Assembly: GCA_021794175.1 (NCBI GenBank)
Contig: JAJYRI010000007.1
Location: 1-59,693 of the forward strand
Direction: 5' to 3'
DNA from: a bacterium
GTDB lineage: Bacteria; Vulcanimicrobiota; Vulcanimicrobiia; Vulcanimicrobiales; Vulcanimicrobiaceae
DNA length: 59,693 nucleotides
The notes beneath the pieces are model-generated. The model saw only the letters and a list, made by a program, of their open reading frames with translations, ran no database searches and was not told the DNA's origin. The translations under genes and the position numbers were made by a program. Below, in pieces: positions 1 through 59,693 of this stretch. Position 1 is the first letter of the stretch. Each line of letters begins with the position of its first letter.

Positions 1-966
1 GCGCTCGAACGCGCCTTCACTCCCGGCGATGAAGGGAGCGCTTGGAGCGCTTCGGTGATGTATCTCTCACCCGAGAAACACTGGTCCGGCGGCGTCGCGA
101 CGCTCCTAGGATCGCTGCCGAACTCCGGCGGAGCGATCGATCGTTACACGCGCGAGGTTGCGCTCGCTTCCTACTCCGTCGGACGTTTCAATTTCTTGGC
201 GATCGGGACGATCGGGCACGACACGCTTCCGCTCGCGCTCTCGACGGAGAGCAGCACGAGCAATGCGTATTCGCTCGAAACGATTTACGCAGCACGCCCG
301 TGGCTTCACCTCGATACCCGCTACGAGCGAACGAACGACGGGCTCGGAAATGCAAGCGTCAATTATATCGTCGATGCAGCGCTCAACCTGCGCCCGAATA
401 TCGTGCTCACGGTCGAAGATCTCGCTCGCGCCGGCGCAACGCCGATAACGCAGTACCAGCTGCTTTGGGCGGGGCCGTGGTTCCGGAACCGCATGCCGCC
501 GGGAACGATGCAACCCGCACCCGATCTCCGCGGGCTCTCCGCCGCGCGTGCGCGCGCGATCGAGAACGGGCGATCGATCTTCTACACCGGCAAAGATCTC
601 GACGGGGTGCGCATTCACGGCCCCGATCCGCTGCGCGTCTATCAGAGCTGTGCGGTCTGCCATCAACCGACGGGAACGGGCGGCGTCCGCCTACCCGACG
701 GCGCGATTAGCGCAGAGCTCGGCCCGCACGCACAAATGCGCGACAACATGAGTGCGGCGAGCAGCTCGAGTGCGATGGCGGGAATGCCGGGCATGGCGAG
801 CCCGAGCCACCCCTGGAGCGTCGCGGATTTCGAACGCGCGATCTCACACGGCGTCGATAATACGGGAATGGCCTTGAGCCCGGTCATGCCGCGCTGGCAG
901 ATGTCCAAACGCGATCTGCACGACATCGCCCTCTACGTTCTCACGCAGCTCCATCCTCACGGCTGA
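1..966 (+). CDS. Beta-barrel / cytochrome c fusion protein (5' partial)
   Basis: The frame is open from base 1, so the true start lies upstream; the first in-window start is GTG at 55. The N-terminal half (about residues 20-150 counted from that GTG) alternates polar and hydrophobic residues with many Tyr, Arg and Ser, as in outer-membrane beta strands. The C-terminal half carries one c-type heme site, CAVCH, and a later VMPRW segment that supplies the usual distal Met, followed by the helix expected at the end of a monoheme cytochrome c. Between them is a short Met-rich stretch (AMAGMPGMASPSH). An extracytoplasmic electron-transfer role is likely. It overlaps the facing PDZ gene tail-to-tail by 10 bases. 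The cytochrome part is secure; the barrel part is inference from residue pattern only. Confidence 0.75.
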   Translation, partial: ALERAFTPGDEGSAWSASVMYLSPEKHWSGGVATLLGSLPNSGGAIDRYTREVALASYSVGRFNFLAIGTIGHDTLPLALSTESSTSNAYSLETIYAARPWLHLDTRYERTNDGLGNASVNYIVDAALNLRPNIVLTVEDLARAGATPITQYQLLWAGPWFRNRMPPGTMQPAPDLRGLSAARARAIENGRSIFYTGKDLDGVRIHGPDPLRVYQSCAVCHQPTGTGGVRLPDGAISAELGPHAQMRDNMSAASSSSAMAGMPGMASPSHPWSVADFERAISHGVDNTGMALSPVMPRWQMSKRDLHDIALYVLTQLHPHG

Positions 967-1895
967 GGCGTCGCCGGTGGGATAAAACCGGGGCCGACGC
1001 TCGGCGGATGCCAGGCGTTCGGATCGCTGGGTGCGAGCACGAGGTGCTGTTTTTTCCGAATGATCGCAAAGCGCAAATGCCCGGAATACGTGCGAACGAG
1101 CCGCTCGAAATCGCCGAGCGTTGCAAAAACCACTCCGTCAACGGCGGTGACGACGTCGAACGGCTGAAAGCCTTGCGATGCGGCCCAGCCGTCGCGGCCG
1201 ACCTCGATAATGACGATCCCGCGGACCGGACGAAAGTCCGCTCGTGCATGCACGAGCTCCCAGAATCGCGGCGTGATTTGCATCGCCTTCATCCCATACG
1301 ACGGAACGGAGACGATATGCGCGCGCATATAGTTTTGCAGTTGTCGATACGCGCGCGACGGTGTCGCTGCGGGCGCGGGGGTACTCGCCGTGCGCCCGAA
1401 CGGCGGAGCCGTCAGAACGACACGATAGGTTCGGCCCGCTCGCAGCAAGGTAACGCGCCCGACGGCGACCTTTGCGCTCCCGGAATCGATAACGAGCCAA
1501 TACGTGAAGCCGGCGGGTGCGCAGAGCACCGTATGAACCGTCCGCTCCGAGCCCGTTGCCGTTCGATAGAACGGCCCGCCACTGTGACTTTTCAAGAATC
1601 GCGACAGATTATCGCTGCTCGGCAATAGCTCGGCGATATTCACCCACGCTCCATAACCGCCGTAGGAAACCGGCAGCCGGACCGTCGCGTCGAGCACCGC
1701 CCAACCGCTCGGCAGCGGGGCGCAGCCGCCGCGATTTCCCCCATGCTGCAGCGCATCCATCATCACGCGACGAGCGGCGGCGGCGCTCTCGGCGTTGAGC
1801 CCGGCGGCGGTCGCCGGGCCGAGCTGCGCCGAGCCGGTTCCCGTCGCCGCCGATAGCAGCAACGCGACGAGAGCAAAGAAAGTAATCGTGCGCAT
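957..1895 (-). CDS. Secreted PDZ-domain protein
   Basis: 312 residues. I chose the ATG at 1895 because a GGGAGG ribosome site lies just upstream and it opens a clean signal peptide (MRTITFFALVALLLS, then an Ala/Gly cleavage region ending in SAQ). A longer reading frame exists but its extra 83 residues look non-coding. Residues about 30-180 have no recognised domain. The last 110 residues contain a PDZ-like fold: VRGIVIIEV, then ASQGFQPFDVVTAVDG, then a strand ending FAIIRKKQ. PDZ modules of this type bind C-terminal peptides, often in periplasmic proteases, but no protease domain is visible here. It is divergent from the small gene at 1982. Confidence 0.8.
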   Translation of the reverse strand: MRTITFFALVALLLSAATGTGSAQLGPATAAGLNAESAAAARRVMMDALQHGGNRGGCAPLPSGWAVLDATVRLPVSYGGYGAWVNIAELLPSSDNLSRFLKSHSGGPFYRTATGSERTVHTVLCAPAGFTYWLVIDSGSAKVAVGRVTLLRAGRTYRVVLTAPPFGRTASTPAPAATPSRAYRQLQNYMRAHIVSVPSYGMKAMQITPRFWELVHARADFRPVRGIVIIEVGRDGWAASQGFQPFDVVTAVDGVVFATLGDFERLVRTYSGHLRFAIIRKKQHLVLAPSDPNAWHPPSVGPGFIPPATPQP

Positions 1896-1981
1896 AATTG
1901 CCTCCCACCTGGAATATCGGCAGGGCGAGCAGAGAATCGAGCCGGTTCTCCGAACTTCGGGCGTGGAAAGGATGGTGAAAA

Positions 1982-2461
1982 ATGATCCTCCCGACCTCCG
2001 ACGGTTCGAAAGCAAAGGCGATCTTTCTCCACTCCGGGCCCGACGGCGAGCGCGCCGAGCGAACCGCGCTAGCGGCAATGAATTCCGCCATAAAAATGGT
2101 TCTCTACCTCGCGATGGACGGGATGCCGGCCGATATCGAAACAAGAATCAAGGCGAACGTAAATAAGAATTTAGAGATCGTCGTGAGCACGTGGCTCGAT
2201 TGTACTGCGACGGCGTACGGGCCAGTACCGCAAAGCGCACCCGCGGTCGCAGCAGCAACCGTCGCCGGGCTCGCCGCCGGTGCGAACGTTGGGAAGGTGC
2301 GTCACGATCTCTATCGCGCCGGTTCTCTGCTCGGCGACGCCGAAGCGATCGCATCCGGAAATCCCGAAAAACTTGCGCGGCGTGCGGGGCAGCATATTTT
2401 TTGGCGCGCTTTCGGAAAGCTCGGTCGCGGTATTTTTCGCGGTATCGGCGGTAAGCGCTAG
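1982..2461 (+). CDS. Hypothetical protein with Ala/Gly segment and basic C-terminus
   Basis: 159 residues, not recognised. The ATG at 1982 is preceded by AAGGA at 1968-1972, so this start is reasonable; ATGs at 2078 and 2096 are alternatives and lack a ribosome site. The middle holds a small-residue hydrophobic stretch (AVAAATVAGLAAGANVGK) and the last 25 residues are cationic and Gly-rich (GKLGRGIFRGIGGKR). That resembles a glycine-zipper or membrane-active tail, but no family is claimed. Divergent from the PDZ gene and followed tail-to-tail by the DoxX gene. Confidence 0.6.
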   Translation: MILPTSDGSKAKAIFLHSGPDGERAERTALAAMNSAIKMVLYLAMDGMPADIETRIKANVNKNLEIVVSTWLDCTATAYGPVPQSAPAVAAATVAGLAAGANVGKVRHDLYRAGSLLGDAEAIASGNPEKLARRAGQHIFWRAFGKLGRGIFRGIGGKR

Positions 2462-2546
2462 ACGCAGGCCGTCGCGCCAGGCGATCGAATTGCAAAGCAC
2501 CGCCGACATCATCGATGTCGACGCTCCAGGAACGCCTTAGCCCTTC

Positions 2547-2984
2547 TCAACCACCGCTCGCCGTCGGCTTTGCCAACAGCGCATCAATCGAGTACAAGCC
2601 CGGACCCGTGCAGAGCAGTGCTACCATCGATGTCAAATAAAAGAGCGGAATCTCAAACGATCCGGGACCGCCCACCCAATGGCCGCCCATAGGTAGATGG
2701 ACGAAGAAAATCGCGGTGAGCATGTCGATGCCGATGCCGATGGTCACCAGCGGCGTCAAGAGCCCAAGCACGAGCGCGAGACCGCCGCAAAACTCCGCAA
2801 CGGCGGCCATAGCCTGCAGCCACGGCGGTGCGAATGCATGCGGGCCCATCATCATCGTCATCCACGATGTCGGATGTTCGATCTTCGGCAGACCGTGCTG
2901 CACGAAAGCGAGTCCGATGACGATTCGTAAAAGCAAAAGACCGACGGAAACCCGGGCCGAAAGTGCGGGAACAAGTGCGGGCAT
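2547..2984 (-). CDS. DoxX family membrane protein
   Basis: 145 residues with four hydrophobic helices (about 12-30, 55-75, 80-97 and 113-133). The family signature is clear: LLLRIVIGLAFVQHGLPKI near the N-terminus, then FCGGLALVLGLLTP and the end of the last helix. DoxX/DoxD-like proteins are small inner-membrane proteins linked to quinone or thiol redox chemistry, but the exact reaction here cannot be told. The ATG follows a very strong AAGGAGGG at 6 bases. The gene stands alone: the facing gene ends at 2461 and the upstream 300 bases are non-coding. Confidence 0.88.
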   Translation of the reverse strand: MPALVPALSARVSVGLLLLRIVIGLAFVQHGLPKIEHPTSWMTMMMGPHAFAPPWLQAMAAVAEFCGGLALVLGLLTPLVTIGIGIDMLTAIFFVHLPMGGHWVGGPGSFEIPLFYLTSMVALLCTGPGLYSIDALLAKPTASGG

Positions 2985-3272
2985 ACTCCCTCCTTTGCGT
3001 GCAGAGCGAGCACATTCATGGCATCACGACGTGCCCCCTGTCGATCGATCGCACGCGTGCAGACGAGAGTGCGCCGCCGCCGGCGATACGGGCTGCTCGC
3101 ACGCGCGAGTTCAATGCGCGGAGCGCCACAGCGGGAACGGCGCATCACGACCTCACGGCGAGAACGCAAAGTATATAGCCCAATCGAACCGGACGATGTA
3201 ACGAGCCGATGGTACGGGATCGGGGAGCGCGATAGGGATTGTCGCTATCCGTTTTACGACGGCGAACGAAAG
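2985..3272. other. Gene-free stretch upstream of the DoxX gene
   Basis: About 290 bases before the tRNA terminator. Short reading frames occur on both strands, but they are Arg-rich, lack ribosome sites and overlap each other, so I call none. The stretch should hold the promoter of the DoxX gene on the minus strand; no convincing -35/-10 pair was found. Small palindromes (CGATCGATCG next to CACGCGTG near 3045-3060) are present and have no assigned role. Confidence 0.5.
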
Positions 3273-3301
3273 AGCCGCGAAAACATATCGTTCTCGCGGC
3301 T
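3273..3301 (-). terminator. Hairpin terminator downstream of tRNA-Pro
   Basis: Arms 3273-3284 and 3290-3301 form a 12-pair stem with one G-U pair, loop ATATC. On the minus strand the hairpin is followed by a moderately U-rich CTTTCGTT. It lies 8 bases past the CCA end of the tRNA and should stop its transcript. Confidence 0.7.
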
Positions 3302-3308
3302 TCTTTTA

Positions 3309-3386
3309 TGGTCGGGCTGACTGGATTCGAACCAGCGACCTCTTGACCCCCAGTCAAGCGCGCTAACCAAGCTGCGCTACAGCCCG
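3309..3386 (-). tRNA. tRNA-Pro (anticodon GGG)
   Basis: Read on the minus strand it folds into a full cloverleaf: a 7-pair acceptor (CGGGCUG with CAGCCCG), a 4-pair D stem (GCGC/GCGC), an anticodon stem CUUGA/UCAAG around the loop CUGGGGG with GGG in the anticodon position, a 5-base variable loop, and a T arm with the loop UUCGAAU. The 3' CCA is encoded (3309-3311). It stands alone between the DoxX region and the HU gene and has its own terminator. Confidence 0.95.
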
Positions 3387-3471
3387 AAAATGGTGGAAGG
3401 AGCGAAAGCTCCGGCTGGGGGCAATTAAGAGCTTTAGCGCTTTTTTCCTCTCCCGGCCTCGGTCGAGAAAT

Positions 3472-3499
3472 AAAAAGGGCCGCCGAACGGCGGCCCTTT
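3472..3499 (-). terminator. Intrinsic terminator of the HU gene
   Basis: A perfect 8-pair GC stem, 3477-3484 with 3489-3496, loop GAAC, extended by A-U pairs. On the minus strand a run of five U follows (complement of 3472-3476). It begins 18 bases past the HU stop codon. Confidence 0.9.
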
Positions 3500-3517
3500 C
3501 CAACCCGAAGATTCCCT

Positions 3518-3889
3518 TTAGCGACGGCCTTTTTTGGCCGCCTTCTTCTTGGCGGGAGCGGCCTTCTTCGTGGGGGCTTTCTTTGCGGCGGCTTTTTTAG
3601 CTCCGCCGGAACGTCCGCCCGAGACGGCATCTTTGAGGCCCTTACCGGCGACGAATGCCGGCACCTTGCGAGCGGCGATTTTGATTTTCTCGCCGGTCTT
3701 GGGGTTGCGTCCTTCGCGCGCTTTGCGCGCACGAACGACAAAGCTGCCGAACGGCGTCAGCGCAACGCGGTCGCCCTTCTGCAGCGCCTTCTCGATGTCG
3801 TCGAAAATCATGTTCACAATCTCGCCCGCCTGACGCTTCGAGAGCTCCGCGGATGAGGCGACATTTTCGATTAAATCGGCTTTGGTCAA
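3518..3889 (-). CDS. hup: HU-family nucleoid protein with histone-H1-like tail
   Basis: 123 residues; about 90 is usual for HU. Residues 1-90 are a standard HU/IHF core: TKADLIENVA, the GDRVALTPFGSF beta turn, and the DNA-binding arm with GRNPKTGEKI followed by a KVPAFVAGK segment. Residues 93-123 are an added tail of repeated AAKK, APTKK and APAKK units, like eukaryotic H1 or mycobacterial HupB, expected to bind DNA non-specifically and compact it. The start is TTG at 3889, supported by AGGAG 9 bases upstream; no ATG fits. It is followed by a strong terminator and preceded by aroQ on the same strand with a 132-base gap. Confidence 0.95.
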   Translation of the reverse strand: MTKADLIENVASSAELSKRQAGEIVNMIFDDIEKALQKGDRVALTPFGSFVVRARKAREGRNPKTGEKIKIAARKVPAFVAGKGLKDAVSGGRSGGAKKAAAKKAPTKKAAPAKKKAAKKGRR

Positions 3890-4021
3890 ACTCGTAATCT
3901 CCTATAAGCAACGGCGCGCCGGCAGCATCAATGTGGGTTTCGAATGGCGCCGCTCGATGCCGTTCTATACGCACGATATCGGAAGCATCCTCTCGAAATT
4001 CGGGCAAAAAACCCAGGTTTT

Positions 4022-4450
4022 TCAGGCTTTTTTCGCCAGCGCCCGTAACGCGAGCCGGTAGGAATCGGCACCGAATCCGGCGACGACGCCCCGGCAGGCT
4101 GCCGCGGTGACGCTGCGGCGGCGAAATTCTTCGCGCCCGGCCGTATTCGAGAGGTGAACCTCGACCACGGGGATGGCGATACTCGCTACGGCATCGGCGA
4201 TGGCGTAGGAATAATGCGCGTAGGCTCCGGGGTTGAGAACGACCCCCTCGCACTCGAGGCGCGCACGATGTAAGGCCCGAACGATCTCCCCCTCGCCCTC
4301 GTACTGCTCGATCGTTACCGCTATCCCGAGCGCCTCGGCCTCACGCACGATCTCCGCATCGAGCTGCGCGAGCGTCATCGTGCCGTAGACGGCGGGCTCG
4401 CGCTCGCCGAGCAAGCTTAAATTGACGCCGTGAATCACCGCAATTCGCAT
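4022..4450 (-). CDS. aroQ: Type II 3-dehydroquinate dehydratase
   Basis: 142 residues, the normal length. It dehydrates 3-dehydroquinate to 3-dehydroshikimate in the shikimate pathway in the cytosol. Landmarks: the N-terminal loop GVNLSLLGEREPAVYG with the catalytic Arg and Tyr (most relatives read GPNLNLLG, so two positions differ), NPGAYAHYSYAIADA, and VEVHLSN carrying the active-site His, followed by REEFRRRS. The ATG at 4450 is the family start; upstream frame extension is a shadow of the facing hslO. The ATG sits inside CATG, so a start codon for the opposite strand overlaps it, although I place the hslO start 55 bases away. Confidence 0.93.
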   Translation of the reverse strand: MRIAVIHGVNLSLLGEREPAVYGTMTLAQLDAEIVREAEALGIAVTIEQYEGEGEIVRALHRARLECEGVVLNPGAYAHYSYAIADAVASIAIPVVEVHLSNTAGREEFRRRSVTAAACRGVVAGFGADSYRLALRALAKKA

Positions 4451-4505
4451 GAGCGCGCACTTCGGGCAGGAAGTCGACACGCCCTGGACGAGACTTCGCA
4501 AGCAT

Positions 4506-5390
4506 ATGAACCTCGATCGCGTCGTCTCCGCCGTTCCCCCGGGCTCCGGGCTTGCCTTTGCCGCCGTCGTCGCGACGCGCTCGGTCGCCGAAATGCGCTG
4601 CCGCCACGATTCCAGCCCCACGGCGACCGCGGCGATGGGGAGACTTCTCGCGGCGAGCGCGCTCTTCGGCATCTCGCTCGCTCCGCACGAATGGGTGACG
4701 CTGCGTATCGCGGGCGACGGCCCCGTGGGAAGTTTCGGCGCCGATTCTCGATTGCTCGACGACGGGACGATCGGCGCGCGCGCCTACGCCGCCAATCCGC
4801 TCGCGGAGCTTCCCCCGAATGCGTTGGGAAAGGCCGATGTCGCCGGCATCGTTGGGAACGGAACGCTGCACGTTACGAAATCGTATGCGATCGGTCAACC
4901 CTATAACGGCGTCGTGCCGTTGATGACCGGCGAGATCGCCGAAGATGTCGCGTTCTACCTCGCAAACTCCGAGCAGATTCCATCGGTCGTGGCGCTCGGC
5001 GTGCTGATGGGCCCCGAGGGCGTGCGCGCCGCCGGCGGCGTCATGGCCCAGGTTCTGCCGGGCGCGGATGCTGCGGCGGTCGACCGGCTCGAAGAACGCG
5101 CGCTCGCGCTCGCAGCGCCGGCGCGGAGTATCGCCGACGGAGCCGACGCCTGGGCGCTGCTGGAGATGCTTGCCGGTGACGAGCCGCTGCGCTCGCGGCA
5201 CGAGCTGGGCTTACGCTTTGCTTGCCCGTGTACGTTGGAGCGCGTCGAGCGTGCGCTGCTCGGGTTAGGCGAGGATGCGCTCGTCGAAATGGCCGCCTCG
5301 GGCGAAAGTACCGAGGCGTTCTGCGATTTCTGCCGCGAGCGCTATCTCATCGAACCGAGCGCGATCGCGCGGTTGGTCGGCGAGCGCTAG
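4506..5390 (+). CDS. hslO: Hsp33 redox-regulated holdase chaperone
   Basis: 294 residues. Hsp33 protects unfolded proteins during oxidative stress. The C-terminal zinc switch is complete: CPC near residue 240 and CDFC about 33 residues later. N-terminal family features include a MNLDRVVSA opening, ATAAMGRLLAAS, NPLAELPPN and LTGEIAEDVAFYLANSEQIPS-like motifs. I chose ATG 4506 because family members begin at this point; ATG 4449 would add 19 unlikely residues and overlap the aroQ start codon. No clear ribosome site precedes either. The gene is divergent from aroQ. Confidence 0.92.
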   Translation: MNLDRVVSAVPPGSGLAFAAVVATRSVAEMRCRHDSSPTATAAMGRLLAASALFGISLAPHEWVTLRIAGDGPVGSFGADSRLLDDGTIGARAYAANPLAELPPNALGKADVAGIVGNGTLHVTKSYAIGQPYNGVVPLMTGEIAEDVAFYLANSEQIPSVVALGVLMGPEGVRAAGGVMAQVLPGADAAAVDRLEERALALAAPARSIADGADAWALLEMLAGDEPLRSRHELGLRFACPCTLERVERALLGLGEDALVEMAASGESTEAFCDFCRERYLIEPSAIARLVGER

Positions 5391-5418
5391 CGCGCTACCG
5401 CGTACGTCGCGCCGTACG

Positions 5419-5655
5419 CTAATCGGTCGGGAAAAGATGCGCCAGAGCGGGGGGCACGCGATAGGGGGCGATGCGCTGCCAGTAGGCCTCGCGAATAGCG
5501 ACACCGTCGTTGTAGTACCACCAACCGCACTCGCAGCGAATCGGGCGTTCGCCGGGCTGCGGCGGATTGTATTCGCGCTTGCAGCGTTTGCAAACGAAAC
5601 GCGACGCTCCTAACGGTGCTTGCGACGAAGTGTAGGTAACCGGCGTAGACGACAT
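5419..5655 (-). CDS. Small zinc-ribbon protein
   Basis: 78 residues. The centre has CKRC and, 18 residues on, CEC, a plausible four-Cys zinc site within FVCKRC and PIRCECGWWYY. Small zinc-ribbon proteins of this shape often resemble RNA polymerase subunits or RNA-binding accessory factors, but no function is assigned. The ATG at 5655 has GGGAGGA 5 bases upstream; a longer frame overlaps tyrS and is rejected. It is the last gene of the run that includes tyrS, 10 bases past the tyrS stop. Confidence 0.8.
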   Translation of the reverse strand: MSSTPVTYTSSQAPLGASRFVCKRCKREYNPPQPGERPIRCECGWWYYNDGVAIREAYWQRIAPYRVPPALAHLFPTD

Positions 5656-5665
5656 CGTTCCTCCC

Positions 5666-6847
5666 TTAAAGGTTGACCAAGCGCACGAATTTTCTCGACC
5701 CCACCGAGAGTACGGCGGGCTCGCCGTTCCATGCGGCGTGAGGCTCCGCGATGACGATACCATCGAGCTTCACCCCGCTCCCCGTTAAAAGTCGCTCGGC
5801 CTCCCGCTTGCTCGAAGCAAACCCCGCCGCGACGATCAGCGCGCTCAACCGCGCCGGGGCATGGCGCAGTTCGGGCATCTCGGCGGGCGCCTCGCGACGC
5901 TGCACGGTCGCCTCGAAATGCGCTCTTGCCCGTCGCGCCGCATCGAGGCCGTGGTAACGCGCGACAATATCGAGGGCGAGATCTTTTTTGAGCTCCATCG
6001 GATTTGCCGTGCCCGAACGAAGCGACGTTGCGAGCGCATCGGCCTCACTCTGCGAGCGAAACGCGGCCAGCCGCGCGTAGACCGGCATCAGTTCGTCGGC
6101 GATCGACATGAGTTTGCCGAATTGCGTCTCCGCGCTCTCTGCAATACCGACATAGTTTCCGATCGATTTGCTCATCTTCTTCACGCCGTCGAGCCCGACG
6201 AGTAAGGGAACGGTCGCACAGATCTGGGGCGATTGACCGAATTCGCGCTGGTAGTGGCGGCCGAGGAGGAGATTGAAGAGCTGGTCGGTGCCGCCGAGCT
6301 CCATATCGGCCTCCACCGCGATAGAGTCGTAGGCTTGCGCGACGGGATAGAGAAACTCGTGCAGCGAGATCGGCGTCCCGGTTCGATAGCGTTGATCGAA
6401 ATCGTTGCGTTCGAGCATCTGTGCGACGGTCGTTTTCGAGAGCAGGCCGATGAGATCGGTGAGGCCGAGTCGATCGAGCCACTCCGAATTGTAGCGAATC
6501 GAGACGCGCTCCAAATCGAGCACCTTCCCGGCCTGCTCGCGATAGGTGCGCATATTTGCGTCGATCTCTTCGGCGCTGAGTTGCGGACGCATCGCGTTTT
6601 TTCCGCTCGGGTCGCCGATCCGCGCGGTGAAATCACCGATGATCAACGTAACAGCGTGCCCGGCAGCGGCAAAGCGTTGGAGCTTCTCCAACACCACCAT
6701 AAAGCCGAGGTGGAGATCGGGGCTCGTCGGGTCGATGCCGAGTTTCACCCGCAGCGGTCGCCCAAGCGCTATCCGGCTGCGAAACTCCGCGACCGATTCA
6801 ACATGCTCGAAACCATCGAGAAGCGCCTCGACATCTTGGTTTTTCAT
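5666..6847 (-). CDS. tyrS: Tyrosyl-tRNA synthetase
   Basis: 393 residues. Class I synthetase that charges tRNA-Tyr in the cytosol. It shows the HIGH-like signature as HLGF (46-49) after KLGIDPTSPDL, and the KMSKS loop (224-228). A C-terminal S4-like RNA-binding domain starts near residue 330 (LIVAAGFASSKREAERLL). The PTSPDLHLG form marks the TyrZ-like subclass rather than the E. coli-like one. Two ATGs in tandem (6850, 6847) follow GGAGAG; the second gives the better spacing and the family-like MKNQ start. It follows mutS2 by 51 bases, so no T-box leader fits; expression is probably operonic. Confidence 0.95.
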   Translation of the reverse strand: MKNQDVEALLDGFEHVESVAEFRSRIALGRPLRVKLGIDPTSPDLHLGFMVVLEKLQRFAAAGHAVTLIIGDFTARIGDPSGKNAMRPQLSAEEIDANMRTYREQAGKVLDLERVSIRYNSEWLDRLGLTDLIGLLSKTTVAQMLERNDFDQRYRTGTPISLHEFLYPVAQAYDSIAVEADMELGGTDQLFNLLLGRHYQREFGQSPQICATVPLLVGLDGVKKMSKSIGNYVGIAESAETQFGKLMSIADELMPVYARLAAFRSQSEADALATSLRSGTANPMELKKDLALDIVARYHGLDAARRARAHFEATVQRREAPAEMPELRHAPARLSALIVAAGFASSKREAERLLTGSGVKLDGIVIAEPHAAWNGEPAVLSVGSRKFVRLVNL

Positions 6848-6898
6848 CATCTCTCCGTGCAAACTACGCGTTTGGGCGCGCGGTTCCCCGCATGACGA

Positions 6899-9259
6899 TC
6901 ATACATGCAACGTCACGATCGTCACGCCCCCTCCGCCCTCGTCGGCATTCCCGTAGCGGAGCGAGGCGACGGCCGGGTGTTCGCGCAGGTATTGTTGCAG
7001 GCCGCGCCCCAGCAGGCCGCTCCCTTTCCCATGGATGAGCCGTAATTCCGCGAGGCCGGCGAGCGCGGCATCGTCGAGCCAGCGCTCGACGAGCGGCTCC
7101 GCCTCGACGAAACGCTTTCCGCGCACGTCGAGTTCGCCGCTACTCTGACTCGCACGCTCCAGCTTCGCTGCCGCCGCGCTGCGTTCGAGCTTACGCTTCG
7201 CGCCCGGCCTGCGTTCGAGATCGCTCCGTGCGACGATGCTGCGTAACGCGCCGATGGCAACTTGCACCCGCTCGCCGTAATCCTCCACCACCCGCGCCTC
7301 CTGGCGCAACGAGCGGACGAACACGACGTCGTCGGGCGCGAAGGTTCCGCTCTCGGTCGGCGTTCGAACGGAAAGATCGGCGAGGCCGAGTTCGCCGCGC
7401 AGCCCGTCGGCGGCGCGAGCGAGCGCGCGCGTTTGGCCGGGGGTGATTCGCGGACGCTGCGCCGCCGCGCCACGCATCAGTTCGGCGGCGAACTCGCGTA
7501 GATGAGCGGCGAGTGCGTCGTCGGCGCGTTGCAAAAAGCGCTCGCGTTCGGCGAGCGAGGCACGCCGTTGTGCTTCGAGACTCGCTCGCACGCTCTCGAG
7601 CGCGGCGCGCTCTGCCGCGAGTTCGCTGCGTTCGGCCTCAAGTTCCGCCGCTCGCTGCGCGAGTTGCGCGAGCGCACTCTCGTAATCGCGCTCGCGACTC
7701 TCGAGCAAGTTCTGCGCCCGTTCGATCGTCGCGGGCGGCAGCCCCATCCGCCGGGCAAGCGGGAAGGCGAGCGACTGCCCCGGAGCCCCGATATCGAGTT
7801 GGTAGGTCGGGCGAAAATTCTCGGGATCGAAGCGCACGCTCGCATTTTCGACGTGGTCGGCGGAATGGCCGAAGAGTTTGAGTTCGGTCGAGTGCGTGGT
7901 GAGGATCGCGCGCACGCCGCGAGCGAGAAAGCGTTCCATCGCCGCGCGCGCGAGCGCCGCACCCGCGGCCGGCTCGGTTCCCCCGCCGATCTCATCGACG
8001 AGCACCAACGTTCGCTCGTCGGCGATCTCCAGCATCGTACGTAACCGCACGAGGTGCGCCGAGAACGTCGAAGCGTCGTCGGCGATCGATTGTGCGTCGC
8101 CGATATCGGCGACGATCCGCGCGAACGAACCGATACGCGTCGCATGCCCGGCGGGGAGTTGGAGCCCCGCATACGCCATCGCCGTAAAGAGCCCGGCGAG
8201 CTTGAGCGCGACGGTTTTGCCGCCCATGTTCGGGCCGCTGATAACCAATATTTGCGGGTTCTCACCGAGCGCAAAGGATTGCGCGACCGCCCGCTCGCCG
8301 AGCAACGGGTGCCGCCCGGCATCCACGAAGAGCTCGCATGCGTCGACGATCTCCGGCTCGCAGGCATCCATCGCAATCGCAACGCGCGCTTTCGCGGCGA
8401 GCAGATCGACGCGAGCGAGAAACTCGATGTTTGCCGCGATTCGAGCGCGATGCTCGCCGACCGATCGTGAAAGATCGGTGAGGATTCTCTCGACCTCGTG
8501 CTGCTCGGCGACAAGCGCGGTGCGTACGCGATTATTGGCATCGAGCGCGGCGAGCGGCTCCACGAACAGCGTCTGCCCCGAACCGCTCGTATCGTGAACG
8601 ATGCCGGGAAACTCCCCGGCGAACTCCGCCTTCACGGGCACCACATAGCGCCCTTCGCGCATCGTAACGACACGTTCCTGAATCGCACTCTCGAAACGAC
8701 TCGAGCGCAAGATCGCACCGACCCGCTCGCGCGCTTCGTTCTGTGCGCCGGCGATGCTCCGGCGTAAACGCGCGAGCGCCGGGCTCGCCCGGTCGAGAAC
8801 CTCGCCGCGTTCGTCGAGCGCGTTGCGTAACTCCCCGACGAGCTCTTTGCAATCGCCGTGAAGCGCGAGAAGTGGCTGCAGCGATCGTTCGTCGATCTCG
8901 CGCAAGACGCGAGCCGCACTCGCCGCTGCTGCAAGCGCGTCGGCGACCGCGCGCAGTTCGCTGCCGGTAAGGCGACGCCCGGCCGCCGCCGCATCGGCGA
9001 GTTCCTCCGGGTCGATCGCGGCACCAACGTAGAAATCCCGCTCTACCAGCGCCCGACGAAGCGCCGCGGTACGCGCCTGTTCTTCGCGAATCGCGGCAAT
9101 ATCGTTCTGCGGTAAGAGCTCGCTTGCGTAGCCTCGTCCGCGTTCGGTCTGCGTCGCGCGTTCGACGCGAGCTACGATAGCGGCGAAATCGAGTGCCGCC
9201 AAGGTCTGCTCGTCGGCGAGAGCGCGCTTATCCTCCAAGCCGTTCGCGCAGCAGCGCAT
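6899..9259 (-). CDS. mutS2: MutS2 (anti-recombination / ribosome rescue ATPase)
   Basis: Up to 786 residues. MutS2 homologues lack mismatch-recognition domains and are known to suppress recombination or to split collided ribosomes. Visible parts: an N-terminal helical clamp (TLAALDFAAIVARVE), a MutS ATPase with Walker A GPNMGGKT and Walker B-like LVLVDEIGGGTEP, a long coiled coil rich in Glu/Arg/Ala (about 520-610), and a C-terminal Smr nuclease domain with LDVRG and HGKGSGLLG. The first ATG overlaps the end of gatB by 32 bases; TTG 9238 is an alternative. It sits between gatB and tyrS in the same run. Confidence 0.94.
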   Translation of the reverse strand: MRCCANGLEDKRALADEQTLAALDFAAIVARVERATQTERGRGYASELLPQNDIAAIREEQARTAALRRALVERDFYVGAAIDPEELADAAAAGRRLTGSELRAVADALAAAASAARVLREIDERSLQPLLALHGDCKELVGELRNALDERGEVLDRASPALARLRRSIAGAQNEARERVGAILRSSRFESAIQERVVTMREGRYVVPVKAEFAGEFPGIVHDTSGSGQTLFVEPLAALDANNRVRTALVAEQHEVERILTDLSRSVGEHRARIAANIEFLARVDLLAAKARVAIAMDACEPEIVDACELFVDAGRHPLLGERAVAQSFALGENPQILVISGPNMGGKTVALKLAGLFTAMAYAGLQLPAGHATRIGSFARIVADIGDAQSIADDASTFSAHLVRLRTMLEIADERTLVLVDEIGGGTEPAAGAALARAAMERFLARGVRAILTTHSTELKLFGHSADHVENASVRFDPENFRPTYQLDIGAPGQSLAFPLARRMGLPPATIERAQNLLESRERDYESALAQLAQRAAELEAERSELAAERAALESVRASLEAQRRASLAERERFLQRADDALAAHLREFAAELMRGAAAQRPRITPGQTRALARAADGLRGELGLADLSVRTPTESGTFAPDDVVFVRSLRQEARVVEDYGERVQVAIGALRSIVARSDLERRPGAKRKLERSAAAAKLERASQSSGELDVRGKRFVEAEPLVERWLDDAALAGLAELRLIHGKGSGLLGRGLQQYLREHPAVASLRYGNADEGGGGVTIVTLHV

Positions 9260-10682
9260 TCACCGCTGCGGGATCTGCCTTTCCGCGCGAGCTCTTCATC
9301 ACCGCACCGACGAGAAAGCCGAAGACGTTACTCTTGCCGGCCCGGTATTCCGCGACGCTTGCGGCATTCGCGGCGAGTACCTCGTCGACGAAACGCGCGA
9401 GCGCTGCGGGGTCGCTGGTTTGCGCGAGCCCTTCCCGCTCGACGATCGCTTTCGGCGAGCCTTCGCCCGCCCACATCCGTGCGAGCAATTCCTTGGCGAT
9501 CTTCGAATTCACGGTCTTCGCTTCCACCAACGCAACGAGTTCGCCGAGATGCTGCGGCGTCACCGGCGACTGATGAATGGCCACGCCGCTTTCGTTGGCC
9601 AGCCGCGAAAGGTCGCCGAGAACGAAGTTCTGCGTCTGTTGCGGCTGTTTCGATATTTCAACGCTGCGGTCGAAGAAATCGGCGATCTCGGGCGCATCGA
9701 TCAGCTGGGTCGCTTGTTTGATATTGAAGCCGTACTCTTTCGTGTATCGCTCGAAACGTTCGATCGGCAGGGGCGGCATCTTCGCGCGCACTTCGGAGAC
9801 GCGCGCCTCGGAGGTCTCCATCGGCACGAGATCGGGGTCGGGGAAATAGCGATAATCGTGTGCGAGCTCCTTGCTGCGCATCGAGATCGTCGTTCCGTTC
9901 GCCTCGTCCCAGCCGAGCGTTTCCTGCACGATGCGCTCGCCCGCATCGAGCATCGCGCTCTGTCGCGCGATCTCGCTCTCGATCGCTCGGCGGACCGACC
10001 GGAAGGAGTTCATGTTTTTGATTTCGGTCTTCGTCCCGTAGCTCTCGCTACCGACCGGCCGTATCGACACGTTGGCGTCGCAACGAAGCGAGCCTTCCTC
10101 CATTTTGACGTCGCTGACGCCGATTGCCATTAACGTGCGTCGAAGCATCTCCAAGAAAGCAACGGCTTCGTCGGCGCTCCGTAAATCGGGTTCCGAGACG
10201 CATTCCATGAGCGGTACGCCGGCACGATTGAAATCGACTAGCGAGTACGAACTCCCGGCGATGCGCCCGTCGCCGGAGCCGGCATGGGTAGACTTACCGG
10301 TATCCTCTTCAAGGTGGATGCGGGTGAGACGACATTCGCGAACCGTCCCATCCTCGAGCCAATAGCGCACCACACCGCCCTGCGTGAGCGGCATATCGTA
10401 TTGCGATATCTGGTAATTCTTCGGCATGTCGGGATAGAAATAGTTCTTCCGATCGAATTTAGAGAACGCCGGAATTGCCGCCTGAAATGCCAACCCCGCG
10501 CGAATCATGTATTCGATCGCCGCCGCATTGGGCACCGGAAGCGCGCCCGGCATACCGAGGCAGACCGGACAGATCAGCGTGTTCGGTTCCGCGCCGAAGC
10601 GATTCGCACAGCCGCAGAACATCTTGCTCGCGGTCTTTAGTTCGACGTGGCATTCGATCCCGATAACCGCTTCGTACTTCAT
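9228..10682 (-). CDS. gatB: Asp-tRNA(Asn)/Glu-tRNA(Gln) amidotransferase subunit B
   Basis: 484 residues. With GatA and GatC it converts Glu-tRNA(Gln) or Asp-tRNA(Asn) to the amidated form. The N-terminal cradle domain begins YEAVIGIECHVELKT and contains the zinc-site cysteines CGC and CPVC. Other family markers are YFYPDMPKNYQISQYD, HLEEDTGKS and DFNRAGVPLMEC. The C-terminal YqeY-like tail domain is present. The ATG at 10682 overlaps the gatA stop in ATGA and has GGAGG 10 bases upstream, so translation is probably coupled. Confidence 0.96.
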   Translation of the reverse strand: MKYEAVIGIECHVELKTASKMFCGCANRFGAEPNTLICPVCLGMPGALPVPNAAAIEYMIRAGLAFQAAIPAFSKFDRKNYFYPDMPKNYQISQYDMPLTQGGVVRYWLEDGTVRECRLTRIHLEEDTGKSTHAGSGDGRIAGSSYSLVDFNRAGVPLMECVSEPDLRSADEAVAFLEMLRRTLMAIGVSDVKMEEGSLRCDANVSIRPVGSESYGTKTEIKNMNSFRSVRRAIESEIARQSAMLDAGERIVQETLGWDEANGTTISMRSKELAHDYRYFPDPDLVPMETSEARVSEVRAKMPPLPIERFERYTKEYGFNIKQATQLIDAPEIADFFDRSVEISKQPQQTQNFVLGDLSRLANESGVAIHQSPVTPQHLGELVALVEAKTVNSKIAKELLARMWAGEGSPKAIVEREGLAQTSDPAALARFVDEVLAANAASVAEYRAGKSNVFGFLVGAVMKSSRGKADPAAVNALLRERLGG

Positions 10683-12163
10683 CGCGTTGCCTCCGCCAAC
10701 TGCGTTCCGTGTTTGGTCGCATGCATCGTCGCACGTTCGTAGGCGTGTGCCGCCGCGAGCAACGGGCGCTCGGCGAAGAGCGGCGCGGTCAGCTGTAGCC
10801 CGAGCGGCATGGGGTGCTCGCCCCCTTCGGGGGTGACCCAACCGCAGGGAACGCTCAACGCCGGCAGGCCGGCGAGCGACATCGGAATCGTGTAATAATC
10901 CATCAGATACATGCTGTAGGGATCGCTCTTCGACTTAAAGCGAAATGCGGGCGAGCTTGTCGCTGGTGCGGCGATGAGATCGCAACGCTCGAACGCCTTG
11001 GCAAAATCGCGCGCCACGAGCGTGCGCGCTTTTTGCGCGCGAACGTAATACGCGTCGTAATAGCCGCTCGAAAGCGCGTAGGTGCCGATCAAAATGCGCC
11101 GCTTCACCTCGGGGCCGAAGCCCGCCGCGCGGGTACGTTCGTTCATCTCCGCTACGTCGGCTCCGTCGACACGCAAGCCGTAACGAACCCCGTCGAAGCG
11201 CGCCAAGTTCGAACTGCATTCCGCCGGAGCGATGAGGTAATAGGTAGCGAGCCCGTAATCGGCGGTCGGTAGCTCGACCTCGACGATCTCGGCACCGAGC
11301 GCTTCGAGATCGTGGAGGGCGCGATCGTAAACGTCGTCGATATCGGCGCCGAGTTTATGAGTATCGAATTGTTTCACCACTCCGATTCGCAGACCGCGCA
11401 GATCCTCGCGTAATGCCGTTGCGGTCGGTTCGACCGCCCGATCGACGCTGGTTGCATCCATGGTGTCGAAGCCGGCCATTGCATCGTAGGCAAGCGCCGC
11501 ATCTTCGACGCTGCGCGTTAACGGTCCGATCTGATCGAGACTCGAGGCAAAAGCGATGAGTCCGTACCGCGAGATACGCCCGTAGGTGGGTTTGAAGCCG
11601 ACGAGATTACAGAACGCAGCCGGCTCGCGAATCGAGCCGCCGGTATCGCTTCCCAACGCGATCGTCGCTTCATACGCCGCGACCGAGGCCGCCGAGCCGC
11701 CGCTCGATCCACCCGGCACACGTTGCAAATCGTAGGGGTTGCGGGTGACGCCCAGCGCGCTATTCTCACACGACGAGCCCATCGCGAATTCATCCATGTT
11801 CGCTTTTCCGACCGGAATCGCACCGGCAGCGAGCATCGAGCGCACGGCGGTCGCCGTGTAGGGTGCGACCCAGCGTTCGAGCATCTTGCTCCCGCAGGTC
11901 GTCACCGTGCCCTCGAGCGCGAGGTTATCCTTGACGGCCAACGGCACGCCCGCAAGCGGGAAACGCTCGCCGGCGGCGATTCGCGCGTCGAGCGCGTCGG
12001 CGTTTTCGCGTGCTTGCCGTTCGAGCACGCTGAGATAGGCGCCGACCTGCGGCTCGACCGCTGCAATGCGCTCGAACGTCGCGTCGATTACTTCGCGCGC
12101 CGAACATTCGCGCGCGTTGACCGCACGCGCGATCTCCGCCGCACTCTTCACTATCGTCGTCAT
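10679..12163 (-). CDS. gatA: Glutamyl-tRNA amidotransferase subunit A
   Basis: 494 residues, amidase-signature family. It hydrolyses glutamine and passes ammonia to GatB. The catalytic Lys-Ser-Ser set is visible: the Lys in PLAVKDN, the first Ser in the loop GGSSGGSA, and the nucleophile in the GSDTGGSIREPA segment. PTYGRISRYGLIAFASS is also typical. The ATG at 12163 lies 2 bases past the gatC stop; a longer frame starting at 12265 overlaps gatC and is rejected. Complete and unremarkable. Confidence 0.96.
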   Translation of the reverse strand: MTTIVKSAAEIARAVNARECSAREVIDATFERIAAVEPQVGAYLSVLERQARENADALDARIAAGERFPLAGVPLAVKDNLALEGTVTTCGSKMLERWVAPYTATAVRSMLAAGAIPVGKANMDEFAMGSSCENSALGVTRNPYDLQRVPGGSSGGSAASVAAYEATIALGSDTGGSIREPAAFCNLVGFKPTYGRISRYGLIAFASSLDQIGPLTRSVEDAALAYDAMAGFDTMDATSVDRAVEPTATALREDLRGLRIGVVKQFDTHKLGADIDDVYDRALHDLEALGAEIVEVELPTADYGLATYYLIAPAECSSNLARFDGVRYGLRVDGADVAEMNERTRAAGFGPEVKRRILIGTYALSSGYYDAYYVRAQKARTLVARDFAKAFERCDLIAAPATSSPAFRFKSKSDPYSMYLMDYYTIPMSLAGLPALSVPCGWVTPEGGEHPMPLGLQLTAPLFAERPLLAAAHAYERATMHATKHGTQLAEATR

Positions 12164-12165
12164 CG

Positions 12166-12459
12166 TTACGCCTGCCCGATAATGCGCGGAACCCGAACGA
12201 ATGCGCCCTGCCGTTGCGGTGCGCCCTCGAGCACTTTCTCGCGATCGAGCGATGGGCGCTCGCAATCTTCGCGCACGACGTTCCGCGATTCGACCACTTG
12301 CGCCGTCGCCGGGATGCTGTCGAGATCGAGGTCGGCGAGCGTCGCAACGTGGCCGAGCAGGTCGCCGAGCTGCGTGCCGAAGCGCTCGACTTCGTCCTCG
12401 GTTAAGGCGATGCGGGCGAGCTTGGCGACGTAGGCGATATCAAGATTCTCGGATGACAA
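12166..12459 (-). CDS. gatC: Glutamyl-tRNA amidotransferase subunit C
   Basis: 97 residues if it starts at TTG 12459, the usual size. GatC braces the GatA-GatB interface. The family opening is clear: YVAKLARIALTEDEVERF, then a middle stretch ending in DLDSIPATAQV and a C-terminal FVRVPRII. No ATG or GTG fits: the frame upstream overlaps the end of the RNA methyltransferase gene. TTG 12459 is preceded by GGAG at 12473-12470; ATT 12462 and CTG 12465 are possible too. The start codon therefore overlaps the upstream gene by about 20 bases. Confidence 0.88.
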   Translation of the reverse strand: MSSENLDIAYVAKLARIALTEDEVERFGTQLGDLLGHVATLADLDLDSIPATAQVVESRNVVREDCERPSLDREKVLEGAPQRQGAFVRVPRIIGQA

Positions 12460-13933
12460 AATCAGGGTACTCCGTAGGTGATGACTGGTCGTCGTCGGGC
12501 CATTCCGGCGGTGGGGTATCGGCGAAAGCCGCTTCGACCGCCGCTTGAATCTCGCGCGCATTGCAATAGAGCGTGACGAGCGTTTCGACGTGCCCCGTCT
12601 GGGGAAACATATCGAACGGCTGTACGATCCCGACGGTGTAACCATTGGACGTGAGGAACTTTAAATCCCGGGCGAGCGTTGCCGGATCGCACGAGAGATA
12701 CCAGATATTGGGCACCCGCGCTCGTGCAATCGCCGCCAGCGTCGCTTCGTCGCTTCCCTTGCGCGGCGGGTCGAGGAAGAGAATCTCCGCCTCGCGCAAC
12801 CGCGCGGCAATCTCGGGGCGCGCGACCGCCTCTTCCACGCGCGCAGCGACGAACTCGACGCGCTCCTGTAAGGCATTGAGTTCGGCGTTCGCCTCGGCCT
12901 CGCGCACGGCCGCAGGGTTCTCCTCGATGCCCAGCACGCTGCTTCCGGCTGCGGCAAAATAAAGCGAGAAGGTTCCCGCACCGCAGTAAAGATCGACGAT
13001 CTTTCGCGGCTGCGCGAGCCCGCCGCGCATCAACGCAAAGATCTTGGCGACGACGCCGGGATTCACTTGAAAGAACGATTCCGGCGAAACCCGGTAACGC
13101 ACCCCGGCGATCGTCTCTTCGATCGTCGTCGTTCCGGCAACGGTGCGATTCTCTCGCCCCATGACGGCATTCGCACTCGTAGGGTCGAAGGAATTGGCGA
13201 TGCCGCGCACCTTCGGTAAGCGTTCGAGCAGATGACTTGCGACGCGTGCGATCTCCGATGATTCACGATCGGTCGTGATGGAGAGTACGCTGCCGCCGTT
13301 CGCCGACGAAGCTCGCGCGACGAAGTGCCGTGCGACGCGATAGACCTCGCCGAGCCGATCCTCGAGACGCAATGAGTTCAGGCGTGCGACGATATCGTCG
13401 AGCTCCGGGACCAAGATCGGACAACTCTCGATTTCGACTAACTCGTGCGTGCGCTGGCGGAAGAATCCAAGCCGCGGCGAGCTTCGGTCGCCGCCGTCGA
13501 CGACGAGTGCGACTTTATTGCGGTAGCGCCGCGAACGCGGCGACGGAATAACGTTGCGAACGTCGATGCCGTGGAGCCCGCCGATGCGGCGCAGGGCATT
13601 GTGGACGACCTCCCGCTTCCACGAGAGTTGCGCGGGATAGCTCATGTGCTGCACCTGACAGCCTCCGCAGGTGCCGAACGCCGCGCAGAACGGTACCACG
13701 CGATGCGGCGAGCCCGAGAGCAAGCGCACTTGGGTCGCGACGGCGTAGCGGGCCTTGAGCGTGGTAATGCGAACGAGCGCCCGCTCCTGCGGAAGCGGCC
13801 CCCAGCAGAACACGGCAAGAGCACCGAGTCTTCCTACGCCTTGCCCGTTGACGAGCAGATCGTGGAAGGTCAGTTCGACTTCGTCCCCGACGCGCACGCG
13901 CGGCGGGTTAGGCGCTGTTCCTTTGGTCGTCAA
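12440..13933 (-). CDS. rlmD: RlmD/RumA-type 23S rRNA (m5U) methyltransferase
   Basis: 497 residues. Family enzymes methylate uridine at C5 in rRNA using SAM. Parts seen: an N-terminal TRAM domain (residues about 12-70), a four-Cys iron-sulfur site (CAAFGTCGGC plus a later ESCPIL), a SAM-binding fold with VDLYCGAGTFSLYFA and FLDPPRKG, the catalytic Cys in YLSCDPATLARD, and the closing QPFDMFPQTGHVE. Whether it acts on U1939, U747 or both (as RlmCD) cannot be told from sequence. It overlaps the small membrane protein upstream by 26 bases and gatC downstream. Confidence 0.92.
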   Translation of the reverse strand: MTTKGTAPNPPRVRVGDEVELTFHDLLVNGQGVGRLGALAVFCWGPLPQERALVRITTLKARYAVATQVRLLSGSPHRVVPFCAAFGTCGGCQVQHMSYPAQLSWKREVVHNALRRIGGLHGIDVRNVIPSPRSRRYRNKVALVVDGGDRSSPRLGFFRQRTHELVEIESCPILVPELDDIVARLNSLRLEDRLGEVYRVARHFVARASSANGGSVLSITTDRESSEIARVASHLLERLPKVRGIANSFDPTSANAVMGRENRTVAGTTTIEETIAGVRYRVSPESFFQVNPGVVAKIFALMRGGLAQPRKIVDLYCGAGTFSLYFAAAGSSVLGIEENPAAVREAEANAELNALQERVEFVAARVEEAVARPEIAARLREAEILFLDPPRKGSDEATLAAIARARVPNIWYLSCDPATLARDLKFLTSNGYTVGIVQPFDMFPQTGHVETLVTLYCNAREIQAAVEAAFADTPPPEWPDDDQSSPTEYPDFVIRES

Positions 13934-14150
13934 GCGTCTTCAACAAAGAGTTCGCCTCATCGATTAAGGCTTGGATGCGTTGACCGGTCGGGTCGGATTG
14001 ACGGCGAAAGAAGAGGACGCGCGCGGCGACTGCGGTGAGCGCGAGGCCGAAGCCCGCAACACCGATCCAGATCAGCGCGCTCTTCATCGACGAGCGATCG
14101 CTCTGGGCCTCGATCTCCGAGCCCGGTTCCTGTTTACTTTGCTCGTTCAT
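13908..14150 (-). CDS. Small single-pass membrane protein
   Basis: 80 residues, not recognised. A polar, Gln/Glu-rich N-terminus is followed by one membrane helix (about 24-46, ALIWIGVAGFGLALTAVAARVLF), then a short tail with a Leu-rich helix (IQALIDEANSLLKTL). First gene of the run leading through gatCAB to tyrS, overlapping the start of the methyltransferase gene by 26 bases. The ATG has only a weak GAAG-type ribosome site. Confidence 0.65.
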   Translation of the reverse strand: MNEQSKQEPGSEIEAQSDRSSMKSALIWIGVAGFGLALTAVAARVLFFRRQSDPTGQRIQALIDEANSLLKTLDDQRNSA

Positions 14151-14183
14151 GGCTTCGTGAAGGTTTCGCTATGGATACGGTGT

Positions 14184-14189
14184 TACTCT
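14184..14189 (+). promoter_or_regulatory. Candidate leaderless -10 element (TACTCT) of the TonB-like gene
   Basis: TACTCT lies 6 bases before GTG 14196, which has no Shine-Dalgarno site. The spacing would put the start codon at or next to the first transcribed base. No good -35 box is visible. Weak alone; it is one of several similar layouts in the window. Confidence 0.35.
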
Positions 14190-14195
14190 GCATCG

Positions 14196-15017
14196 GTGCC
14201 CCGAAGTTATTTCAGCCCGACGACGCCGGCGGATCTGCCGGCCGCCCGCCGCCGCCGTGCCACGCTCGCCGTTGCCGGGGCAATCGCATTGCATCTGCTT
14301 GCCCTCCTGCTCGTCGCACGCCTCGTTATCGTGCATCTCCAGCAGCAGCGGGAGCGGGCGCGGACGCAGATCATCGCTCTCGCCACCGTCCGGCACCTCG
14401 CTCCCAAGACCGTACCGGTGCCGGCCGCACCGCGCCATGCCCCACAGCCGCGGCGGTCGCAACAGCGGCCGCAACAGCCCACGCAGCAGGCACAACCTGT
14501 CGCCGTGCCTCGGGAGCTGAGGCAGCCGCTACGGAACCCACGCATTCCCTTGCATGGCCCGAGGGCGCCGCGATCCACGACCGAGACTGCACGACAATTC
14601 GTCGAGCAGCAGCAAGCCGAGCTCGCCCGAGAGGCTGCACGCATTAACTCCAGGCGTGCCCCACTCTCGCTTGCGACGAGCGCTCCCGATCCGTCGACCT
14701 TCCGCCGCAGCATCGTCGACAGCGGCGGGGTATCGCGCATCGACTATGCCGAGGCCTACCTGCTTCCCCTGGAACATTGGTTCAGCGGCGATCTCAGCTG
14801 CTATTACGTTCGCTACGCTGCCTCGTTCTCGCAGGGCGGTAACGAGAAAGGCGAGATCCCATGGCCGGTCTGCTATCCGCGCGACCACGACGAACTCGCG
14901 CACGGGCCCTATCCGCATCGTTTGCCGGTGCCGTACCCGCAGCCGAGCTATCGCCTTCCGCGGGGCACCTATCTAACGCCGTTCATGCAGCGCATCTACA
15001 ACGACCGCCCGCAGTAA
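14196..15017 (+). CDS. TonB-like membrane-anchored protein of unknown function
   Basis: 273 residues from GTG 14196. The layout matches energy transducers: a basic N-terminus (ARRRRATL), one membrane helix (about 24-47, AVAGAIALHLLALLLVARLV), then a long Pro/Gln/Arg linker. A GTG at 14157 and an ATG at 13971 are upstream in frame, but the latter overlaps the facing gene heavily. The C-terminal 100 residues are not a recognisable TonB domain: they contain two Cys (LSCYYVRY and PVCYPRD, about 25 apart) and many Tyr/Pro. A cell-envelope role is likely; the C-terminal function is unknown. Confidence 0.65.
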   Translation: MPRSYFSPTTPADLPAARRRRATLAVAGAIALHLLALLLVARLVIVHLQQQRERARTQIIALATVRHLAPKTVPVPAAPRHAPQPRRSQQRPQQPTQQAQPVAVPRELRQPLRNPRIPLHGPRAPRSTTETARQFVEQQQAELAREAARINSRRAPLSLATSAPDPSTFRRSIVDSGGVSRIDYAEAYLLPLEHWFSGDLSCYYVRYAASFSQGGNEKGEIPWPVCYPRDHDELAHGPYPHRLPVPYPQPSYRLPRGTYLTPFMQRIYNDRPQ

Positions 15018-15069
15018 TGCGGTAGGGGCCGCCGGCTCGTATCCCCTCCCACCGGCGAACCCTACCGCA
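15018..15069. terminator. Inverted repeat between convergent genes
   Basis: Arms 15018-15027 and 15060-15069 pair perfectly over 10 bases, with a second inner pairing 15030-15035 with 15052-15057. It begins immediately after the stop of the TonB-like gene and lies 24 bases from the stop of the facing BON gene. There is no U-run, so it may be a stability hairpin or a factor-assisted terminator for either strand. Confidence 0.55.
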
Positions 15070-15092
15070 CGCAAGCTCGCACCGCGCCGTCG

Positions 15093-15764
15093 TCAGACGA
15101 GTGCGAGCTTATTTTCAACCTCGGTAACGCCGGGGATCGACCAGGCGGCTTGCACCGCTTCGCTCCGTTCGAACCATCCGTGGACGTTGCCGCTGAGAAT
15201 GACCTTCCCGCCGACAACGCGGATGTCGATCTTATCGGCGTCGATCTGGGCCTGCCGGTGGAAGGCGCGTTTGATCGTCGACTCGACGTTCTCCGGCGAA
15301 ACCCGCGGGCGTAGCGAAATGTAGTTCGTCACGCCGCGTACGCCGCGGAGGTTGCGTACCGTCTCGGCCGCGCGCTCGCGCTGATAGTACCAATCGACGG
15401 TGCCTTCGAGGGTCACGTGCCCGTCTTCGACGATCGCGCGAATATCGGCGGGAAGCGTGACGTTCCAAGCAAGGGCGTTGGTGACTTCGCGCGCGATGTC
15501 GGTGTCGTTCCGGACATGCATCGCCGGCAGGTCGACTTCCAGACGCTCGGCGACCGCCTTCACGCCTTTTACCCGCTTGGCGGCTTCTTCGGCCGCCCAC
15601 TTTTCGGCAAAACTGGAGACCGTGCCGGTCAAAGTGACGACGCCGTCTTCGGCGGTCACGCCGATATGCTGGGCGTCGAGTTGTGGGTCGAGATCGAGCT
15701 CGGCGAGCACGTCGTCCCGCAGGCTCTCGTTCGTAAGTTGTGACATGGTGGGATGTTCCTCCAT
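15093..15764 (-). CDS. Protein with three BON domains
   Basis: 223 residues made of three tandem BON modules (about 15-80, 85-155 and 158-223), each with the GxVTLxGxV-type core (GVVTLTGTV, GHVTLEGTV, GKVILSGNV) and a conserved Gly in V(K/R)GV or PGV. BON domains bind phospholipid surfaces and are typical of osmotic-stress proteins such as OsmY. No signal peptide is visible, so it may be cytoplasmic or use another route. Two starts are plausible: ATG 15764, 5 bases after TAGAAT (leaderless layout), or ATG 15746 with GGAGG 11 bases upstream. Confidence 0.88.
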   Translation of the reverse strand: MEEHPTMSQLTNESLRDDVLAELDLDPQLDAQHIGVTAEDGVVTLTGTVSSFAEKWAAEEAAKRVKGVKAVAERLEVDLPAMHVRNDTDIAREVTNALAWNVTLPADIRAIVEDGHVTLEGTVDWYYQRERAAETVRNLRGVRGVTNYISLRPRVSPENVESTIKRAFHRQAQIDADKIDIRVVGGKVILSGNVHGWFERSEAVQAAWSIPGVTEVENKLALV

Positions 15765-15769
15765 GCCCG

Positions 15770-15775
15770 ATTCTA
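15770..15775 (-). promoter_or_regulatory. Candidate -10 element (TAGAAT) of the BON-domain gene
   Basis: TAGAAT on the minus strand ends 5 bases before ATG 15764. The transcript would begin at or next to that ATG. No clear -35 hexamer is seen 17 bases further up. Confidence 0.4.
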
Positions 15776-15828
15776 GTCCGCGCTCCGGCGTTTTTGAGGA
15801 AAAGCCGATGAAGGCTCGCAGCGGAAGC

Positions 15829-18800
15829 TCAATGGAAGTTATGCGCGCGGACGCCGGCGAGCATCTCCGCGCTCTCCAGCGCTTCGATCTCCGCCGCGAG
15901 CACGTCGATGCAGCCGCTCTCTTTCTGCAGCGTCCCCGCGACGATCAGCGTCGCGTTCGCCGCGACGATGCGGCGCGTCCGTTCGTAGAGATCGGGGCGC
16001 ACGATGACGTTGACCAACCCCGTCTCGTCCTCAAGCGTTAAAAAGACGAAACCCTTCGCAGTACCGGGGCGCTGGCGCGTAATCACCAAGCCCCCGACGC
16101 GCACCCGTTGTCGGTGCGATGCCCGGGCGAGCGCCGCGGCAGAGAGCACGCCGCGCGCATCGAGCCCGGCGCGCAGGTGCGCGATACCTTGCGGCCCCGT
16201 CGTAACGCCGGTCGCCCAGAGATCGAACGCCGTCTGTTCGCGCGGTTTCAACGGCGCGAACGTTACCGTCGGCTCCAGCGTCTCCATCAGCCGCCCGAGT
16301 TCGCCGCGTCGTTCCCGTTCGTCGAGCGCGCGTAACGCCCACATCGCTTCGCGCCGGCTACGATACCACGGCGCGAATGCATCGGCGACCGCGAGGCTCT
16401 CGAGCCCCTCGCGGCTGAGATCGGTGCGCCGCGCAAAATCGAGGATATCGGCGAACGTGCCGGCCTTCAACGCCGATTCGAGGCGCTCGCGCTGCACGCT
16501 GCCGAGATCGCGAACGAGATGAAAGCCCAGCCGCACCGCGCCGCTTTCGTCGACGAAACTCCACCATTCGCTTGCGTTGATCTCGATCGGCTTGACGACG
16601 ACGCCATGTCGTTTGGCATCGTTCACGAGCACTTCGGTTGCATAGAATCCCATCGGCTGCACGTTGAGAATCGCCGCGGTGAATTCCGCGTGATAGCGGC
16701 ACTTGAGATAGGCCGAGGCATAAGCGAGTAAGGCGAAACTCGCGGCATGCGATTCGGGGAATCCGTAATCGGCGAATCCCTCGAGCATCGCGAAGAGTTT
16801 TTCCGCCGCAGCACGCTCGATACCATTGCGCTCCATCCCCTCGATCAACTGCGTCCGTAACGCCTGCATCTTCTCGCGCGACCGTTTGTGCCCCATCGCT
16901 CTGCGCAAACGATCCGCCTCCCCTGCCGAGAAGCCCGCCGCTTCTACGGCAAGGCGCATCCCCTGCTCTTGAAAGAGCGGCACGCCGAGCGTTCGTTCGA
17001 GCACCGGACGGAGTTTCGGGTGTGGGTATTCGACTGCTTCCAAACCCGCACGCCTGCGCAAAAACGGATGAATCATCTGTCCTTGAATGGGGCCGGGGCG
17101 GATGATCGCCACTTGCATGACGAGATCGTAGAAACAGCGCGGTTTCATGCGCGGCAGCATCGATTGCTGCGCGCGCGATTCGATCTGAAAGACGCCGATG
17201 CTGTCGGCGCGTTCGAGCATCGCATAGGTGGCGGCATCGTCGGGCGGAATCGCCGCCAGCGAGAGCGGTGTTTCGTGCGGGCGCGAACGCCGATGCAGCG
17301 CGAAGGCCTCGTCGAGCAACGAGAGCATCCCCAACCCCAAGAGATCGATCTTGATCAGACCGAGCGCAGCGAGATCGTCTTTATCCCACTGGATGACGCT
17401 GCGATCGCGCATCGTTGCCCATTCCACCGGCGCGACGCGCACCAGCGGGTCGCGCGCGAGCACCATGCCGCCGGAATGAATCCCCAAATGGCGCGGGAAA
17501 CCGTCGATGCGCGCGCAGAGGCGAAAAAGCCGCTCTTCGATAGCGGGGCGTTCGACGGCGGGCGTCGCGGTGTCGCGAACCGTTTCGCGCCCGTAAGAGC
17601 GCCCGCCGCGTAGATCGATCGCGAGTGCATCGAGCCGTTCGGGCGCCACGCCCAAAACTTTGCCGATATCCCGCAACGCCGAACGCGAACGATAGCTTAT
17701 CACCTCGGCCGCCATCGCGGCGTGCGCGCGTCCGTAGCGTTCGTAGACGTATTGAATGATCCGCTCGCGGTCCCGATGGGCGAAATCGATATCGATATCG
17801 GGAATCTCCTTCCGTTCTTCGGAGAGAAAGCGCTCGAAGAGCAGATTCATCCCGACCGGATCGACGGCGGTGATCCCCAATGCGTAACAGACCGCAGAGT
17901 TTGCCGCCGATCCGCGCCCCTGGCAGAGCACGCCCATTTCGTTCGCCGCACGGACGATATCCCAGACGATCAGAAAATAACCGGCGAGATCGAGCTTGGC
18001 GATAATCCCTAACTCGTATTCGAGTTGACGCTCCACCGCAACCGAGAGCGGAGTGCCGTAGCGACGCGCCGCCCCCTCCAGCGTCAGCGCGCGCAAATAA
18101 CTCTGTCGCGTGAAACCCGCCGGAACGCCGAACAGCGGGAACTGCTCGCTCAAGGTTTCGAGTCGGAAGCTCGCCCGGGCGGCGATCTCCAACGTGCGTT
18201 CGATTGCACCTGGATAGTCGGTAAAGAGTCGGGCCATCGCTCGCGGACTCTTGAGGTGCGCCTCGGTATTGGGATCGAGAATATTGCGTGCGACGCCCTC
18301 TTGCAACGTCACCCCATGTTTGATGCAGCGCAGGATCGCAGCGGTCTCGGCATCTTCGCGGCGAGCGTAAGCAACATCGTTGGTCGCAACGTAGGGAAGG
18401 CGGAGTTTGCGCGCCGTCGCAACGAGCGATTCGTTTCGCGGTGCGTCGCTTTCGCAGAGACGACGAACGATTTCGATATAGAGCGCCTCGGGGAAGAGGC
18501 TCCGTAGCACTTCAAACGGCGATCGAAGATCGCCGCAGAGCGCGATCAGACCGCGATTATCGCCTTCGAGATCGGCGACGAGGAGTTCCGGAGCGCCTTT
18601 GCTGCCACGCAATTGCGCCCCGGAGATCAATTCGCAAAGACGATGGTAGCCGCAGGCCTCCGCGACGAGCAAGACCAGGGGAATCCCATTCGGTAGATGC
18701 AGGCGCGCCCCGACGATACCGGGCAAGGAACGCTCGCGGGCGTGGCGCGCGAAACGGACCGCGCCGTATAAACCATCGGCATCGGCGATCGCCAGCGCCT

Positions 18801-18906
18801 CGATTCCGAGTTCAGCCGCGCGCTCGACGAGCTCTTCGGGGTGCGAACCGGCATCGAGAAAGCTAAAATTCGAACGCGCGTGCAGCTCCGCATAGCGCGC
18901 CCTCAT
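15829..18906 (-). CDS. dnaE2: Error-prone DNA polymerase DnaE2 (ImuC)
   Basis: 1025 residues. Family C polymerase that carries out SOS-induced translesion synthesis with ImuA and ImuB. The polymerase core is intact: GRGSAANSAVCYALGI (330-345), the catalytic PDIDIDF (369-375) and the third acidic site in IKIDLLGLGML. The C-terminal OB domain follows (VRVGGLVITRQRPGTAKGF). The N-terminal PHP domain keeps the DnaE2 signature NFSFLDAGSHPEELV but has Arg at 11 where His is usual and ADADG (41-45) where DHDG-type metal ligands are expected, so this site is probably inactive. ATG 18906 overlaps the imuB stop as ATGA. Confidence 0.96.
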   Translation of the reverse strand: MRARYAELHARSNFSFLDAGSHPEELVERAAELGIEALAIADADGLYGAVRFARHARERSLPGIVGARLHLPNGIPLVLLVAEACGYHRLCELISGAQLRGSKGAPELLVADLEGDNRGLIALCGDLRSPFEVLRSLFPEALYIEIVRRLCESDAPRNESLVATARKLRLPYVATNDVAYARREDAETAAILRCIKHGVTLQEGVARNILDPNTEAHLKSPRAMARLFTDYPGAIERTLEIAARASFRLETLSEQFPLFGVPAGFTRQSYLRALTLEGAARRYGTPLSVAVERQLEYELGIIAKLDLAGYFLIVWDIVRAANEMGVLCQGRGSAANSAVCYALGITAVDPVGMNLLFERFLSEERKEIPDIDIDFAHRDRERIIQYVYERYGRAHAAMAAEVISYRSRSALRDIGKVLGVAPERLDALAIDLRGGRSYGRETVRDTATPAVERPAIEERLFRLCARIDGFPRHLGIHSGGMVLARDPLVRVAPVEWATMRDRSVIQWDKDDLAALGLIKIDLLGLGMLSLLDEAFALHRRSRPHETPLSLAAIPPDDAATYAMLERADSIGVFQIESRAQQSMLPRMKPRCFYDLVMQVAIIRPGPIQGQMIHPFLRRRAGLEAVEYPHPKLRPVLERTLGVPLFQEQGMRLAVEAAGFSAGEADRLRRAMGHKRSREKMQALRTQLIEGMERNGIERAAAEKLFAMLEGFADYGFPESHAASFALLAYASAYLKCRYHAEFTAAILNVQPMGFYATEVLVNDAKRHGVVVKPIEINASEWWSFVDESGAVRLGFHLVRDLGSVQRERLESALKAGTFADILDFARRTDLSREGLESLAVADAFAPWYRSRREAMWALRALDERERRGELGRLMETLEPTVTFAPLKPREQTAFDLWATGVTTGPQGIAHLRAGLDARGVLSAAALARASHRQRVRVGGLVITRQRPGTAKGFVFLTLEDETGLVNVIVRPDLYERTRRIVAANATLIVAGTLQKESGCIDVLAAEIEALESAEMLAGVRAHNFH

Positions 18907-20156
18907 TCGTAGATGCCGCGGATATACCAGCGCGCATGGCGATGCACGATGCGATACCAGCGCCCGTCGGCGAGCGCGACATCGTATTCGTCGCGAGGTG
19001 GGAGTTCGCGCGCAGCATCCTGCGTGCGCCAAGGGCCCGCGCATTCGCAGAGCACGCTCGGCGGGCTCCCGATCGCAACCGGAGTTCCGTCGCGGAGTTC
19101 CACCGCCACTTCTCGCTCGGCAAGAAGATGCAGCGCCGGGGGCGGCAGAGCGGGGAGCGCCGAGATGCGCGGATCTTCGACTGCCGCGAGATCGGGCGTA
19201 AAACGCTCGAAGGAGAAGCGCTCCTCGAGCGCGTGCGCCGCACGCAGACACGCGCGTCGAACCGGCTCGCCGAGCAATCCTTCCAAACGAGCGAGAGCGA
19301 CCGCGAGATCTTGTCGTTGGACCCGTTCGCGTGCGAAAAGCATCTGGCTGCTCCCCGCCTCTTCGAGGCGCAACGCGCAAACGCGCGTCCCAACGACGGC
19401 TGCATCGAAGCGCTCGCGCTCCAAGCGCGCTCGCAGAACGTCGAAGATCGCTCGCTCCTCTGCGGTCGGAAGCGCGAAAAAGAGCTCGATACTCCGTTCG
19501 CTTGCATCGTCGCAAAAAAAATCAAGGCGAATGCCGCCGGCACTGCGCCCGCGACGCGCGCAACTTTCGGAGATCTTCCCGATCAGGATCCGTAAAGCGA
19601 AGAGCAGCTGCTCCTGCGTCTGCGCCTCGCCTTCACCCAACGCGCTCGCTTCGATCGGTAGCGTGAATGCGCGCGGCACGAGCGGGCGCCGCTCCATACC
19701 GCAGGCCCGTAGGTGCCAGCGTGCGGCCTGCGCGCCGAAGCGACGGAGGAACGGACCGTGCGGGAGCGCGGCAAGCGCTCCGAGCCGTTCGATGCCCAAA
19801 AGCGCGAAACGTTCGATCGTTCGCGGATCGATATCGAGTACGTTCAACGGAAACGGCGAGAGGAAAGCCGCTTCTTCACCTGCGGCGACGACGCAACCGT
19901 CGGCGTAGCGCGCCGCTACTTCGGCACAGAATGCATCTTCGGAGCAGCCGCAACGCACGTCGATGCAAAATGGCGCGAGCGTCCTTCGTACGCGTCCACA
20001 CCACTGCGCGGGCTCTCCGGCGATACCGTACATATCGAGATATGCAGAACCGACCCCCGCATCTTCTATCGTCGGGCTCACCGCATCGAGAGCATCGAGC
20101 ATCGCCTCCCAACGATGTTGGAGGTTCTCTCCTTCGACGATCGCACAGAGCAGCAT
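18903..20156 (-). CDS. imuB: ImuB, Y-family-like partner of DnaE2 (short N-terminus)
   Basis: 417 residues from ATG 20156. ImuB is a Y-family homologue without polymerase activity that links the mutasome to the beta clamp. Visible: palm-like DALDAVSPTIEDAGVGSAYLDMYGI, a helix-hairpin-helix region (RTIERFALLGIERLGALAALP), the little-finger region, and a C-terminal tail with GPWRTQDAARELPPRDEYDV, typical of ImuB ends. Most ImuB proteins have about 80 residues before the VSP motif; here there are about 26. The same frame stays open to a TAG at 20341-20343 and its translation looks partly family-like, but it contains no ATG, GTG or TTG. The N-terminus is therefore unresolved. Confidence 0.85.
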   Translation of the reverse strand: MLLCAIVEGENLQHRWEAMLDALDAVSPTIEDAGVGSAYLDMYGIAGEPAQWCGRVRRTLAPFCIDVRCGCSEDAFCAEVAARYADGCVVAAGEEAAFLSPFPLNVLDIDPRTIERFALLGIERLGALAALPHGPFLRRFGAQAARWHLRACGMERRPLVPRAFTLPIEASALGEGEAQTQEQLLFALRILIGKISESCARRGRSAGGIRLDFFCDDASERSIELFFALPTAEERAIFDVLRARLERERFDAAVVGTRVCALRLEEAGSSQMLFARERVQRQDLAVALARLEGLLGEPVRRACLRAAHALEERFSFERFTPDLAAVEDPRISALPALPPPALHLLAEREVAVELRDGTPVAIGSPPSVLCECAGPWRTQDAARELPPRDEYDVALADGRWYRIVHRHARWYIRGIYE

Positions 20157-20167
20157 CGCATACGACT

Positions 20168-20914
20168 CTACGCGCGTGCGCGCAGCGTTCTTTGCGGTAC
20201 CTGTGCCGAGCGCAGGCTCCGTTCGCGCAGCGGTGAAGTTTCGCTCGACCGCATCGCTTGCAATGAAATCGGCGCGCGCGAAGGGATCGCTCGTGCGAGC
20301 GGTTCGACGGAGAAGGCGAAGCCGAGCAACGCGCCGCCGACGCTACCGCGCCCGCAGAGGAGCAGTCGTTCGCTGCGACAGTGCAGCCGCAAGACCGGGA
20401 GCCCCGCAGGGGCATGCAAGGCACCGTCGAGCAAGGCGAGGAGCGTACTGCCGGTTTCGCGCGCGAGCCGTGCGAAACGCCCCCAGATCGCCGCACTCCA
20501 GGCGCGCGCTCGTACGAGAACGACGCGGCAGACGCGCGAACGCAGCAACGTGTCGAGCGCGCGGGCGAGCGTTCCATCGCCCACCGGCACGATCAGCAAG
20601 CGTTCCAGCAGCACGCCGGCCTCGGCGAGCGCAGGCGGATAGCAGCCGCCTTCGTCGAGGAGGGCAACGAAGGCGCTACGGCTCGCCGCCGCGAGTGCCC
20701 GAAAAGCGATCGCTCCTCGCCCCGAACTCGGGGCGCCTTCGAGGGTGACGAGCCCGGCGGGCAGCCCGCCGCCGAGTGCGGTATCGAGCCCGGGGAGTTC
20801 GCAGGGCAAACGCCGCTCCTGCGGCGGAGTGGGCTGCCGCGCGGCGGCGAGGCGCTCCTTGAGGGAGAGAAACGCCGCGCGTCGGTTCATCTGGGGGGCG
20901 GGCACGGACAACAT
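20168..20914 (-). CDS. imuA: ImuA, RecA-like SOS mutagenesis accessory protein
   Basis: 248 residues. ImuA is a RecA-fold protein needed for DnaE2/ImuB-dependent mutagenesis. The N-terminal part matches: RRLPCELPGLDTALGGGLPAGLVTLEGAPSSGRG, where the Walker-like loop is degenerate (GAPSSGRG), followed by FVALLDEGGCYPPALAEAG. The last 45 residues (Arg/Ser-rich) look poorly conserved and overlap a region where the imuB frame is also open. ATG 20914 has no ribosome site, but it lies just 8 bases after the -10 box, so a leaderless message is likely; ATG 20890 is an alternative. First gene of imuA-imuB-dnaE2. Confidence 0.85.
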   Translation of the reverse strand: MLSVPAPQMNRRAAFLSLKERLAAARQPTPPQERRLPCELPGLDTALGGGLPAGLVTLEGAPSSGRGAIAFRALAAASRSAFVALLDEGGCYPPALAEAGVLLERLLIVPVGDGTLARALDTLLRSRVCRVVLVRARAWSAAIWGRFARLARETGSTLLALLDGALHAPAGLPVLRLHCRSERLLLCGRGSVGGALLGFAFSVEPLARAIPSRAPISLQAMRSSETSPLRERSLRSAQVPQRTLRARA

Positions 20915-20922
20915 GGGAGGCT

Positions 20923-20951
20923 ATCGTAGTCGAACATATGTTCGATGTCAA
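20923..20951 (-). promoter_or_regulatory. imuA promoter, TTGACA-17-TACGAT
   Basis: On the minus strand TTGACA (20951-20946) and TACGAT (20928-20923) are separated by exactly 17 bases, close to the sigma-70 consensus. The expected start of transcription is near 20916, 1-3 bases before the imuA ATG. The spacer is filled by the LexA palindrome, the ideal place for repression. Confidence 0.8.
20930..20945. promoter_or_regulatory. LexA operator (SOS box)
   Basis: TCGAACATATGTTCGA is a perfect 16-base palindrome and matches the Gram-positive/actinobacterial SOS consensus CGAAC-N4-GTTCG exactly. It sits between the -35 and -10 boxes of imuA and overlaps the first possible ATG (20938) of the divergent membrane-protein gene. 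LexA bound here should shut off the mutasome operon until DNA damage; it may also affect the divergent gene. Confidence 0.92.
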
Positions 20952-21624
20952 CGCCGGATTTCGCCCCTCCCCGTCGAAGCGGCCGGAGGTGCCCAGCTCC
21001 ATCTCCCTCGGTGCCTCGCGACAGGAACGCGCCTTCTGTGCCACCGTCGCGGTGCTCGCTGCCGCACTTGCCGACCCGTGCCTCGAATTCGCGTCGAACG
21101 CGGGCTGGTTCGGAAGCGGTCGTTTTACCGACCGCAGCATGGCCGACGTTGCGCCGACCTTGCTCTTCGGCGCCCTTTTCCTCGTCGCGCAACTGTTCGG
21201 AATCTTCCGCCGAGCCTCCATCAACCTCCGCTCCGACGAACCGCTACACCGACCGCTCGCGCGAATACTACCGAGCATTTTCAGCTTGCAACTCGCACTG
21301 CTCTTTCTCATCGAGAGCATCGAGCAACGCGTCGTCTATGGGCATTTTCTCGGCGGCGCGCTCTGGTTGGGCGCACCGATCCTTATCGCTCTCGCCGTTC
21401 ACGCGCTCTTCAGCGTCGGCACGGCCCTCCTCGTCGCCGTCACGCTGCGTGAATTCGCGCGGCGTGCGCCGGCGCTGGCAACGGCGGTACGCCTGCGCCG
21501 CGAAAGAAACGCTCTGCTCGCAGTCGCCATCCGTCGCAGCTTCTCCGTCGTTTCGGCACCACTCCCCAAGTATACCGTCGGTTCTCTTGGAAAACGCGCT
21601 CCTCCGATTCGGGTGCTTTCGTAA
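20938..21624 (+). CDS. Hypothetical multi-pass membrane protein
   Basis: Up to 228 residues, not recognised. Four hydrophobic segments are visible: about 33-48, 72-90 (APTLLFGALFLVAQLFGIF), 110-128 (ILPSIFSLQLALLFLIES) and 140-172 (ALWLGAPILIALAVHALFSVGTALLVAV). A basic, Arg-rich C-terminal tail follows. The start is uncertain: ATG 20938 lies inside the LexA palindrome and follows a TATCGT element by 10 bases, while GTG 20989 and GTG 21052 are later choices. Divergent from imuA and followed by the LCP gene after 45 bases. Confidence 0.65.
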   Translation: MFDVNAGFRPSPSKRPEVPSSISLGASRQERAFCATVAVLAAALADPCLEFASNAGWFGSGRFTDRSMADVAPTLLFGALFLVAQLFGIFRRASINLRSDEPLHRPLARILPSIFSLQLALLFLIESIEQRVVYGHFLGGALWLGAPILIALAVHALFSVGTALLVAVTLREFARRAPALATAVRLRRERNALLAVAIRRSFSVVSAPLPKYTVGSLGKRAPPIRVLS

Positions 21625-21656
21625 CCCTCCCCACATCGCAACGACACCCTTCGGAG

Positions 21657-21662
21657 TATTCT
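21657..21662 (+). promoter_or_regulatory. Candidate -10 element (TATTCT) of the LCP gene
   Basis: TATTCT ends 7 bases before ATG 21670. The only Shine-Dalgarno-like GGAG (21653-21656) is 13 bases away, too far. A transcript starting at the usual distance would begin at the ATG. Confidence 0.45.
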
Positions 21663-21669
21663 CTCGTCC

Positions 21670-22908
21670 ATGAAACGACAACGCGTGCGCCCGAATATGG
21701 CGCGCATTCTTATCGCCTGCGCTCTTCTCGCATTCATCCTCGGATTCGCGATCTTCTTCTCGCAGGGCGCGCGGCGCCTTGCCGGCGGAGTCGCCGCACG
21801 CCTGACGCTGGGCACGCAACCGATCGATATTCTCGTTATCGCGAACAACGCACGCGGCGTCGCCGCAAACGATCCGCTCGGGCTGGGCACGGCGGCGGGG
21901 CAAGCCGACGTAATTCTTCTCGCACGAATCGACCCGGCGGCGCATCGCATCTATGCCATTACCATTCCTCGCGACACCCTCTTCGCACAGCCCGGTTGGA
22001 ACGACCCGGTGCCGAAAATCAAAACGCTCTTTTTTATGGGGGATCAAGATAGCCCGCCGAAAGGCCCGCAAGAGCTCGCCAAAGCCGTCGCACAGCTCAC
22101 CGGCTTGCCCGTCGACGGCTATATCGCAGCGAATTTCTCCGGCTTCGAACGCGCGGTCGATCTCGTCGGCGGCATCACGGTCGATGTCAAAAAACGCATC
22201 TACGACCCGCGCCATAGCGGTGCGAATTTTCAGCCCGGCATCCAGCACATGAACGGGAAAGAAGCGCTGGCGTTCGTGCGCGTCCGGCAAAATATCGCCG
22301 GGAACTCCTACCGTATCAACGATTTCCAACGCATGCAGGCGGAGGTTCAGGTGTTGGGGATTCTCCGCAATACCTTGCTCGACCCGACGCGTGCTGCAAC
22401 GTTGATTCCCCATTTCGTGAAAGCGATACACGGCGATATCGCTACCGATCTTCCGCAAGCACGCCTGATTCAAATCGGCATCGCGATGGCCGGCGCACCG
22501 GTCTACCAAGTTCCGCTCGGTTCGATCGACGATTCGATGACGCTTGCCCCGGCGAGCGTGCCGGGGATCAACGCCGAGGGTTACCTCGACGGCGCCGATT
22601 ACGACGTGCTCGACCCGGCGGAGATCGCGCGACGCCTCGCGCAGTTCGGCGCGACGAACCCGAGCCTCGGTATCGATTTTCCGCCGCACGCCGACGTGCA
22701 CGTCACGCTCTACGGCAGCGCGCACATGGCGTTACACTTCGAACATCTCGGTTTCCAGGTGACGCGCGTCGGTGCGGCAACGGCAGCGCAGCGCGTCGTC
22801 TACCCCGCAGGCGAGCCGGCGGCGGGATGGGAGGCGGCCCGCGCGCTCGGCGGCGGAGACGTCACGGTCGAACCCGGCGGGGGAACGACGGTGGTCGTCG
22901 AGGAGTAA
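21670..22908 (+). CDS. LytR-CpsA-Psr (LCP) family protein
   Basis: 412 residues. LCP enzymes sit in the membrane and transfer undecaprenyl-linked glycopolymers to peptidoglycan or other acceptors. One N-terminal membrane helix (about 10-30, RILIACALLAFILGFAIFF) precedes the LCP domain: PIDILVIA, ADVILLARIDP, ITIPRDT with the conserved Arg, VDGYIAANFSGFERAVDLVGG-type segment, then NGKEALAFVRVR and the DFQRMQAEVQVL helix. The last 90 residues resemble the LytR C-terminal domain. It ends 8 bases from the facing secreted-protein gene. Confidence 0.92.
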   Translation: MKRQRVRPNMARILIACALLAFILGFAIFFSQGARRLAGGVAARLTLGTQPIDILVIANNARGVAANDPLGLGTAAGQADVILLARIDPAAHRIYAITIPRDTLFAQPGWNDPVPKIKTLFFMGDQDSPPKGPQELAKAVAQLTGLPVDGYIAANFSGFERAVDLVGGITVDVKKRIYDPRHSGANFQPGIQHMNGKEALAFVRVRQNIAGNSYRINDFQRMQAEVQVLGILRNTLLDPTRAATLIPHFVKAIHGDIATDLPQARLIQIGIAMAGAPVYQVPLGSIDDSMTLAPASVPGINAEGYLDGADYDVLDPAEIARRLAQFGATNPSLGIDFPPHADVHVTLYGSAHMALHFEHLGFQVTRVGAATAAQRVVYPAGEPAAGWEAARALGGGDVTVEPGGGTTVVVEE

Positions 22909-22916
22909 ACGCTCGC

Positions 22917-23762
22917 TTACGGGGTCTTCGGTTGAGTTATCGTGGCCCGGCACTCGCGACCGGCCTCAACGATTTTGGGAGCGATTTTATTCTGCTGCAT
23001 GACCATTCTCGTTCGAGTCGCACGCATCGCATTTGCAACCGCACTTATGGGATTATAACCTATGCTTAGGCCGGGCAAATTGTTGAGATTTATCGCGCTG
23101 TGCCCATATTGTTGCGGCGCCAGACCCGCATAATTTTTATTATAGAAAGCCGGGTTCGGAGTCGGCGTAGCGAGGGGATTCGTCGGGATTTCTTTGGATC
23201 CGTTTATAGCCCCGACATATTCAAAACCGGCATGCTGCATATTGGCAAGTTGTTTCGTTGTGACGAAGCCGTTGATAAGGTCGATCGCAGCCTTTTGTTC
23301 CGATAGCGCCTGGAGGAGGCCGGCTTTGATTTGAGCGAGTTTTTCTGAATCACCGCCGGCGTTGCTGTTAAATATATTCCTATTTGCGAGCATGTTATCG
23401 ATTTTCTCGGTATTTTTAACAAGCGGGCCGACGAGGTACTCCATTTTCACTTGCGCCAGCTGGCGTGCGGTTTTGCCACTCGCCCCTTCTTCGTTATATC
23501 GTCGATAATCGTCGAAAAGCGGCTGACTCTTGGCAATGATTGCATTATTTTGCAACATCAGGCCTATGGCCGGGCCGACCGCTCGATGCAGCCCGCTACA
23601 AAGCGGGCGTGCGATCACATGGATGATGACCGGAAGTTTCAGGTCACTGGGCGGCGGAGAAGATGGGGCTTTCGCTTTCCCGCTTGCCATGCCGGCTGCG
23701 GTAAGCGAGACACAGAACACTGCGACCAACACCGGTCCGAATAATCGATTGCGCGACTTCAT
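22917..23762 (-). CDS. Secreted protein of unknown function, lower GC
   Basis: 281 residues, not recognised. A signal peptide (RNRLFGPVLVAVFCVSLTAAGMASG) is followed by a Pro/Ser spacer and a mainly helical region rich in Lys, Gln and Asn (residues about 75-175), then an Asn/Pro-rich part. Two Cys at 55 and near 270 may pair. Base composition is visibly poorer in G+C than both neighbours (runs such as TAATTTTTATTATAG), which may mean recent arrival. The ATG has GGAGG 11 bases upstream. It follows cheW by 59 bases on the same strand but has no evident link to chemotaxis. Confidence 0.75.
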   Translation of the reverse strand: MKSRNRLFGPVLVAVFCVSLTAAGMASGKAKAPSSPPPSDLKLPVIIHVIARPLCSGLHRAVGPAIGLMLQNNAIIAKSQPLFDDYRRYNEEGASGKTARQLAQVKMEYLVGPLVKNTEKIDNMLANRNIFNSNAGGDSEKLAQIKAGLLQALSEQKAAIDLINGFVTTKQLANMQHAGFEYVGAINGSKEIPTNPLATPTPNPAFYNKNYAGLAPQQYGHSAINLNNLPGLSIGYNPISAVANAMRATRTRMVMQQNKIAPKIVEAGRECRATITQPKTP

Positions 23763-23821
23763 GGGGATCGATCCTCCTTAGTACCGGAACGACCCGGCCG
23801 AAGGAATCGTTTCGGCGCTTG

Positions 23822-24334
23822 CTACTCGGCGGCCTCGTCGACGGTTTCGAGCGCCTGCTTCTCCTCGGAGGTAATGACTTTACTAAGGTCGAGAAGAATG
23901 ATGAGCCGCGTATCGACCTTCCCGACGCCTTGGATATACTCGGTGCCGATACCAGCGACCATCTCCGGCGCGTCTTCAACGTTTTCGACCGGGATATTGA
24001 GTACTTCGGAGACGCTGTCGACGACGATGCCGACCCGCTTGCTGCCGATATCGGTAACGATGATGCGCGTCGATTTCGTGTGCTCGGCACGATTCATCCC
24101 GAAGCGCGTGCGCAGGTCGATGATCGGAATCAACTGCCCGCGAAGGTTGATGACGCCCTCCATGAAGCGCGGGGCGCGCGGCACATGCGTGATCTCGACC
24201 ATGCGAATGATCTCTTGAACCTGCGAGATATCGACGCCGTACTCTTCACCACCTAAGCGGAACGAGACGACCTGAAAGGTCTCCCCCGAATACTGCTGCT
24301 TCTTCTCTTCGCGTTGCTCGGCCATCATGAACAT
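23822..24334 (-). CDS. cheW: Chemotaxis coupling protein CheW
   Basis: 170 residues. CheW bridges chemoreceptors and CheA. One CheW fold is complete: QVVSFRLGGEEYGVDISQVQEI, then THVPRAPRFMEGVINLRG and LIPIIDLRTRFG, then RIIVTDIGSKRVGIVVDSV. A charged C-terminal tail (SEEKQALETVDEAAE) is extra. The first ATG overlaps the cheA stop by one base (TAATG) with AGGAG 4 bases upstream; ATGs at 24328 and 24325 are close alternatives. Last chemotaxis gene of the run. Confidence 0.96.
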   Translation of the reverse strand: MFMMAEQREEKKQQYSGETFQVVSFRLGGEEYGVDISQVQEIIRMVEITHVPRAPRFMEGVINLRGQLIPIIDLRTRFGMNRAEHTKSTRIIVTDIGSKRVGIVVDSVSEVLNIPVENVEDAPEMVAGIGTEYIQGVGKVDTRLIILLDLSKVITSEEKQALETVDEAAE

Positions 24335-26283
24335 TATACTCCTGAAAACTCGGCGCGCGTGACTTTACCGCCGGCGTAGGCATCGCTGACCAGGGAATGG
24401 ACATCGATAATCAACGAAATCGACCCGTTGCCGAGAATCGTCGCGCCGGATATGCCCGGAATCCGCCCGACGACATCGGAGAGCGGCTTGATGACGATCT
24501 CTTGCTCGCCCTCGAAGGAATCGACCACCAGGCCGACCTGGCGTCCTTGGAGCCCGACGATGACGATCATCACCTTTTCGGGGTCGCGTTCGCCGCCGAG
24601 CTCGAAGAAATCGGCGATCCGCAGCAACGGCACGACTTGACCGCGCAGCGTGATAACCTCCGAACCGTGGACCGTGCGGACGTCGGGCATCTCGACGCGC
24701 TGCGATTCGATCACCGAATCGAGCGGGATTGCGTAGAGCTCATCGACGACGCGCACGAGCAGCGCTTGAATGATCGCCAGCGTCAGTGGAAGTTTAATCG
24801 TGAACCGCGTCCCTTGCCCGGGAGCCGAATCGACGTCGAAGATCCCTTTGAGCTTGGTAATATTTCGCTTCACCACATCCATGCCGACGCCGCGGCCGCT
24901 GACATCGGAGACTTCTTCGGCGGTCGAAAAGCCGGGGGTGAAGATCAGCTCGATCAGTTCGCGATCCGTCAGGCGATCTTCGGTGCCGATGAGGCCGTTT
25001 TTGATCGCCTTCGCGCGTACTTTATCGAGATTGATGCCGCCGCCGTCATCGGAGATCTCGATGATAATCTGGTTGCCTTCGTGGTAGGCGTTCAGCGCGA
25101 TCGTACCCATACGCGGTTTTCCCTGCCGTTCGCGCTCGTCGGGAGATTCGATGCCGTGGTCGACGCAATTACGCAGTAGATGCATGAGCGGTTCGCCGAC
25201 TTCGTCGACGATCGTTTTATCGAGGTCGGTGTCGGCACCCGATATCTGCAGTTGCACCTCTTTGCCGCGCGCTTTCGCGACGTCGCGGACGGTGCGCGGA
25301 AAACGATCGAAGACCTGGCCGATCGGCACCATGCGCACTTTCATGATCGACTCTTGAATTTCGTTGGTCGTGCGCGCGAGCAACGCGGCGCTATCGGCGA
25401 GATCCTTCGAGAGCGGGCCGATGAGGCCGACCGATGCGTTGAGCGCCCGATCCCCCATGAGTCGCCCGAGGGTCGTCGCGATATCGGAGATGCGCGTGCG
25501 GTTGATAACGAGCTCTCCCACGAGGTTCAGGAGCGCGTCGAGGCGATCGATATCGACGCGAATCGTCTGCGCGAGCGAACTCCGCTTGCCCTGGGCACCG
25601 CCTTTCTTCGCGTCGGCGCTCTCGCCGTTGGCACGTGCCGGCGGCGTCGCCGACGCAGTACTCGCCGTGGGAGCGAGCGGGCTTCCGACTGGAGGGGGCG
25701 CCGCAGCGGGCGGCGCGGCAGCGGGTGGCGCCGATGCCGCCGCCTCGGCGAGCATCCGTTCGATCTCTGCTTCGAAAGCCGCAATCTCGGCCTCGTTCAT
25801 CGGCTCGCTTCCGACGGCTGCGCCCGACTCGCTACGGTCGGGCGTCTTGCCCTCGATGACGTTCGACGTTTCGTTATAGATTGCAACGAATTGGTCGAGG
25901 CGCCCGGTAAATTCGTTGAGTCCGCTCGGCGGCGCACTCTGGCCGATCGCCGCCTGCACCAGATCGGTTAAAAAGTCTCGCCCGGAGAACAGAATCTCGA
26001 CGCTTCCCTCCGAGAGCGGCATGCGCTCCTTGCGCAGCAGGTCGCAGAGGTTCTCAAGCTTGTGCGCGAGCCCCTGAACCTCCGAGAAACCGAGCATCCC
26101 CGAGCTTCCCTTAATCGTATGAAGCGCTCGGAAGAGCGAATTAACGATCTCGGGATCGGCCTGCCCGCTATCGACAAACTCCTCAAGGCGCAGCAGATCT
26201 CCATCGATCTGCTGCAATAGCTCTTCGGCTTCGTCGCGGAAGTACGCAACGAACTCTTCTTTATCGAATGGTTCGTCGGACAT
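24334..26283 (-). CDS. cheA: Chemotaxis histidine kinase CheA (no P2 domain)
   Basis: 649 residues. Sensor kinase that phosphorylates CheY. Domains in order: HPt with the phospho-accepting His at 55 (ALHTIKGSSGMLG); a Pro/Ala linker (about 150-235) where the CheY-binding P2 domain is usually found; the P3 dimerisation helices (LDALLNLVGELVINRTR); the GHKL ATPase (LLRNCVDHGIES, ISDDGGGINLD, GRGVGMDVVK); and the C-terminal CheW-like P5. P2 is missing, so CheY must dock directly on other domains. 40 bases separate it from cheC upstream. Confidence 0.96.
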   Translation of the reverse strand: MSDEPFDKEEFVAYFRDEAEELLQQIDGDLLRLEEFVDSGQADPEIVNSLFRALHTIKGSSGMLGFSEVQGLAHKLENLCDLLRKERMPLSEGSVEILFSGRDFLTDLVQAAIGQSAPPSGLNEFTGRLDQFVAIYNETSNVIEGKTPDRSESGAAVGSEPMNEAEIAAFEAEIERMLAEAAASAPPAAAPPAAAPPPVGSPLAPTASTASATPPARANGESADAKKGGAQGKRSSLAQTIRVDIDRLDALLNLVGELVINRTRISDIATTLGRLMGDRALNASVGLIGPLSKDLADSAALLARTTNEIQESIMKVRMVPIGQVFDRFPRTVRDVAKARGKEVQLQISGADTDLDKTIVDEVGEPLMHLLRNCVDHGIESPDERERQGKPRMGTIALNAYHEGNQIIIEISDDGGGINLDKVRAKAIKNGLIGTEDRLTDRELIELIFTPGFSTAEEVSDVSGRGVGMDVVKRNITKLKGIFDVDSAPGQGTRFTIKLPLTLAIIQALLVRVVDELYAIPLDSVIESQRVEMPDVRTVHGSEVITLRGQVVPLLRIADFFELGGERDPEKVMIVIVGLQGRQVGLVVDSFEGEQEIVIKPLSDVVGRIPGISGATILGNGSISLIIDVHSLVSDAYAGGKVTRAEFSGV

Positions 26284-26323
26284 CGGCGATCCTCAAGCGC
26301 TCGTTCGTTACTGCCGGGTACGT

Positions 26324-26920
26324 CTACTCGACGCCGAACGCCGAGAGCAGCGGCGTGAGCGACCCGGTCTCCGGGATCATGATGAACTGTCCGGCGACTT
26401 CTTTGTCCTTATCGAGGAAGCTGCTCTCGATAAGAAAGACGTCCTGGTCGGGCAAAATCGACATGAGCGTACGGAACGCCGCTTGGATCGTGCCGTAGGA
26501 GAGCGTCGGAACCGACGGAAGCAGATTCACCCCGGTGAGTTGGATGATCGCGGTCAGATAGGAACCGGCGATGATGTTTCCGAGCTCTTTGAGCGTCGAA
26601 TCGGCGATCGAATCGAAAATCTGAATATCGCCGATCACGCGGTGGAGAAACTGGCTGACGAAATCGAGGGCCTGCTCGCGGTCGAACAGCACGACCATCT
26701 GTCCGGGAGCCTCTCCGCGAACGTACATATGCAGCGCGGCGACGGTACGGTTCTCATGCCCGACGCGGGTCGCAAGATCGCGGAATTTAATGACGTCGAT
26801 TCGCGGTTCACTCAGATTGATTTTTGCGTTGAGTAACTGCGAAAGCGCCGTGGCGGCATGCCCGGCACCGATGTTTCCGACCTCTTTCAGTGCATCTTTC
26901 TGAAGGTCGGTTAGATTCAT
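26324..26920 (-). CDS. cheC: CheC-type CheY-P phosphatase
   Basis: 198 residues from ATG 26920. CheC dephosphorylates CheY-P and in Bacillus works with CheD. Both family active-site helices are present: ALKEVGNIGAGHAATALS at the N-terminus and STLKELGNIIAGSYLTAI in the middle, each with the E-x3-N pair, followed by a Pro downstream (SEPRIDV; LPSVPTL). GTG 26935, overlapping the cheY stop as GTGA and with AAGGTG upstream, is an equally good start that adds five residues. No cheD or cheB/cheR is in the window. Confidence 0.9.
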   Translation of the reverse strand: MNLTDLQKDALKEVGNIGAGHAATALSQLLNAKINLSEPRIDVIKFRDLATRVGHENRTVAALHMYVRGEAPGQMVVLFDREQALDFVSQFLHRVIGDIQIFDSIADSTLKELGNIIAGSYLTAIIQLTGVNLLPSVPTLSYGTIQAAFRTLMSILPDQDVFLIESSFLDKDKEVAGQFIMIPETGSLTPLLSAFGVE

Positions 26921-26931
26921 GCCCTGATGGC

Positions 26932-27297
26932 TCACGCAAGCACCTTCGAAATGGTTTCGAGTATTTTCGGCGGCTGAAAGGGCTTGGTGATGAACGATTT
27001 TGCCCCAGCCTGGATCGCCTCGACGACGAGTGCTTGCTGCCCCATCGACGTGCACATGATGATCTTCGCGTTGGGATCCATCGACATGATCTGACGGACC
27101 GCAGTTATACCATCCATCTCCGGCATCACCATATCCATGGTAACCAAATCGGGTTGTAACTGCTTATATTTATCGACCGCCTCGACACCGTTTTGGGCCT
27201 CGCCAACGACTTCGTAGCCATGTTTGGAGAGGATCCCCTTGATCATCATTCGCATGACGACGGCATCATCGACGATGAGGACCTTTTTACTCATCAA
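26932..27297 (-). CDS. cheY: Chemotaxis response regulator CheY
   Basis: 121 residues, a single receiver domain. The phospho-acceptor is Asp55 (TMDMVMPEMDG), with the acidic pair Asp10-Asp11, Thr83 (CTSMGQ) and Lys105 (ITKPFQPP). No output domain is present, so it should act on FliM at the motor switch. GGGAG lies 6 bases before the ATG. First gene of the cheY-cheC-cheA-cheW block. Confidence 0.96.
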   Translation of the reverse strand: MMSKKVLIVDDAVVMRMMIKGILSKHGYEVVGEAQNGVEAVDKYKQLQPDLVTMDMVMPEMDGITAVRQIMSMDPNAKIIMCTSMGQQALVVEAIQAGAKSFITKPFQPPKILETISKVLA

Positions 27298-27376
27298 AAA
27301 CTCCCAGAGCGAAGGTGCGACGATATTTCACCGCTGAGGCGGCACGGCCCCTCTGATACGGCATCTTCGCCGTCGA

Positions 27377-28057
27377 TCATGCAAGCCCCCGGCTCCGCAA
27401 CTCGGCCTGCTTACGATTGATGAACTCCACGATCGCGTGGTCTTCCTCGGGGCGAATGCCGTGAAAGCGCAAGCCGTGCGAAAAACGCCCCGAACTCGCG
27501 ATACGCTCTTGGCGCATCACTTCCCCGAGCAGGACGAGCGGTGCCCCGCTCTCCCGCAAGCGCAGTTGCACCTCGACGCTCGAACCGCGCTTGAGTTCGC
27601 GGTCGAGGATTAGCGAGCAGCCGCCGCGGCTGATATCCCGGATATTGGCCTTCACGAACTCGCCGGTCCCTTTTCCGCCCGGCGCGAAGCGCCAGGTCCC
27701 CGGAACCAACGCGTCGAGGCGGACCGTCTGCCGCTTCTGCGCGCCGCCGCCGCTCGAACCGGGGGAGACAGAGGCCGAGGTCACCCGTGCGGGCAGGGCC
27801 AGCGTCGTCCGATCTCCGCTCGCCCCGGTGATCCTCGTTGCGGCGCGAAGCCGGCCGTGCCCGGAATCGTAGAGCAGGACTACACTCTCGCCGGAGCGTC
27901 CGATCACTCCACGAACGACGATCCCTTTGGCGGTAACGGAATCGACCGAGACCGAGCGCGAGGCACGCCCCGCGACGACGACGTCGACGAAGGCGTTCGC
28001 GTTCGGCAGTTTCGATGCCGGAATCGATGGTCCACGTGAAAAGAGCGATTTGAGCAT
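27377..28057 (-). CDS. PilZ-domain protein (YcgR-like flagellar brake candidate)
   Basis: 226 residues. The N-terminal 90 residues form a beta-rich domain of the YcgR-N type (FVDVVVAGRASRSVSVDSVTAKGIVV), and the C-terminal half is a PilZ domain with the c-di-GMP motif QKRQTVRLDAL (basic pair before the barrel) and DISRGGCSL matching the D/NxSxxG element. Such proteins slow or redirect the flagellar motor when c-di-GMP binds. Its ATG is directly adjacent to the flhA stop, consistent with a motility role. Confidence 0.88.
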   Translation of the reverse strand: MLKSLFSRGPSIPASKLPNANAFVDVVVAGRASRSVSVDSVTAKGIVVRGVIGRSGESVVLLYDSGHGRLRAATRITGASGDRTTLALPARVTSASVSPGSSGGGAQKRQTVRLDALVPGTWRFAPGGKGTGEFVKANIRDISRGGCSLILDRELKRGSSVEVQLRLRESGAPLVLLGEVMRQERIASSGRFSHGLRFHGIRPEEDHAIVEFINRKQAELRSRGLA

Positions 28058-30181
28058 TTAGACTCCCGACCCCATGGGTGCTGAGCTGGTTTCATCGGTT
28101 GCCGAGACCTGGCCGATCGATTCGACGCGGAGCCCCGGCGCGATTTCAGAGTAAGAGAGAACGACGAGGTTGGGTGCCGCGCGTTCGGTGAGCCGCTTGA
28201 GCGCGAGGCGCACCGAGGGCGACGCGAGCACGATCGGTTGCAGCCCCGCATTTTGCGCGACGGCAATCTGCCGTGAGAGCGATGAGTAGACCCGCGAGAT
28301 CGTCGTCGGGTCGAGCAATGCGTAGGCGTCTTCGCCGCGGCGCACCGCCTCGGCGAGTAGCGCTTCCAGACGCGGATCGACGGTGATCACCGAGAGCAAT
28401 CCCTCTTCGGCGTACTCCGAGGAAATATGACGCGCTAACGCCGCACGCACGCGCTCGGTGAGGAAATCGATATCCTTGCTGCTGCGAGACGCATCGGCCA
28501 TCGTCTCGAGAATGAGGACGAGATTGCGAATCGGAATTCGCTCGCGCAACAGATTCTGCAAGACGCGCTGCACCTCGCCGACCGAGAGGAGCCCGGGAAC
28601 CAATTCCTCGACGACGACCGGATAATGCGTCTTGATGTTATCGAGCAACGCCGAGGTTTCTTGGCGTCCGAGCAGATCCGGCGCGTGCGCGCGAATGAGC
28701 TCGGTAAGGTGCGTCGCGATCACGCTGGTAGGATCGATCACGGTATAACCGGCCATCTCCGCTTCCGAGCGCAGTGACTCGGGGATCCAGAGCGCCGGCA
28801 AGCCGAACGCAGGCTCCTTCGTCGCAATGCCGTCGAGCGGTTGCGTCGCCGTACCGGGGTTCATCGCAAGCAATCGGCTCACCATCACCTCGGCCTGAGC
28901 GACCTCTAAACCATAAATTTTCACGCTATACGCACTGGGTTTAAGTTGCAAATTATCGCGGACGCGAATCGGCGGCATGACGATCCCGAGTTCGCGCGCG
29001 GCCTGCCGTCGAATGAGCGTAACGCGTTCGAGCAGATCGCCGCCCTGGTTCACGTCGACGAGCGGTATGAGGCCGAAGCCGATCTCCAACTCCATCGGAT
29101 CGTAGGAAAGCAACGGTACGACGCTCTCGGCAGGTTTCGCCGGCGTGCTTTTCGCCACTGCGGCCGCCTTCGCGGCTGCAGCTGCAGCCTGCACCGCCGG
29201 CGATCCGGCGCGACGACGCGAAAAATAGTAAAAGAAGAGCAACACCGACATCGGCAACATGAATAAGCGCGCGAGGCCGACGATCCCGAAGATTCCGGTC
29301 ATAACCGCAGCGATGAGGATCGCCAACGGCTGCGAATTAAGCTGTTTGGTGAGTTCGCCGCCAAAATCGGATTCCGCTGCGGCGCGCGTAACGATGATAC
29401 CGGTCGCGGTGGAGATCAATAGCGCCGGAACCTGCGTCACGATCCCTTCCCCGACGGTCAGCAACGTAAACGTAGCAAGCGATTGCAGTACGGTATAGTG
29501 TAACTGCACGATGCCGATAATGAAGCCGCCGATAATATTGATCGCGACGATAATGACGGCTGCGATCGCATCACCGCGGACGAACTTGCTCGCGCCGTCC
29601 ATCGCGCCGTAGAAATCCGCCGAACGCTGGATATCCTTGCGGCGCTGCCGTGCGTCGGCCTCGGTGATGAGGCCGGCGTTGAGATCGGCATCGATCGCCA
29701 ATTGCTTGCCCGGCATCGCGTCGAGGGTGAACCGCGCCGCGACTTCGGCGACGCGTCCCGCACCGTTGGTGATAACGACGAATTGAATGACGACCAAGAT
29801 CAGGAAGATCACGAGACCGACGGCGTAGTTACCGGCGATCACGACCTGACCGAAGAATTGAATGACCTCGCCGGCATAGCCGTTGGTGAGAATCGCGCGG
29901 GTCGCCGTAATATTCAGCGCGAGCCGGAAGAGCGTGACGATGAGCAGCAGCGTCGGGAAGACCGAGAACGAGAGGGCGTTCTCGGCGTAGAGGCTGGTGC
30001 CGATGATCACGAGGGCGCCGGTAATGTTCAGCGTCAGCAGCGCGTCGAGCACCTGCGTCGGGACCGGCACGATCATCAAAAAGACCAGCGTTACCGCGGC
30101 GCCCGCAACAAAGACGGGGGTCGTCGCGGCGATCCGTTGGCCGATGCTCGGGCGCGCCGGTGCGCTGGTAGCCGAAGCCAT
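28058..30181 (-). CDS. flhA: Flagellar export gate protein FlhA
   Basis: 707 residues, normal length. FlhA is the main membrane component of the flagellar type III export gate and the docking site for chaperone-substrate complexes. Eight membrane helices occupy roughly residues 20-310, with the FHIPEP signature region (TLFRLALNITATRAIL and GAGRVAEVAARFTLDAMPGKQ). A cytoplasmic domain follows from about 350 (IGFGLIPLVD). The ATG follows the flhB stop directly. Complete. Confidence 0.97.
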   Translation of the reverse strand: MASATSAPARPSIGQRIAATTPVFVAGAAVTLVFLMIVPVPTQVLDALLTLNITGALVIIGTSLYAENALSFSVFPTLLLIVTLFRLALNITATRAILTNGYAGEVIQFFGQVVIAGNYAVGLVIFLILVVIQFVVITNGAGRVAEVAARFTLDAMPGKQLAIDADLNAGLITEADARQRRKDIQRSADFYGAMDGASKFVRGDAIAAVIIVAINIIGGFIIGIVQLHYTVLQSLATFTLLTVGEGIVTQVPALLISTATGIIVTRAAAESDFGGELTKQLNSQPLAILIAAVMTGIFGIVGLARLFMLPMSVLLFFYYFSRRRAGSPAVQAAAAAAKAAAVAKSTPAKPAESVVPLLSYDPMELEIGFGLIPLVDVNQGGDLLERVTLIRRQAARELGIVMPPIRVRDNLQLKPSAYSVKIYGLEVAQAEVMVSRLLAMNPGTATQPLDGIATKEPAFGLPALWIPESLRSEAEMAGYTVIDPTSVIATHLTELIRAHAPDLLGRQETSALLDNIKTHYPVVVEELVPGLLSVGEVQRVLQNLLRERIPIRNLVLILETMADASRSSKDIDFLTERVRAALARHISSEYAEEGLLSVITVDPRLEALLAEAVRRGEDAYALLDPTTISRVYSSLSRQIAVAQNAGLQPIVLASPSVRLALKRLTERAAPNLVVLSYSEIAPGLRVESIGQVSATDETSSAPMGSGV

Positions 30182-31246
30182 TTACGCGATCGTCTTTCTC
30201 TTTAACCGGTACACGAATGCAATCACCTGCGCGACGGCTGCGTAAAGGTTCGGCGGGACCATCTGGTCGAGTGCGACCTTCTCGTAGAGCGTGCGCGCAA
30301 GCGGAGGGTTCTCCAATATCGGCACCCCGGCCTCGCGCGCGATCTCACGAATACGTAAAGCAACGAGGTCGGCGCCCTTGGCGACGACGACCGGCGCCTC
30401 CATATCGATCTCATCCCATTCCAGCGCGACCGCGAAGTGTGTCGGATTGGTAACGACGACCGTTGCTCGGGGCACCGCTGAGAGCATCCGCCGCCGCGCG
30501 AATTCGCGTTGCCGCCGTTTGACCGCCCCACGCACCTCGGGGTTGCCCTCGGCCTGCCGCATCTCATCCTTGACCTCTTGCTTGGTCATCTTCTGGTTCT
30601 CCATGAAGTTCCAGCGCTCGTAGGCATAATCGAGAATCCCGACGATCACCAGCAATACCGCGAATTTGAAGGTGATTTCGTAGATCAGGCCGCCGACGGC
30701 GCTGAAGACCCCGAACGGCGACATCTCGCCGAGCGAGAGGAAGAACCCGAGATTCCCGGCGACCGTCGAATAGAGGATGACCGCGACGGCACCGAGTTTG
30801 ATGAACTGCTTGAGCAGATTGACCGCGACTTGTTTCGAGAAAATGCGTTTGAAACCGCTGAGCGGATTGAGTTTAGAGAAATTCGGCTGGAGCGGTTGCA
30901 GCGTAAAGAGCAGACCGACCTGGACGACGTTGAGAAGTACGCCGAGACCGAAGGCAATGGCGAAGAGCAGGGCCATGACGACGACCACGCTGCCGAGCGT
31001 CTTGGCGAAGATTCCCCAAACCGAATCGATCGTAAGCGGGCCGTACGAAGCGATGTGACTGAGCGCAACCATCGTCCCCGGGCCGAGGCCGCCGAAATCG
31101 CTCCCGGCGAAAAAATGCAGCGCCAGGATTGCCCCCAAGAAGATCCCCGCCCCAGCCAGCTCGGTGCTGCGGGCAAGTTGCCCCTTCTTCCGCGACTCCT
31201 CAAGGCGCTTCGGAGTCGCGCGCTCGGTTTGTTCAGGACGCGGCAT
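30182..31246 (-). CDS. flhB: Flagellar export switch protein FlhB
   Basis: 354 residues. FlhB controls the change from rod/hook to filament export through self-cleavage. Four membrane helices lie in the first 210 residues, opening with EQTERATPKRLEESRKKGQ. The cleavage site NPTH is at 267-270 in VVVTNPTHFAVAL. The C-terminal fragment ends with the usual AAVAQVIAFVYRLK. Just upstream the operon is broken by the plus-strand Vgb-like gene, so this gene may have its own promoter in 31247-31401. Confidence 0.97.
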   Translation of the reverse strand: MPRPEQTERATPKRLEESRKKGQLARSTELAGAGIFLGAILALHFFAGSDFGGLGPGTMVALSHIASYGPLTIDSVWGIFAKTLGSVVVVMALLFAIAFGLGVLLNVVQVGLLFTLQPLQPNFSKLNPLSGFKRIFSKQVAVNLLKQFIKLGAVAVILYSTVAGNLGFFLSLGEMSPFGVFSAVGGLIYEITFKFAVLLVIVGILDYAYERWNFMENQKMTKQEVKDEMRQAEGNPEVRGAVKRRQREFARRRMLSAVPRATVVVTNPTHFAVALEWDEIDMEAPVVVAKGADLVALRIREIAREAGVPILENPPLARTLYEKVALDQMVPPNLYAAVAQVIAFVYRLKRKTIA

Positions 31247-31401
31247 AGCCCGCTTGCTCCAGAGTCATTCCCGAAGGATTTCCTCCACGATGCCGCTTCT
31301 TCTTGCAGAAACCTGCGGGAATGGGGGCCCCGCGCGATAAAAGAGTGGGGCTGGCCTGAAGCCCCATCAACTCAAAGTACCGCGACAAGGAGTCTCCCAC
31401 G

Positions 31402-32436
31402 TTGTATCGTCCGCTGGTCACGCTCTCCGGCGTGCTGTTCGTTGCCTCTCTCCTCGCCCTCGGCGCGCTGACGGGGTGTGGGCACGCAACGCCGATCTCC
31501 TCCGCGGCTACTCCGACCGCTACGCCCGTCGTACCCTCCGTCACGGCGGAGTTCGCGATTCCCACCACCTCGGCCGGGCTTACCGCACTGGCGATCGGGG
31601 GGAACAGCTCGATCTGGTTTACCGAGGGCTCGGCCGATAAGATCGGGCAACTCGAGACCACCGGCACCGTGGTCGACTATCCGTTGCCGACCGCGAACGC
31701 AATGCCCGACGATCTCGTGGCGGCGCCCGACGGGAACCTCTGGTTCACGGAGTTCAACGGCAACAAGATTGGGAAGATCAACGTCTCCGGCACGACGATC
31801 GTCGAGTATCCGCTGCCGACCCCGGGCTCCGAGCCCGAAGGCATCACGCTCGGCTCCGACGGTGCGCTTTGGTTCACCGAGGTCGGCACCTCGAAGATCG
31901 GCCGTATTACGACCTCGGGAACGATTACCGAGTTTACGATCCCGACCGCGAACGCCGACCCGACCAGCATCGCCGCCGGGAGCGACGGTGCACTCTGGTT
32001 CACCGAATACAACGCCGCGAAGATCGGGCGCATCAGCACCGCCGGCTCCATCACCGAATACCCGGTCGCCGCGGGAAGCGATCCGACCTCGATTCTCAAC
32101 GGCGCCGATGGCGCGATCTGGTTCCTCGAGCAAGGGACGAACAAGATCGGTCGCATGCTCACCAACGGCACCGGGCTCACCGAGAAATCGCTCGGCGTCG
32201 CGGTTGCATCGACGCCGACGATCGGCGCGATCGCCGAGGGCGCGGACAGCAACTTCTACTTCACCGATATCCCCGGGAATAAGATCGGGCAGTACCTCTC
32301 CAATAGCGGCACCGTATCGGAGTACGTCATTCCGACCGCGACATCGAGCCCGCTCGCAATCGCCCTCGGCCCAGACCAACGCATCTATTTCAGCGAGAGC
32401 GCGGGGAACAAGATCGGGCAGCTCTCCTACTTCTAG
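31402..32436 (+). CDS. Vgb-like beta-propeller lipoprotein
   Basis: 344 residues from TTG 31402, preceded by AAGGAG at 9 bases. A lipobox (GALTGC, Cys near 26) marks a lipoprotein. The rest is a series of about seven repeats of 40 residues, each with G(A/N)LWFTE-x-KIG(R/Q) and a TEF/VEYPLPT strand, as in virginiamycin B lyase and related propellers. The catalytic set of true Vgb cannot be judged, so a binding or signalling propeller is as likely as a lyase. It is the only plus-strand gene in 20 kb of motility genes, sitting between fliR and flhB. Confidence 0.88.
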   Translation: MYRPLVTLSGVLFVASLLALGALTGCGHATPISSAATPTATPVVPSVTAEFAIPTTSAGLTALAIGGNSSIWFTEGSADKIGQLETTGTVVDYPLPTANAMPDDLVAAPDGNLWFTEFNGNKIGKINVSGTTIVEYPLPTPGSEPEGITLGSDGALWFTEVGTSKIGRITTSGTITEFTIPTANADPTSIAAGSDGALWFTEYNAAKIGRISTAGSITEYPVAAGSDPTSILNGADGAIWFLEQGTNKIGRMLTNGTGLTEKSLGVAVASTPTIGAIAEGADSNFYFTDIPGNKIGQYLSNSGTVSEYVIPTATSSPLAIALGPDQRIYFSESAGNKIGQLSYF

Positions 32437-32442
32437 TACATC

Positions 32443-32570
32443 ACGCCGCCTCGATACGGGCGCGAAGCGCGCCCGTATCGAGGCGGCGTATCGAGGCCCG
32501 GGAAAGTCCCTCGATACGGCCCCTGCGGCGCCTACTCGGGATGACAGCTTGCCGCGCCTACTCGGGATGT
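32443..32570. repeat. Cluster of inverted and direct repeats between the Vgb-like gene and fliR
   Basis: A perfect 22-pair palindrome (32443-32464 with 32468-32489, loop AAG) begins 7 bases after the Vgb-like stop. It shares its end with a second hairpin (CGTATCGAGG at 32487-32496 with CCTCGATACG at 32509-32518). Next come two direct copies of CGCCTACTCGGGATG at 32529-32543 and 32555-32569. The structure ends 12 bases before the fliR stop codon. It may end transcription from both sides, and its build is like that of dispersed intergenic REP-type repeats. Confidence 0.8.
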
Positions 32571-32581
32571 CGGATGCGCGA

Positions 32582-33358
32582 TCACCGTAGCGATCGCATT
32601 ACCGTGTCCATCTGGCGCGAGAGCTGGTCGAAGAGCTGTGGCCCGACGGTCGCCAACAGCGGAAGGCTCGCTGCAAGGGTGATGAGCCCGACGGTCACTT
32701 GAATCGGAAATCCGACGACGAAGACGTTCATCTGCGGAGCGACGCGGGCCATCAACGCGAGCGAAATGTTCGTAATAAAAAGCGCAATCGCCGCCGGTGC
32801 CGCAATTTTAAAGACGATATCGAACGATGAGGCGAGGATCCCCACGACATTTCCCGCGAGCGACGGATCCATGTGAATGTACGGAAGCGGAACGAGATTG
32901 AACGAGCCTGCAATTCCCGCGATTAATAGCAAGTGCGAGTTGGTAGCGAGAAAGACGAGGGTCGCAAGCGCAAGCTCGAATTCGCCGATGATGGTGACTT
33001 GCTGCTGGGTCGTCGGACTGATGACGTTGGCGATGGCGTAGCCGATCTCAAGATCGATGAGCTCGCCCGCGAACTGAATACCGGCGAAGACCAGCGAAGC
33101 GATATAGCCGACGATCGATCCCAGCGCGATCTGCGCGAGGATCGCGATGAGGAGCCCGAGCAGGTTCGTAAACGGTGCGAGCGTCGGGACCGTGTGGAGC
33201 AACAGAAACGAGATCAGGGCCCCGAGTCCAAAGCGCGTCTGAATCGGGATCTGCGGCGCGGAGAAAATCGGGAAGACGAAGAGCATCGTGCTGACCCGAA
33301 CAAAGATCAGAAAAAAGGTCTGGAATTGTGCTGCGGTGATTCCGAAGATATCGAGCAT
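32582..33358 (-). CDS. fliR: Flagellar export protein FliR
   Basis: 258 residues with about six membrane helices. FliR is part of the FliPQR export-gate core. Typical features: FFLIFVRVSTMLFVFPIF near the start, the ELIDLEIGYAIANVISP segment with the conserved Gly, and a C-terminal helix followed by a short basic tail. In place after fliP and fliQ; the next motility gene, flhB, is on the other side of the Vgb-like insertion. Confidence 0.95.
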   Translation of the reverse strand: MLDIFGITAAQFQTFFLIFVRVSTMLFVFPIFSAPQIPIQTRFGLGALISFLLLHTVPTLAPFTNLLGLLIAILAQIALGSIVGYIASLVFAGIQFAGELIDLEIGYAIANVISPTTQQQVTIIGEFELALATLVFLATNSHLLLIAGIAGSFNLVPLPYIHMDPSLAGNVVGILASSFDIVFKIAAPAAIALFITNISLALMARVAPQMNVFVVGFPIQVTVGLITLAASLPLLATVGPQLFDQLSRQMDTVMRSLR

Positions 33359-33364
33359 GCCGCC

Positions 33365-33634
33365 CTAATGGAGGACGTTCGCCGCCGACGAAAAGACCCG
33401 CGTCGTAAAATCGGTCAGCAAAGCGAGCATGAACGGCCCGAAAAACAGAATCGCGGCCGCCGAGACGAGTATCTTCGGAATGAACGTCAGCGTCGGTTCC
33501 TGAAGTTGGGTGACCGCCTGCAAGAGCGAGATGATGAGTCCCGTTACGAGGCTGATCAACAGCACCGGTGCCGACACCAACAGCGCGACGAAGATCGCTT
33601 CGCGCCCTAAACTTAACGCATCGCTGACCGTCAT
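33365..33634 (-). CDS. fliQ: Flagellar export protein FliQ
   Basis: 89 residues, the family length, with two membrane helices (about 15-38 and 52-75). The pattern TGLIISLLQAVTQLQEPTLTFIPK is diagnostic. It overlaps the end of fliP by 4 bases (ATGA) and is 6 bases from fliR. Confidence 0.96.
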   Translation of the reverse strand: MTVSDALSLGREAIFVALLVSAPVLLISLVTGLIISLLQAVTQLQEPTLTFIPKILVSAAAILFFGPFMLALLTDFTTRVFSSAANVLH

Positions 33635-34431
33635 GTTTTGAAGCTCGCAAAGAGCGCCCCGACGACTAAATTCCAGCCGTCGACCAAAAGAAAGATCAGA
33701 ATTTTAATCGGCAGCGAGATCAACACCGGCGGAATCATCATCATACCCATCGAGAGCAGGATGCTCGCGACGACCATATCGATCACGATAAATGGGACGT
33801 AAAGCAAGAAGCCGATCTGAAAGGCCGTCTTCAGTTCGGAGATGACGAAGGCCGGGACCAAGATATAGGTAGGAACATCGGCTTGCTTTTTCGGCCGCGG
33901 ATGCTTGGAGATCGAGTAAAAAAGTTCGAGATCTTTTTCGCGTGTCTGCTTAAACATGAACGCTCGCAGCGGTTTCGCAGCACGGTCGAGCGCAACTTGC
34001 TGCGATATCTGTTTCTTCATGTACGGCTGAACGGCGGTGGTATTGATCGTATTGATAACCGGATTCATCACGAAGAACGTCAGCAGCAGCGCGAGCCCGA
34101 TCAATACCTGGTTCGGGGGCACTTGCGCGGTTCCAAGCGCGGTGCGCACGAACGAGAGCACGATGATGATGCGCGTGAACGAGGTCATGAGCACCAACAG
34201 CGTCGGTGCGAGCGCAAGGACGGTAAGCAGTAACAGCACCTGCAATGCGCCCACCACTTGCTGCGGCGACTGCGCCTGCCCTAAACCGATGCTCAGCGAG
34301 GGGATCGGCGGCAACGGCGGCGTCGGTGCGGTCGCCGCCGCCACGTGGACGGGCAGCAGCGCGATCGCAGCAAATCCGAGCAACGCCGCACCAACGCCGA
34401 CGCGCGCCCGCAGCATCATCGCTTGCTCCAT
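33631..34431 (-). CDS. fliP: Flagellar export protein FliP
   Basis: 266 residues. Central pore subunit of the export gate. It starts with a signal peptide (GVGAALLGFAAIALLPVHVAA), as FliP proteins do, then has four membrane helices with MTSFTRIIIVLSFVRTALGTAQ-type and PPNQVLIGLALLLTFFVM motifs and the PAFVISELKTAFQIGFLLYVPF signature. It overlaps fliO by 16 bases. Confidence 0.97.
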   Translation of the reverse strand: MEQAMMLRARVGVGAALLGFAAIALLPVHVAAATAPTPPLPPIPSLSIGLGQAQSPQQVVGALQVLLLLTVLALAPTLLVLMTSFTRIIIVLSFVRTALGTAQVPPNQVLIGLALLLTFFVMNPVINTINTTAVQPYMKKQISQQVALDRAAKPLRAFMFKQTREKDLELFYSISKHPRPKKQADVPTYILVPAFVISELKTAFQIGFLLYVPFIVIDMVVASILLSMGMMMIPPVLISLPIKILIFLLVDGWNLVVGALFASFKT

Positions 34432-34769
34432 GGAAGCGCGAAGATCGAACTCCAGGCGCGTTTGGTGACGTCGAAGCCCGCCCGTTGGGTTGCCATCCAG
34501 CCTTCGATCTCCTCGGCGGGAATCTCGATGATCTGCCGCGTTCCCGAGACCGCGCTCGCGACGAGGAGATAGCGCGCCCCGACTTTGACGACGTGCAAGG
34601 CGCCGTGCGCGCCGAGCGGGGTCGATTCCAGAACCGTTACCAGGCGCCGCTCGGCCGAAAGAACGATGCGTCCGCGCCCTAATGCTTTGACGAGCGCGGC
34701 AAAGAGCAGCAAAACGACAGCGACGACGATCAACGCGAAGATGTATTGAGTCCAGAGATGCGTGGTCAT
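34416..34769 (-). CDS. fliO: Flagellar protein FliO
   Basis: 117 residues. FliO helps assemble FliP. One N-terminal membrane helix (about 8-30, IFALIVVAVVLLLFAALV) and a cytoplasmic FliO domain with STPLGAHGALHVVKVGARYLLVASA. Position between fliY and fliP confirms the call. Confidence 0.9.
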   Translation of the reverse strand: MTTHLWTQYIFALIVVAVVLLLFAALVKALGRGRIVLSAERRLVTVLESTPLGAHGALHVVKVGARYLLVASAVSGTRQIIEIPAEEIEGWMATQRAGFDVTKRAWSSIFALPWSKR

Positions 34770-34789
34770 GAACCGCTACGCGGGCTCCG

Positions 34790-35674
34790 CTAGCCGACCT
34801 GAGGATTCAGCTCGCTGATTTTCACCGCATATTTATCGTCCACGACGACGACCTCTCCGCGCGCAATAAGAATATTATTGACGAAGATGTCGATCGGGTC
34901 GACCGCGAGCTTATCGAGTTCGAACACGCTTCCTTGCTGGAGGGAAACGACGTCGCGCAACTGCATCACGGTCTTTCCGAGAATCGCGCGCACTTGCAGC
35001 GGTACGTCGTGAACGAGATCGAGATTCGCCTGTCCGGCCGGCGTCTTCTTCGCCTGCGTGGGCACGATGGGAGCGAATTGCGCCGGGGCGGCGGCGACCG
35101 GTGCCGGCGCCGGCTTTGCGGTTGCCGTCGAGGCAGCGACGCCGGCGGCGACCGGGGCAGGTTCTTCCGCGCTGCCGAGTTTCGAGAGCGTGATCGCAGC
35201 GAAATCGACTGCAATACGCGGCGCCAAGTCGTTTTCGAGTTGTACCGGGGCGCTGTACGACTGGAAGGGCGGCGGCGGCAGCAGCGTTGCATCGCTGCAA
35301 AGCTCGGCGTGGATGCCGGCGGTTCCGGCACCGATGCTCTCGGCCAGGCGCTCGGCCATCGCCACCGCGATCTGCGAGACGGTCTCCGAAGCGATCGAGA
35401 GTTGCATCGGGCCAAGCTCGCCGACCGACTCTTCTCCCCCGAGCATCAGCCCGACGATATGCGCGAGATCGTCACGCTGGAAGCGAACGACGAGCTGAGC
35501 ACCGATCGAGGGAATGTCGGCGAGGGCGATCAGTTCGTCCCCGTCGGTATGAATCGAGCCTTCGTGGTCGGCGCGAATGCCCGCCCCGGCGACCGCCGAT
35601 TGCTCGACCAAGCGCCCGAGCACGGTCGCAGCCGCCGCAAACATCGCGTCGGCGAGATTATCGATCTGCATCAT
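34790..35674 (-). CDS. fliY: Flagellar switch protein FliY/FliN
   Basis: 294 residues, longer than FliN (about 130). The C-terminal 90 residues are a SpoA/FliN domain: VPLQVRAILGKTVMQLRDV, PIDIFVNNILIARGEVVVVDDKYAVKI. The N-terminal 165 residues form a CheC-like domain, as in FliY of Bacillus and Thermotoga (TVLGRLVEQSAV, SETVSQIAVAMAERLAESIG), joined by an Ala/Pro linker (about 175-205). FliY can remove phosphate from CheY-P, but the E-x3-N pair is poorly kept here, so activity is doubtful. Located between fliM and fliO. Confidence 0.92.
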   Translation of the reverse strand: MMQIDNLADAMFAAAATVLGRLVEQSAVAGAGIRADHEGSIHTDGDELIALADIPSIGAQLVVRFQRDDLAHIVGLMLGGEESVGELGPMQLSIASETVSQIAVAMAERLAESIGAGTAGIHAELCSDATLLPPPPFQSYSAPVQLENDLAPRIAVDFAAITLSKLGSAEEPAPVAAGVAASTATAKPAPAPVAAAPAQFAPIVPTQAKKTPAGQANLDLVHDVPLQVRAILGKTVMQLRDVVSLQQGSVFELDKLAVDPIDIFVNNILIARGEVVVVDDKYAVKISELNPQVG

Positions 35675-35680
35675 CGTCGC

Positions 35681-36670
35681 TTATTCGTCCTCATTCGTGA
35701 GCGCACCGGCAACCTTCATAGCATAGCGATCTTTATAGACCCCGGGGAAGAGGTGGTACTTCTCCCGCTCGTTGACTTTCCCCACCAGGGGCTGCGAAGT
35801 CTCGTTATCGAGTACGACGAGATCGCCGAGCTGTAACGAAACGAGATCGCGCAGCGAGAGCACCGTGCGCCCCAACTCGACCTCGAAATCGATCTCCGCC
35901 CGTTCGACGTTTCGTTCGAGCTGGGCGACATCGTCCTCGGTCATCCCTCGCCCGGCGATCACCGTCGGCGACCATTGAAAATCGGTGAGTTGCTGGCCGA
36001 TCGACTGCAAGACCAAGTAGGGCAGGCAGAAATTCATCACGCCGGCCATATCGCCGACCTTCAACTCCATCGAGACGTACGCGATGATCTGGTCGAGAGG
36101 GATGATGCGCGGAATGAATTGCGGGTTGGAATCGAGCGCTTCGATCTTCAGCGAGAGCGTCAGCAGGTAGTTCCACGATTCGCGATAGCTGTTGAGCATG
36201 CGCGCCATGAAGCGCTGCATGAGCGTCCGCTCGATATCGGTGAGATCGCGCAATTTCGGCGGAAACCAACCCGGACCGCCCAGCAAGCGATCGATGATCG
36301 AAAAGACGAGGTTCAGATCGACCTGGACGATCCCACTCCCCGGCAGCGGATCCATCGAAAAGATCGCGAGAATCGACGGGATACCGATCGAGGCGATAAA
36401 ATCGCCGTAGCTGATCTGCTCGATCGAGACGATCGTCGCTTCGACGCGCGTACGTAGGTAAACGGAGAGCGAGTTATTGAGCAGTCGGGTAAAGTTTTCG
36501 TGCAACGTACGGAGCGTTTGCAACTGGTTATTTGAAAACTTATCGAGCCGTTTGTTAAAGCGAAAATCGAACGACTTGATGCGCCGGCTCTCGATCGTTT
36601 CGAGCTGCGATTCTTCGCTGCCGAGTTGATTGATGAGGGCATCGATCTCTTCTTGCGATAGACTCGACAT
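35681..36670 (-). CDS. fliM: Flagellar motor switch protein FliM
   Basis: 329 residues. Binds CheY-P and links the switch to the rotor. The N-terminal peptide LSQEEIDALINQL is the CheY-P docking helix. The middle CheC-like domain (FDFRFNKRLDKFSNNQLQTL, then TDIERTLMQRFMARML) and the C-terminal SpoA domain (FEVELGRTVLSLRDLVSLQLGD-type end) are complete. It lies between motB and fliY with small gaps. Confidence 0.97.
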   Translation of the reverse strand: MSSLSQEEIDALINQLGSEESQLETIESRRIKSFDFRFNKRLDKFSNNQLQTLRTLHENFTRLLNNSLSVYLRTRVEATIVSIEQISYGDFIASIGIPSILAIFSMDPLPGSGIVQVDLNLVFSIIDRLLGGPGWFPPKLRDLTDIERTLMQRFMARMLNSYRESWNYLLTLSLKIEALDSNPQFIPRIIPLDQIIAYVSMELKVGDMAGVMNFCLPYLVLQSIGQQLTDFQWSPTVIAGRGMTEDDVAQLERNVERAEIDFEVELGRTVLSLRDLVSLQLGDLVVLDNETSQPLVGKVNEREKYHLFPGVYKDRYAMKVAGALTNEDE

Positions 36671-36679
36671 GGCGCGCTC

Positions 36680-37516
36680 CTAGCTCTTGCCCGTGGGCTT
36701 GACGGAAGGATGGGGGACCGGCTTTTTCACTGCTTGGACGACGCGATTGGTCTGCGCGGTCGGCTGCGGAATATCGCTCTTGTTGAGAATGACGATATCG
36801 ACGCGGCGATTCTCCTGGCGCCCGGCGGCCGTCGCATTGCTGACCCGCGGATGGAACTTGCCGTATCCCGCAGCGGCGACCCGGGTCGGGTCGATGCCGT
36901 CGTTCTCGACGAGATAGCGCACGACGTTGACCGCGCGCGCGGTCGAGAGCTCCCAATTCGAGGGATAGCGCAGCGTATGGATCGGCACGTTATCGGTGTT
37001 GCCCTCGACCCGAATCGGGTTGGCGGTCTTTTTGAGAAAGCCGGCAACCGTATCGAGTATCTTCAGCGTCTGCGGCCGAATGCGCGCGCTCCCGCTGTTA
37101 TAGAAAGATTGGTCGGAGAGCAAGGTCACCACCAGGTTATGCCGCTCGACGCGGATCTGCACCTGGTGCTGAAGTTGATTTTTCTGCACGTATCGCTCGA
37201 GCTCGCGCTGCAGGGTCGGGATATTGGCGTTCGCCCCGAAGGATTGTTGGCCGTTGCTGCCACCGTTGGGGGGCTGGTTGATCGACCAGACATTATTGAA
37301 CCCGCCGGAGACCGATTTCGCGAACGCCTGCACCTTGACGCGGCTGATCGTGGACATCGCAAACAGGATGATAAAGAGCGCGAGCATCAGCGTGATCATG
37401 TCGGCGTACGTGAGTAGCCAACGCATCATTCCGGCCGTCTCGACTTGCTGCTCCTTCTGTTTGTTGTGGAGCTTCGATTCGGCCGCGCGCGCGGCGGTCT
37501 TTACGGGTTGCGCCAT
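36680..37516 (-). CDS. motB: Flagellar stator protein MotB
   Basis: 278 residues. Anchors the stator to peptidoglycan. The N-terminal helix carries the proton-path Asp39 (WLLTYADMITLMLALF). After a Gly/Asn-rich linker and plug region, an OmpA-like domain occupies the C-terminal half with VEGNTDNVPI, NWELSTARAVNVVRYL and QENRRVDIVI. Directly after motA. A proton or sodium preference cannot be decided with confidence. Confidence 0.96.
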   Translation of the reverse strand: MAQPVKTAARAAESKLHNKQKEQQVETAGMMRWLLTYADMITLMLALFIILFAMSTISRVKVQAFAKSVSGGFNNVWSINQPPNGGSNGQQSFGANANIPTLQRELERYVQKNQLQHQVQIRVERHNLVVTLLSDQSFYNSGSARIRPQTLKILDTVAGFLKKTANPIRVEGNTDNVPIHTLRYPSNWELSTARAVNVVRYLVENDGIDPTRVAAAGYGKFHPRVSNATAAGRQENRRVDIVILNKSDIPQPTAQTNRVVQAVKKPVPHPSVKPTGKS

Positions 37517-37525
37517 ACGATCGGG

Positions 37526-38365
37526 TTACGTCGAACTCGCCGCTAGCTCGTCGGTGGCGACCGCCCCGCCTTCTTCGACATGCGCTTCGCGATCGCGCGG
37601 ATCGAGGAACGCCAGCAGCTTCTCTTCGAGCAAGCGCGGGTTATCGCCCGACTGAATCGCCAGGATCCCTTCGATCATGATCTCGCGCAGCAGCAAAAGT
37701 TCGCCGTTACGCTCCTTGATTTTCGTCGCAATCGGCAGCCAGAGCAAGTTGGCGAACATGATACCGAAGAAGGTCGCGACGAACGCCTGCGCCGTTGCGA
37801 CGCCGATCGAACCGGCGATATTCGTGCTGTTGGCCGCCGATGCCAGGCCCTTGAGCATGCCGATGAGGCCGAGAACGGTGCCGATGATGCCGAGGGTCGG
37901 GGAATAGCCGCCGAGACAAGTGAAGACCGACTCCGCCTTCGCTCCGCGCTCTTGGTTATTGCTAACCTCGGTTTCCAAAACTTTACGGATGATCTCGGTA
38001 TCGCGGCCATCGATAACGAGCTGGATGCCCTTGCGCATGAATTCATCGTCGAGCGCCGCCGCCTCGTTCTCCAACGCGAGTAACCCCTCGCGACGCGCCT
38101 TCTCAGCGAAGGCAACCAGGGTCGCGATGACATCGCGTTCGTGGTAGTTGCGCGTGGTGAATGCGGTCTTGAAGCCGCCGAAAAAGCCGCTAAAAAAGGT
38201 GCGCCAGGGGAACGAAGTGACCGTCGCGCCGATCGTTCCACCGAGAATCAAGACAATCGCTTCCCAGCGTCCGAAAATGATGCCGGGATCGGTTCCTCCG
38301 ACGGCGCCGGCGAGCACGATCACGCCAAAGCTGAGAACCAGGCCTATGATAGTTGCGATATCCAA
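37526..38365 (-). CDS. motA: Flagellar stator protein MotA
   Basis: 279 residues. Four membrane helices; family marks include GTDPGIIFGRWEAIVLILGG, the KGIQLVIDG cytoplasmic region, and YSPTLGIIGTVLGLIGML followed by an IGVATAQAFVATFFGIMFANL helix. Followed after 9 bases by motB. Complete. Confidence 0.96.
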   Translation of the reverse strand: MDIATIIGLVLSFGVIVLAGAVGGTDPGIIFGRWEAIVLILGGTIGATVTSFPWRTFFSGFFGGFKTAFTTRNYHERDVIATLVAFAEKARREGLLALENEAAALDDEFMRKGIQLVIDGRDTEIIRKVLETEVSNNQERGAKAESVFTCLGGYSPTLGIIGTVLGLIGMLKGLASAANSTNIAGSIGVATAQAFVATFFGIMFANLLWLPIATKIKERNGELLLLREIMIEGILAIQSGDNPRLLEEKLLAFLDPRDREAHVEEGGAVATDELAASST

Positions 38366-38391
38366 AACTCAGCGCTCCAATCTGTTCCGCA

Positions 38392-38601
38392 TCAAGCCCC
38401 CTCGCGAACCGACTCGGCCGGGCCGTAGATTCTTCGCTTGAAGTCGACGATTTTCTTCTGTATCTCAAGCATCGAATCGCGTACCAGGAGTTTGTTGCCC
38501 GAGGTGAGCGTAACGACGGTATCGGGCGTCTCCTCGACGGCTTCGATGAGGTCGCTGTTGACCATGACGGTGCCGCCGTTGAGGCGCTGAAGGACGATCA
38601 C
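38392..38601 (-). CDS. flbD: FlbD/SwrD family flagellar protein
   Basis: 69 residues from GTG 38601. The small FlbD family is found in flagellar operons between flgE and motA; in Bacillus the homologue SwrD increases motor power. Signature: LQRLNGGTVMVNSDLIEAVE, ETPDTVVTLTSGNKLLVRDS. There is no Shine-Dalgarno within the usual distance; the start codon lies in the arm of a perfect 13-pair hairpin. Confidence 0.9.
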   Translation of the reverse strand: MIVLQRLNGGTVMVNSDLIEAVEETPDTVVTLTSGNKLLVRDSMLEIQKKIVDFKRRIYGPAESVREGA

Positions 38602-38629
38602 GCCGAGGGGTTGGCGCCCCTCGGCGTGA
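38598..38629 (-). promoter_or_regulatory. Hairpin enclosing the flbD start codon
   Basis: Arms 38598-38610 and 38617-38629 pair perfectly over 13 bases with a 6-base loop. On the minus strand the downstream arm ends in the flbD GTG, and the only purine-rich stretch (GAGGGG) lies in the upstream arm. There is no U-run, so it is not a standard terminator. It could limit flbD translation or protect flgE mRNA from decay. Confidence 0.65.
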
Positions 38630-38652
38630 AGGCCTGCACGCTTGCGCGAACC

Positions 38653-40509
38653 TTAGTTCTCGCTCGCCTGCAAGTGCGTGACCGTGATCAGGTTCTGATC
38701 GGCGGTCGTGATGCCGCGGGTGTTCGCTTCGAATGCACGTTGCGCCGCGATCATCTTAGTGAACTGATCGGCGAGAGAGACGTTGGATTGCTCCAGCGCT
38801 CCCGAGACGATCGAGCCGAGGCTGCCGGTCGTGGCAGCTCCGACCTGTGCGAGCCCGGAGTTGGCCGTCTGCTGGAAGAAATTACTTCCGACGCGGTTGA
38901 GGCCTTGCTCGTTCTGGAAGGTCGCCAGCGCGACTTGCGCGAGCGCCTTCTGCTGACCGTTGGTGAACGATCCGGTGATCGTCCCATCCTGCCCGACCGT
39001 GATGTTCGAGAGGATGCCGGCCTGATAGCCGTTCTGGGTCAGCGTATTTGCCGTGTAGGTACCCGCCAAACTCGCGTTGTTCGAGAAGTCGAGCCCGATC
39101 GGCCCGAGTGCGGGCGTGCCGCCCCCGGCGGTCGGCGCAACCGAGTTATTCCCGGTTCCCGGCCCCCATGAGGTGACGTTGAGCTGGTTGCCCTGTTGGA
39201 TCGATGTCAGCGCCCCGGCTGTATGGAAATCGCCGGTCTGGGTCGCCCCGCCGATCGAGGTACCCGCTGCGGTCGTCTCGATCGAGGAGGTGTTGATGAA
39301 CTGCCCGTTCTGGTCGAAGTAGGCGTAGCCCAACGTCCCCGAGGTTCCGGTGCCGAAGGTCGGTGCGGTGACCGCGCCGCCTGCGGCGACGCTCCCCGGC
39401 GTCTTGATCGTCTGGAAGGTCGTGCCGTCGGCGAAACTGACGGAGACCTGCCAGCGCGTCGCCGGCGTCCGCACGTTGCCGCTCGCGTCGGTGACGCTCT
39501 TCGGCAACCCGCTCGTTCCTCCGGTGACGCCAAGCGTCGTCGAAGAACCGGCAGTTAGTGCGCCGGCAAGAGTAACGGTATCGGCACCGATCTGAATCGT
39601 CGAGCCTGCCGATGCCGTTACGACGGCGCCGGAGTTGGTATCGACCAGCGTCGCCGCGGTACCCGCACCATTGACGGTGATTTGGATCGAATCGTTGGCC
39701 TGGGTAGTCGGGCTGACCGAAACCGTGGCGATATTTCCTACCGTACCGGCCGTCACCGCGGTGGTTGCAGCCGTTGCACCGGCAGCGTCCGGGGTGTAGG
39801 TGATCGTCGCTTGGTGCGCGACCCCGAGCGAATCGTAGATCGTCGTCGAGATCGTGTACGGCGTGCCGTTCGTCGGAGCGCCGCCGACCGAGTAGTTGAG
39901 CGCCTGCGCCCACTGCGTCTGGTCGAGGTTGCCGCCGAAGGAGACGTCGAAGACCTTATCGGTCGACGTCGGGCCGGTCTTCACGCCGAAGCCGGTTCCC
40001 GTCGCCTGCTCCTGCTGGCCGAGCGGAATGGTGATCGCACCCGGCGTACCGCTCGCGCTGATCTGCCCTTGTGCGTTGGCCATATAGCCCTGCACCGCAA
40101 GCCCGCTGCCGGGATCGTAGAGCAGACCGTTCTGGTTGAGCGAGAACGCGCCGCTGCGCGTGTAACTCGGCGTGCCGGTTCCGTTCGCATTGGCGAGAAC
40201 GAAGAATCCGTTGCCGTTGATCGCGAGATCGGTGTTGACGCCGGTCGTTTCGAGCCCGCCCTGGTTGAAGAGCGTGTCGATGGTGTTGACCTTGACGCCG
40301 AGACCGATCTCTTGCGGATTGACGCCGCCGTTGGTGGTCGTCGGGCCGCTGGCGTAACCGAGTTGATTGTAGAATTGATCGGCGAACGTCATGCGCTGGC
40401 CTTTGAAGCCATAGGTGCCGATGTTCGCGATGTTGTTGCTCAGGAGATCGATCCAGCTCTGGTATGCATTGAGTCCGGATATCCCCGTATAGAGCGAGTC
40501 AAATCCCAT
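38653..40509 (-). CDS. flgE: Flagellar hook protein FlgE
   Basis: 618 residues, longer than the 400 usual in enterics because the central domain is enlarged (Ala/Thr/Gly-rich repeats from about 170 to 480). The conserved ends are intact: SLYTGISGLNAYQSWIDLLSNNIANIGTYGFK at the start, GVKVNTIDTLFNQGGLETTG and DLAINGNGFFVL next, and FTKMIAAQRAFEANTRGI with TADQNLITVTHL at the end. Some of it could be typed FlgF/FlgG-like, but size and context favour the hook. AGAGG lies 9 bases before the ATG. Confidence 0.94.
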   Translation of the reverse strand: MGFDSLYTGISGLNAYQSWIDLLSNNIANIGTYGFKGQRMTFADQFYNQLGYASGPTTTNGGVNPQEIGLGVKVNTIDTLFNQGGLETTGVNTDLAINGNGFFVLANANGTGTPSYTRSGAFSLNQNGLLYDPGSGLAVQGYMANAQGQISASGTPGAITIPLGQQEQATGTGFGVKTGPTSTDKVFDVSFGGNLDQTQWAQALNYSVGGAPTNGTPYTISTTIYDSLGVAHQATITYTPDAAGATAATTAVTAGTVGNIATVSVSPTTQANDSIQITVNGAGTAATLVDTNSGAVVTASAGSTIQIGADTVTLAGALTAGSSTTLGVTGGTSGLPKSVTDASGNVRTPATRWQVSVSFADGTTFQTIKTPGSVAAGGAVTAPTFGTGTSGTLGYAYFDQNGQFINTSSIETTAAGTSIGGATQTGDFHTAGALTSIQQGNQLNVTSWGPGTGNNSVAPTAGGGTPALGPIGLDFSNNASLAGTYTANTLTQNGYQAGILSNITVGQDGTITGSFTNGQQKALAQVALATFQNEQGLNRVGSNFFQQTANSGLAQVGAATTGSLGSIVSGALEQSNVSLADQFTKMIAAQRAFEANTRGITTADQNLITVTHLQASEN

Positions 40510-40532
40510 GTTTATTGACCTCTCAGTTGCGA

Positions 40533-40574
40533 AGCCCCGTGGTGCGTCATTCGATCGGCGCCACGGCCGGGGCT
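40533..40574 (-). other. Intergenic hairpin upstream of flgE
   Basis: AGCCCCG (40533-40539) pairs with CGGGGCT (40568-40574), and an inner GTGG/CCAC pairing is possible. It lies in the 103-base gap between the flagellar operon protein and flgE, just upstream of the flgE ribosome site. No U-run; perhaps an mRNA processing or stability element. Confidence 0.45.
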
Positions 40575-40612
40575 CCGCAATGCGGTCCGCCCCGGATGAG
40601 TGATAACGTGGT

Positions 40613-41008
40613 TCATGCGATCACCGCCGCCGAATCGATATTCGTAAAAATATTATCTTTTAACGAATTACTGTCGACTGCCGTAATCACGGTGCGATTG
40701 GTTACACTGACCACCATCGCAACGTCGCGCAAGAGGAAGAGCGATTGCTTTGCCCCCTTCGCCGCTGCCTTGTCGGTCATCGCGTTGATTTTCGCGACAT
40801 CGTCGTTTGAAAGAGCGATGTTGCGCGATTGCAAACGCGCGGTTGCGTGCGCCGAAAAGCGCACGTCGCCGGAGCTTGCGGTACGGTCGAGAATCGCGCG
40901 AAAACTTTCGCCGGGAGGTATCTCGACCGGGCGCCCGACCGGGCGCGGTGCAGGCCCCGGAAGGATCGTGCCGGGTTGTTGTACCGAGGCGATCTCTTTG
41001 GGATCCAT
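40613..41008 (-). CDS. Flagellar operon protein (TIGR02530 type)
   Basis: 131 residues. Matches the small conserved protein found between flgD and flgE in Firmicute-like operons: FSAHATARLQSRNIALSNDDVAKI, GAKQSLFLLRDVAMVVSVTNRTVITAVD. A possible role as export chaperone or substrate-handling factor is only inferred from operon position. It lies 3 bases from flgD. Confidence 0.85.
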   Translation of the reverse strand: MDPKEIASVQQPGTILPGPAPRPVGRPVEIPPGESFRAILDRTASSGDVRFSAHATARLQSRNIALSNDDVAKINAMTDKAAAKGAKQSLFLLRDVAMVVSVTNRTVITAVDSNSLKDNIFTNIDSAAVIA

Positions 41009-41011
41009 CGT

Positions 41012-41494
41012 CTAGCTTCCGATACCGACGATCTGCTGTGTCGAGAACAGCAAGGGGTTGCCGTTATTATCGGTGAGCGGTTGGCCGTTGCTGCCGTTCA
41101 GTGTAAAGAACGGTTGGCCGTTCTGCACCGTGATGGAAGCGACGGTTCCGGTGACGGTCGAGGTGCCGCCGGCGGCGCTCGTGGCGCCGGTATTGGCGGT
41201 CACGGTTTTCCCCAGCAGTGCCGAGGCTTGCATGACGCCGAAATTCGACGTAAACGCTTGGAACGAGCTGGCGAGATTCGTCTGCGCGGAGAGCGCTTGG
41301 AACTGCGCGAGCTGCGTTACCGATGCCGTCGGATCTTGCGGCGCCGTTGGATCTTGATTTTGCAGTTCTGCGGTCAGCAGTTGCAAGAACGTGTTGAGGC
41401 CGACGTCGGACGATTTGCTCGTCGGCGCGGCGTTCGAGGGTTGTGCGATCAACGAGTTAATCGGTAACGTCGTTGAATTCACGGGTGTCGCCAT
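41012..41494 (-). CDS. flgD: Flagellar hook-cap scaffold FlgD
   Basis: 160 residues. FlgD caps the growing hook. The N-terminal part is typical: FLQLLTAELQNQDPTAPQD, SVTQLAQFQALSAQTNL, ASALLGKTVTA. The C-terminal Tudor/Fn3 part is short. The ATG at 41494 has AAGGAG 6 bases upstream; the longer frame to 41776 is a shadow of fliK. Confidence 0.94.
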   Translation of the reverse strand: MATPVNSTTLPINSLIAQPSNAAPTSKSSDVGLNTFLQLLTAELQNQDPTAPQDPTASVTQLAQFQALSAQTNLASSFQAFTSNFGVMQASALLGKTVTANTGATSAAGGTSTVTGTVASITVQNGQPFFTLNGSNGQPLTDNNGNPLLFSTQQIVGIGS

Positions 41495-41504
41495 TGTTTT
41501 CTCC

Positions 41505-43238
41505 TTAGGCGAGATAGTTGTAGAGCGCATTTCCGTCGGCGGAGAGCATCCCCGCGTTCGAAGATACGAGCGCATCGGTCGGCTGTGCCGCCGGTGCACC
41601 GAGTTCGTGAATCGTGTACCGACGACCGAGGCCGGGGCCCTTGCCGTCGCTTCCGCGATCCTGTTGCTTCCCGCCGGAGACATCGACCGAGAACCCGGTG
41701 AGTTTGAGACCGGAATCGGCGAGGCTACGAGCGAGTTGTTGATGGTTGGCGAGCAACGCGGTGCGCGTGTCGGCATTCTGCGCGACGACGTTGGCAGTGA
41801 CGTTGGTGCCGCTCACCGTAAGTTTGACCGCGACCTCCCCGAGATGCTCGGGGACGAGTTTGATCTGCATCTGCGAACTGCCGTCGGAGGCGGTGCGCAA
41901 CTGCATACCGGCGATCATTTGCTCGGCGAGTGCTTGTACGTCGAGCGGTTGCGAGGTAGGTGCGGCAGCGCTCGGCGCTGCGGCGTTCGCTGCACCATGC
42001 AGCGATGGAAGCGCGAAACCAAGCGCCGCGTTCGACGTCTGGTTTCCGAAGGAGGACGAATCGCGTCCGGTCGACGAGCCGAAGCCCGAGGAGAGGTGCG
42101 AACCGGTCGAGCCCGCGCCGCCCTCGGCTGCAGCCGTCAACATCGCCGTTAAGCGAAGCATCTGGCCGGAATCGAGTTGGCCCGAACTCGGGGCCCCGGT
42201 GAGACCCGCGCTTGCGAAGCTCGCCGTTGCAAAGGTTGCCGGCGAGGACGGTTCTCCGGCGGCGGCTCGCGCCGCAGTCAGGGTCGCGTCGGTACCGGCC
42301 GCGCGGGCGATCATGCGCCCGAGCAGGTCGAGGTTCTGCCCCGCGTTTGCGCTCGGGGCTACGCTTGGAGCGCTGAAACTCGGGTTGCGAACCGGCGGCT
42401 CCGGTGCCGCTCCCGCATGCGGGAGTGGAGGCGGTGGAGGCGCCGCGAAATTCGCGAGCGAGGTCAGCGTCGGGAGCGCAGCCGGAGCGCTCGGCGCAGG
42501 CATGGCCTTTGTCGGCTCCGGGGAGATGGCGCCCGTCGTTTGCACGAGCGGGGAGGCCGTGGGTAGGCCGGCACTCGAGACGAGGTTGCTCGCGGCGGTT
42601 CGGCCGGAAGCGATCGCGTTCGAGGCGGCGTGGTTCGGAAGCAACGAGAGCAACGACGAAAGAGCCTCGTCGATCGCGGGCGTACTCGCAGTCGGCGGGG
42701 GTGTCGTCGTCGTTGGGGCCGGGGGTTCTTTCGCCGATATGGCGTCCAAGAGCGTACCCGAGATCTCGTTCTTCTGCCCCTTGGTGGTCGTCTGCCCTCG
42801 CGCTAGTCCGTTAACGATTCCGGTGAAGCGTTGCACGAGGGTTGCAGCTTCTTGCTGCGCCGACGTCGGTGGCGCGGTACCGGGTGGAGAGAGCGCGCTG
42901 GCAAAGGCAGTCGCGAATTGCTTCGCTACTGCATCTCTCGCGGCAGGCGGAGCTTTGGCAGCCGTGGCCGCCGCTTGCCCGATCTGCATCGAGAGCGTGT
43001 TGATGAATTCGGCAGGGGTGATACCGCTTGCAAAAAGCTGTGTTAGTACAGTCGTCGGATCCTGAGGCGCCGACGCCTTCGCTGCTTTCAAACGAGCTTC
43101 CAGTGCCGCCGCGAAGGAACCACCGAAGATATCGGTGCCGCCGCGAAGCGAGGGAAGACCGAGCGATTTGAGCAGGGCTTGAAGGCTAATTGCGCCCGTG
43201 GATGCAGCCGTACCGCTGCCGAGAAGTGGAGTTGTTAT
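41505..43238 (-). CDS. fliK: Hook-length control protein FliK (ATA start proposed)
   Basis: 577 residues from ATA 43238, or 528 from TTG 43091. FliK measures the hook and switches export through FlhB. A Pro/Ala/Thr-rich N-terminal ruler (to about residue 420) precedes the C-terminal Flg_hook domain: MQIKLVPEHLGEVAVKLTV, then DTRTALLANHQQLARSLADSGL. The frame is open to a TGA directly above ATA 43238, and the extra 49 residues look protein-like (ISLQALLKSLGLPSLRGG, FGGSFAAALEARLKAAKA). GGAAGGAGG lies 9 bases before ATA; no ATG, GTG or TTG exists between it and 43091. Confidence 0.85.
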   Translation of the reverse strand: MTTPLLGSGTAASTGAISLQALLKSLGLPSLRGGTDIFGGSFAAALEARLKAAKASAPQDPTTVLTQLFASGITPAEFINTLSMQIGQAAATAAKAPPAARDAVAKQFATAFASALSPPGTAPPTSAQQEAATLVQRFTGIVNGLARGQTTTKGQKNEISGTLLDAISAKEPPAPTTTTPPPTASTPAIDEALSSLLSLLPNHAASNAIASGRTAASNLVSSAGLPTASPLVQTTGAISPEPTKAMPAPSAPAALPTLTSLANFAAPPPPPLPHAGAAPEPPVRNPSFSAPSVAPSANAGQNLDLLGRMIARAAGTDATLTAARAAAGEPSSPATFATASFASAGLTGAPSSGQLDSGQMLRLTAMLTAAAEGGAGSTGSHLSSGFGSSTGRDSSSFGNQTSNAALGFALPSLHGAANAAAPSAAAPTSQPLDVQALAEQMIAGMQLRTASDGSSQMQIKLVPEHLGEVAVKLTVSGTNVTANVVAQNADTRTALLANHQQLARSLADSGLKLTGFSVDVSGGKQQDRGSDGKGPGLGRRYTIHELGAPAAQPTDALVSSNAGMLSADGNALYNYLA

Positions 43239-43247
43239 TTTCTGTCA

Positions 43248-43256
43248 CCTCCTTCC
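43248..43256 (-). promoter_or_regulatory. Strong Shine-Dalgarno site of fliK
   Basis: GGAAGGAGG on the minus strand, 9 bases ahead of ATA 43238. It is the only good ribosome site in the region and has no other purpose, since the next standard start lies 157 bases further on. Confidence 0.75.
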
Positions 43257-43275
43257 GAGTAGACTCCAGTTCGGG

Positions 43276-44094
43276 TTATCGGCCGGCAAGCAGCGGCTCC
43301 TTAACCGCCTCGCGCAGAGCGTCGAGGCGCCGGGTGAAGGCGGCGAACTCCTCGGGCGCGAGCGCCTGCTCGGCATCGGAGAGTGCCTCCTCGGGTTGCG
43401 GATGGACCTCGAGAATCGCCCCATCGAGCCCGGCGGCAGCGGCGGCGAGCGCCATCGGCACGACGAGCGAGCGCCGACCGGTTGCATGGCTGGGATCGAC
43501 GATGACCGGCAGATGGGTGAGCTCGCGAAGCCGTAACGCACCGGCGAGATCGAAGAGGTTGCGCGTGTGCCGATCGAAGCCGCGCAGCCCGCGTTCGCAG
43601 AGCACGACCTGCGCGTTGCCTTCCATCAAGATGTACTCAGCGGCGGCGAGCAACTCGTCGAGCGTCGCGGCGGGGCCGCGTTTGAGGAGGATCGGTTTCC
43701 CGGTGCGCGCCGCCGCCCGCAACAAGGCGACGTTCTGCATGTTGCGCGCACCGATCTGCAGCATCGCAACGCGCGCCGCGGTGAAGGGAACGTCTTCGAC
43801 CGCGAGCACCTCGACGACCGTCGGCAAGGCATGCCGTGCGGCGGCGCGCTCGATCAGCAGCACCCCTTCATCGCCGAGCCCTTGGAAGCTATACGGCGAG
43901 GTGCGCGGCTTATAGGCCCCGCCGCGGAGCATCGCCGCTCCACCCGCTGCAAGCAGCTCCGCCGCCCGCTCGATCTGCTGCTCGCTTTCGACCGCACAAG
44001 GACCACCGATCGCGACGAACCCGCCATCGCCGAAGCGTACGCCGCCGACTTCGACGACGCTTCGTTGCCCTTTGAATGCTGTAAGTGGATACAC
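43276..44094 (-). CDS. aroF: DAHP synthase, type I-beta core
   Basis: 272 residues from GTG 44094 with GGAG 9 bases upstream. It joins phosphoenolpyruvate and erythrose-4-phosphate, the first step to aromatic amino acids. The TIM-barrel signatures are present: GPCAVES, LRGGAYKPRTSPYSFQGLG, LQIGARNMQN, KPILLKRG, CERGLRGFD and VDPSHATGRR. The length fits a bare barrel: the N-terminal ferredoxin-like or chorismate-mutase domain used by other I-beta enzymes for feedback inhibition is missing. Control may therefore be mainly by the Trp leader upstream. It ends 37 bases before the fliK start. Confidence 0.95.
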   Translation of the reverse strand: MYPLTAFKGQRSVVEVGGVRFGDGGFVAIGGPCAVESEQQIERAAELLAAGGAAMLRGGAYKPRTSPYSFQGLGDEGVLLIERAAARHALPTVVEVLAVEDVPFTAARVAMLQIGARNMQNVALLRAAARTGKPILLKRGPAATLDELLAAAEYILMEGNAQVVLCERGLRGFDRHTRNLFDLAGALRLRELTHLPVIVDPSHATGRRSLVVPMALAAAAAGLDGAILEVHPQPEEALSDAEQALAPEEFAAFTRRLDALREAVKEPLLAGR

Positions 44095-44138
44095 TGCTAT
44101 TTCTCCATGGCGCGCTCGGCGCCGGCTCGATCTGCAAC

Positions 44139-44165
44139 AAAAAAACCGTCCGGTGTTACGGACGG
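44139..44165 (-). terminator. Attenuator terminator in the aroF leader
   Basis: CCGTCCG (44165-44159) and CGGACGG (44152-44146) form a perfect 7-pair stem around a TAACAC loop, followed by seven U (44145-44139). It lies 45 bases upstream of the aroF start and 37 bases past the leader-peptide stop, so it can only end transcription before aroF is read. Confidence 0.88.
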
Positions 44166-44201
44166 CCTCTACGAACGATCCCTAGCGGGAGCGACGACGA
44201 C

Positions 44202-44267
44202 CTACCTCACCGGCGAATGCGCTCCGGAGAGTTGCCACCACCACGCGAACGTGCGATGCGTCATCAT
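44202..44267 (-). CDS. Trp-rich leader peptide of aroF
   Basis: 21 codons and a TAG stop; too short for ordinary gene calling. The peptide begins MMTHRTFAWWWQL: residues 9-11 are three consecutive Trp, from TGG TGG TGG at 44243-44235. Its ATG is about 3 bases from the expected transcription start, so translation is probably leaderless. Ribosomes lacking Trp-tRNA would stall at the three codons and change folding of the RNA that forms the terminator downstream. The arrangement matches trp leaders of other bacteria, notably the leaderless rhizobial trpL with its triple Trp. The alternative (antiterminator) pairing was not found by eye. Confidence 0.85.
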   Translation of the reverse strand: MMTHRTFAWWWQLSGAHSPVR

Positions 44268-44276
44268 GTTGGGCGT

Positions 44277-44305
44277 ATGGTACAGGGCAGCGCCCGGGTT
44301 GTCAA
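44277..44305 (-). promoter_or_regulatory. aroF promoter, TTGACA-17-TACCAT
   Basis: TTGACA (44305-44300) and TACCAT (44282-44277) are 17 bases apart on the minus strand, close to consensus. Transcription should begin near 44270, just before the leader peptide ATG. It lies downstream of the serine hydrolase stop codon (44342). Confidence 0.85.
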
Positions 44306-44341
44306 CGGCAGAGCGAGCGTGCGGTGCGTCGATCGTCCTTG

Positions 44342-45721
44342 CTATTGCTTGAAGAAGCCCGCAAGCGCTCCGTTCCGATCGAGCACGAAACGCAGCCTCA
44401 GATACCCGTTGCCGAACGATGCCAGATACTCGTCGTTGTGATAGCCGTCACCGATGAAGCGAGCGCGAAACGTGAGTCGCCGTAAGGGGCCGAGCCCCGC
44501 GAACAGTTGCTTGTCGATCGACGCAATCGCACCGGGGGTAAGCGCAGCGGCCATCTGCGGCGTCACGTTCGCGTCGACTTGTTTTCCCGCAATGAGACCG
44601 CGCACGAATGCAGTGAAGCGGCGCGTGAGCGCCGGGTCGGGATCGGGAACCGGTTTTGCCGACGCGGCATGTGCCGCGACGACGCTTTGCGCAAATTGCT
44701 TGGGATAGTAGCGCTCGAATGCGAGATTATCGGGGCCCGAGGTCGCGAAATCGAAGGCGTTGCCGAGCGCGATCACCGCGAAACGGTCGCGCGGGATCAT
44801 CTCATCGTCGGCCTCAAAACCCGGCAGCCCGCCGTGGTGACCGACGATCGTGCGATCTCCGAAGCGCAACGTCATGACGCCGTATCCGTATCGCGCGTCG
44901 CCGAATCCGGCCGCGGGTCGCGCGACCTTCACCATTTCGGCGAAGGTCGCCGGAGCGAGCAGCGTACCGTCCATGAGCGCGCCGTCGAAGCGCGCGAGAT
45001 CGCCGACCGTCGAGAGGATATCGCCGCAGGCAAAATACCAACTCGGATCTCCCGGGTTGGCGATCGCCGCCTTACCGCGAGCCGTATAACCGACGGCGAC
45101 GCGCCGACCGGCCGGTGCGACGCCGATGAAGGTAGAGTGCATCTTCGCCGGGTCGAATATCGCATGCCGTTCGTATGCGTCGAGCGATTCGCCGGTGACG
45201 CGTTCGACGACAAGTCCGAGCGCGACGTAGTTGGTATTGCTATATTCGAAATGCGCGCCCGGCGAGAAATCGAGTGGCCTCGCAACCATCGCTCTCAAGA
45301 TCGCCTGCGGCGTGGTCGGCGTTGCGACTTGACCGCTCGCGATCGCCGCGTCGGCATAGTTGGGAATTCCGCTCCGATGCATCAGCAACTGCGCAATCGT
45401 TATGCCACGCCACGCCGCGAACTGCGGAAGATAGCGCGTCACCGGCGCTCGGAGATCGATTCTCCCGGCCTGCACCAGTTGCATCACCGAGGTTGCCGTA
45501 AACATCTTCGTTATCGAGCCGATGTGGAAGATCGTCTGCGGCGTGACCGGGCGCGATGCCGCAACATCGGCATCGCCGGCGGCGAAGCGCTCCACGATCC
45601 GGCCGTCGCGCACGACGGCAACGGCGAAACCCGGGGCGTGTGCCTGCGGCTGCAACGCCTGCAACGAACTCGTCAGCGGCAGCAACGTCGCCGCAAGAAG
45701 CACGTGCAGCGTGCGCCCCAC
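44342..45721 (-). CDS. Secreted serine hydrolase (beta-lactamase/PbpX family)
   Basis: 459 residues from GTG 45721. Class C beta-lactamase-like fold used by D-Ala-D-Ala peptidases and esterases. Motifs: SxxK in IGSITKMF, YxN in EYSNTNY, and a third box GHHGG. A short signal peptide precedes it. After the hydrolase domain the last 90 residues form an extra domain (RGLIAGKQVDANVTPQ to LRFVLDRNGALAGFFK) that matches the two small secreted proteins upstream. The GTG follows the stop of the upstream gene with a 1-base gap, so the three genes are likely co-transcribed. The substrate is unknown. Confidence 0.9.
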   Translation of the reverse strand: MGRTLHVLLAATLLPLTSSLQALQPQAHAPGFAVAVVRDGRIVERFAAGDADVAASRPVTPQTIFHIGSITKMFTATSVMQLVQAGRIDLRAPVTRYLPQFAAWRGITIAQLLMHRSGIPNYADAAIASGQVATPTTPQAILRAMVARPLDFSPGAHFEYSNTNYVALGLVVERVTGESLDAYERHAIFDPAKMHSTFIGVAPAGRRVAVGYTARGKAAIANPGDPSWYFACGDILSTVGDLARFDGALMDGTLLAPATFAEMVKVARPAAGFGDARYGYGVMTLRFGDRTIVGHHGGLPGFEADDEMIPRDRFAVIALGNAFDFATSGPDNLAFERYYPKQFAQSVVAAHAASAKPVPDPDPALTRRFTAFVRGLIAGKQVDANVTPQMAAALTPGAIASIDKQLFAGLGPLRRLTFRARFIGDGYHNDEYLASFGNGYLRLRFVLDRNGALAGFFKQ

Positions 45722-45722
45722 G

Positions 45723-46151
45723 CTAGAAACCGTTCGGGAAGAAGAGCCCGGCGATCTTGCCTTTGGTATCGATCGCGACGCGCATGATCAGCGATTTTCC
45801 ACCGGTGAAGCGGACGAGATAGTCGGTTACCCGGTAGCTCGGCGTCGTCTGCTCTCCGGCATCGAGAATCGTTGTCGGCGGACCGAATGGTCGAAGCCTC
45901 TTCGCAACACCGGAAACGACCACCGGTTTCAAAAGTTCGTTCATGCGCGCATCGAAGAGCGCGCTATCGAGCTTTCCGGCTTGTACGCTCGTAAACAACG
46001 TGCGCGCAAAGGCGAGCCGTTTCGGCGAGAGCGCGGTCGGCGCGGGCGTCGCCGGAGCGGTCGCGGTGGGAGCCGGCGTCGCCGCCGACGCGCCCACGGG
46101 AAGGGCAACCAAAACGACGAGTAGAGCGAACGACGATTTGCGCAAATTCAT
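45723..46151 (-). CDS. Small secreted protein A (shared C-terminal domain)
   Basis: 142 residues from ATG 46151. Signal peptide (NLRKSSFALLVVLVALPVGASA), a Thr/Ala/Pro spacer, then one domain of about 95 residues: FARTLFTSVQAGKLDSALFDARMNELL through RVAIDTKGKIAGLFFPNGF. The domain matches the next protein over its full length and the end of the serine hydrolase. Length and pattern suggest an NTF2/cystatin-like helper domain, but this is inference. The longer frame upstream lacks coding character. Confidence 0.8.
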   Translation of the reverse strand: MNLRKSSFALLVVLVALPVGASAATPAPTATAPATPAPTALSPKRLAFARTLFTSVQAGKLDSALFDARMNELLKPVVVSGVAKRLRPFGPPTTILDAGEQTTPSYRVTDYLVRFTGGKSLIMRVAIDTKGKIAGLFFPNGF

Positions 46152-46218
46152 AATGAGCGCCGATTTTCCGTCGGGGAGGGGCCTTCCTGCCGGCGCCGAT
46201 CCCGCGCCTTTTGAAAAG

Positions 46219-46686
46219 CTAGTGAAAGTTCTCCGGGAACAACAGGCCTCCGATTTTTCCATCGGAATCGAATGAAAAGCGAATCGTTAACGAGCGCTTT
46301 CCGGCAAAGGCAAAGGCGTAATCCACCACTCTCCCCGTCGGCATAATCTCCTCGAAATTCGAGGAAATTGTGGAGGGAACGCCATACGGCGCGAGGCTTT
46401 TTTCGAGCGATGTGAGCGAGACGGGATCGAGCAACTCATTCATGCGCACATCGAACAACGTACGGTCCGCCTTCCCTGCGAGCAAACCCAAATAGACCCT
46501 TCGCACCAGCGCGATTCGCGTAGGTGCGAGTGTCGACGGTTGCGACGACGACAAGGGCAACGGCGAGCTCGACGTGACCGGGGCGGTGACGTCCTGAGAC
46601 TGCGCGAGCCCGAGGGTGGGCGCTCCGCACGCGCATGCAAGGATACACCCGACGATTAGATTGCGATATTTTATACGATCGGTCAT
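46219..46686 (-). CDS. Small secreted protein B (paralogue of A)
   Basis: 155 residues from ATG 46686 (ATG 46689 is adjacent; GGAG upstream). Signal peptide with a Cys-rich core (LIVGCILACACGAPTLGLAQ), a Ser/Pro spacer, then the same domain as protein A: LVRRVYLGLLAGKADRTLFDVRMNELL, ending in SFDSDGKIGGLLFPENFH. Identity to A is modest, so the duplication is not recent. First gene of the three-gene run; divergent from the TPR/ATP-grasp gene. Confidence 0.8.
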   Translation of the reverse strand: MTDRIKYRNLIVGCILACACGAPTLGLAQSQDVTAPVTSSSPLPLSSSQPSTLAPTRIALVRRVYLGLLAGKADRTLFDVRMNELLDPVSLTSLEKSLAPYGVPSTISSNFEEIMPTGRVVDYAFAFAGKRSLTIRFSFDSDGKIGGLLFPENFH

Positions 46687-46769
46687 CATCGTCTCCATCG
46701 TTCGCTGTTCCGCGACGATCTTCTTTGCCGAGCGCGGGCGAAGCCCCCCGGGCTCGCGAAGAAGATGCG

Positions 46770-48101
46770 GTGGATTCGGCATTTCTGGCAGCGCAAGCGC
46801 TCGAGGCAACCGGGGAGCAAGCATCGGCACGCGATGCGTACCTGGCGATTCTCGCCGCCGATCCGACGCATCTCGGCGCGCTGACGAACCTCGGCACGCT
46901 GCTCACCTACTCCGGTTTTAAACGCGCCGGGCGACTTGCGTACGCACAGGCGGTCGCCGCGCACCCGAACGATTTGCGCGCACGGACGAACTTTGCGGCG
47001 GCGCTCCTCGACGCGGGCGAATCCGCAGAGGCGCTCGCGCAGTACGAAGCCGCGCTCGCAATCGATCCGCGTTCGCACGACGCGCATCAGGGGCTCGCGC
47101 TCCTGTACGCGCGTAACGCCGCGTGGGTGCAGGCTCGCACGCACGCGCACATCGGCTTCTCCGCACGCCCCGTTCGGCGCGCTCCGCCGTTGGGCGGTGC
47201 GCCGCGCACTCCGTTACTGGTCCTCGTCTCCGCACTCGGTGGAAACGTCGACACCGAACGCATCATCGATGCTCGCCGCCATGCCTGCGACGTTCTCGTC
47301 GCCGAGTTCTACGAAACCTCGATGCAGATCGATGATTACCCACTCGTCTTCAACGCGATCGGCGATGCGGAGCGTTGCGGTGAAGCGCTCGCGCGTGCGC
47401 GCACCTTCGTGGAGAGACGTAAAGAGCGTACGATCAACGCACCGTCGGCGGTCCTCGAAAGTACGCGCGCTCGAAACGCCGAACGCTTCGCAACGATCCC
47501 CGGCCTGCGCGTCCCGAAAACGGTGGAGATGGCGCGCGATCGAATCGCCGCGACACCGTTCTCCTTCCCCATCTTGCTCCGCTCGCCCGGCTTCCACACC
47601 GGCGAACACTTCGAATACGTCGATAGCGCCGAAGCGTTACCCGGCGCGCTCGCCGCACTTCCCGGCGAACGCCTCCTGGCGATCGAATATATCGATACGC
47701 GCCGGGCCGACGGAGCGTTCGAAAAATATCGCGTCCTCATCGTCGGCGAGCGCCTCTACCCGATTCATCTCGCGCGTTCGCAGCAGTGGAAAGTGCATTA
47801 CTTCTCCTCACAATCGAACGACGAAGGCGCGGAACGCGCATTTCTCGCCGAGATGAGCGGGACGATCGGCGCCCGGGCATGCGAAACGCTCGAACGCGTG
47901 CGCGCGGCACTCGGGCTCGACTACGGCGGCATTGATTTTGCGCTCGATGCGCGCGGCAACGTCGTGCTCTTCGAAGCGAACGCGACGATGAATCTTTTCG
48001 ATCCCGGGCCCGACGCCGCACCGGAACGGCGCGCGGCGTTCGAAGCAGTGCGAACGGCGGTTAGCGCACTGCTCGATTCGCGCGCGAGCGACAGATCCTA
48101 G
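46770..48101 (+). CDS. TPR and ATP-grasp domain protein
   Basis: 443 residues from GTG 46770. Start uncertain: the frame runs back to ATG 46635, but that part overlaps the divergent gene and looks non-coding; TTG 46725 is another option. Residues 1-125 hold about three TPR helices pairs (AFLAAQALEATGEQASARDAYLAIL, RLAYAQAVAAHPNDLRARTNFA-type). The rest is an ATP-grasp fold: RLLAIEYIDTRRADGAFEKYRVLIVG, and the metal-binding end GGIDFALDARGNVVLFEANATMNL. ATP-grasp enzymes join a carboxylate to an amine; substrate unknown. Some relatives make peptides or modify proteins. It overlaps the facing cytochrome gene by 41 bases. Confidence 0.82.
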   Translation: MDSAFLAAQALEATGEQASARDAYLAILAADPTHLGALTNLGTLLTYSGFKRAGRLAYAQAVAAHPNDLRARTNFAAALLDAGESAEALAQYEAALAIDPRSHDAHQGLALLYARNAAWVQARTHAHIGFSARPVRRAPPLGGAPRTPLLVLVSALGGNVDTERIIDARRHACDVLVAEFYETSMQIDDYPLVFNAIGDAERCGEALARARTFVERRKERTINAPSAVLESTRARNAERFATIPGLRVPKTVEMARDRIAATPFSFPILLRSPGFHTGEHFEYVDSAEALPGALAALPGERLLAIEYIDTRRADGAFEKYRVLIVGERLYPIHLARSQQWKVHYFSSQSNDEGAERAFLAEMSGTIGARACETLERVRAALGLDYGGIDFALDARGNVVLFEANATMNLFDPGPDAAPERRAAFEAVRTAVSALLDSRASDRS

Positions 48102-48489
48102 CGACCTCGCTCGGCGAGCTCGTACTCGCGCGATCGGCCCAGGTCACGCGGATATACGCCAGCACGTCGGCGATCTCGCGATCGCTTAGCAGCCCGCACC
48201 AGCCCGGCATCACTGCGTCGCCGTGCCGAGCTCCGCGCGCAACGGCAACGAGCGCCGATTGCGACATGAGCGCGGCCCCGAGCCGCAGCCCCGGCGCGAC
48301 GCCGGCGACCCCTTCGCCGCGAACGCCGTGGCAGGTCGCGCACTGCTGACGATAGACCGCTCCGCCGTCATACGACGAAACGAGCGTCGGCGTCGTACGC
48401 GCGGCTCCGGATCGCGAGCGATGCGCGCAGCCCGAAACGAGCGCGGCGAGCGCGAGTGCCGCGACGAAACAGCGCGCGAACTTACACAC
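48061..48489 (-). CDS. Lipoprotein c-type cytochrome
   Basis: 142 residues from GTG 48489. A signal sequence with lipobox (LVSGC, Cys near 21) is followed by a single cytochrome c domain: heme site CATCHGVRGEG, distal Met in AVMPGWCGLL, and a terminal helix SDREIADVLAYIRVTW. Expected on the outer side of the inner membrane or the inner leaflet of the outer membrane. It overlaps the upstream YibQ-like gene by 8 bases and ends the def-fmt run; electron partner unknown. Confidence 0.88.
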   Translation of the reverse strand: MCKFARCFVAALALAALVSGCAHRSRSGAARTTPTLVSSYDGGAVYRQQCATCHGVRGEGVAGVAPGLRLGAALMSQSALVAVARGARHGDAVMPGWCGLLSDREIADVLAYIRVTWADRASTSSPSEVARICRSRANRAVR

Positions 48490-49249
48490 GTTCGGCGGTC
48501 GCCGGCTGAACGATCTGCACGTCGTGGCGCCGCTGCAAGAGCCCTTCGATCGCCACCACGTCGTTGGGTCGCGGACGCATCAGCAACACCACGATGCCGC
48601 GCCGACGTGCAAGCGCAGTCGCCTGCTCGAGCATATAGGTGATGTAGGGCACGGAATCCCGGTCGTCGATCCGAACGTCGCGACGGATCAGGCGAATCTC
48701 CGAGCGCGTAAACTCCATCGGATTGCTCGCACCACGTTCGTCGAAGAGGACCAACGTGCTTCCGGCAAGCGTCGCAATCATGCGATCGGGGTGGCGGGTC
48801 GCAATGCCGAGCACCCCCCCAAATTCCTGCTGCCATTCTTTGAGATCGGTTGCGCTCGGAGCACGATCGGCCTGAACGAAGAGTTCGTCGCCGCGCCGGT
48901 GCGCGATCGTCGCGATATTGCGTGCATCGCGCGCGCGTGGATCGAGGATCACGCCGATCGGGAAAGGCGCGGTAAGCATCGCGCGGTCGTCGCGCAATGA
49001 CGATCCGAAAACTCCGACCATCGCGACAAGGCGGGCCGGACCGGGAATGAAACCGTGGCGCGGCGACCTGCCGGCGATCACGGGATCGCGACTAAATCGG
49101 TCGCGCCGCGCGGGGCCCGCCGGAGCGAGGCGGGGCAACGGCGTCGGCTTCGGCGCAGGCGGCGGCTTGAGCGGGTGCATGGCGCCATAGACGAATGCCC
49201 AGAGCGCGAACGCTGCAAGCAGTGCCCAGAAAATCGAGCGTGCGTTCAT
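48482..49249 (-). CDS. Divergent polysaccharide deacetylase (YibQ-like), metal ligands lost
   Basis: 255 residues. One N-terminal membrane helix (about 6-24) and a Pro-rich spacer, then a fold resembling the YibQ family: VAMVGVFGSSLRDDRAML, PFPIGVILDPRARDARNIATIAHRRGDELFVQ, and SVPYITYMLEQATALARRRGIVVLLMRP. Family members have a catalytic DD and His set; here the corresponding positions read VGVFG, LGIA and MRPRP, so deacetylase activity is doubtful. ATG 49249 overlaps the stop of the SEDS gene (ATGA). Assignment is moderate. Confidence 0.65.
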   Translation of the reverse strand: MNARSIFWALLAAFALWAFVYGAMHPLKPPPAPKPTPLPRLAPAGPARRDRFSRDPVIAGRSPRHGFIPGPARLVAMVGVFGSSLRDDRAMLTAPFPIGVILDPRARDARNIATIAHRRGDELFVQADRAPSATDLKEWQQEFGGVLGIATRHPDRMIATLAGSTLVLFDERGASNPMEFTRSEIRLIRRDVRIDDRDSVPYITYMLEQATALARRRGIVVLLMRPRPNDVVAIEGLLQRRHDVQIVQPATAERV

Positions 49250-50412
49250 ACGCGCTCCGCCGCCGGGCGGCGCGATGCGATCTCTTGCAGCAACGAGATC
49301 AACAACACGTTGGCGACTAACGAACTACCACCGTAGGAGACAAACGGCAGCGTGATTCCGGTCAGCGGCACCAGCCCCGCGACGCCCGCAACGATGATCG
49401 CGACCTGAAAACCCAAGGTCGCGGCGAGACCGATCGCCAGTAAACTCGCAAACGCATCGGGCTGCTCTCGTGCAACGCTCACCGCACGACGAACGACGGC
49501 GAGATAGAGGGCGAGTATCGCCAGGATCCCCAGCCAGCCGAACTCCTCGGCGATCGCCGCAACGATATAGTCGGTGCTGACATCGGGGATGAAACCGGGG
49601 TGTCCGAGCCCCAACCCGGTGCCGAAAAGCCCGCCCGCGGCGATTGAGAAGTAGCTCTGCGCCGCCTGATATCCCGCACCATACGGATCGGCGAAGGGAT
49701 GCAACCACACGGCGATCCGTTCGTGAACGTACGGGAAATGCACCGCCGCCCAAAACGCAACGACCGCGAATATCGCTGCTGCCCCAAGTGCGAGATCGCT
49801 GCGACGGGTTGCGGCATAGAGCGTGGTTAACAACGTACAGAGCAAGAGCGCTCCCATACCCAAATCGCGTTGCACGACGAGCAGGCCGATCGATGCTCCC
49901 CAGCCCAAAAACAGCGGCCCCAGATACTTGATGTTTGCGCGCAGGGACCACCAGCGTGCCTTCGCAATCGCATCGCCCATCTCGGCCAAATAGGCAGCTA
50001 AGAAAAAGACCAAGAGTAGCTTGATGATTTCGACGGGTTCGACGTGCAACGAGCCGATTCGTATCCACAGCTTCGCCCCGTTCACCCGCTCGCCGAAGAT
50101 CGCCGTCGCCGCGACGAGCGCGAGCGAGAGCACGATCCAGGTGTATTTTATCGTGGCAATCCGCCGGAAGCGCGCGAGATAGGGCTGGACGAGCGTTGCG
50201 ATGCCGAACGCGATGCAGATCCATACCAACTGTTTGCGCGCAAGTGTCGGTGAGAGACGCGCGAGCAGCACTTCCCCGAAGAGAACGAGGACGATCGTCG
50301 CAAACGGGAAGAACCAGTCGCGCCGACTGCCCCGCGTTTTGCGCAGCGCCCAGATAAGCGCGAGCGATGCGGCGAGCGCGACGAGCCACGGAGAGCCGGT
50401 CAGCACGCTCAC
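49246..50412 (-). CDS. SEDS-family peptidoglycan glycosyltransferase (RodA/FtsW)
   Basis: 388 residues from GTG 50412, which overlaps the FHA gene stop as GTGA. About ten membrane helices. SEDS signatures: NGAKLWIRIGSLHVEPVEIIKLLLVFF, LLVVQRDLGMGALL, and TGITLPFVSYGGSSLVANV. It polymerises glycan strands from lipid II with a partner transpeptidase. No penicillin-binding protein gene is adjacent within the window, so RodA versus FtsW cannot be decided; the FHA neighbours resemble the actinobacterial rodA cluster. Confidence 0.94.
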   Translation of the reverse strand: MSVLTGSPWLVALAASLALIWALRKTRGSRRDWFFPFATIVLVLFGEVLLARLSPTLARKQLVWICIAFGIATLVQPYLARFRRIATIKYTWIVLSLALVAATAIFGERVNGAKLWIRIGSLHVEPVEIIKLLLVFFLAAYLAEMGDAIAKARWWSLRANIKYLGPLFLGWGASIGLLVVQRDLGMGALLLCTLLTTLYAATRRSDLALGAAAIFAVVAFWAAVHFPYVHERIAVWLHPFADPYGAGYQAAQSYFSIAAGGLFGTGLGLGHPGFIPDVSTDYIVAAIAEEFGWLGILAILALYLAVVRRAVSVAREQPDAFASLLAIGLAATLGFQVAIIVAGVAGLVPLTGITLPFVSYGGSSLVANVLLISLLQEIASRRPAAERV

Positions 50413-50831
50413 GCGCCGATCTCCTCGATCTCCAGTCGCGTCGCTCCACAATCGATCTCGTCCCCGACGCGAAGCTCGATCGCGCCCGCGAAGGCTTCGC
50501 CGTTGAGGAAGGTGCCGTTCGCGCTGCGGAGATCGCGCAGGTAGAGTACGCCTTCTTCGGCCTCGAGACGCGCGTGGCGCCGGCTGACATCGCCATCCTG
50601 CAGTTGCACGTGGCAGTTCCCCGCGCGGCCGATTAACGCCGGCGTCAAGACACGCAACTCGCGGCGCGTCGTTCCTTCATAGATCGCAAGACGCACCGAG
50701 ATCGGCGTGAGATCCCCAATCGGTTCGCGGGCGTCGGGGCGGCGCATGAAGCCGACAGCGGCAACCGAAGCAAGGGCAGCGGTGATGCCCAGCGTATCGA
50801 GGCGCACCCATGCATCGTGGAGTTCAGTCAC
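50409..50831 (-). CDS. FHA-domain membrane protein (FhaB-like)
   Basis: 140 residues from GTG 50831. A weak N-terminal hydrophobic segment (about 14-30) is followed by a forkhead-associated domain: TPALIGRAGNCHVQLQDGDVSRRHARLE, then LRDLRSANGTFLNGE and LRVGDEIDCG. FHA domains bind phosphothreonine, so a Ser/Thr kinase should exist elsewhere in the genome. It overlaps the FhaA-like gene by 8 bases and the SEDS gene by 4, like FhaB in the actinobacterial fhaA-fhaB-rodA order. Confidence 0.88.
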   Translation of the reverse strand: MTELHDAWVRLDTLGITAALASVAAVGFMRRPDAREPIGDLTPISVRLAIYEGTTRRELRVLTPALIGRAGNCHVQLQDGDVSRRHARLEAEEGVLYLRDLRSANGTFLNGEAFAGAIELRVGDEIDCGATRLEIEEIGA

Positions 50832-51519
50832 GAATCTCTACGCGCATCCGGGTACTTCCGACGACGATTTCGTCGCCGTCGCTCAAGGCGTGCCGGTCGA
50901 TACGTTCGTCGTTGATGTAGGTGCCGTTCGTCGAGCCGCAATCGACGATCGTCGCGACGCCGTCGCGAATATCGATGCGCGCATGAACCCGCGAAATGCC
51001 CGGGTCGAGTAAGAAGATATCCGACGACTCGCTGCGACCGATGACGGTACTCTCTTCGAGCGCAAAAATTCCATACGCCGGCGCCCCTTGCACCATGTGC
51101 AAGAAAAAACGATGGTGAAGATCTTCTTCGATCTCTTCAACAACCGTCGGTTCGGGTTCGACGCGCACGTCGACGGTACCGGAGGGAAGATCCGGGCGCG
51201 CGATCATCTTTACACGAGCCGGGCCGTCGGCGAAAACGATCCCGACGCGAGCGGCGCAATCTTCGAGCAGATCCGCCCACTGACGCTCGAGATAGTCGCG
51301 ATGCTCTTCGAGCCGTTCGTAATCGAGATCGCTGACGCGGGCTTCGTAGCCGCTCGGAGCGCGCGTGCTGCCGTCGACGCCGCTGCGCGTCTGTGCCTCC
51401 ATCACCGCGACGAGCTTACGGGCGACCTGCGCCGGTTCGAGATCGCTCGGGAAACTGCGCGCAAAGGCCCGCTCGACAAAATCGGCGATGCTCCGTTCGA
51501 TGCGCGCGAACCAGTTCAT
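50824..51519 (-). CDS. fhaA: FhaA-like protein (DUF3662 plus FHA)
   Basis: 231 residues from ATG 51519. The N-terminal 115 residues match the DUF3662 domain of actinobacterial FhaA (NWFARIERSIADFVERAFARSFPSDLEPAQVARKL). A variable linker with Glu-rich VVEEIEEDLHH leads to a C-terminal FHA domain: STVIGRSESSDIFLLDPGISRVHARI, DCGSTNGTYINDERI. FhaA helps regulate cell-wall synthesis through phosphothreonine binding. Translation is coupled to rsmB by ATGA. Confidence 0.9.
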   Translation of the reverse strand: MNWFARIERSIADFVERAFARSFPSDLEPAQVARKLVAVMEAQTRSGVDGSTRAPSGYEARVSDLDYERLEEHRDYLERQWADLLEDCAARVGIVFADGPARVKMIARPDLPSGTVDVRVEPEPTVVEEIEEDLHHRFFLHMVQGAPAYGIFALEESTVIGRSESSDIFLLDPGISRVHARIDIRDGVATIVDCGSTNGTYINDERIDRHALSDGDEIVVGSTRMRVEIRD

Positions 51520-52862
51520 CGCACACGCTCCAAGCACGCTGCGAAAAATCCGTCACGTCCATCGATTGGGGGCATCAGCAGATCGCCGTTTGCGTCGACG
51601 AACGCCGCGAGCGAATCAGGTAACGGAACGCGCACGAAGTTCCCGGTGGAGAGAAACGTATCGATCGGGATCGTGCTCTCGCGTTCGTCGGTCGAGCAGA
51701 CCGCATAGACGATGCGCCCGCCGATTTTTACGTGCGGCGAGATCGCGGAGAGCAGCGCTCCCTGCAACTCCGCCATGCGCTCGACATCTTCGGGGCGCCG
51801 ACGCCAGCGCGCTTCGGGATGGCGCGCGATCACGCCCAATGCGGTGCACGGTGCGTCGAGAAGAACGCGATCGAAGAGCATCTCGGGCGGGACGAGCGCC
51901 GGCTCGGCGGCATCTCCCACGACGACGGCGGGCACGGGGAGTTCGGCGAAGCGCCGATACTCTTCGAAGCGCTGTTGGAGCACCGCGATCTTCCGCGCAT
52001 CGCGGTCTACGCAGGTAAGCGCTCCCTTTGAGCCGATCCGTGCGGCAATTTGCAAGGCTTTATTGCCGCGGCCGCTGCAACAATCGAGGACGCTTTCGCC
52101 GCTCTGCGGGTCGAGGATATCGACGATCGCTGCGGAGCTCTCCGACTGTACCCAGAACGGCAGGCTCGCGCTCTCGACGAGATCGAGCGCCGCGCTCTCG
52201 CTCGCACGAACCACCACGGCATCGCGCGCGATCGTCGATCGGTTTGCGTGCATTCCGCGCTTCACCATCATCTCCAAGAGGCGCTCGCTCTCTCCGAGCG
52301 CCACCAGCGCATGCGCGGCCGGATCGTTTGCTTCGCGACAGATGCGTTCGATAAGCTCGTCGCCGAAACGCGCGTGCAGACGACGGACGAGCCACGTCGG
52401 GAGCGAGTAGAGCGCGCCGTAATAATCGTCGACGTCGGCATACCGATCGCGCTGCGGTTCCGGCGTCGGCTCGCGGAGATAACTCCGCAGCACGGCGTTG
52501 ACGAGCGAGCCGAGGCCTTGATGGCCGTAGCGTTTTGCGAGGTTGACCCATTCGAAGAGCGTTGCGTGGACATCGGGTTGCGTGTAGCGCAACTCGTAGA
52601 CCGCGAGCCGAAGTAACTCTTGAATCGTCGAAGGTAAGCTCTTCGCGCGCTCTTTGAGAAACGGGCGCAACGCATCGTCGAGCGCGCGTCGCATCTTGAT
52701 CGCACCGTACGAGAGCTCGGTCGCAAACCGCTTATCGCGCGCGTCGAGCTTTGCGCGCTGCGCCCGATAGGCGAGTGCCGCCTGTGCCGGACGCGCTTCG
52801 ACGCCGGGTTCCCCCGGAAACACATCGCGCACCGCCAACAACGCCGCCTCACGCGCACTCAC
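51516..52862 (-). CDS. rsmB: 16S rRNA (cytosine-967-C5) methyltransferase RsmB
   Basis: 448 residues from GTG 52862 (GTGA overlap with fmt). The N-terminal 140 residues are a NusB-like RNA-binding domain (KRFATELSYGAIKMRRALDDAL, LRLAVYELRYTQ). The methyltransferase has SAM motif VLDCCSGRGNKALQIAARI, the DAPCTALGVIARHPEARW motif IV Cys and YAVCSTDERE motif VI Cys. Longer start at 52901 is less likely. Sits in the classical def-fmt-rsmB order. Confidence 0.95.
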   Translation of the reverse strand: MSAREAALLAVRDVFPGEPGVEARPAQAALAYRAQRAKLDARDKRFATELSYGAIKMRRALDDALRPFLKERAKSLPSTIQELLRLAVYELRYTQPDVHATLFEWVNLAKRYGHQGLGSLVNAVLRSYLREPTPEPQRDRYADVDDYYGALYSLPTWLVRRLHARFGDELIERICREANDPAAHALVALGESERLLEMMVKRGMHANRSTIARDAVVVRASESAALDLVESASLPFWVQSESSAAIVDILDPQSGESVLDCCSGRGNKALQIAARIGSKGALTCVDRDARKIAVLQQRFEEYRRFAELPVPAVVVGDAAEPALVPPEMLFDRVLLDAPCTALGVIARHPEARWRRRPEDVERMAELQGALLSAISPHVKIGGRIVYAVCSTDERESTIPIDTFLSTGNFVRVPLPDSLAAFVDANGDLLMPPIDGRDGFFAACLERVR

Positions 52863-53695
52863 CCGCGCACCGCCGAGCGCATCTGCCGGTATCGATCCCA
52901 CGACATCGCCCCTTTATTGGGCGCGATGAGCTCATCGATCGCGAAGCGACCGCCATCGTCGTGCGCGCGCACGATCTTGAGCCACTCTCCATCGACCAAC
53001 GCACGCGCGAGCGGCGCCGGTGCATAAGCACGCACCGCCGCGAGCAATCGCGATGTGGGCCACGTGAGATCGACGATAAGGTCCTCCTTCTTCAACGGTC
53101 GTGTCGTACTCGCTTCGCCGCTTTGCGGTTGGGCCGTAAGGCTCCCTTCCTCCGCACGCGCGATCGCCTCGCCGAGCATGCGCGCGCCGAGAGCGGCAAG
53201 TCGATCGTGCAACTCGCCGTACTCTTCCTGCGCGCCTATTGCGACACGTTCCTGCGCCACGAGGGGGCCGGTATCCATTCCCGCGTCCATCAGCATGATC
53301 GAGAGCCCGGTCTCGCTTGCAGCATCGCGCAACGCCGACTGGATCGGGGTCGCTCCACGATAGAGCGGGAGGAGCGAGGGATGGACGTTGAGCGCGCCGA
53401 GCCGGGGCCACGCGAGCAGCTCCGGCGGCAAAATGCGCCCGAAGCTTGCCAGAGCGATGAGGTCGATCGGTTCATCGAGGTGCTCGGCGAGGAACGCACG
53501 CATCGAGGTCGGCTCGAAGACCGGCAGGCCGAGTTCGAGCGCCGCGCGTTTTACCGGCGTCGGCGTGAGCTTATGCCCACGACCGGAGGGGCGCTCGGGT
53601 TGCGTCACGACGCCGCGTAGATGCGTTCGTTGCGCCGTCTCGCGCAACGACGGAACGGCAAACTCGCTGCTTCCGAAAAAATAGGCGGTGAGCAT
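52859..53695 (-). CDS. fmt: Methionyl-tRNA formyltransferase
   Basis: 278 residues, somewhat shorter than the usual 310. Formylates initiator Met-tRNA with 10-formyl-THF. Catalytic parts: NVHPSLLPLYRGATPIQ (103-119, with Asn103 and His105) and MDAGMDTGPL with Asp141. The C-terminal OB-like tRNA-binding domain is present but short (LKKEDLIVDLTWPTSRLLAAVRAY onward). Begins 5 bases after def. Confidence 0.94.
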   Translation of the reverse strand: MLTAYFFGSSEFAVPSLRETAQRTHLRGVVTQPERPSGRGHKLTPTPVKRAALELGLPVFEPTSMRAFLAEHLDEPIDLIALASFGRILPPELLAWPRLGALNVHPSLLPLYRGATPIQSALRDAASETGLSIMLMDAGMDTGPLVAQERVAIGAQEEYGELHDRLAALGARMLGEAIARAEEGSLTAQPQSGEASTTRPLKKEDLIVDLTWPTSRLLAAVRAYAPAPLARALVDGEWLKIVRAHDDGGRFAIDELIAPNKGAMSWDRYRQMRSAVRG

Positions 53696-53700
53696 CGGCC

Positions 53701-54228
53701 TTACGGAAGCGACGCTGCGCGTTCGGCCGCCTCGAGCTCTTCGTCGGTCTGCGCGGGGCGCAGATCCTTCACCTTATCCACGTACAGGACGCCGTTGAGG
53801 TGATCGATTTCATGTTGAAGGCAGATGGCAAAGAGCCCCTCTGCCGCAAACGCCACCCGCTTTCCGTGCCGGTCGAGCCCGCTGACGCGAACGCGTTCGT
53901 AGCGCGTTACTTCGCCGACGAAGCCGGGAACGGAGAGACAGCCCTCGGTCCACTCGATCTCGCCCTCGGTCGACTCGAATTTCGGGTTCACGACGACGAA
54001 CGGTCCGTGTTCGGGGTTGCCGTCCTGTAAATCCACCGTAAAGATACGCTTCGAGACGTTGACCTGCGGCGCCGCAAGGCCGATTCCCGGTGCGTCGTAC
54101 ATCGTCTCGAACATATCGTCGATCAGCTGCTGGATCAACGGATCCTGCAGCTCTTTGGGGTCGACCCGCTTCGCCACCTTGCGCAGGGTCGGGTGACCGT
54201 CGGTTACGATCTCGCGGAGGTAGGGCAT
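53701..54228 (-). CDS. def: Peptide deformylase
   Basis: 175 residues. Removes the formyl group from new proteins. All three motifs: GIGLAAPQ (48-55), EGCLSVP (95-101) and QHEIDH (138-143), which supply the metal Cys, two His and catalytic Glu. The C-terminal charged tail (TDEELEAAERAA) is variable in the family. Start at ATG 54228 after a TAGAAT element. Confidence 0.96.
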   Translation of the reverse strand: MPYLREIVTDGHPTLRKVAKRVDPKELQDPLIQQLIDDMFETMYDAPGIGLAAPQVNVSKRIFTVDLQDGNPEHGPFVVVNPKFESTEGEIEWTEGCLSVPGFVGEVTRYERVRVSGLDRHGKRVAFAAEGLFAICLQHEIDHLNGVLYVDKVKDLRPAQTDEELEAAERAASLP

Positions 54229-54237
54229 ACTTAGGGT

Positions 54238-54243
54238 ATTCTA
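54238..54243 (-). promoter_or_regulatory. Candidate -10 element (TAGAAT) before def
   Basis: TAGAAT ends 9 bases before the def ATG; a GGAGG lies just upstream of it but is 14 bases from the ATG. Either a near-leaderless promoter for the def-fmt-rsmB run or a distant ribosome site. Confidence 0.4.
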
Positions 54244-54267
54244 CCTCCGCGCGCCGTGATCTCCCTA

Positions 54268-54762
54268 CTACGTCGAGAAGCTCGAGAGCGCGGTCGCCCC
54301 CGTGCCCACAGCGTAGCAAGCGGCATCGTTGAGATTGTTGATGTAGATCGAGAAGCCCGAGCCGGTCACCAGCGCGTTGCTTAGCGCCGTCGAGTAGTAC
54401 AGGGGGTTCGCCATGCTCGGCGTCGCCGAACCTGCGGGTAGCGCACTCGCCGTCGTCGCCGTAAACTGCGCGGTGAATTGGACCCCGTAGGTCGGCGGTC
54501 CGACAAGCTCGGTATCCCACGCATTATTACTATCGCTCGGGAAGGCGGCGCTGGTCGCAACGTAGATCGTCGTCAACGTCGCGGGAACGGCCGTCGCCCC
54601 CGGTTGCGGATAGAGCACCTGCACCGTTACCGGCGAAACGCACGGCTTCGTCGGCGCCGGCGTCGAGGGGGTGCCTCCGCCGTTACAGGCCGCTAAGCCG
54701 AACAGCGCCATACCCAGCGCGAGCGCCCCCATGTGGCGAATCGTCGAATGCTTTTTTCCCAT
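54268..54762 (-). CDS. Small lipoprotein of unknown function
   Basis: 164 residues from ATG 54762. A signal peptide with lipobox (LFGLAAC, Cys near 26) precedes a Thr/Pro/Ala spacer and a beta-rich domain (VTVQVLYPQPGATAVPATLTTIYVA) with two further Cys. The pattern recalls a bacterial Ig-like (SbsA) domain, but identification is weak. No Shine-Dalgarno; TACAAT 6 bases upstream supports a leaderless start. Lies 39 bases upstream of def. Confidence 0.75.
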   Translation of the reverse strand: MGKKHSTIRHMGALALGMALFGLAACNGGGTPSTPAPTKPCVSPVTVQVLYPQPGATAVPATLTTIYVATSAAFPSDSNNAWDTELVGPPTYGVQFTAQFTATTASALPAGSATPSMANPLYYSTALSNALVTGSGFSIYINNLNDAACYAVGTGATALSSFST

Positions 54763-54768
54763 AACGCG

Positions 54769-54774
54769 ATTGTA
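54769..54774 (-). promoter_or_regulatory. Leaderless -10 element (TACAAT) of the lipoprotein gene
   Basis: TACAAT (54774-54769) ends 6 bases before ATG 54762, placing the predicted first transcribed base at the ATG. No ribosome site and no clear -35 hexamer are present. Confidence 0.6.
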
Positions 54775-55064
54775 GCAGATCGCGCCTGGGGGCATCCTGA
54801 AGGAATGGTGAGCGTTCGACGAACGAGTTCCACGCCGACGAGGGCGTCACCCCGCTCGATGTGGGAACGATGCAACGATCTTTATTCGCAGAGAACTCTG
54901 CAAACCATGACGCACTCTCACTTTCGGCGACGATTTGCAACGTCGCCGGGCTCGTGACCGGCGACGCTCGTCGTTCTCGCGTCGGGCGTAGCGAAGGGGC
55001 TGAGCGCACCGCGCCGAGAAAGGGCGGGTGCTACCCAGCCCGAGCGCACGTCCGGAGAAAAACC
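54775..55064. other. Gene-free stretch between divergent envelope genes
   Basis: About 290 bases. In-frame extension of the plus-strand gene back to 54861 is possible but reads as low-quality sequence and lacks a ribosome site. A short palindrome CGTTCG-A-CGAACG lies near 54810-54825; its half-sites face outwards, so it is not a LexA box. The promoter of the plus-strand gene should be here, but none stands out. Confidence 0.45.
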
Positions 55065-55697
55065 TTGCTGAATCGAATCGCCCTTCTTGCTGCTGCCACC
55101 GTCGCCGGCGCAGCACTCCTCGTCGGTGGCGTTGCATCGCAGACGCTCCGGCGGCAAGTGGCCGTGCGCTTCACCCCAGGTCCCGGCATCTGGAATGCTC
55201 TCACCCCGGACGCGCACGGCCACCCGTTCAGTCCCTTTCGCACCGTGTGGTCCCATATCGTGAAGCTCGGCGGTCCGATTATCCACGGCATCCCCGAGAA
55301 CAGCCTCAATGCCCGCGTCGCCGTTCTCTCGTGCGATGCAGCATTCGAGGGGAGCACGACCTCACCGCAGGAATTCGAAACCATGCGCTTTACGGTCATG
55401 AACGAGACTCCGTATCTTTTACGCTACACGCGTATCGTGGTGGAAGTCGATCGGGGGGCCTCCTACGAAGACCCAATCTTGTTCGACCTGAAACCCTACG
55501 AACTTCGGTCGTTTGTGGATACGCAAGGCGGCGCAGCCGCTGATGGCAATCTTCCCGAGTACCACCATTATCCCAAATGGATGCTCTGCGGCGCAGGCCC
55601 CGCGCAACGAGCGAACGGACAGATGCTCGACTTCGAACCTGGTTTTTTCAATCCGAAGGGCGAGCAGACGAACATGGTACTCCCGGGAAAGCCCTAA
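55065..55697 (+). CDS. Secreted or membrane-anchored protein of unknown function
   Basis: 210 residues from TTG 55065, which has GGAG 7 bases upstream and opens a signal or anchor segment (LNRIALLAAATVAGAALLVGGVA). The rest is beta-rich: VRFTPGPGIWNALTPDAHG, LNARVAVLSCDAAFEGS, then RFTVMNETPYLLRYTRIVVEV, which resembles an Ig-like or immunoglobulin-fold strand pattern. Two Cys (LSCDA and WMLCGAG) may form a disulfide. No family recognised. Tail-to-tail with hslU, 33 bases apart. Confidence 0.7.
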   Translation: MLNRIALLAAATVAGAALLVGGVASQTLRRQVAVRFTPGPGIWNALTPDAHGHPFSPFRTVWSHIVKLGGPIIHGIPENSLNARVAVLSCDAAFEGSTTSPQEFETMRFTVMNETPYLLRYTRIVVEVDRGASYEDPILFDLKPYELRSFVDTQGGAAADGNLPEYHHYPKWMLCGAGPAQRANGQMLDFEPGFFNPKGEQTNMVLPGKP

Positions 55698-55730
55698 CAA
55701 CCAACGACATCGGGAGCACGCGCCCGCGAG

Positions 55731-57152
55731 CTACAGAATATACCCCGAGAGATCGGCGCTCTCAACGATATCGGCGAGCCGTTCGCGCACGTAGGGCGCA
55801 TCGACAACCAATTCGCGCTCGACGTCGGGGGCGGCGAACGAGATATCCTCGAGCACTCGTTCGAGCACGGTGTGCAAGCGGCGCGCGCCGATGTTCTCGC
55901 TGCGTTCGTTCACCTCCATCGCGAAGTGGGCGATGCTCTCGATGCCGTCGTCGGTGAACCGCAGATCGACGCCGTCGGCGGCAAGCAGCGCTTTATACTG
56001 TGCGACCAGCGCGCTTCGCGGCTGCGTGAGAATCGTTACGAAGTCCTCTGCGGTGAGCGAATCGAGCTCGACGCGAATCGGGAAGCGTCCTTGCAATTCC
56101 GGGATGAGATCGGAGGGCTTACTCATGTGGAACGCCCCGGCGGCGATGAAAAGAATGTGATCGGTCGCGATCGCGCCGTGTTTGGTATTCACGGTGCTCC
56201 CTTCGACGATCGGGAGAATGTCGCGTTGGACACCTTCGCGCGAAACGTCCGGACCGCCGCGTGCGCCCTCACGCCCGGCAATCTTATCGATCTCGTCGAT
56301 GAAAATGATACCGTCTTCGCTCGCCCGCCGAATTGCTTCGCGTTTCACCGCATCGCCGTCGATGAGCTTCTCGGCCTCTTCGTCCTCGAATATGCGTAGC
56401 GCGTCGGCGAGCGTCACGCGTTTGCTTTTCTTGCGCTTGGGCAACAGGCCGCCGAGCATCTCGCCCATGTCTCCGCTCCCTTGATCCATATTCCCGCCGA
56501 TCACCCCGATCGGTAATGAGGCCTGCTCTTCGACCTCCACTTCCACGAGCCGCACGTCGTAGAAACCGCGCGCGATCTCGTCGCGCGTCTGTTCCCGGAT
56601 GCGCTGCGCTTCGGGTGCGGGAACGCTTGGCTGCGGAGGCGGCGCACTTGGCTGCGCCGCTGCGATGTTGCCGAAAATCGATCCGAGCGTCGCTGCGAAA
56701 GCATTCGTCGGCTGCTGCGGCTGCGCGGCGCGCGTCTCGGGGTGCAAAAGATCGATCGCTCGTTCGACCGCCTGCTTGCGCGCCAGATCGCGCACGTCTT
56801 CGCGTCGTTCTTGCGTCACCATCCGGATCGACTGTTCGACGAGATCGCGGACCATCGATTCGACATCGCGACCGACGTAGCCGACCTCGGTGTATTTCGT
56901 CGCCTCGACCTTCACGAACGGAGCGCCGGCGAGCGCGGCGAGTCGACGCGCGATCTCGGTCTTCCCCACACCGGTCGGCCCGATCATCAAGATATTTTTC
57001 GGTGTGATTTCGCCGCGCAGCTCCGCCGGCACCGAGGCGCGCCGAAAGCGGTTGCGCAGGGCGATCGCAACCGCCCGCTTTGCGTTCTTCTGTCCGACGA
57101 CGTAGTGGTCGAGCGCTTCGACGATTTCACGTGGTGTCAGCGGAGCGCTCAC
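55731..57152 (-). CDS. hslU: HslU ATPase of the HslUV protease
   Basis: 473 residues. AAA+ unfoldase that feeds HslV. Walker A GPTGVGKT (58-65), Walker [15 protein letters not shown], the GYVGRDVE pore loop, a central intermediate domain with an Ala/Pro/Gln stretch (about 145-185), sensor-2 helix [19 protein letters not shown], and the C-terminal end SGYIL that activates HslV. ATG overlaps the hslV stop as ATGA. Confidence 0.97.
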
Positions 57153-57679
57153 GGCAGCACCTCGACCGTCACATCGTCGTTGGTATAGATGCAGATCTCG
57201 CCGGCGATTCCCAGCGCCGCGCGTGCGATCTCTTCGGCGCTCATGCTCGTATTGCGCAACAGTGCCGCCGCGGCAGCCTGCGCGTAGGGGCCGCCGCTAC
57301 CGATCGCCGCGATCCCCTCGTCGGGCTCGATGACGTCCCCGGTTCCCGAGAGCAAGAAGAGATGCTCCGGCGTACCGACGACGAGCATCGCCTCCAATCG
57401 TCGCAGCGCCCGGTCCTGGCGCCAATCTTTCGCCAGCTCGACGCTCGCGCGCGTGAGATCTTTGAACTCGTTGAACTTTTTCTCGAACTTTTCGAGCAGC
57501 GTGATGCCGTCGGCCGCCGATCCGGCAAAACCGGCAAGCACTCTCCCCCCGGCGATCTTGCGCACTTTCCGCGCGGAATGTTTGACGATCGTCTTATCGA
57601 GCGTCACTTGCCCATCGCCTGCGATGGCGAGACGGCCGTCGCGGAGGACGGCGAGAATGGTGGTGGATCGAATCTTCAT
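57149..57679 (-). CDS. hslV: HslV peptidase of the HslUV protease
   Basis: 176 residues. Proteasome-like threonine peptidase. The mature N-terminal Thr follows a five-residue propeptide (KIRS before TTILAV). Other residues: [28 protein letters not shown], and [11 protein letters not shown]. Complete. Confidence 0.97.
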
Positions 57680-57763
57680 CGGTACGTACTACTGTTCCGG
57701 AGGAGAATTCGTTGCAGTTCCGCCTGCCCCGCGCACGAACCGCCTCGCGGCGGGAGCCCCCTT

Positions 57764-59104
57764 TTAAGGCGTCGCGAGCCGTGCGGAGAACTCGTCCAGA
57801 GCGCGAAGCGCCCGCTCCGCCAGCAGCGCGCGGCGCGCCTTCTTCTCGCGAATCGTCGTCGGCAGCGGCGGCACCATCGACCAGGTGACGTTCGCCGGTT
57901 GGAAATCGTGCGAGACATCGTTTTGCAAATGCGCGACGACCGCACCGAGCGCGCACTCCGGCGGAACCGTCAACGGCGTCCAGCCGAGCATCTCGCGGGC
58001 GGCGTGGATGCCGGTCATCGCTCCGCAGGCGGCCGCTTCGACGTAGCCCTCCGCACCCGTAATTTGTCCGGCGAACCAGAGGGGGCATTCGCCGCGCAAA
58101 CGGAGGCGCTCGTCTAAAAGTCGCGGCGAATCGATGAACGTATTGCGGTGCATCACCCCGAGGCGCAACCATTCGGCGTTCGCAAGGCCCGGTAATCGCC
58201 CGAACGCTTCGCGCTGTGCCGGCCACGTGAGCCGCGTTTGAAAGCCGACGAGATTGAACGCACTCCCGTCGCGATTCTCTTTTCGCAATTGCACGACGGC
58301 ATGGGGCGTCTCGCCGGTGACCGGGTGGCGCAAGCCGACCGGCTTCAACGGCCCGAAACGCAGCACGTCGTCTCCGCGGTCGGCCATCTCTTCGATCGGG
58401 AGGCAACCCTCGAAAAAGCGTCCGTCGCTCTCGAAGGCCTTTGCTTCGTGGCGCGGCAGCGTGCGCAGATCGCGCAATAACTGTGCGTATGCATCGCGAT
58501 CGAGCGGAATGTTGAGGTAATCGTCGCCGTCGCCCTTTTCGTAGCGCGACTTTCGGTACATCACCGATTCATCGATGGAATCGGCGGCGAGAATCGGTGA
58601 AGCGGCATCGAAGTAATGCAGCCGCGTCGGCGCCGCGCCGGCGGCGACATTCGCCGCGAGAAGGCGATCGATCGCGCCGAGCAGCGCATCGCCGGGCAGC
58701 GGCCCGCAGGCGAGAATCGTCGGGCGCGGGTCGTCGAGATCGAGAATCTCTTCGCGATGCAGGGCAATGCGGGGGTGATCGGCGATGCGCCCTTCGACGA
58801 GCTCCGCGAAGCGCTCGCGATCGACGGCGAGCGCGCCGCCTGCGGGAACCGCGGCTTCGCGCGCGCTGGTGACGATCAGCGAATCGAGCCGCGCGAGCTC
58901 CTCTTTCAGCAGCCCAACGGCATTTTCCAGAGCGGCACCGCGCATCGAATTGCTGCAGACCAATTCGGCGAGCCGGTCGCCGGTGTGCGCCGGGCCGCGC
59001 CGATGCGGGCGCATCTCATAGAGATCGACCTCGACGCCGAGACGGGCGGCTTGCCAGGCCGCTTCGCAGCCGGCGAGCCCGCCGCCGATGACCCGTAAAC
59101 GCAC
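57764..59104 (-). CDS. trmFO: tRNA (uracil-54-C5) methyltransferase TrmFO, folate-dependent
   Basis: 446 residues from GTG 59104. FAD enzyme that makes T54 using methylene-tetrahydrofolate. Nucleotide-binding start RVIGGGLAGCEAAWQAA, then LVCSNSMRG with the flavin Cys region, and the family segments SRYEKGDGDDYLNIP and GQITGAEGYVEAAACG. The frame extends upstream into topA, but the ATG-type starts there are shadows. It starts 8 bases after the topA stop. Confidence 0.95.
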   Translation of the reverse strand: MRLRVIGGGLAGCEAAWQAARLGVEVDLYEMRPHRRGPAHTGDRLAELVCSNSMRGAALENAVGLLKEELARLDSLIVTSAREAAVPAGGALAVDRERFAELVEGRIADHPRIALHREEILDLDDPRPTILACGPLPGDALLGAIDRLLAANVAAGAAPTRLHYFDAASPILAADSIDESVMYRKSRYEKGDGDDYLNIPLDRDAYAQLLRDLRTLPRHEAKAFESDGRFFEGCLPIEEMADRGDDVLRFGPLKPVGLRHPVTGETPHAVVQLRKENRDGSAFNLVGFQTRLTWPAQREAFGRLPGLANAEWLRLGVMHRNTFIDSPRLLDERLRLRGECPLWFAGQITGAEGYVEAAACGAMTGIHAAREMLGWTPLTVPPECALGAVVAHLQNDVSHDFQPANVTWSMVPPLPTTIREKKARRALLAERALRALDEFSARLATP

Positions 59105-59112
59105 CGCGGGGC

Positions 59113-59693
59113 TCAGGCCTGCACGAGTTCGCGCTCTTCGCCGGAGTTCGAACCAGGCAGCGGCAACGACGAGACATCGTGCTCGGCATCGGCCGAGCAC
59201 TGCAAGCGCCCGACGCCGCGTTTGCTCTTCACCACGACGTGCGCGCCGCAGACCGGACAGGGCTGCGGAATAACGCGATCCCACGATACGAAATCGCAGG
59301 CCGGGTAATTGGCGCATCCGAAAAATGTGCGCCCGCGTTTGCTGCGCCGCTCGAGGATATCGCCGCCGTCCTTGGGGCAGAGCGCGCCGGTCTTCTTGAG
59401 AATCGGCTTGGTCGTCTTACATTCGGGGTAGCCGGAGCACGAGATAAAACGTCCGAAGCGTCCGGTCTTTATCACCATCGGCTTGCCGCAGTTCGGGCAG
59501 ATTTCATCGGTCGGTTCATCGCGAACCTCGAGCCGCGGCAACTTCTTCTCCGCTTCCTCGAGCCGCAGCGCGAACGGCGTATAGAAGTGGCGTAGCACCG
59601 CAACCCAGTCGGCATTGCCCTCGGCGACTTTATCGAGATCGCCCTCCATCTGCGCGGTGAAGCGCAGATCGACGATATCGGGGAAATGCTCGG
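59113..59693 (-). CDS. topA: DNA topoisomerase I, C-terminal part (5' cut by window edge)
   Basis: Only the last 193 residues are in the window; the frame is open at the right edge. The end of the core is seen as FPDIVDLRFTAQMEGDLDKV and FYTPF. Three C-terminal zinc ribbons follow: CPNCGKPM with CSGYPEC, CPKDGG with CANYPAC, and CPVCGA with C...H (the last incomplete as a Cys4 set). These bind single-stranded DNA. Together with trmFO, hslV and hslU it forms the cluster known from Firmicutes, where xerC lies between trmFO and hslV; xerC is missing here. Confidence 0.93.
   Translation of the reverse strand, partial: EHFPDIVDLRFTAQMEGDLDKVAEGNADWVAVLRHFYTPFALRLEEAEKKLPRLEVRDEPTDEICPNCGKPMVIKTGRFGRFISCSGYPECKTTKPILKKTGALCPKDGGDILERRSKRGRTFFGCANYPACDFVSWDRVIPQPCPVCGAHVVVKSKRGVGRLQCSADAEHDVSSLPLPGSNSGEERELVQA

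Follow-up and report, generated by a model that had tools for sequence, protein, structure and literature searches.

An ATA codon behind an extended Shine-Dalgarno sequence as the probable start of fliK in Candidatus Eremiobacterota

Introduction

Very few genes with start codons other than ATG, GTG or TTG have been characterised. The fliK gene on a 59,693-nucleotide stretch of DNA from an uncultured member of Candidatus Eremiobacterota (the window) raises the question of where its translation begins and, if it begins at a non-canonical codon, what such a start would do. An earlier note, made from the sequence alone, had proposed ATA 43238 as the probable start of fliK. We have therefore compared the locus with its relatives, all of the named ones being metagenome-assembled genomes (MAGs), and considered what the start codon could mean for the dosage of FliK.

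Results

The fliK locus and its ribosome-binding site

The window FliK carries a C-terminal Flg_hook domain (Pfam PF02120; residues 449-526, E = 1.2e-20, 73.6 bits with a cut-off of 29.8), and full-length orthologues in seven other species show 81-86% identity from residue 1. The gene lies between a DAHP synthase gene (43276-44094) on one side and flgD, a Flagellar_put gene and flgE on the other, and the FlgD, Flagellar_put and FlgE-type domains directly downstream make this a flagellar gene neighbourhood. From ATA 43238 the frame is uninterrupted up to a stop codon at 41507..41505 on the minus strand. The features of the locus are as follows.

43245..43254, minus strand: extended Shine-Dalgarno sequence (SD) AAGGAGGTGA, invariant in eight congeners
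43245..43247, minus strand: in-frame TGA two codons before ATA, invariant in eight congeners
43236..43238, minus strand: fliK start codon ATA, present in all eight congeners
41505..43238, minus strand: fliK coding region read from ATA, an open frame of 577 codons plus stop
43089..43091, minus strand: TTG, first canonical start codon in frame (codon 50), rejected as start
41012..41494, minus strand: flgD, the next gene after fliK, with an ATG start at 41494 and an FlgD domain; internal control

A second, more divergent Flg_hook (PF02120) protein is encoded elsewhere (G000 contig C135:10478-10681). Most flagellated relatives have an equivalent, and the open frames for the most part span about 560-740 codons. 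The cultivated relative Vulcanimicrobium has no flagella (PMC9758169).

On the minus strand the sequence around the start reads ...GCCGATAACCCGAACTGGAGTCTACTCGGAAGGAGGTGACAGAAAATAACAACTCCACTTCTC..., and a predicted peptide of the extended FliK is TTPLLGSGTAASTGAISLQALLK. The ribosome site that the earlier note had placed 9 bases before the ATA is present as GGAAGGAGG at 43256..43248, with exactly 9 bases between, but it was understated, the true SD being the longer, 10-base AAGGAGGTGA (43254..43245), which matches the complement of the canonical anti-SD (usual 16S 3' end) exactly over all 10 bases and lies 6 bases before ATA 43238. By itself the 9-mer would be no great surprise in 60 kb, with 0.37 occurrences expected and at least one in 30 of 100 shuffles. 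The in-frame TGA described as directly preceding the ATA does exist (43247..43245) but stands two codons upstream, as the codons before ATA are TGA, CAG and AAA, and it rules out an upstream start in the fliK frame. It had also been stated correctly that no ATG, GTG or TTG follows in frame until TTG 43091, 49 codons on.

Conservation among congeners

The same-genus set comprised ten genomes, eight of which hold the 5' end of fliK (G000, G001, G002, G004, G005, G006, G008 and G009), while in the other two fliK is truncated at a contig end or was not found. Several of the eight correspond to separate public MAGs, which are named Candidatus Eremiobacterota or 'bacterium' (DAHUYY010000048, JABEUX010000081, JAJZED010000018, JAJYRH010000007 and others). 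The SD and ATA are at the same place in all eight congeners with a fliK 5' end, so the inspection of this codon in orthologues that had been suggested earlier returned ATA each time. The pattern AAGGAGGTGA-N6-ATA occurs exactly once per genome in eight of the ten congeneric genomes, always at fliK, and its reversed control pattern had zero occurrences in these genomes. In G008 (1.19 Mb, 918 called genes) there are eight SD matches of at least 9 nt, of which just the one at fliK coincides with the start of a called gene.

All eight congeners share AAGGAGGTGA-CAGAA[A/C]-ATA within a block of 46 invariant bases broken at a single A/C site, with 29 leader bases before this site and 16-17 bases, including ATA and codons 2-4, after it. 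Because only 58.5% of the fourfold sites in fliK are invariant in the same eight species, this block around the SD and ATA is constrained; with neutral and independent sites its chance would be about 2e-11. For the third base of ATA taken singly, the neutral probability of no change across all eight species is about 0.59, which is not significant. Codons 2-4 (ACA ACT CCA; 43235..43227, minus strand) are invariant in the eight species even at third positions and are possibly part of the initiation region.

Further downstream, 42 positions in codons 1-49 vary among the eight species, 25 of them third positions (binomial p = 4e-4 versus one third), with no stop and no frameshift and with change beginning at codon 5. 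Judged by this pattern of substitution, the stretch from ATA is evolving as coding sequence. As for RNA structure that could hide the SD, the leader folds no better than shuffles (z = -0.56 and +0.93). A predicted hairpin covering the SD was rejected, as its A-U pair at the third base of codon 5 is broken by T to C in three congeners.

Upstream of the SD, a promoter motif was predicted.

43276..43303, minus strand: predicted sigma28-type promoter motif TAAG-N16-GCCGATAA, crossing the end of the DAHP synthase gene and overlapping its stop codon

This motif resembles the sigma28 (FliA) consensus. For 30 of 39 genes a similar motif precedes the fliK SD at a distance of up to 130 nt; random stretches of 130 nt taken from these loci have one in 2% of cases. 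If transcription started as this predicted motif implies, its start would lie near 43268-43270 and the fliK leader would be about 31 nt long.

Alternative starts, sequencing error and the initiator tRNA

ATA and ATG differ by a single base, and the earlier note had named a sequencing error at 43236 as the other way to explain the codon. An identical ATA is present in eight species, some of them represented by public MAGs that were assembled separately (DAHUYY, JABEUX and several of the JAJ series), which excludes a sequencing or assembly error here and leaves this explanation with a negligible probability.

Translation could instead begin at a downstream canonical codon, at TTG 43091 or later. 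This TTG is the first in-frame ATG, GTG or TTG, and automatic gene callers are expected to pick it. However, it has no good SD, as had already been pointed out, and it is also not conserved, being CTG in G008 and G004. The first canonical codon varies among the congeners (codon 22, 37, 46 or 50), none near the N-terminus is shared by all eight, and the first that is common to all lies far inside the gene, at alignment column 135. Beginning at TTG 43091 would also cost FliK its conserved coding N-terminus together with the FxxxΦ motif described below. We consider a downstream start very unlikely.

Less probable again is a start at GTG 43248, inside the SD, followed after at most a few codons by a +1 shift to the frame of fliK. 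The GTG is conserved, and all eight congeners keep its frame open for 20 codons or more, but it is not in the fliK frame, it overlaps the SD and no SD stands before it at a good spacing, and in G000 its frame ends at TAG after 20 codons. The third-position-biased change in the ATA frame, which starts at codon 5, also speaks against it, and in most other genera the GTG in the SD stands in a different frame relation.

An altered initiator tRNA was rejected. The initiator tRNA anticodon stem-loop GGGCTCATAACCC, with the ordinary CAU anticodon, is present in 7 of 10 congeneric genomes, and a variant with a UAU anticodon had no match in the congeneric genomes. An ARAGORN scan that covered most of the G008 sequence returned no Met tRNA of any kind. 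It did predict a tRNA-Sec (anticodon TCA) at L112:5679-5772 of G008, which suggests the use of selenocysteine in the genus.

Export motif at the FliK N-terminus

The gate recognition motif of flagellar export substrates has the form FxxxΦ, and the region that a TTG start would remove holds two of them.

43101..43127, minus strand: two overlapping FxxxΦ export-gate motifs, FGGSF and FAAAL, predicted from sequence at residues 38-46 counted from ATA

An FxxxΦ motif starts at residues 29-49 in all 39 of 39 SD-anchored FliK proteins, with 16 expected from shuffled residues, and this is as true of ATG starters as of non-canonical starters. This similar distance from the assigned starts supports both the ATA in the window and the start assignments in its relatives. 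Substrates of early flagellar export require both a gate recognition motif (residues 36-40 in Salmonella FlgD) and an extreme N-terminus that is hydrophobic, and the export of FliK is attenuated when its tip loses non-polar residues (PMC8983047). The predicted N-terminus of the window FliK is of this kind, with a non-polar tip and an FxxxΦ gate motif.

Taking together the ATA in eight of eight congeners, the invariant 10-nt SD, the coding-type substitution from codon 5 and the FxxxΦ motif upstream of TTG 43091, the proposal that ATA is the fliK start is strongly supported, and on this comparative evidence we hold with high confidence that ATA 43238 is the real start.

fliK starts across the family and its sister family

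PF02120 searches of the family (99 genomes) and the class (117 genomes) gave a high-scoring fliK in 46 genomes. Starts were assigned from a strong SD and the reading frame in 40 assignable genes; those of G003, G022, G083, G091 and G118 (contig ends) and of G010 (ATC or a later ATG) were excluded. The 40 SD-anchored starts are ATA (9), ATG (9), CTG (7), TTG (6), ACG (4), GTG (3), ATC (1) and ATT (1), so that 22 genes in 7 of 17 genera have a non-canonical start. ATA is found in the eight congeners and in genus g49, and CTG in g9 only; ACG occurs in three genes of g21 and one of g28, ATC in g11 and ATT in g44. An in-frame TAG precedes the ATA of G088, and there is no canonical codon for the next 151 codons. 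Non-canonical starts are common to all sampled species of whole genera, with 8, 7 and 3 species, and a tree built from FliK C-termini and FlgD needs at least five changes between canonical and non-canonical states, four of them forced by well-supported branches.

Some of these assignments are less certain, namely ACG in g28 (directly followed by ATA) and in g21, and also ATT in G061 (where an in-frame GTG lies inside the SD). In vitro, IF3 tolerates non-Watson-Crick pairs at the third codon position only (PMC10158994). ACG and CTG mispair at the second and first position, respectively, which these data disfavour, so some assignments could be off by a codon, and the ACG and CTG starts are the more surprising claims.

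In the same loci flgD has a well-placed ATG in 43 of 43 cases. The contrast between the fliK and flgD starts gave a Fisher p of 1.6e-9 by gene, a value that ignores relatedness, and of 0.003 by genus.

infC and other non-canonical starts in the lineage

The infC gene, encoding IF3, starts ATA-Ala-Arg/Lys-Pro/Leu-Leu-Arg in 20 of 21 genomes, one of them with an extra Ala, and with ATC in the remaining one (G022); the infC frame of G002 runs open further upstream. The presence of ATA at infC in 20 of 21 genomes means that ATA very probably functions as a start codon in this lineage, and autoregulation of IF3 through the infC AUA is predicted from sequence in Eremiobacterota. The earlier statement that ATA starts are very rare in bacteria therefore needs a local adjustment, with infC ATA in nearly all of these genomes and a non-canonical fliK in 7 of 17 genera.

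Among 387 orthologue pairs of G008 and G002, the candidates for shared non-canonical starts were fliK, rsfS (CTG), a PhoH-like gene (CTG or GTT) and infC; the screen overlooks any gene whose non-canonical start is soon followed by a canonical codon. A genome-wide relaxation of start usage was rejected on this handful of candidates: non-canonical starts are rare and not general, yet not confined to fliK. The apparent CTG start of rsfS, the ribosomal silencing factor gene (AAGGGAAGG-TTTCCA-CTG TCA GCA CTC), is found on G008 contig C3 (minus strand) and in the G002 orthologue. In the PhoH-like gene (G008 contig C13, minus strand; G002 orthologue on contig C1) conserved coding sequence immediately follows an in-frame stop and about 18 codons pass before any canonical start; CTG or GTT may be the start.

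Discussion

Our main reading, to which we give a probability of roughly 0.8, is that fliK has a real but attenuated, IF3-sensitive initiation site like those of infC, Streptomyces sigR and Staphylococcus aureus ccpN. Translation would start from the AUA at 43238..43236, where the extended SD AAGGAGGUGA (43254..43245) would hold the 30S subunit with AUA in the P site, and the ordinary initiator tRNA (anticodon CAU) would read AUA with a third-position mismatch and insert fMet. As IF3 should discriminate against this pairing, initiation at fliK would reach only a fraction of the rate at AUG, and a shortage of IF3 should increase fliK output. With flgD keeping its ATG, the cell would make less of the hook-length ruler than of the hook-cap protein. 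FliK is a secreted ruler of which few copies are used per flagellum, and this may be the reason for a low dosage.

Whether the weak start has been selected or merely tolerated is a separate matter. A strong SD could make the start codon nearly irrelevant, so that near-cognate codons turn over neutrally; the ATA would then be real and its low output unselected. Such drift would be consistent with the SD having about the same strength in ATG relatives as in those with a non-canonical start, and therefore not tracking the codon, and with the turnover of codon identity (ATA, ATC, ATT, ACG, CTG, TTG, GTG and ATG), for which at least four to five changes between canonical and non-canonical states are needed on the tree. 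However, the adjoining flgD has kept ATG in all 43 loci, the non-canonical starts are genus-wide in the sampled species (8, 7 and 3), and it is in general extremely rare for AUG to be replaced by CUG or AUU, with 3 cases among 61,358 reconstructed AUG starts (PMC5622118). Permissive drift is thus a serious but less probable explanation, and selected attenuation, which these comparisons favour to some degree, is the likelier of the two.

A broader proposal, which we put forward tentatively and would rate at slightly below even odds, is that lineage-wide selection in Eremiobacterota favours a weak, IF3-gated start of fliK, with the non-AUG state retained while the codon itself turns over (ATA, ATC, ATT, ACG and CTG) behind a near-perfect SD. 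The dose of the ruler relative to flgD would then be set at initiation and could follow the level of IF3. If this is true, the set would include natural ACG starts, which would be exceptional in bacteria.

For annotation, gene callers limited to ATG, GTG and TTG would trim FliK by 49 residues, with the loss of its predicted export signal. The fliK series also provides a natural experiment, in which one gene has a near-constant strong SD and eight different start codons, with an ATG-only neighbour as a control. It bears on whether non-AUG starts are licensed by extended SDs, whether low dosage has been selected through them and whether ruler dosage responds to IF3.

The type of mechanism that we propose is known from other systems. 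Non-canonical infC starts are AUU in E. coli, AUC in Streptomyces and AUA in S. aureus (PMC5472188, PMC13009471). Like infC, fliK combines a near-cognate start codon with the ordinary initiator tRNA and, presumably, repression by IF3. It differs in that infC autoregulates, whereas the product of fliK, a flagellar ruler, has no means of feeding back on IF3, and in that the fliK SD is far stronger than the sequences before infC in these Eremiobacterota.

In Streptomyces, sigR has a GTC start behind the extended ribosome-binding site AGGAGGTG, and its repression by IF3, with the partner made in excess, was shown experimentally (PMC5472188). The arrangement is similar at fliK, with an extended ribosome-binding site, a non-canonical start and a neighbouring partner gene, flgD. 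The gene and the codon are different, however, sigR and rsrA forming a sigma/anti-sigma pair, and repression of fliK by IF3 is suggested by analogy.

The closest architecture is that of the S. aureus infC, ccpN (AUA) and cvfC1 (AUU) genes with their extended SDs, where AUA and AUU reporters gave about 10% (up to 30%) of the AUG output (PMC13009471). As at ccpN and cvfC1, an extended SD followed by AUA or AUU is kept across species; ccpN has one and the same conserved codon in S. aureus and B. subtilis, whereas at fliK it is the non-AUG state that recurs while the codon turns over. With the infC, sigR and ccpN type, fliK has in common a non-canonical start codon (by comparative evidence), a suitably spaced extended SD, conservation across species and a CAU initiator tRNA. 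The type of mechanism is therefore known, and what is new is the gene, the recurrence across the lineage and the turnover between near-cognate codons.
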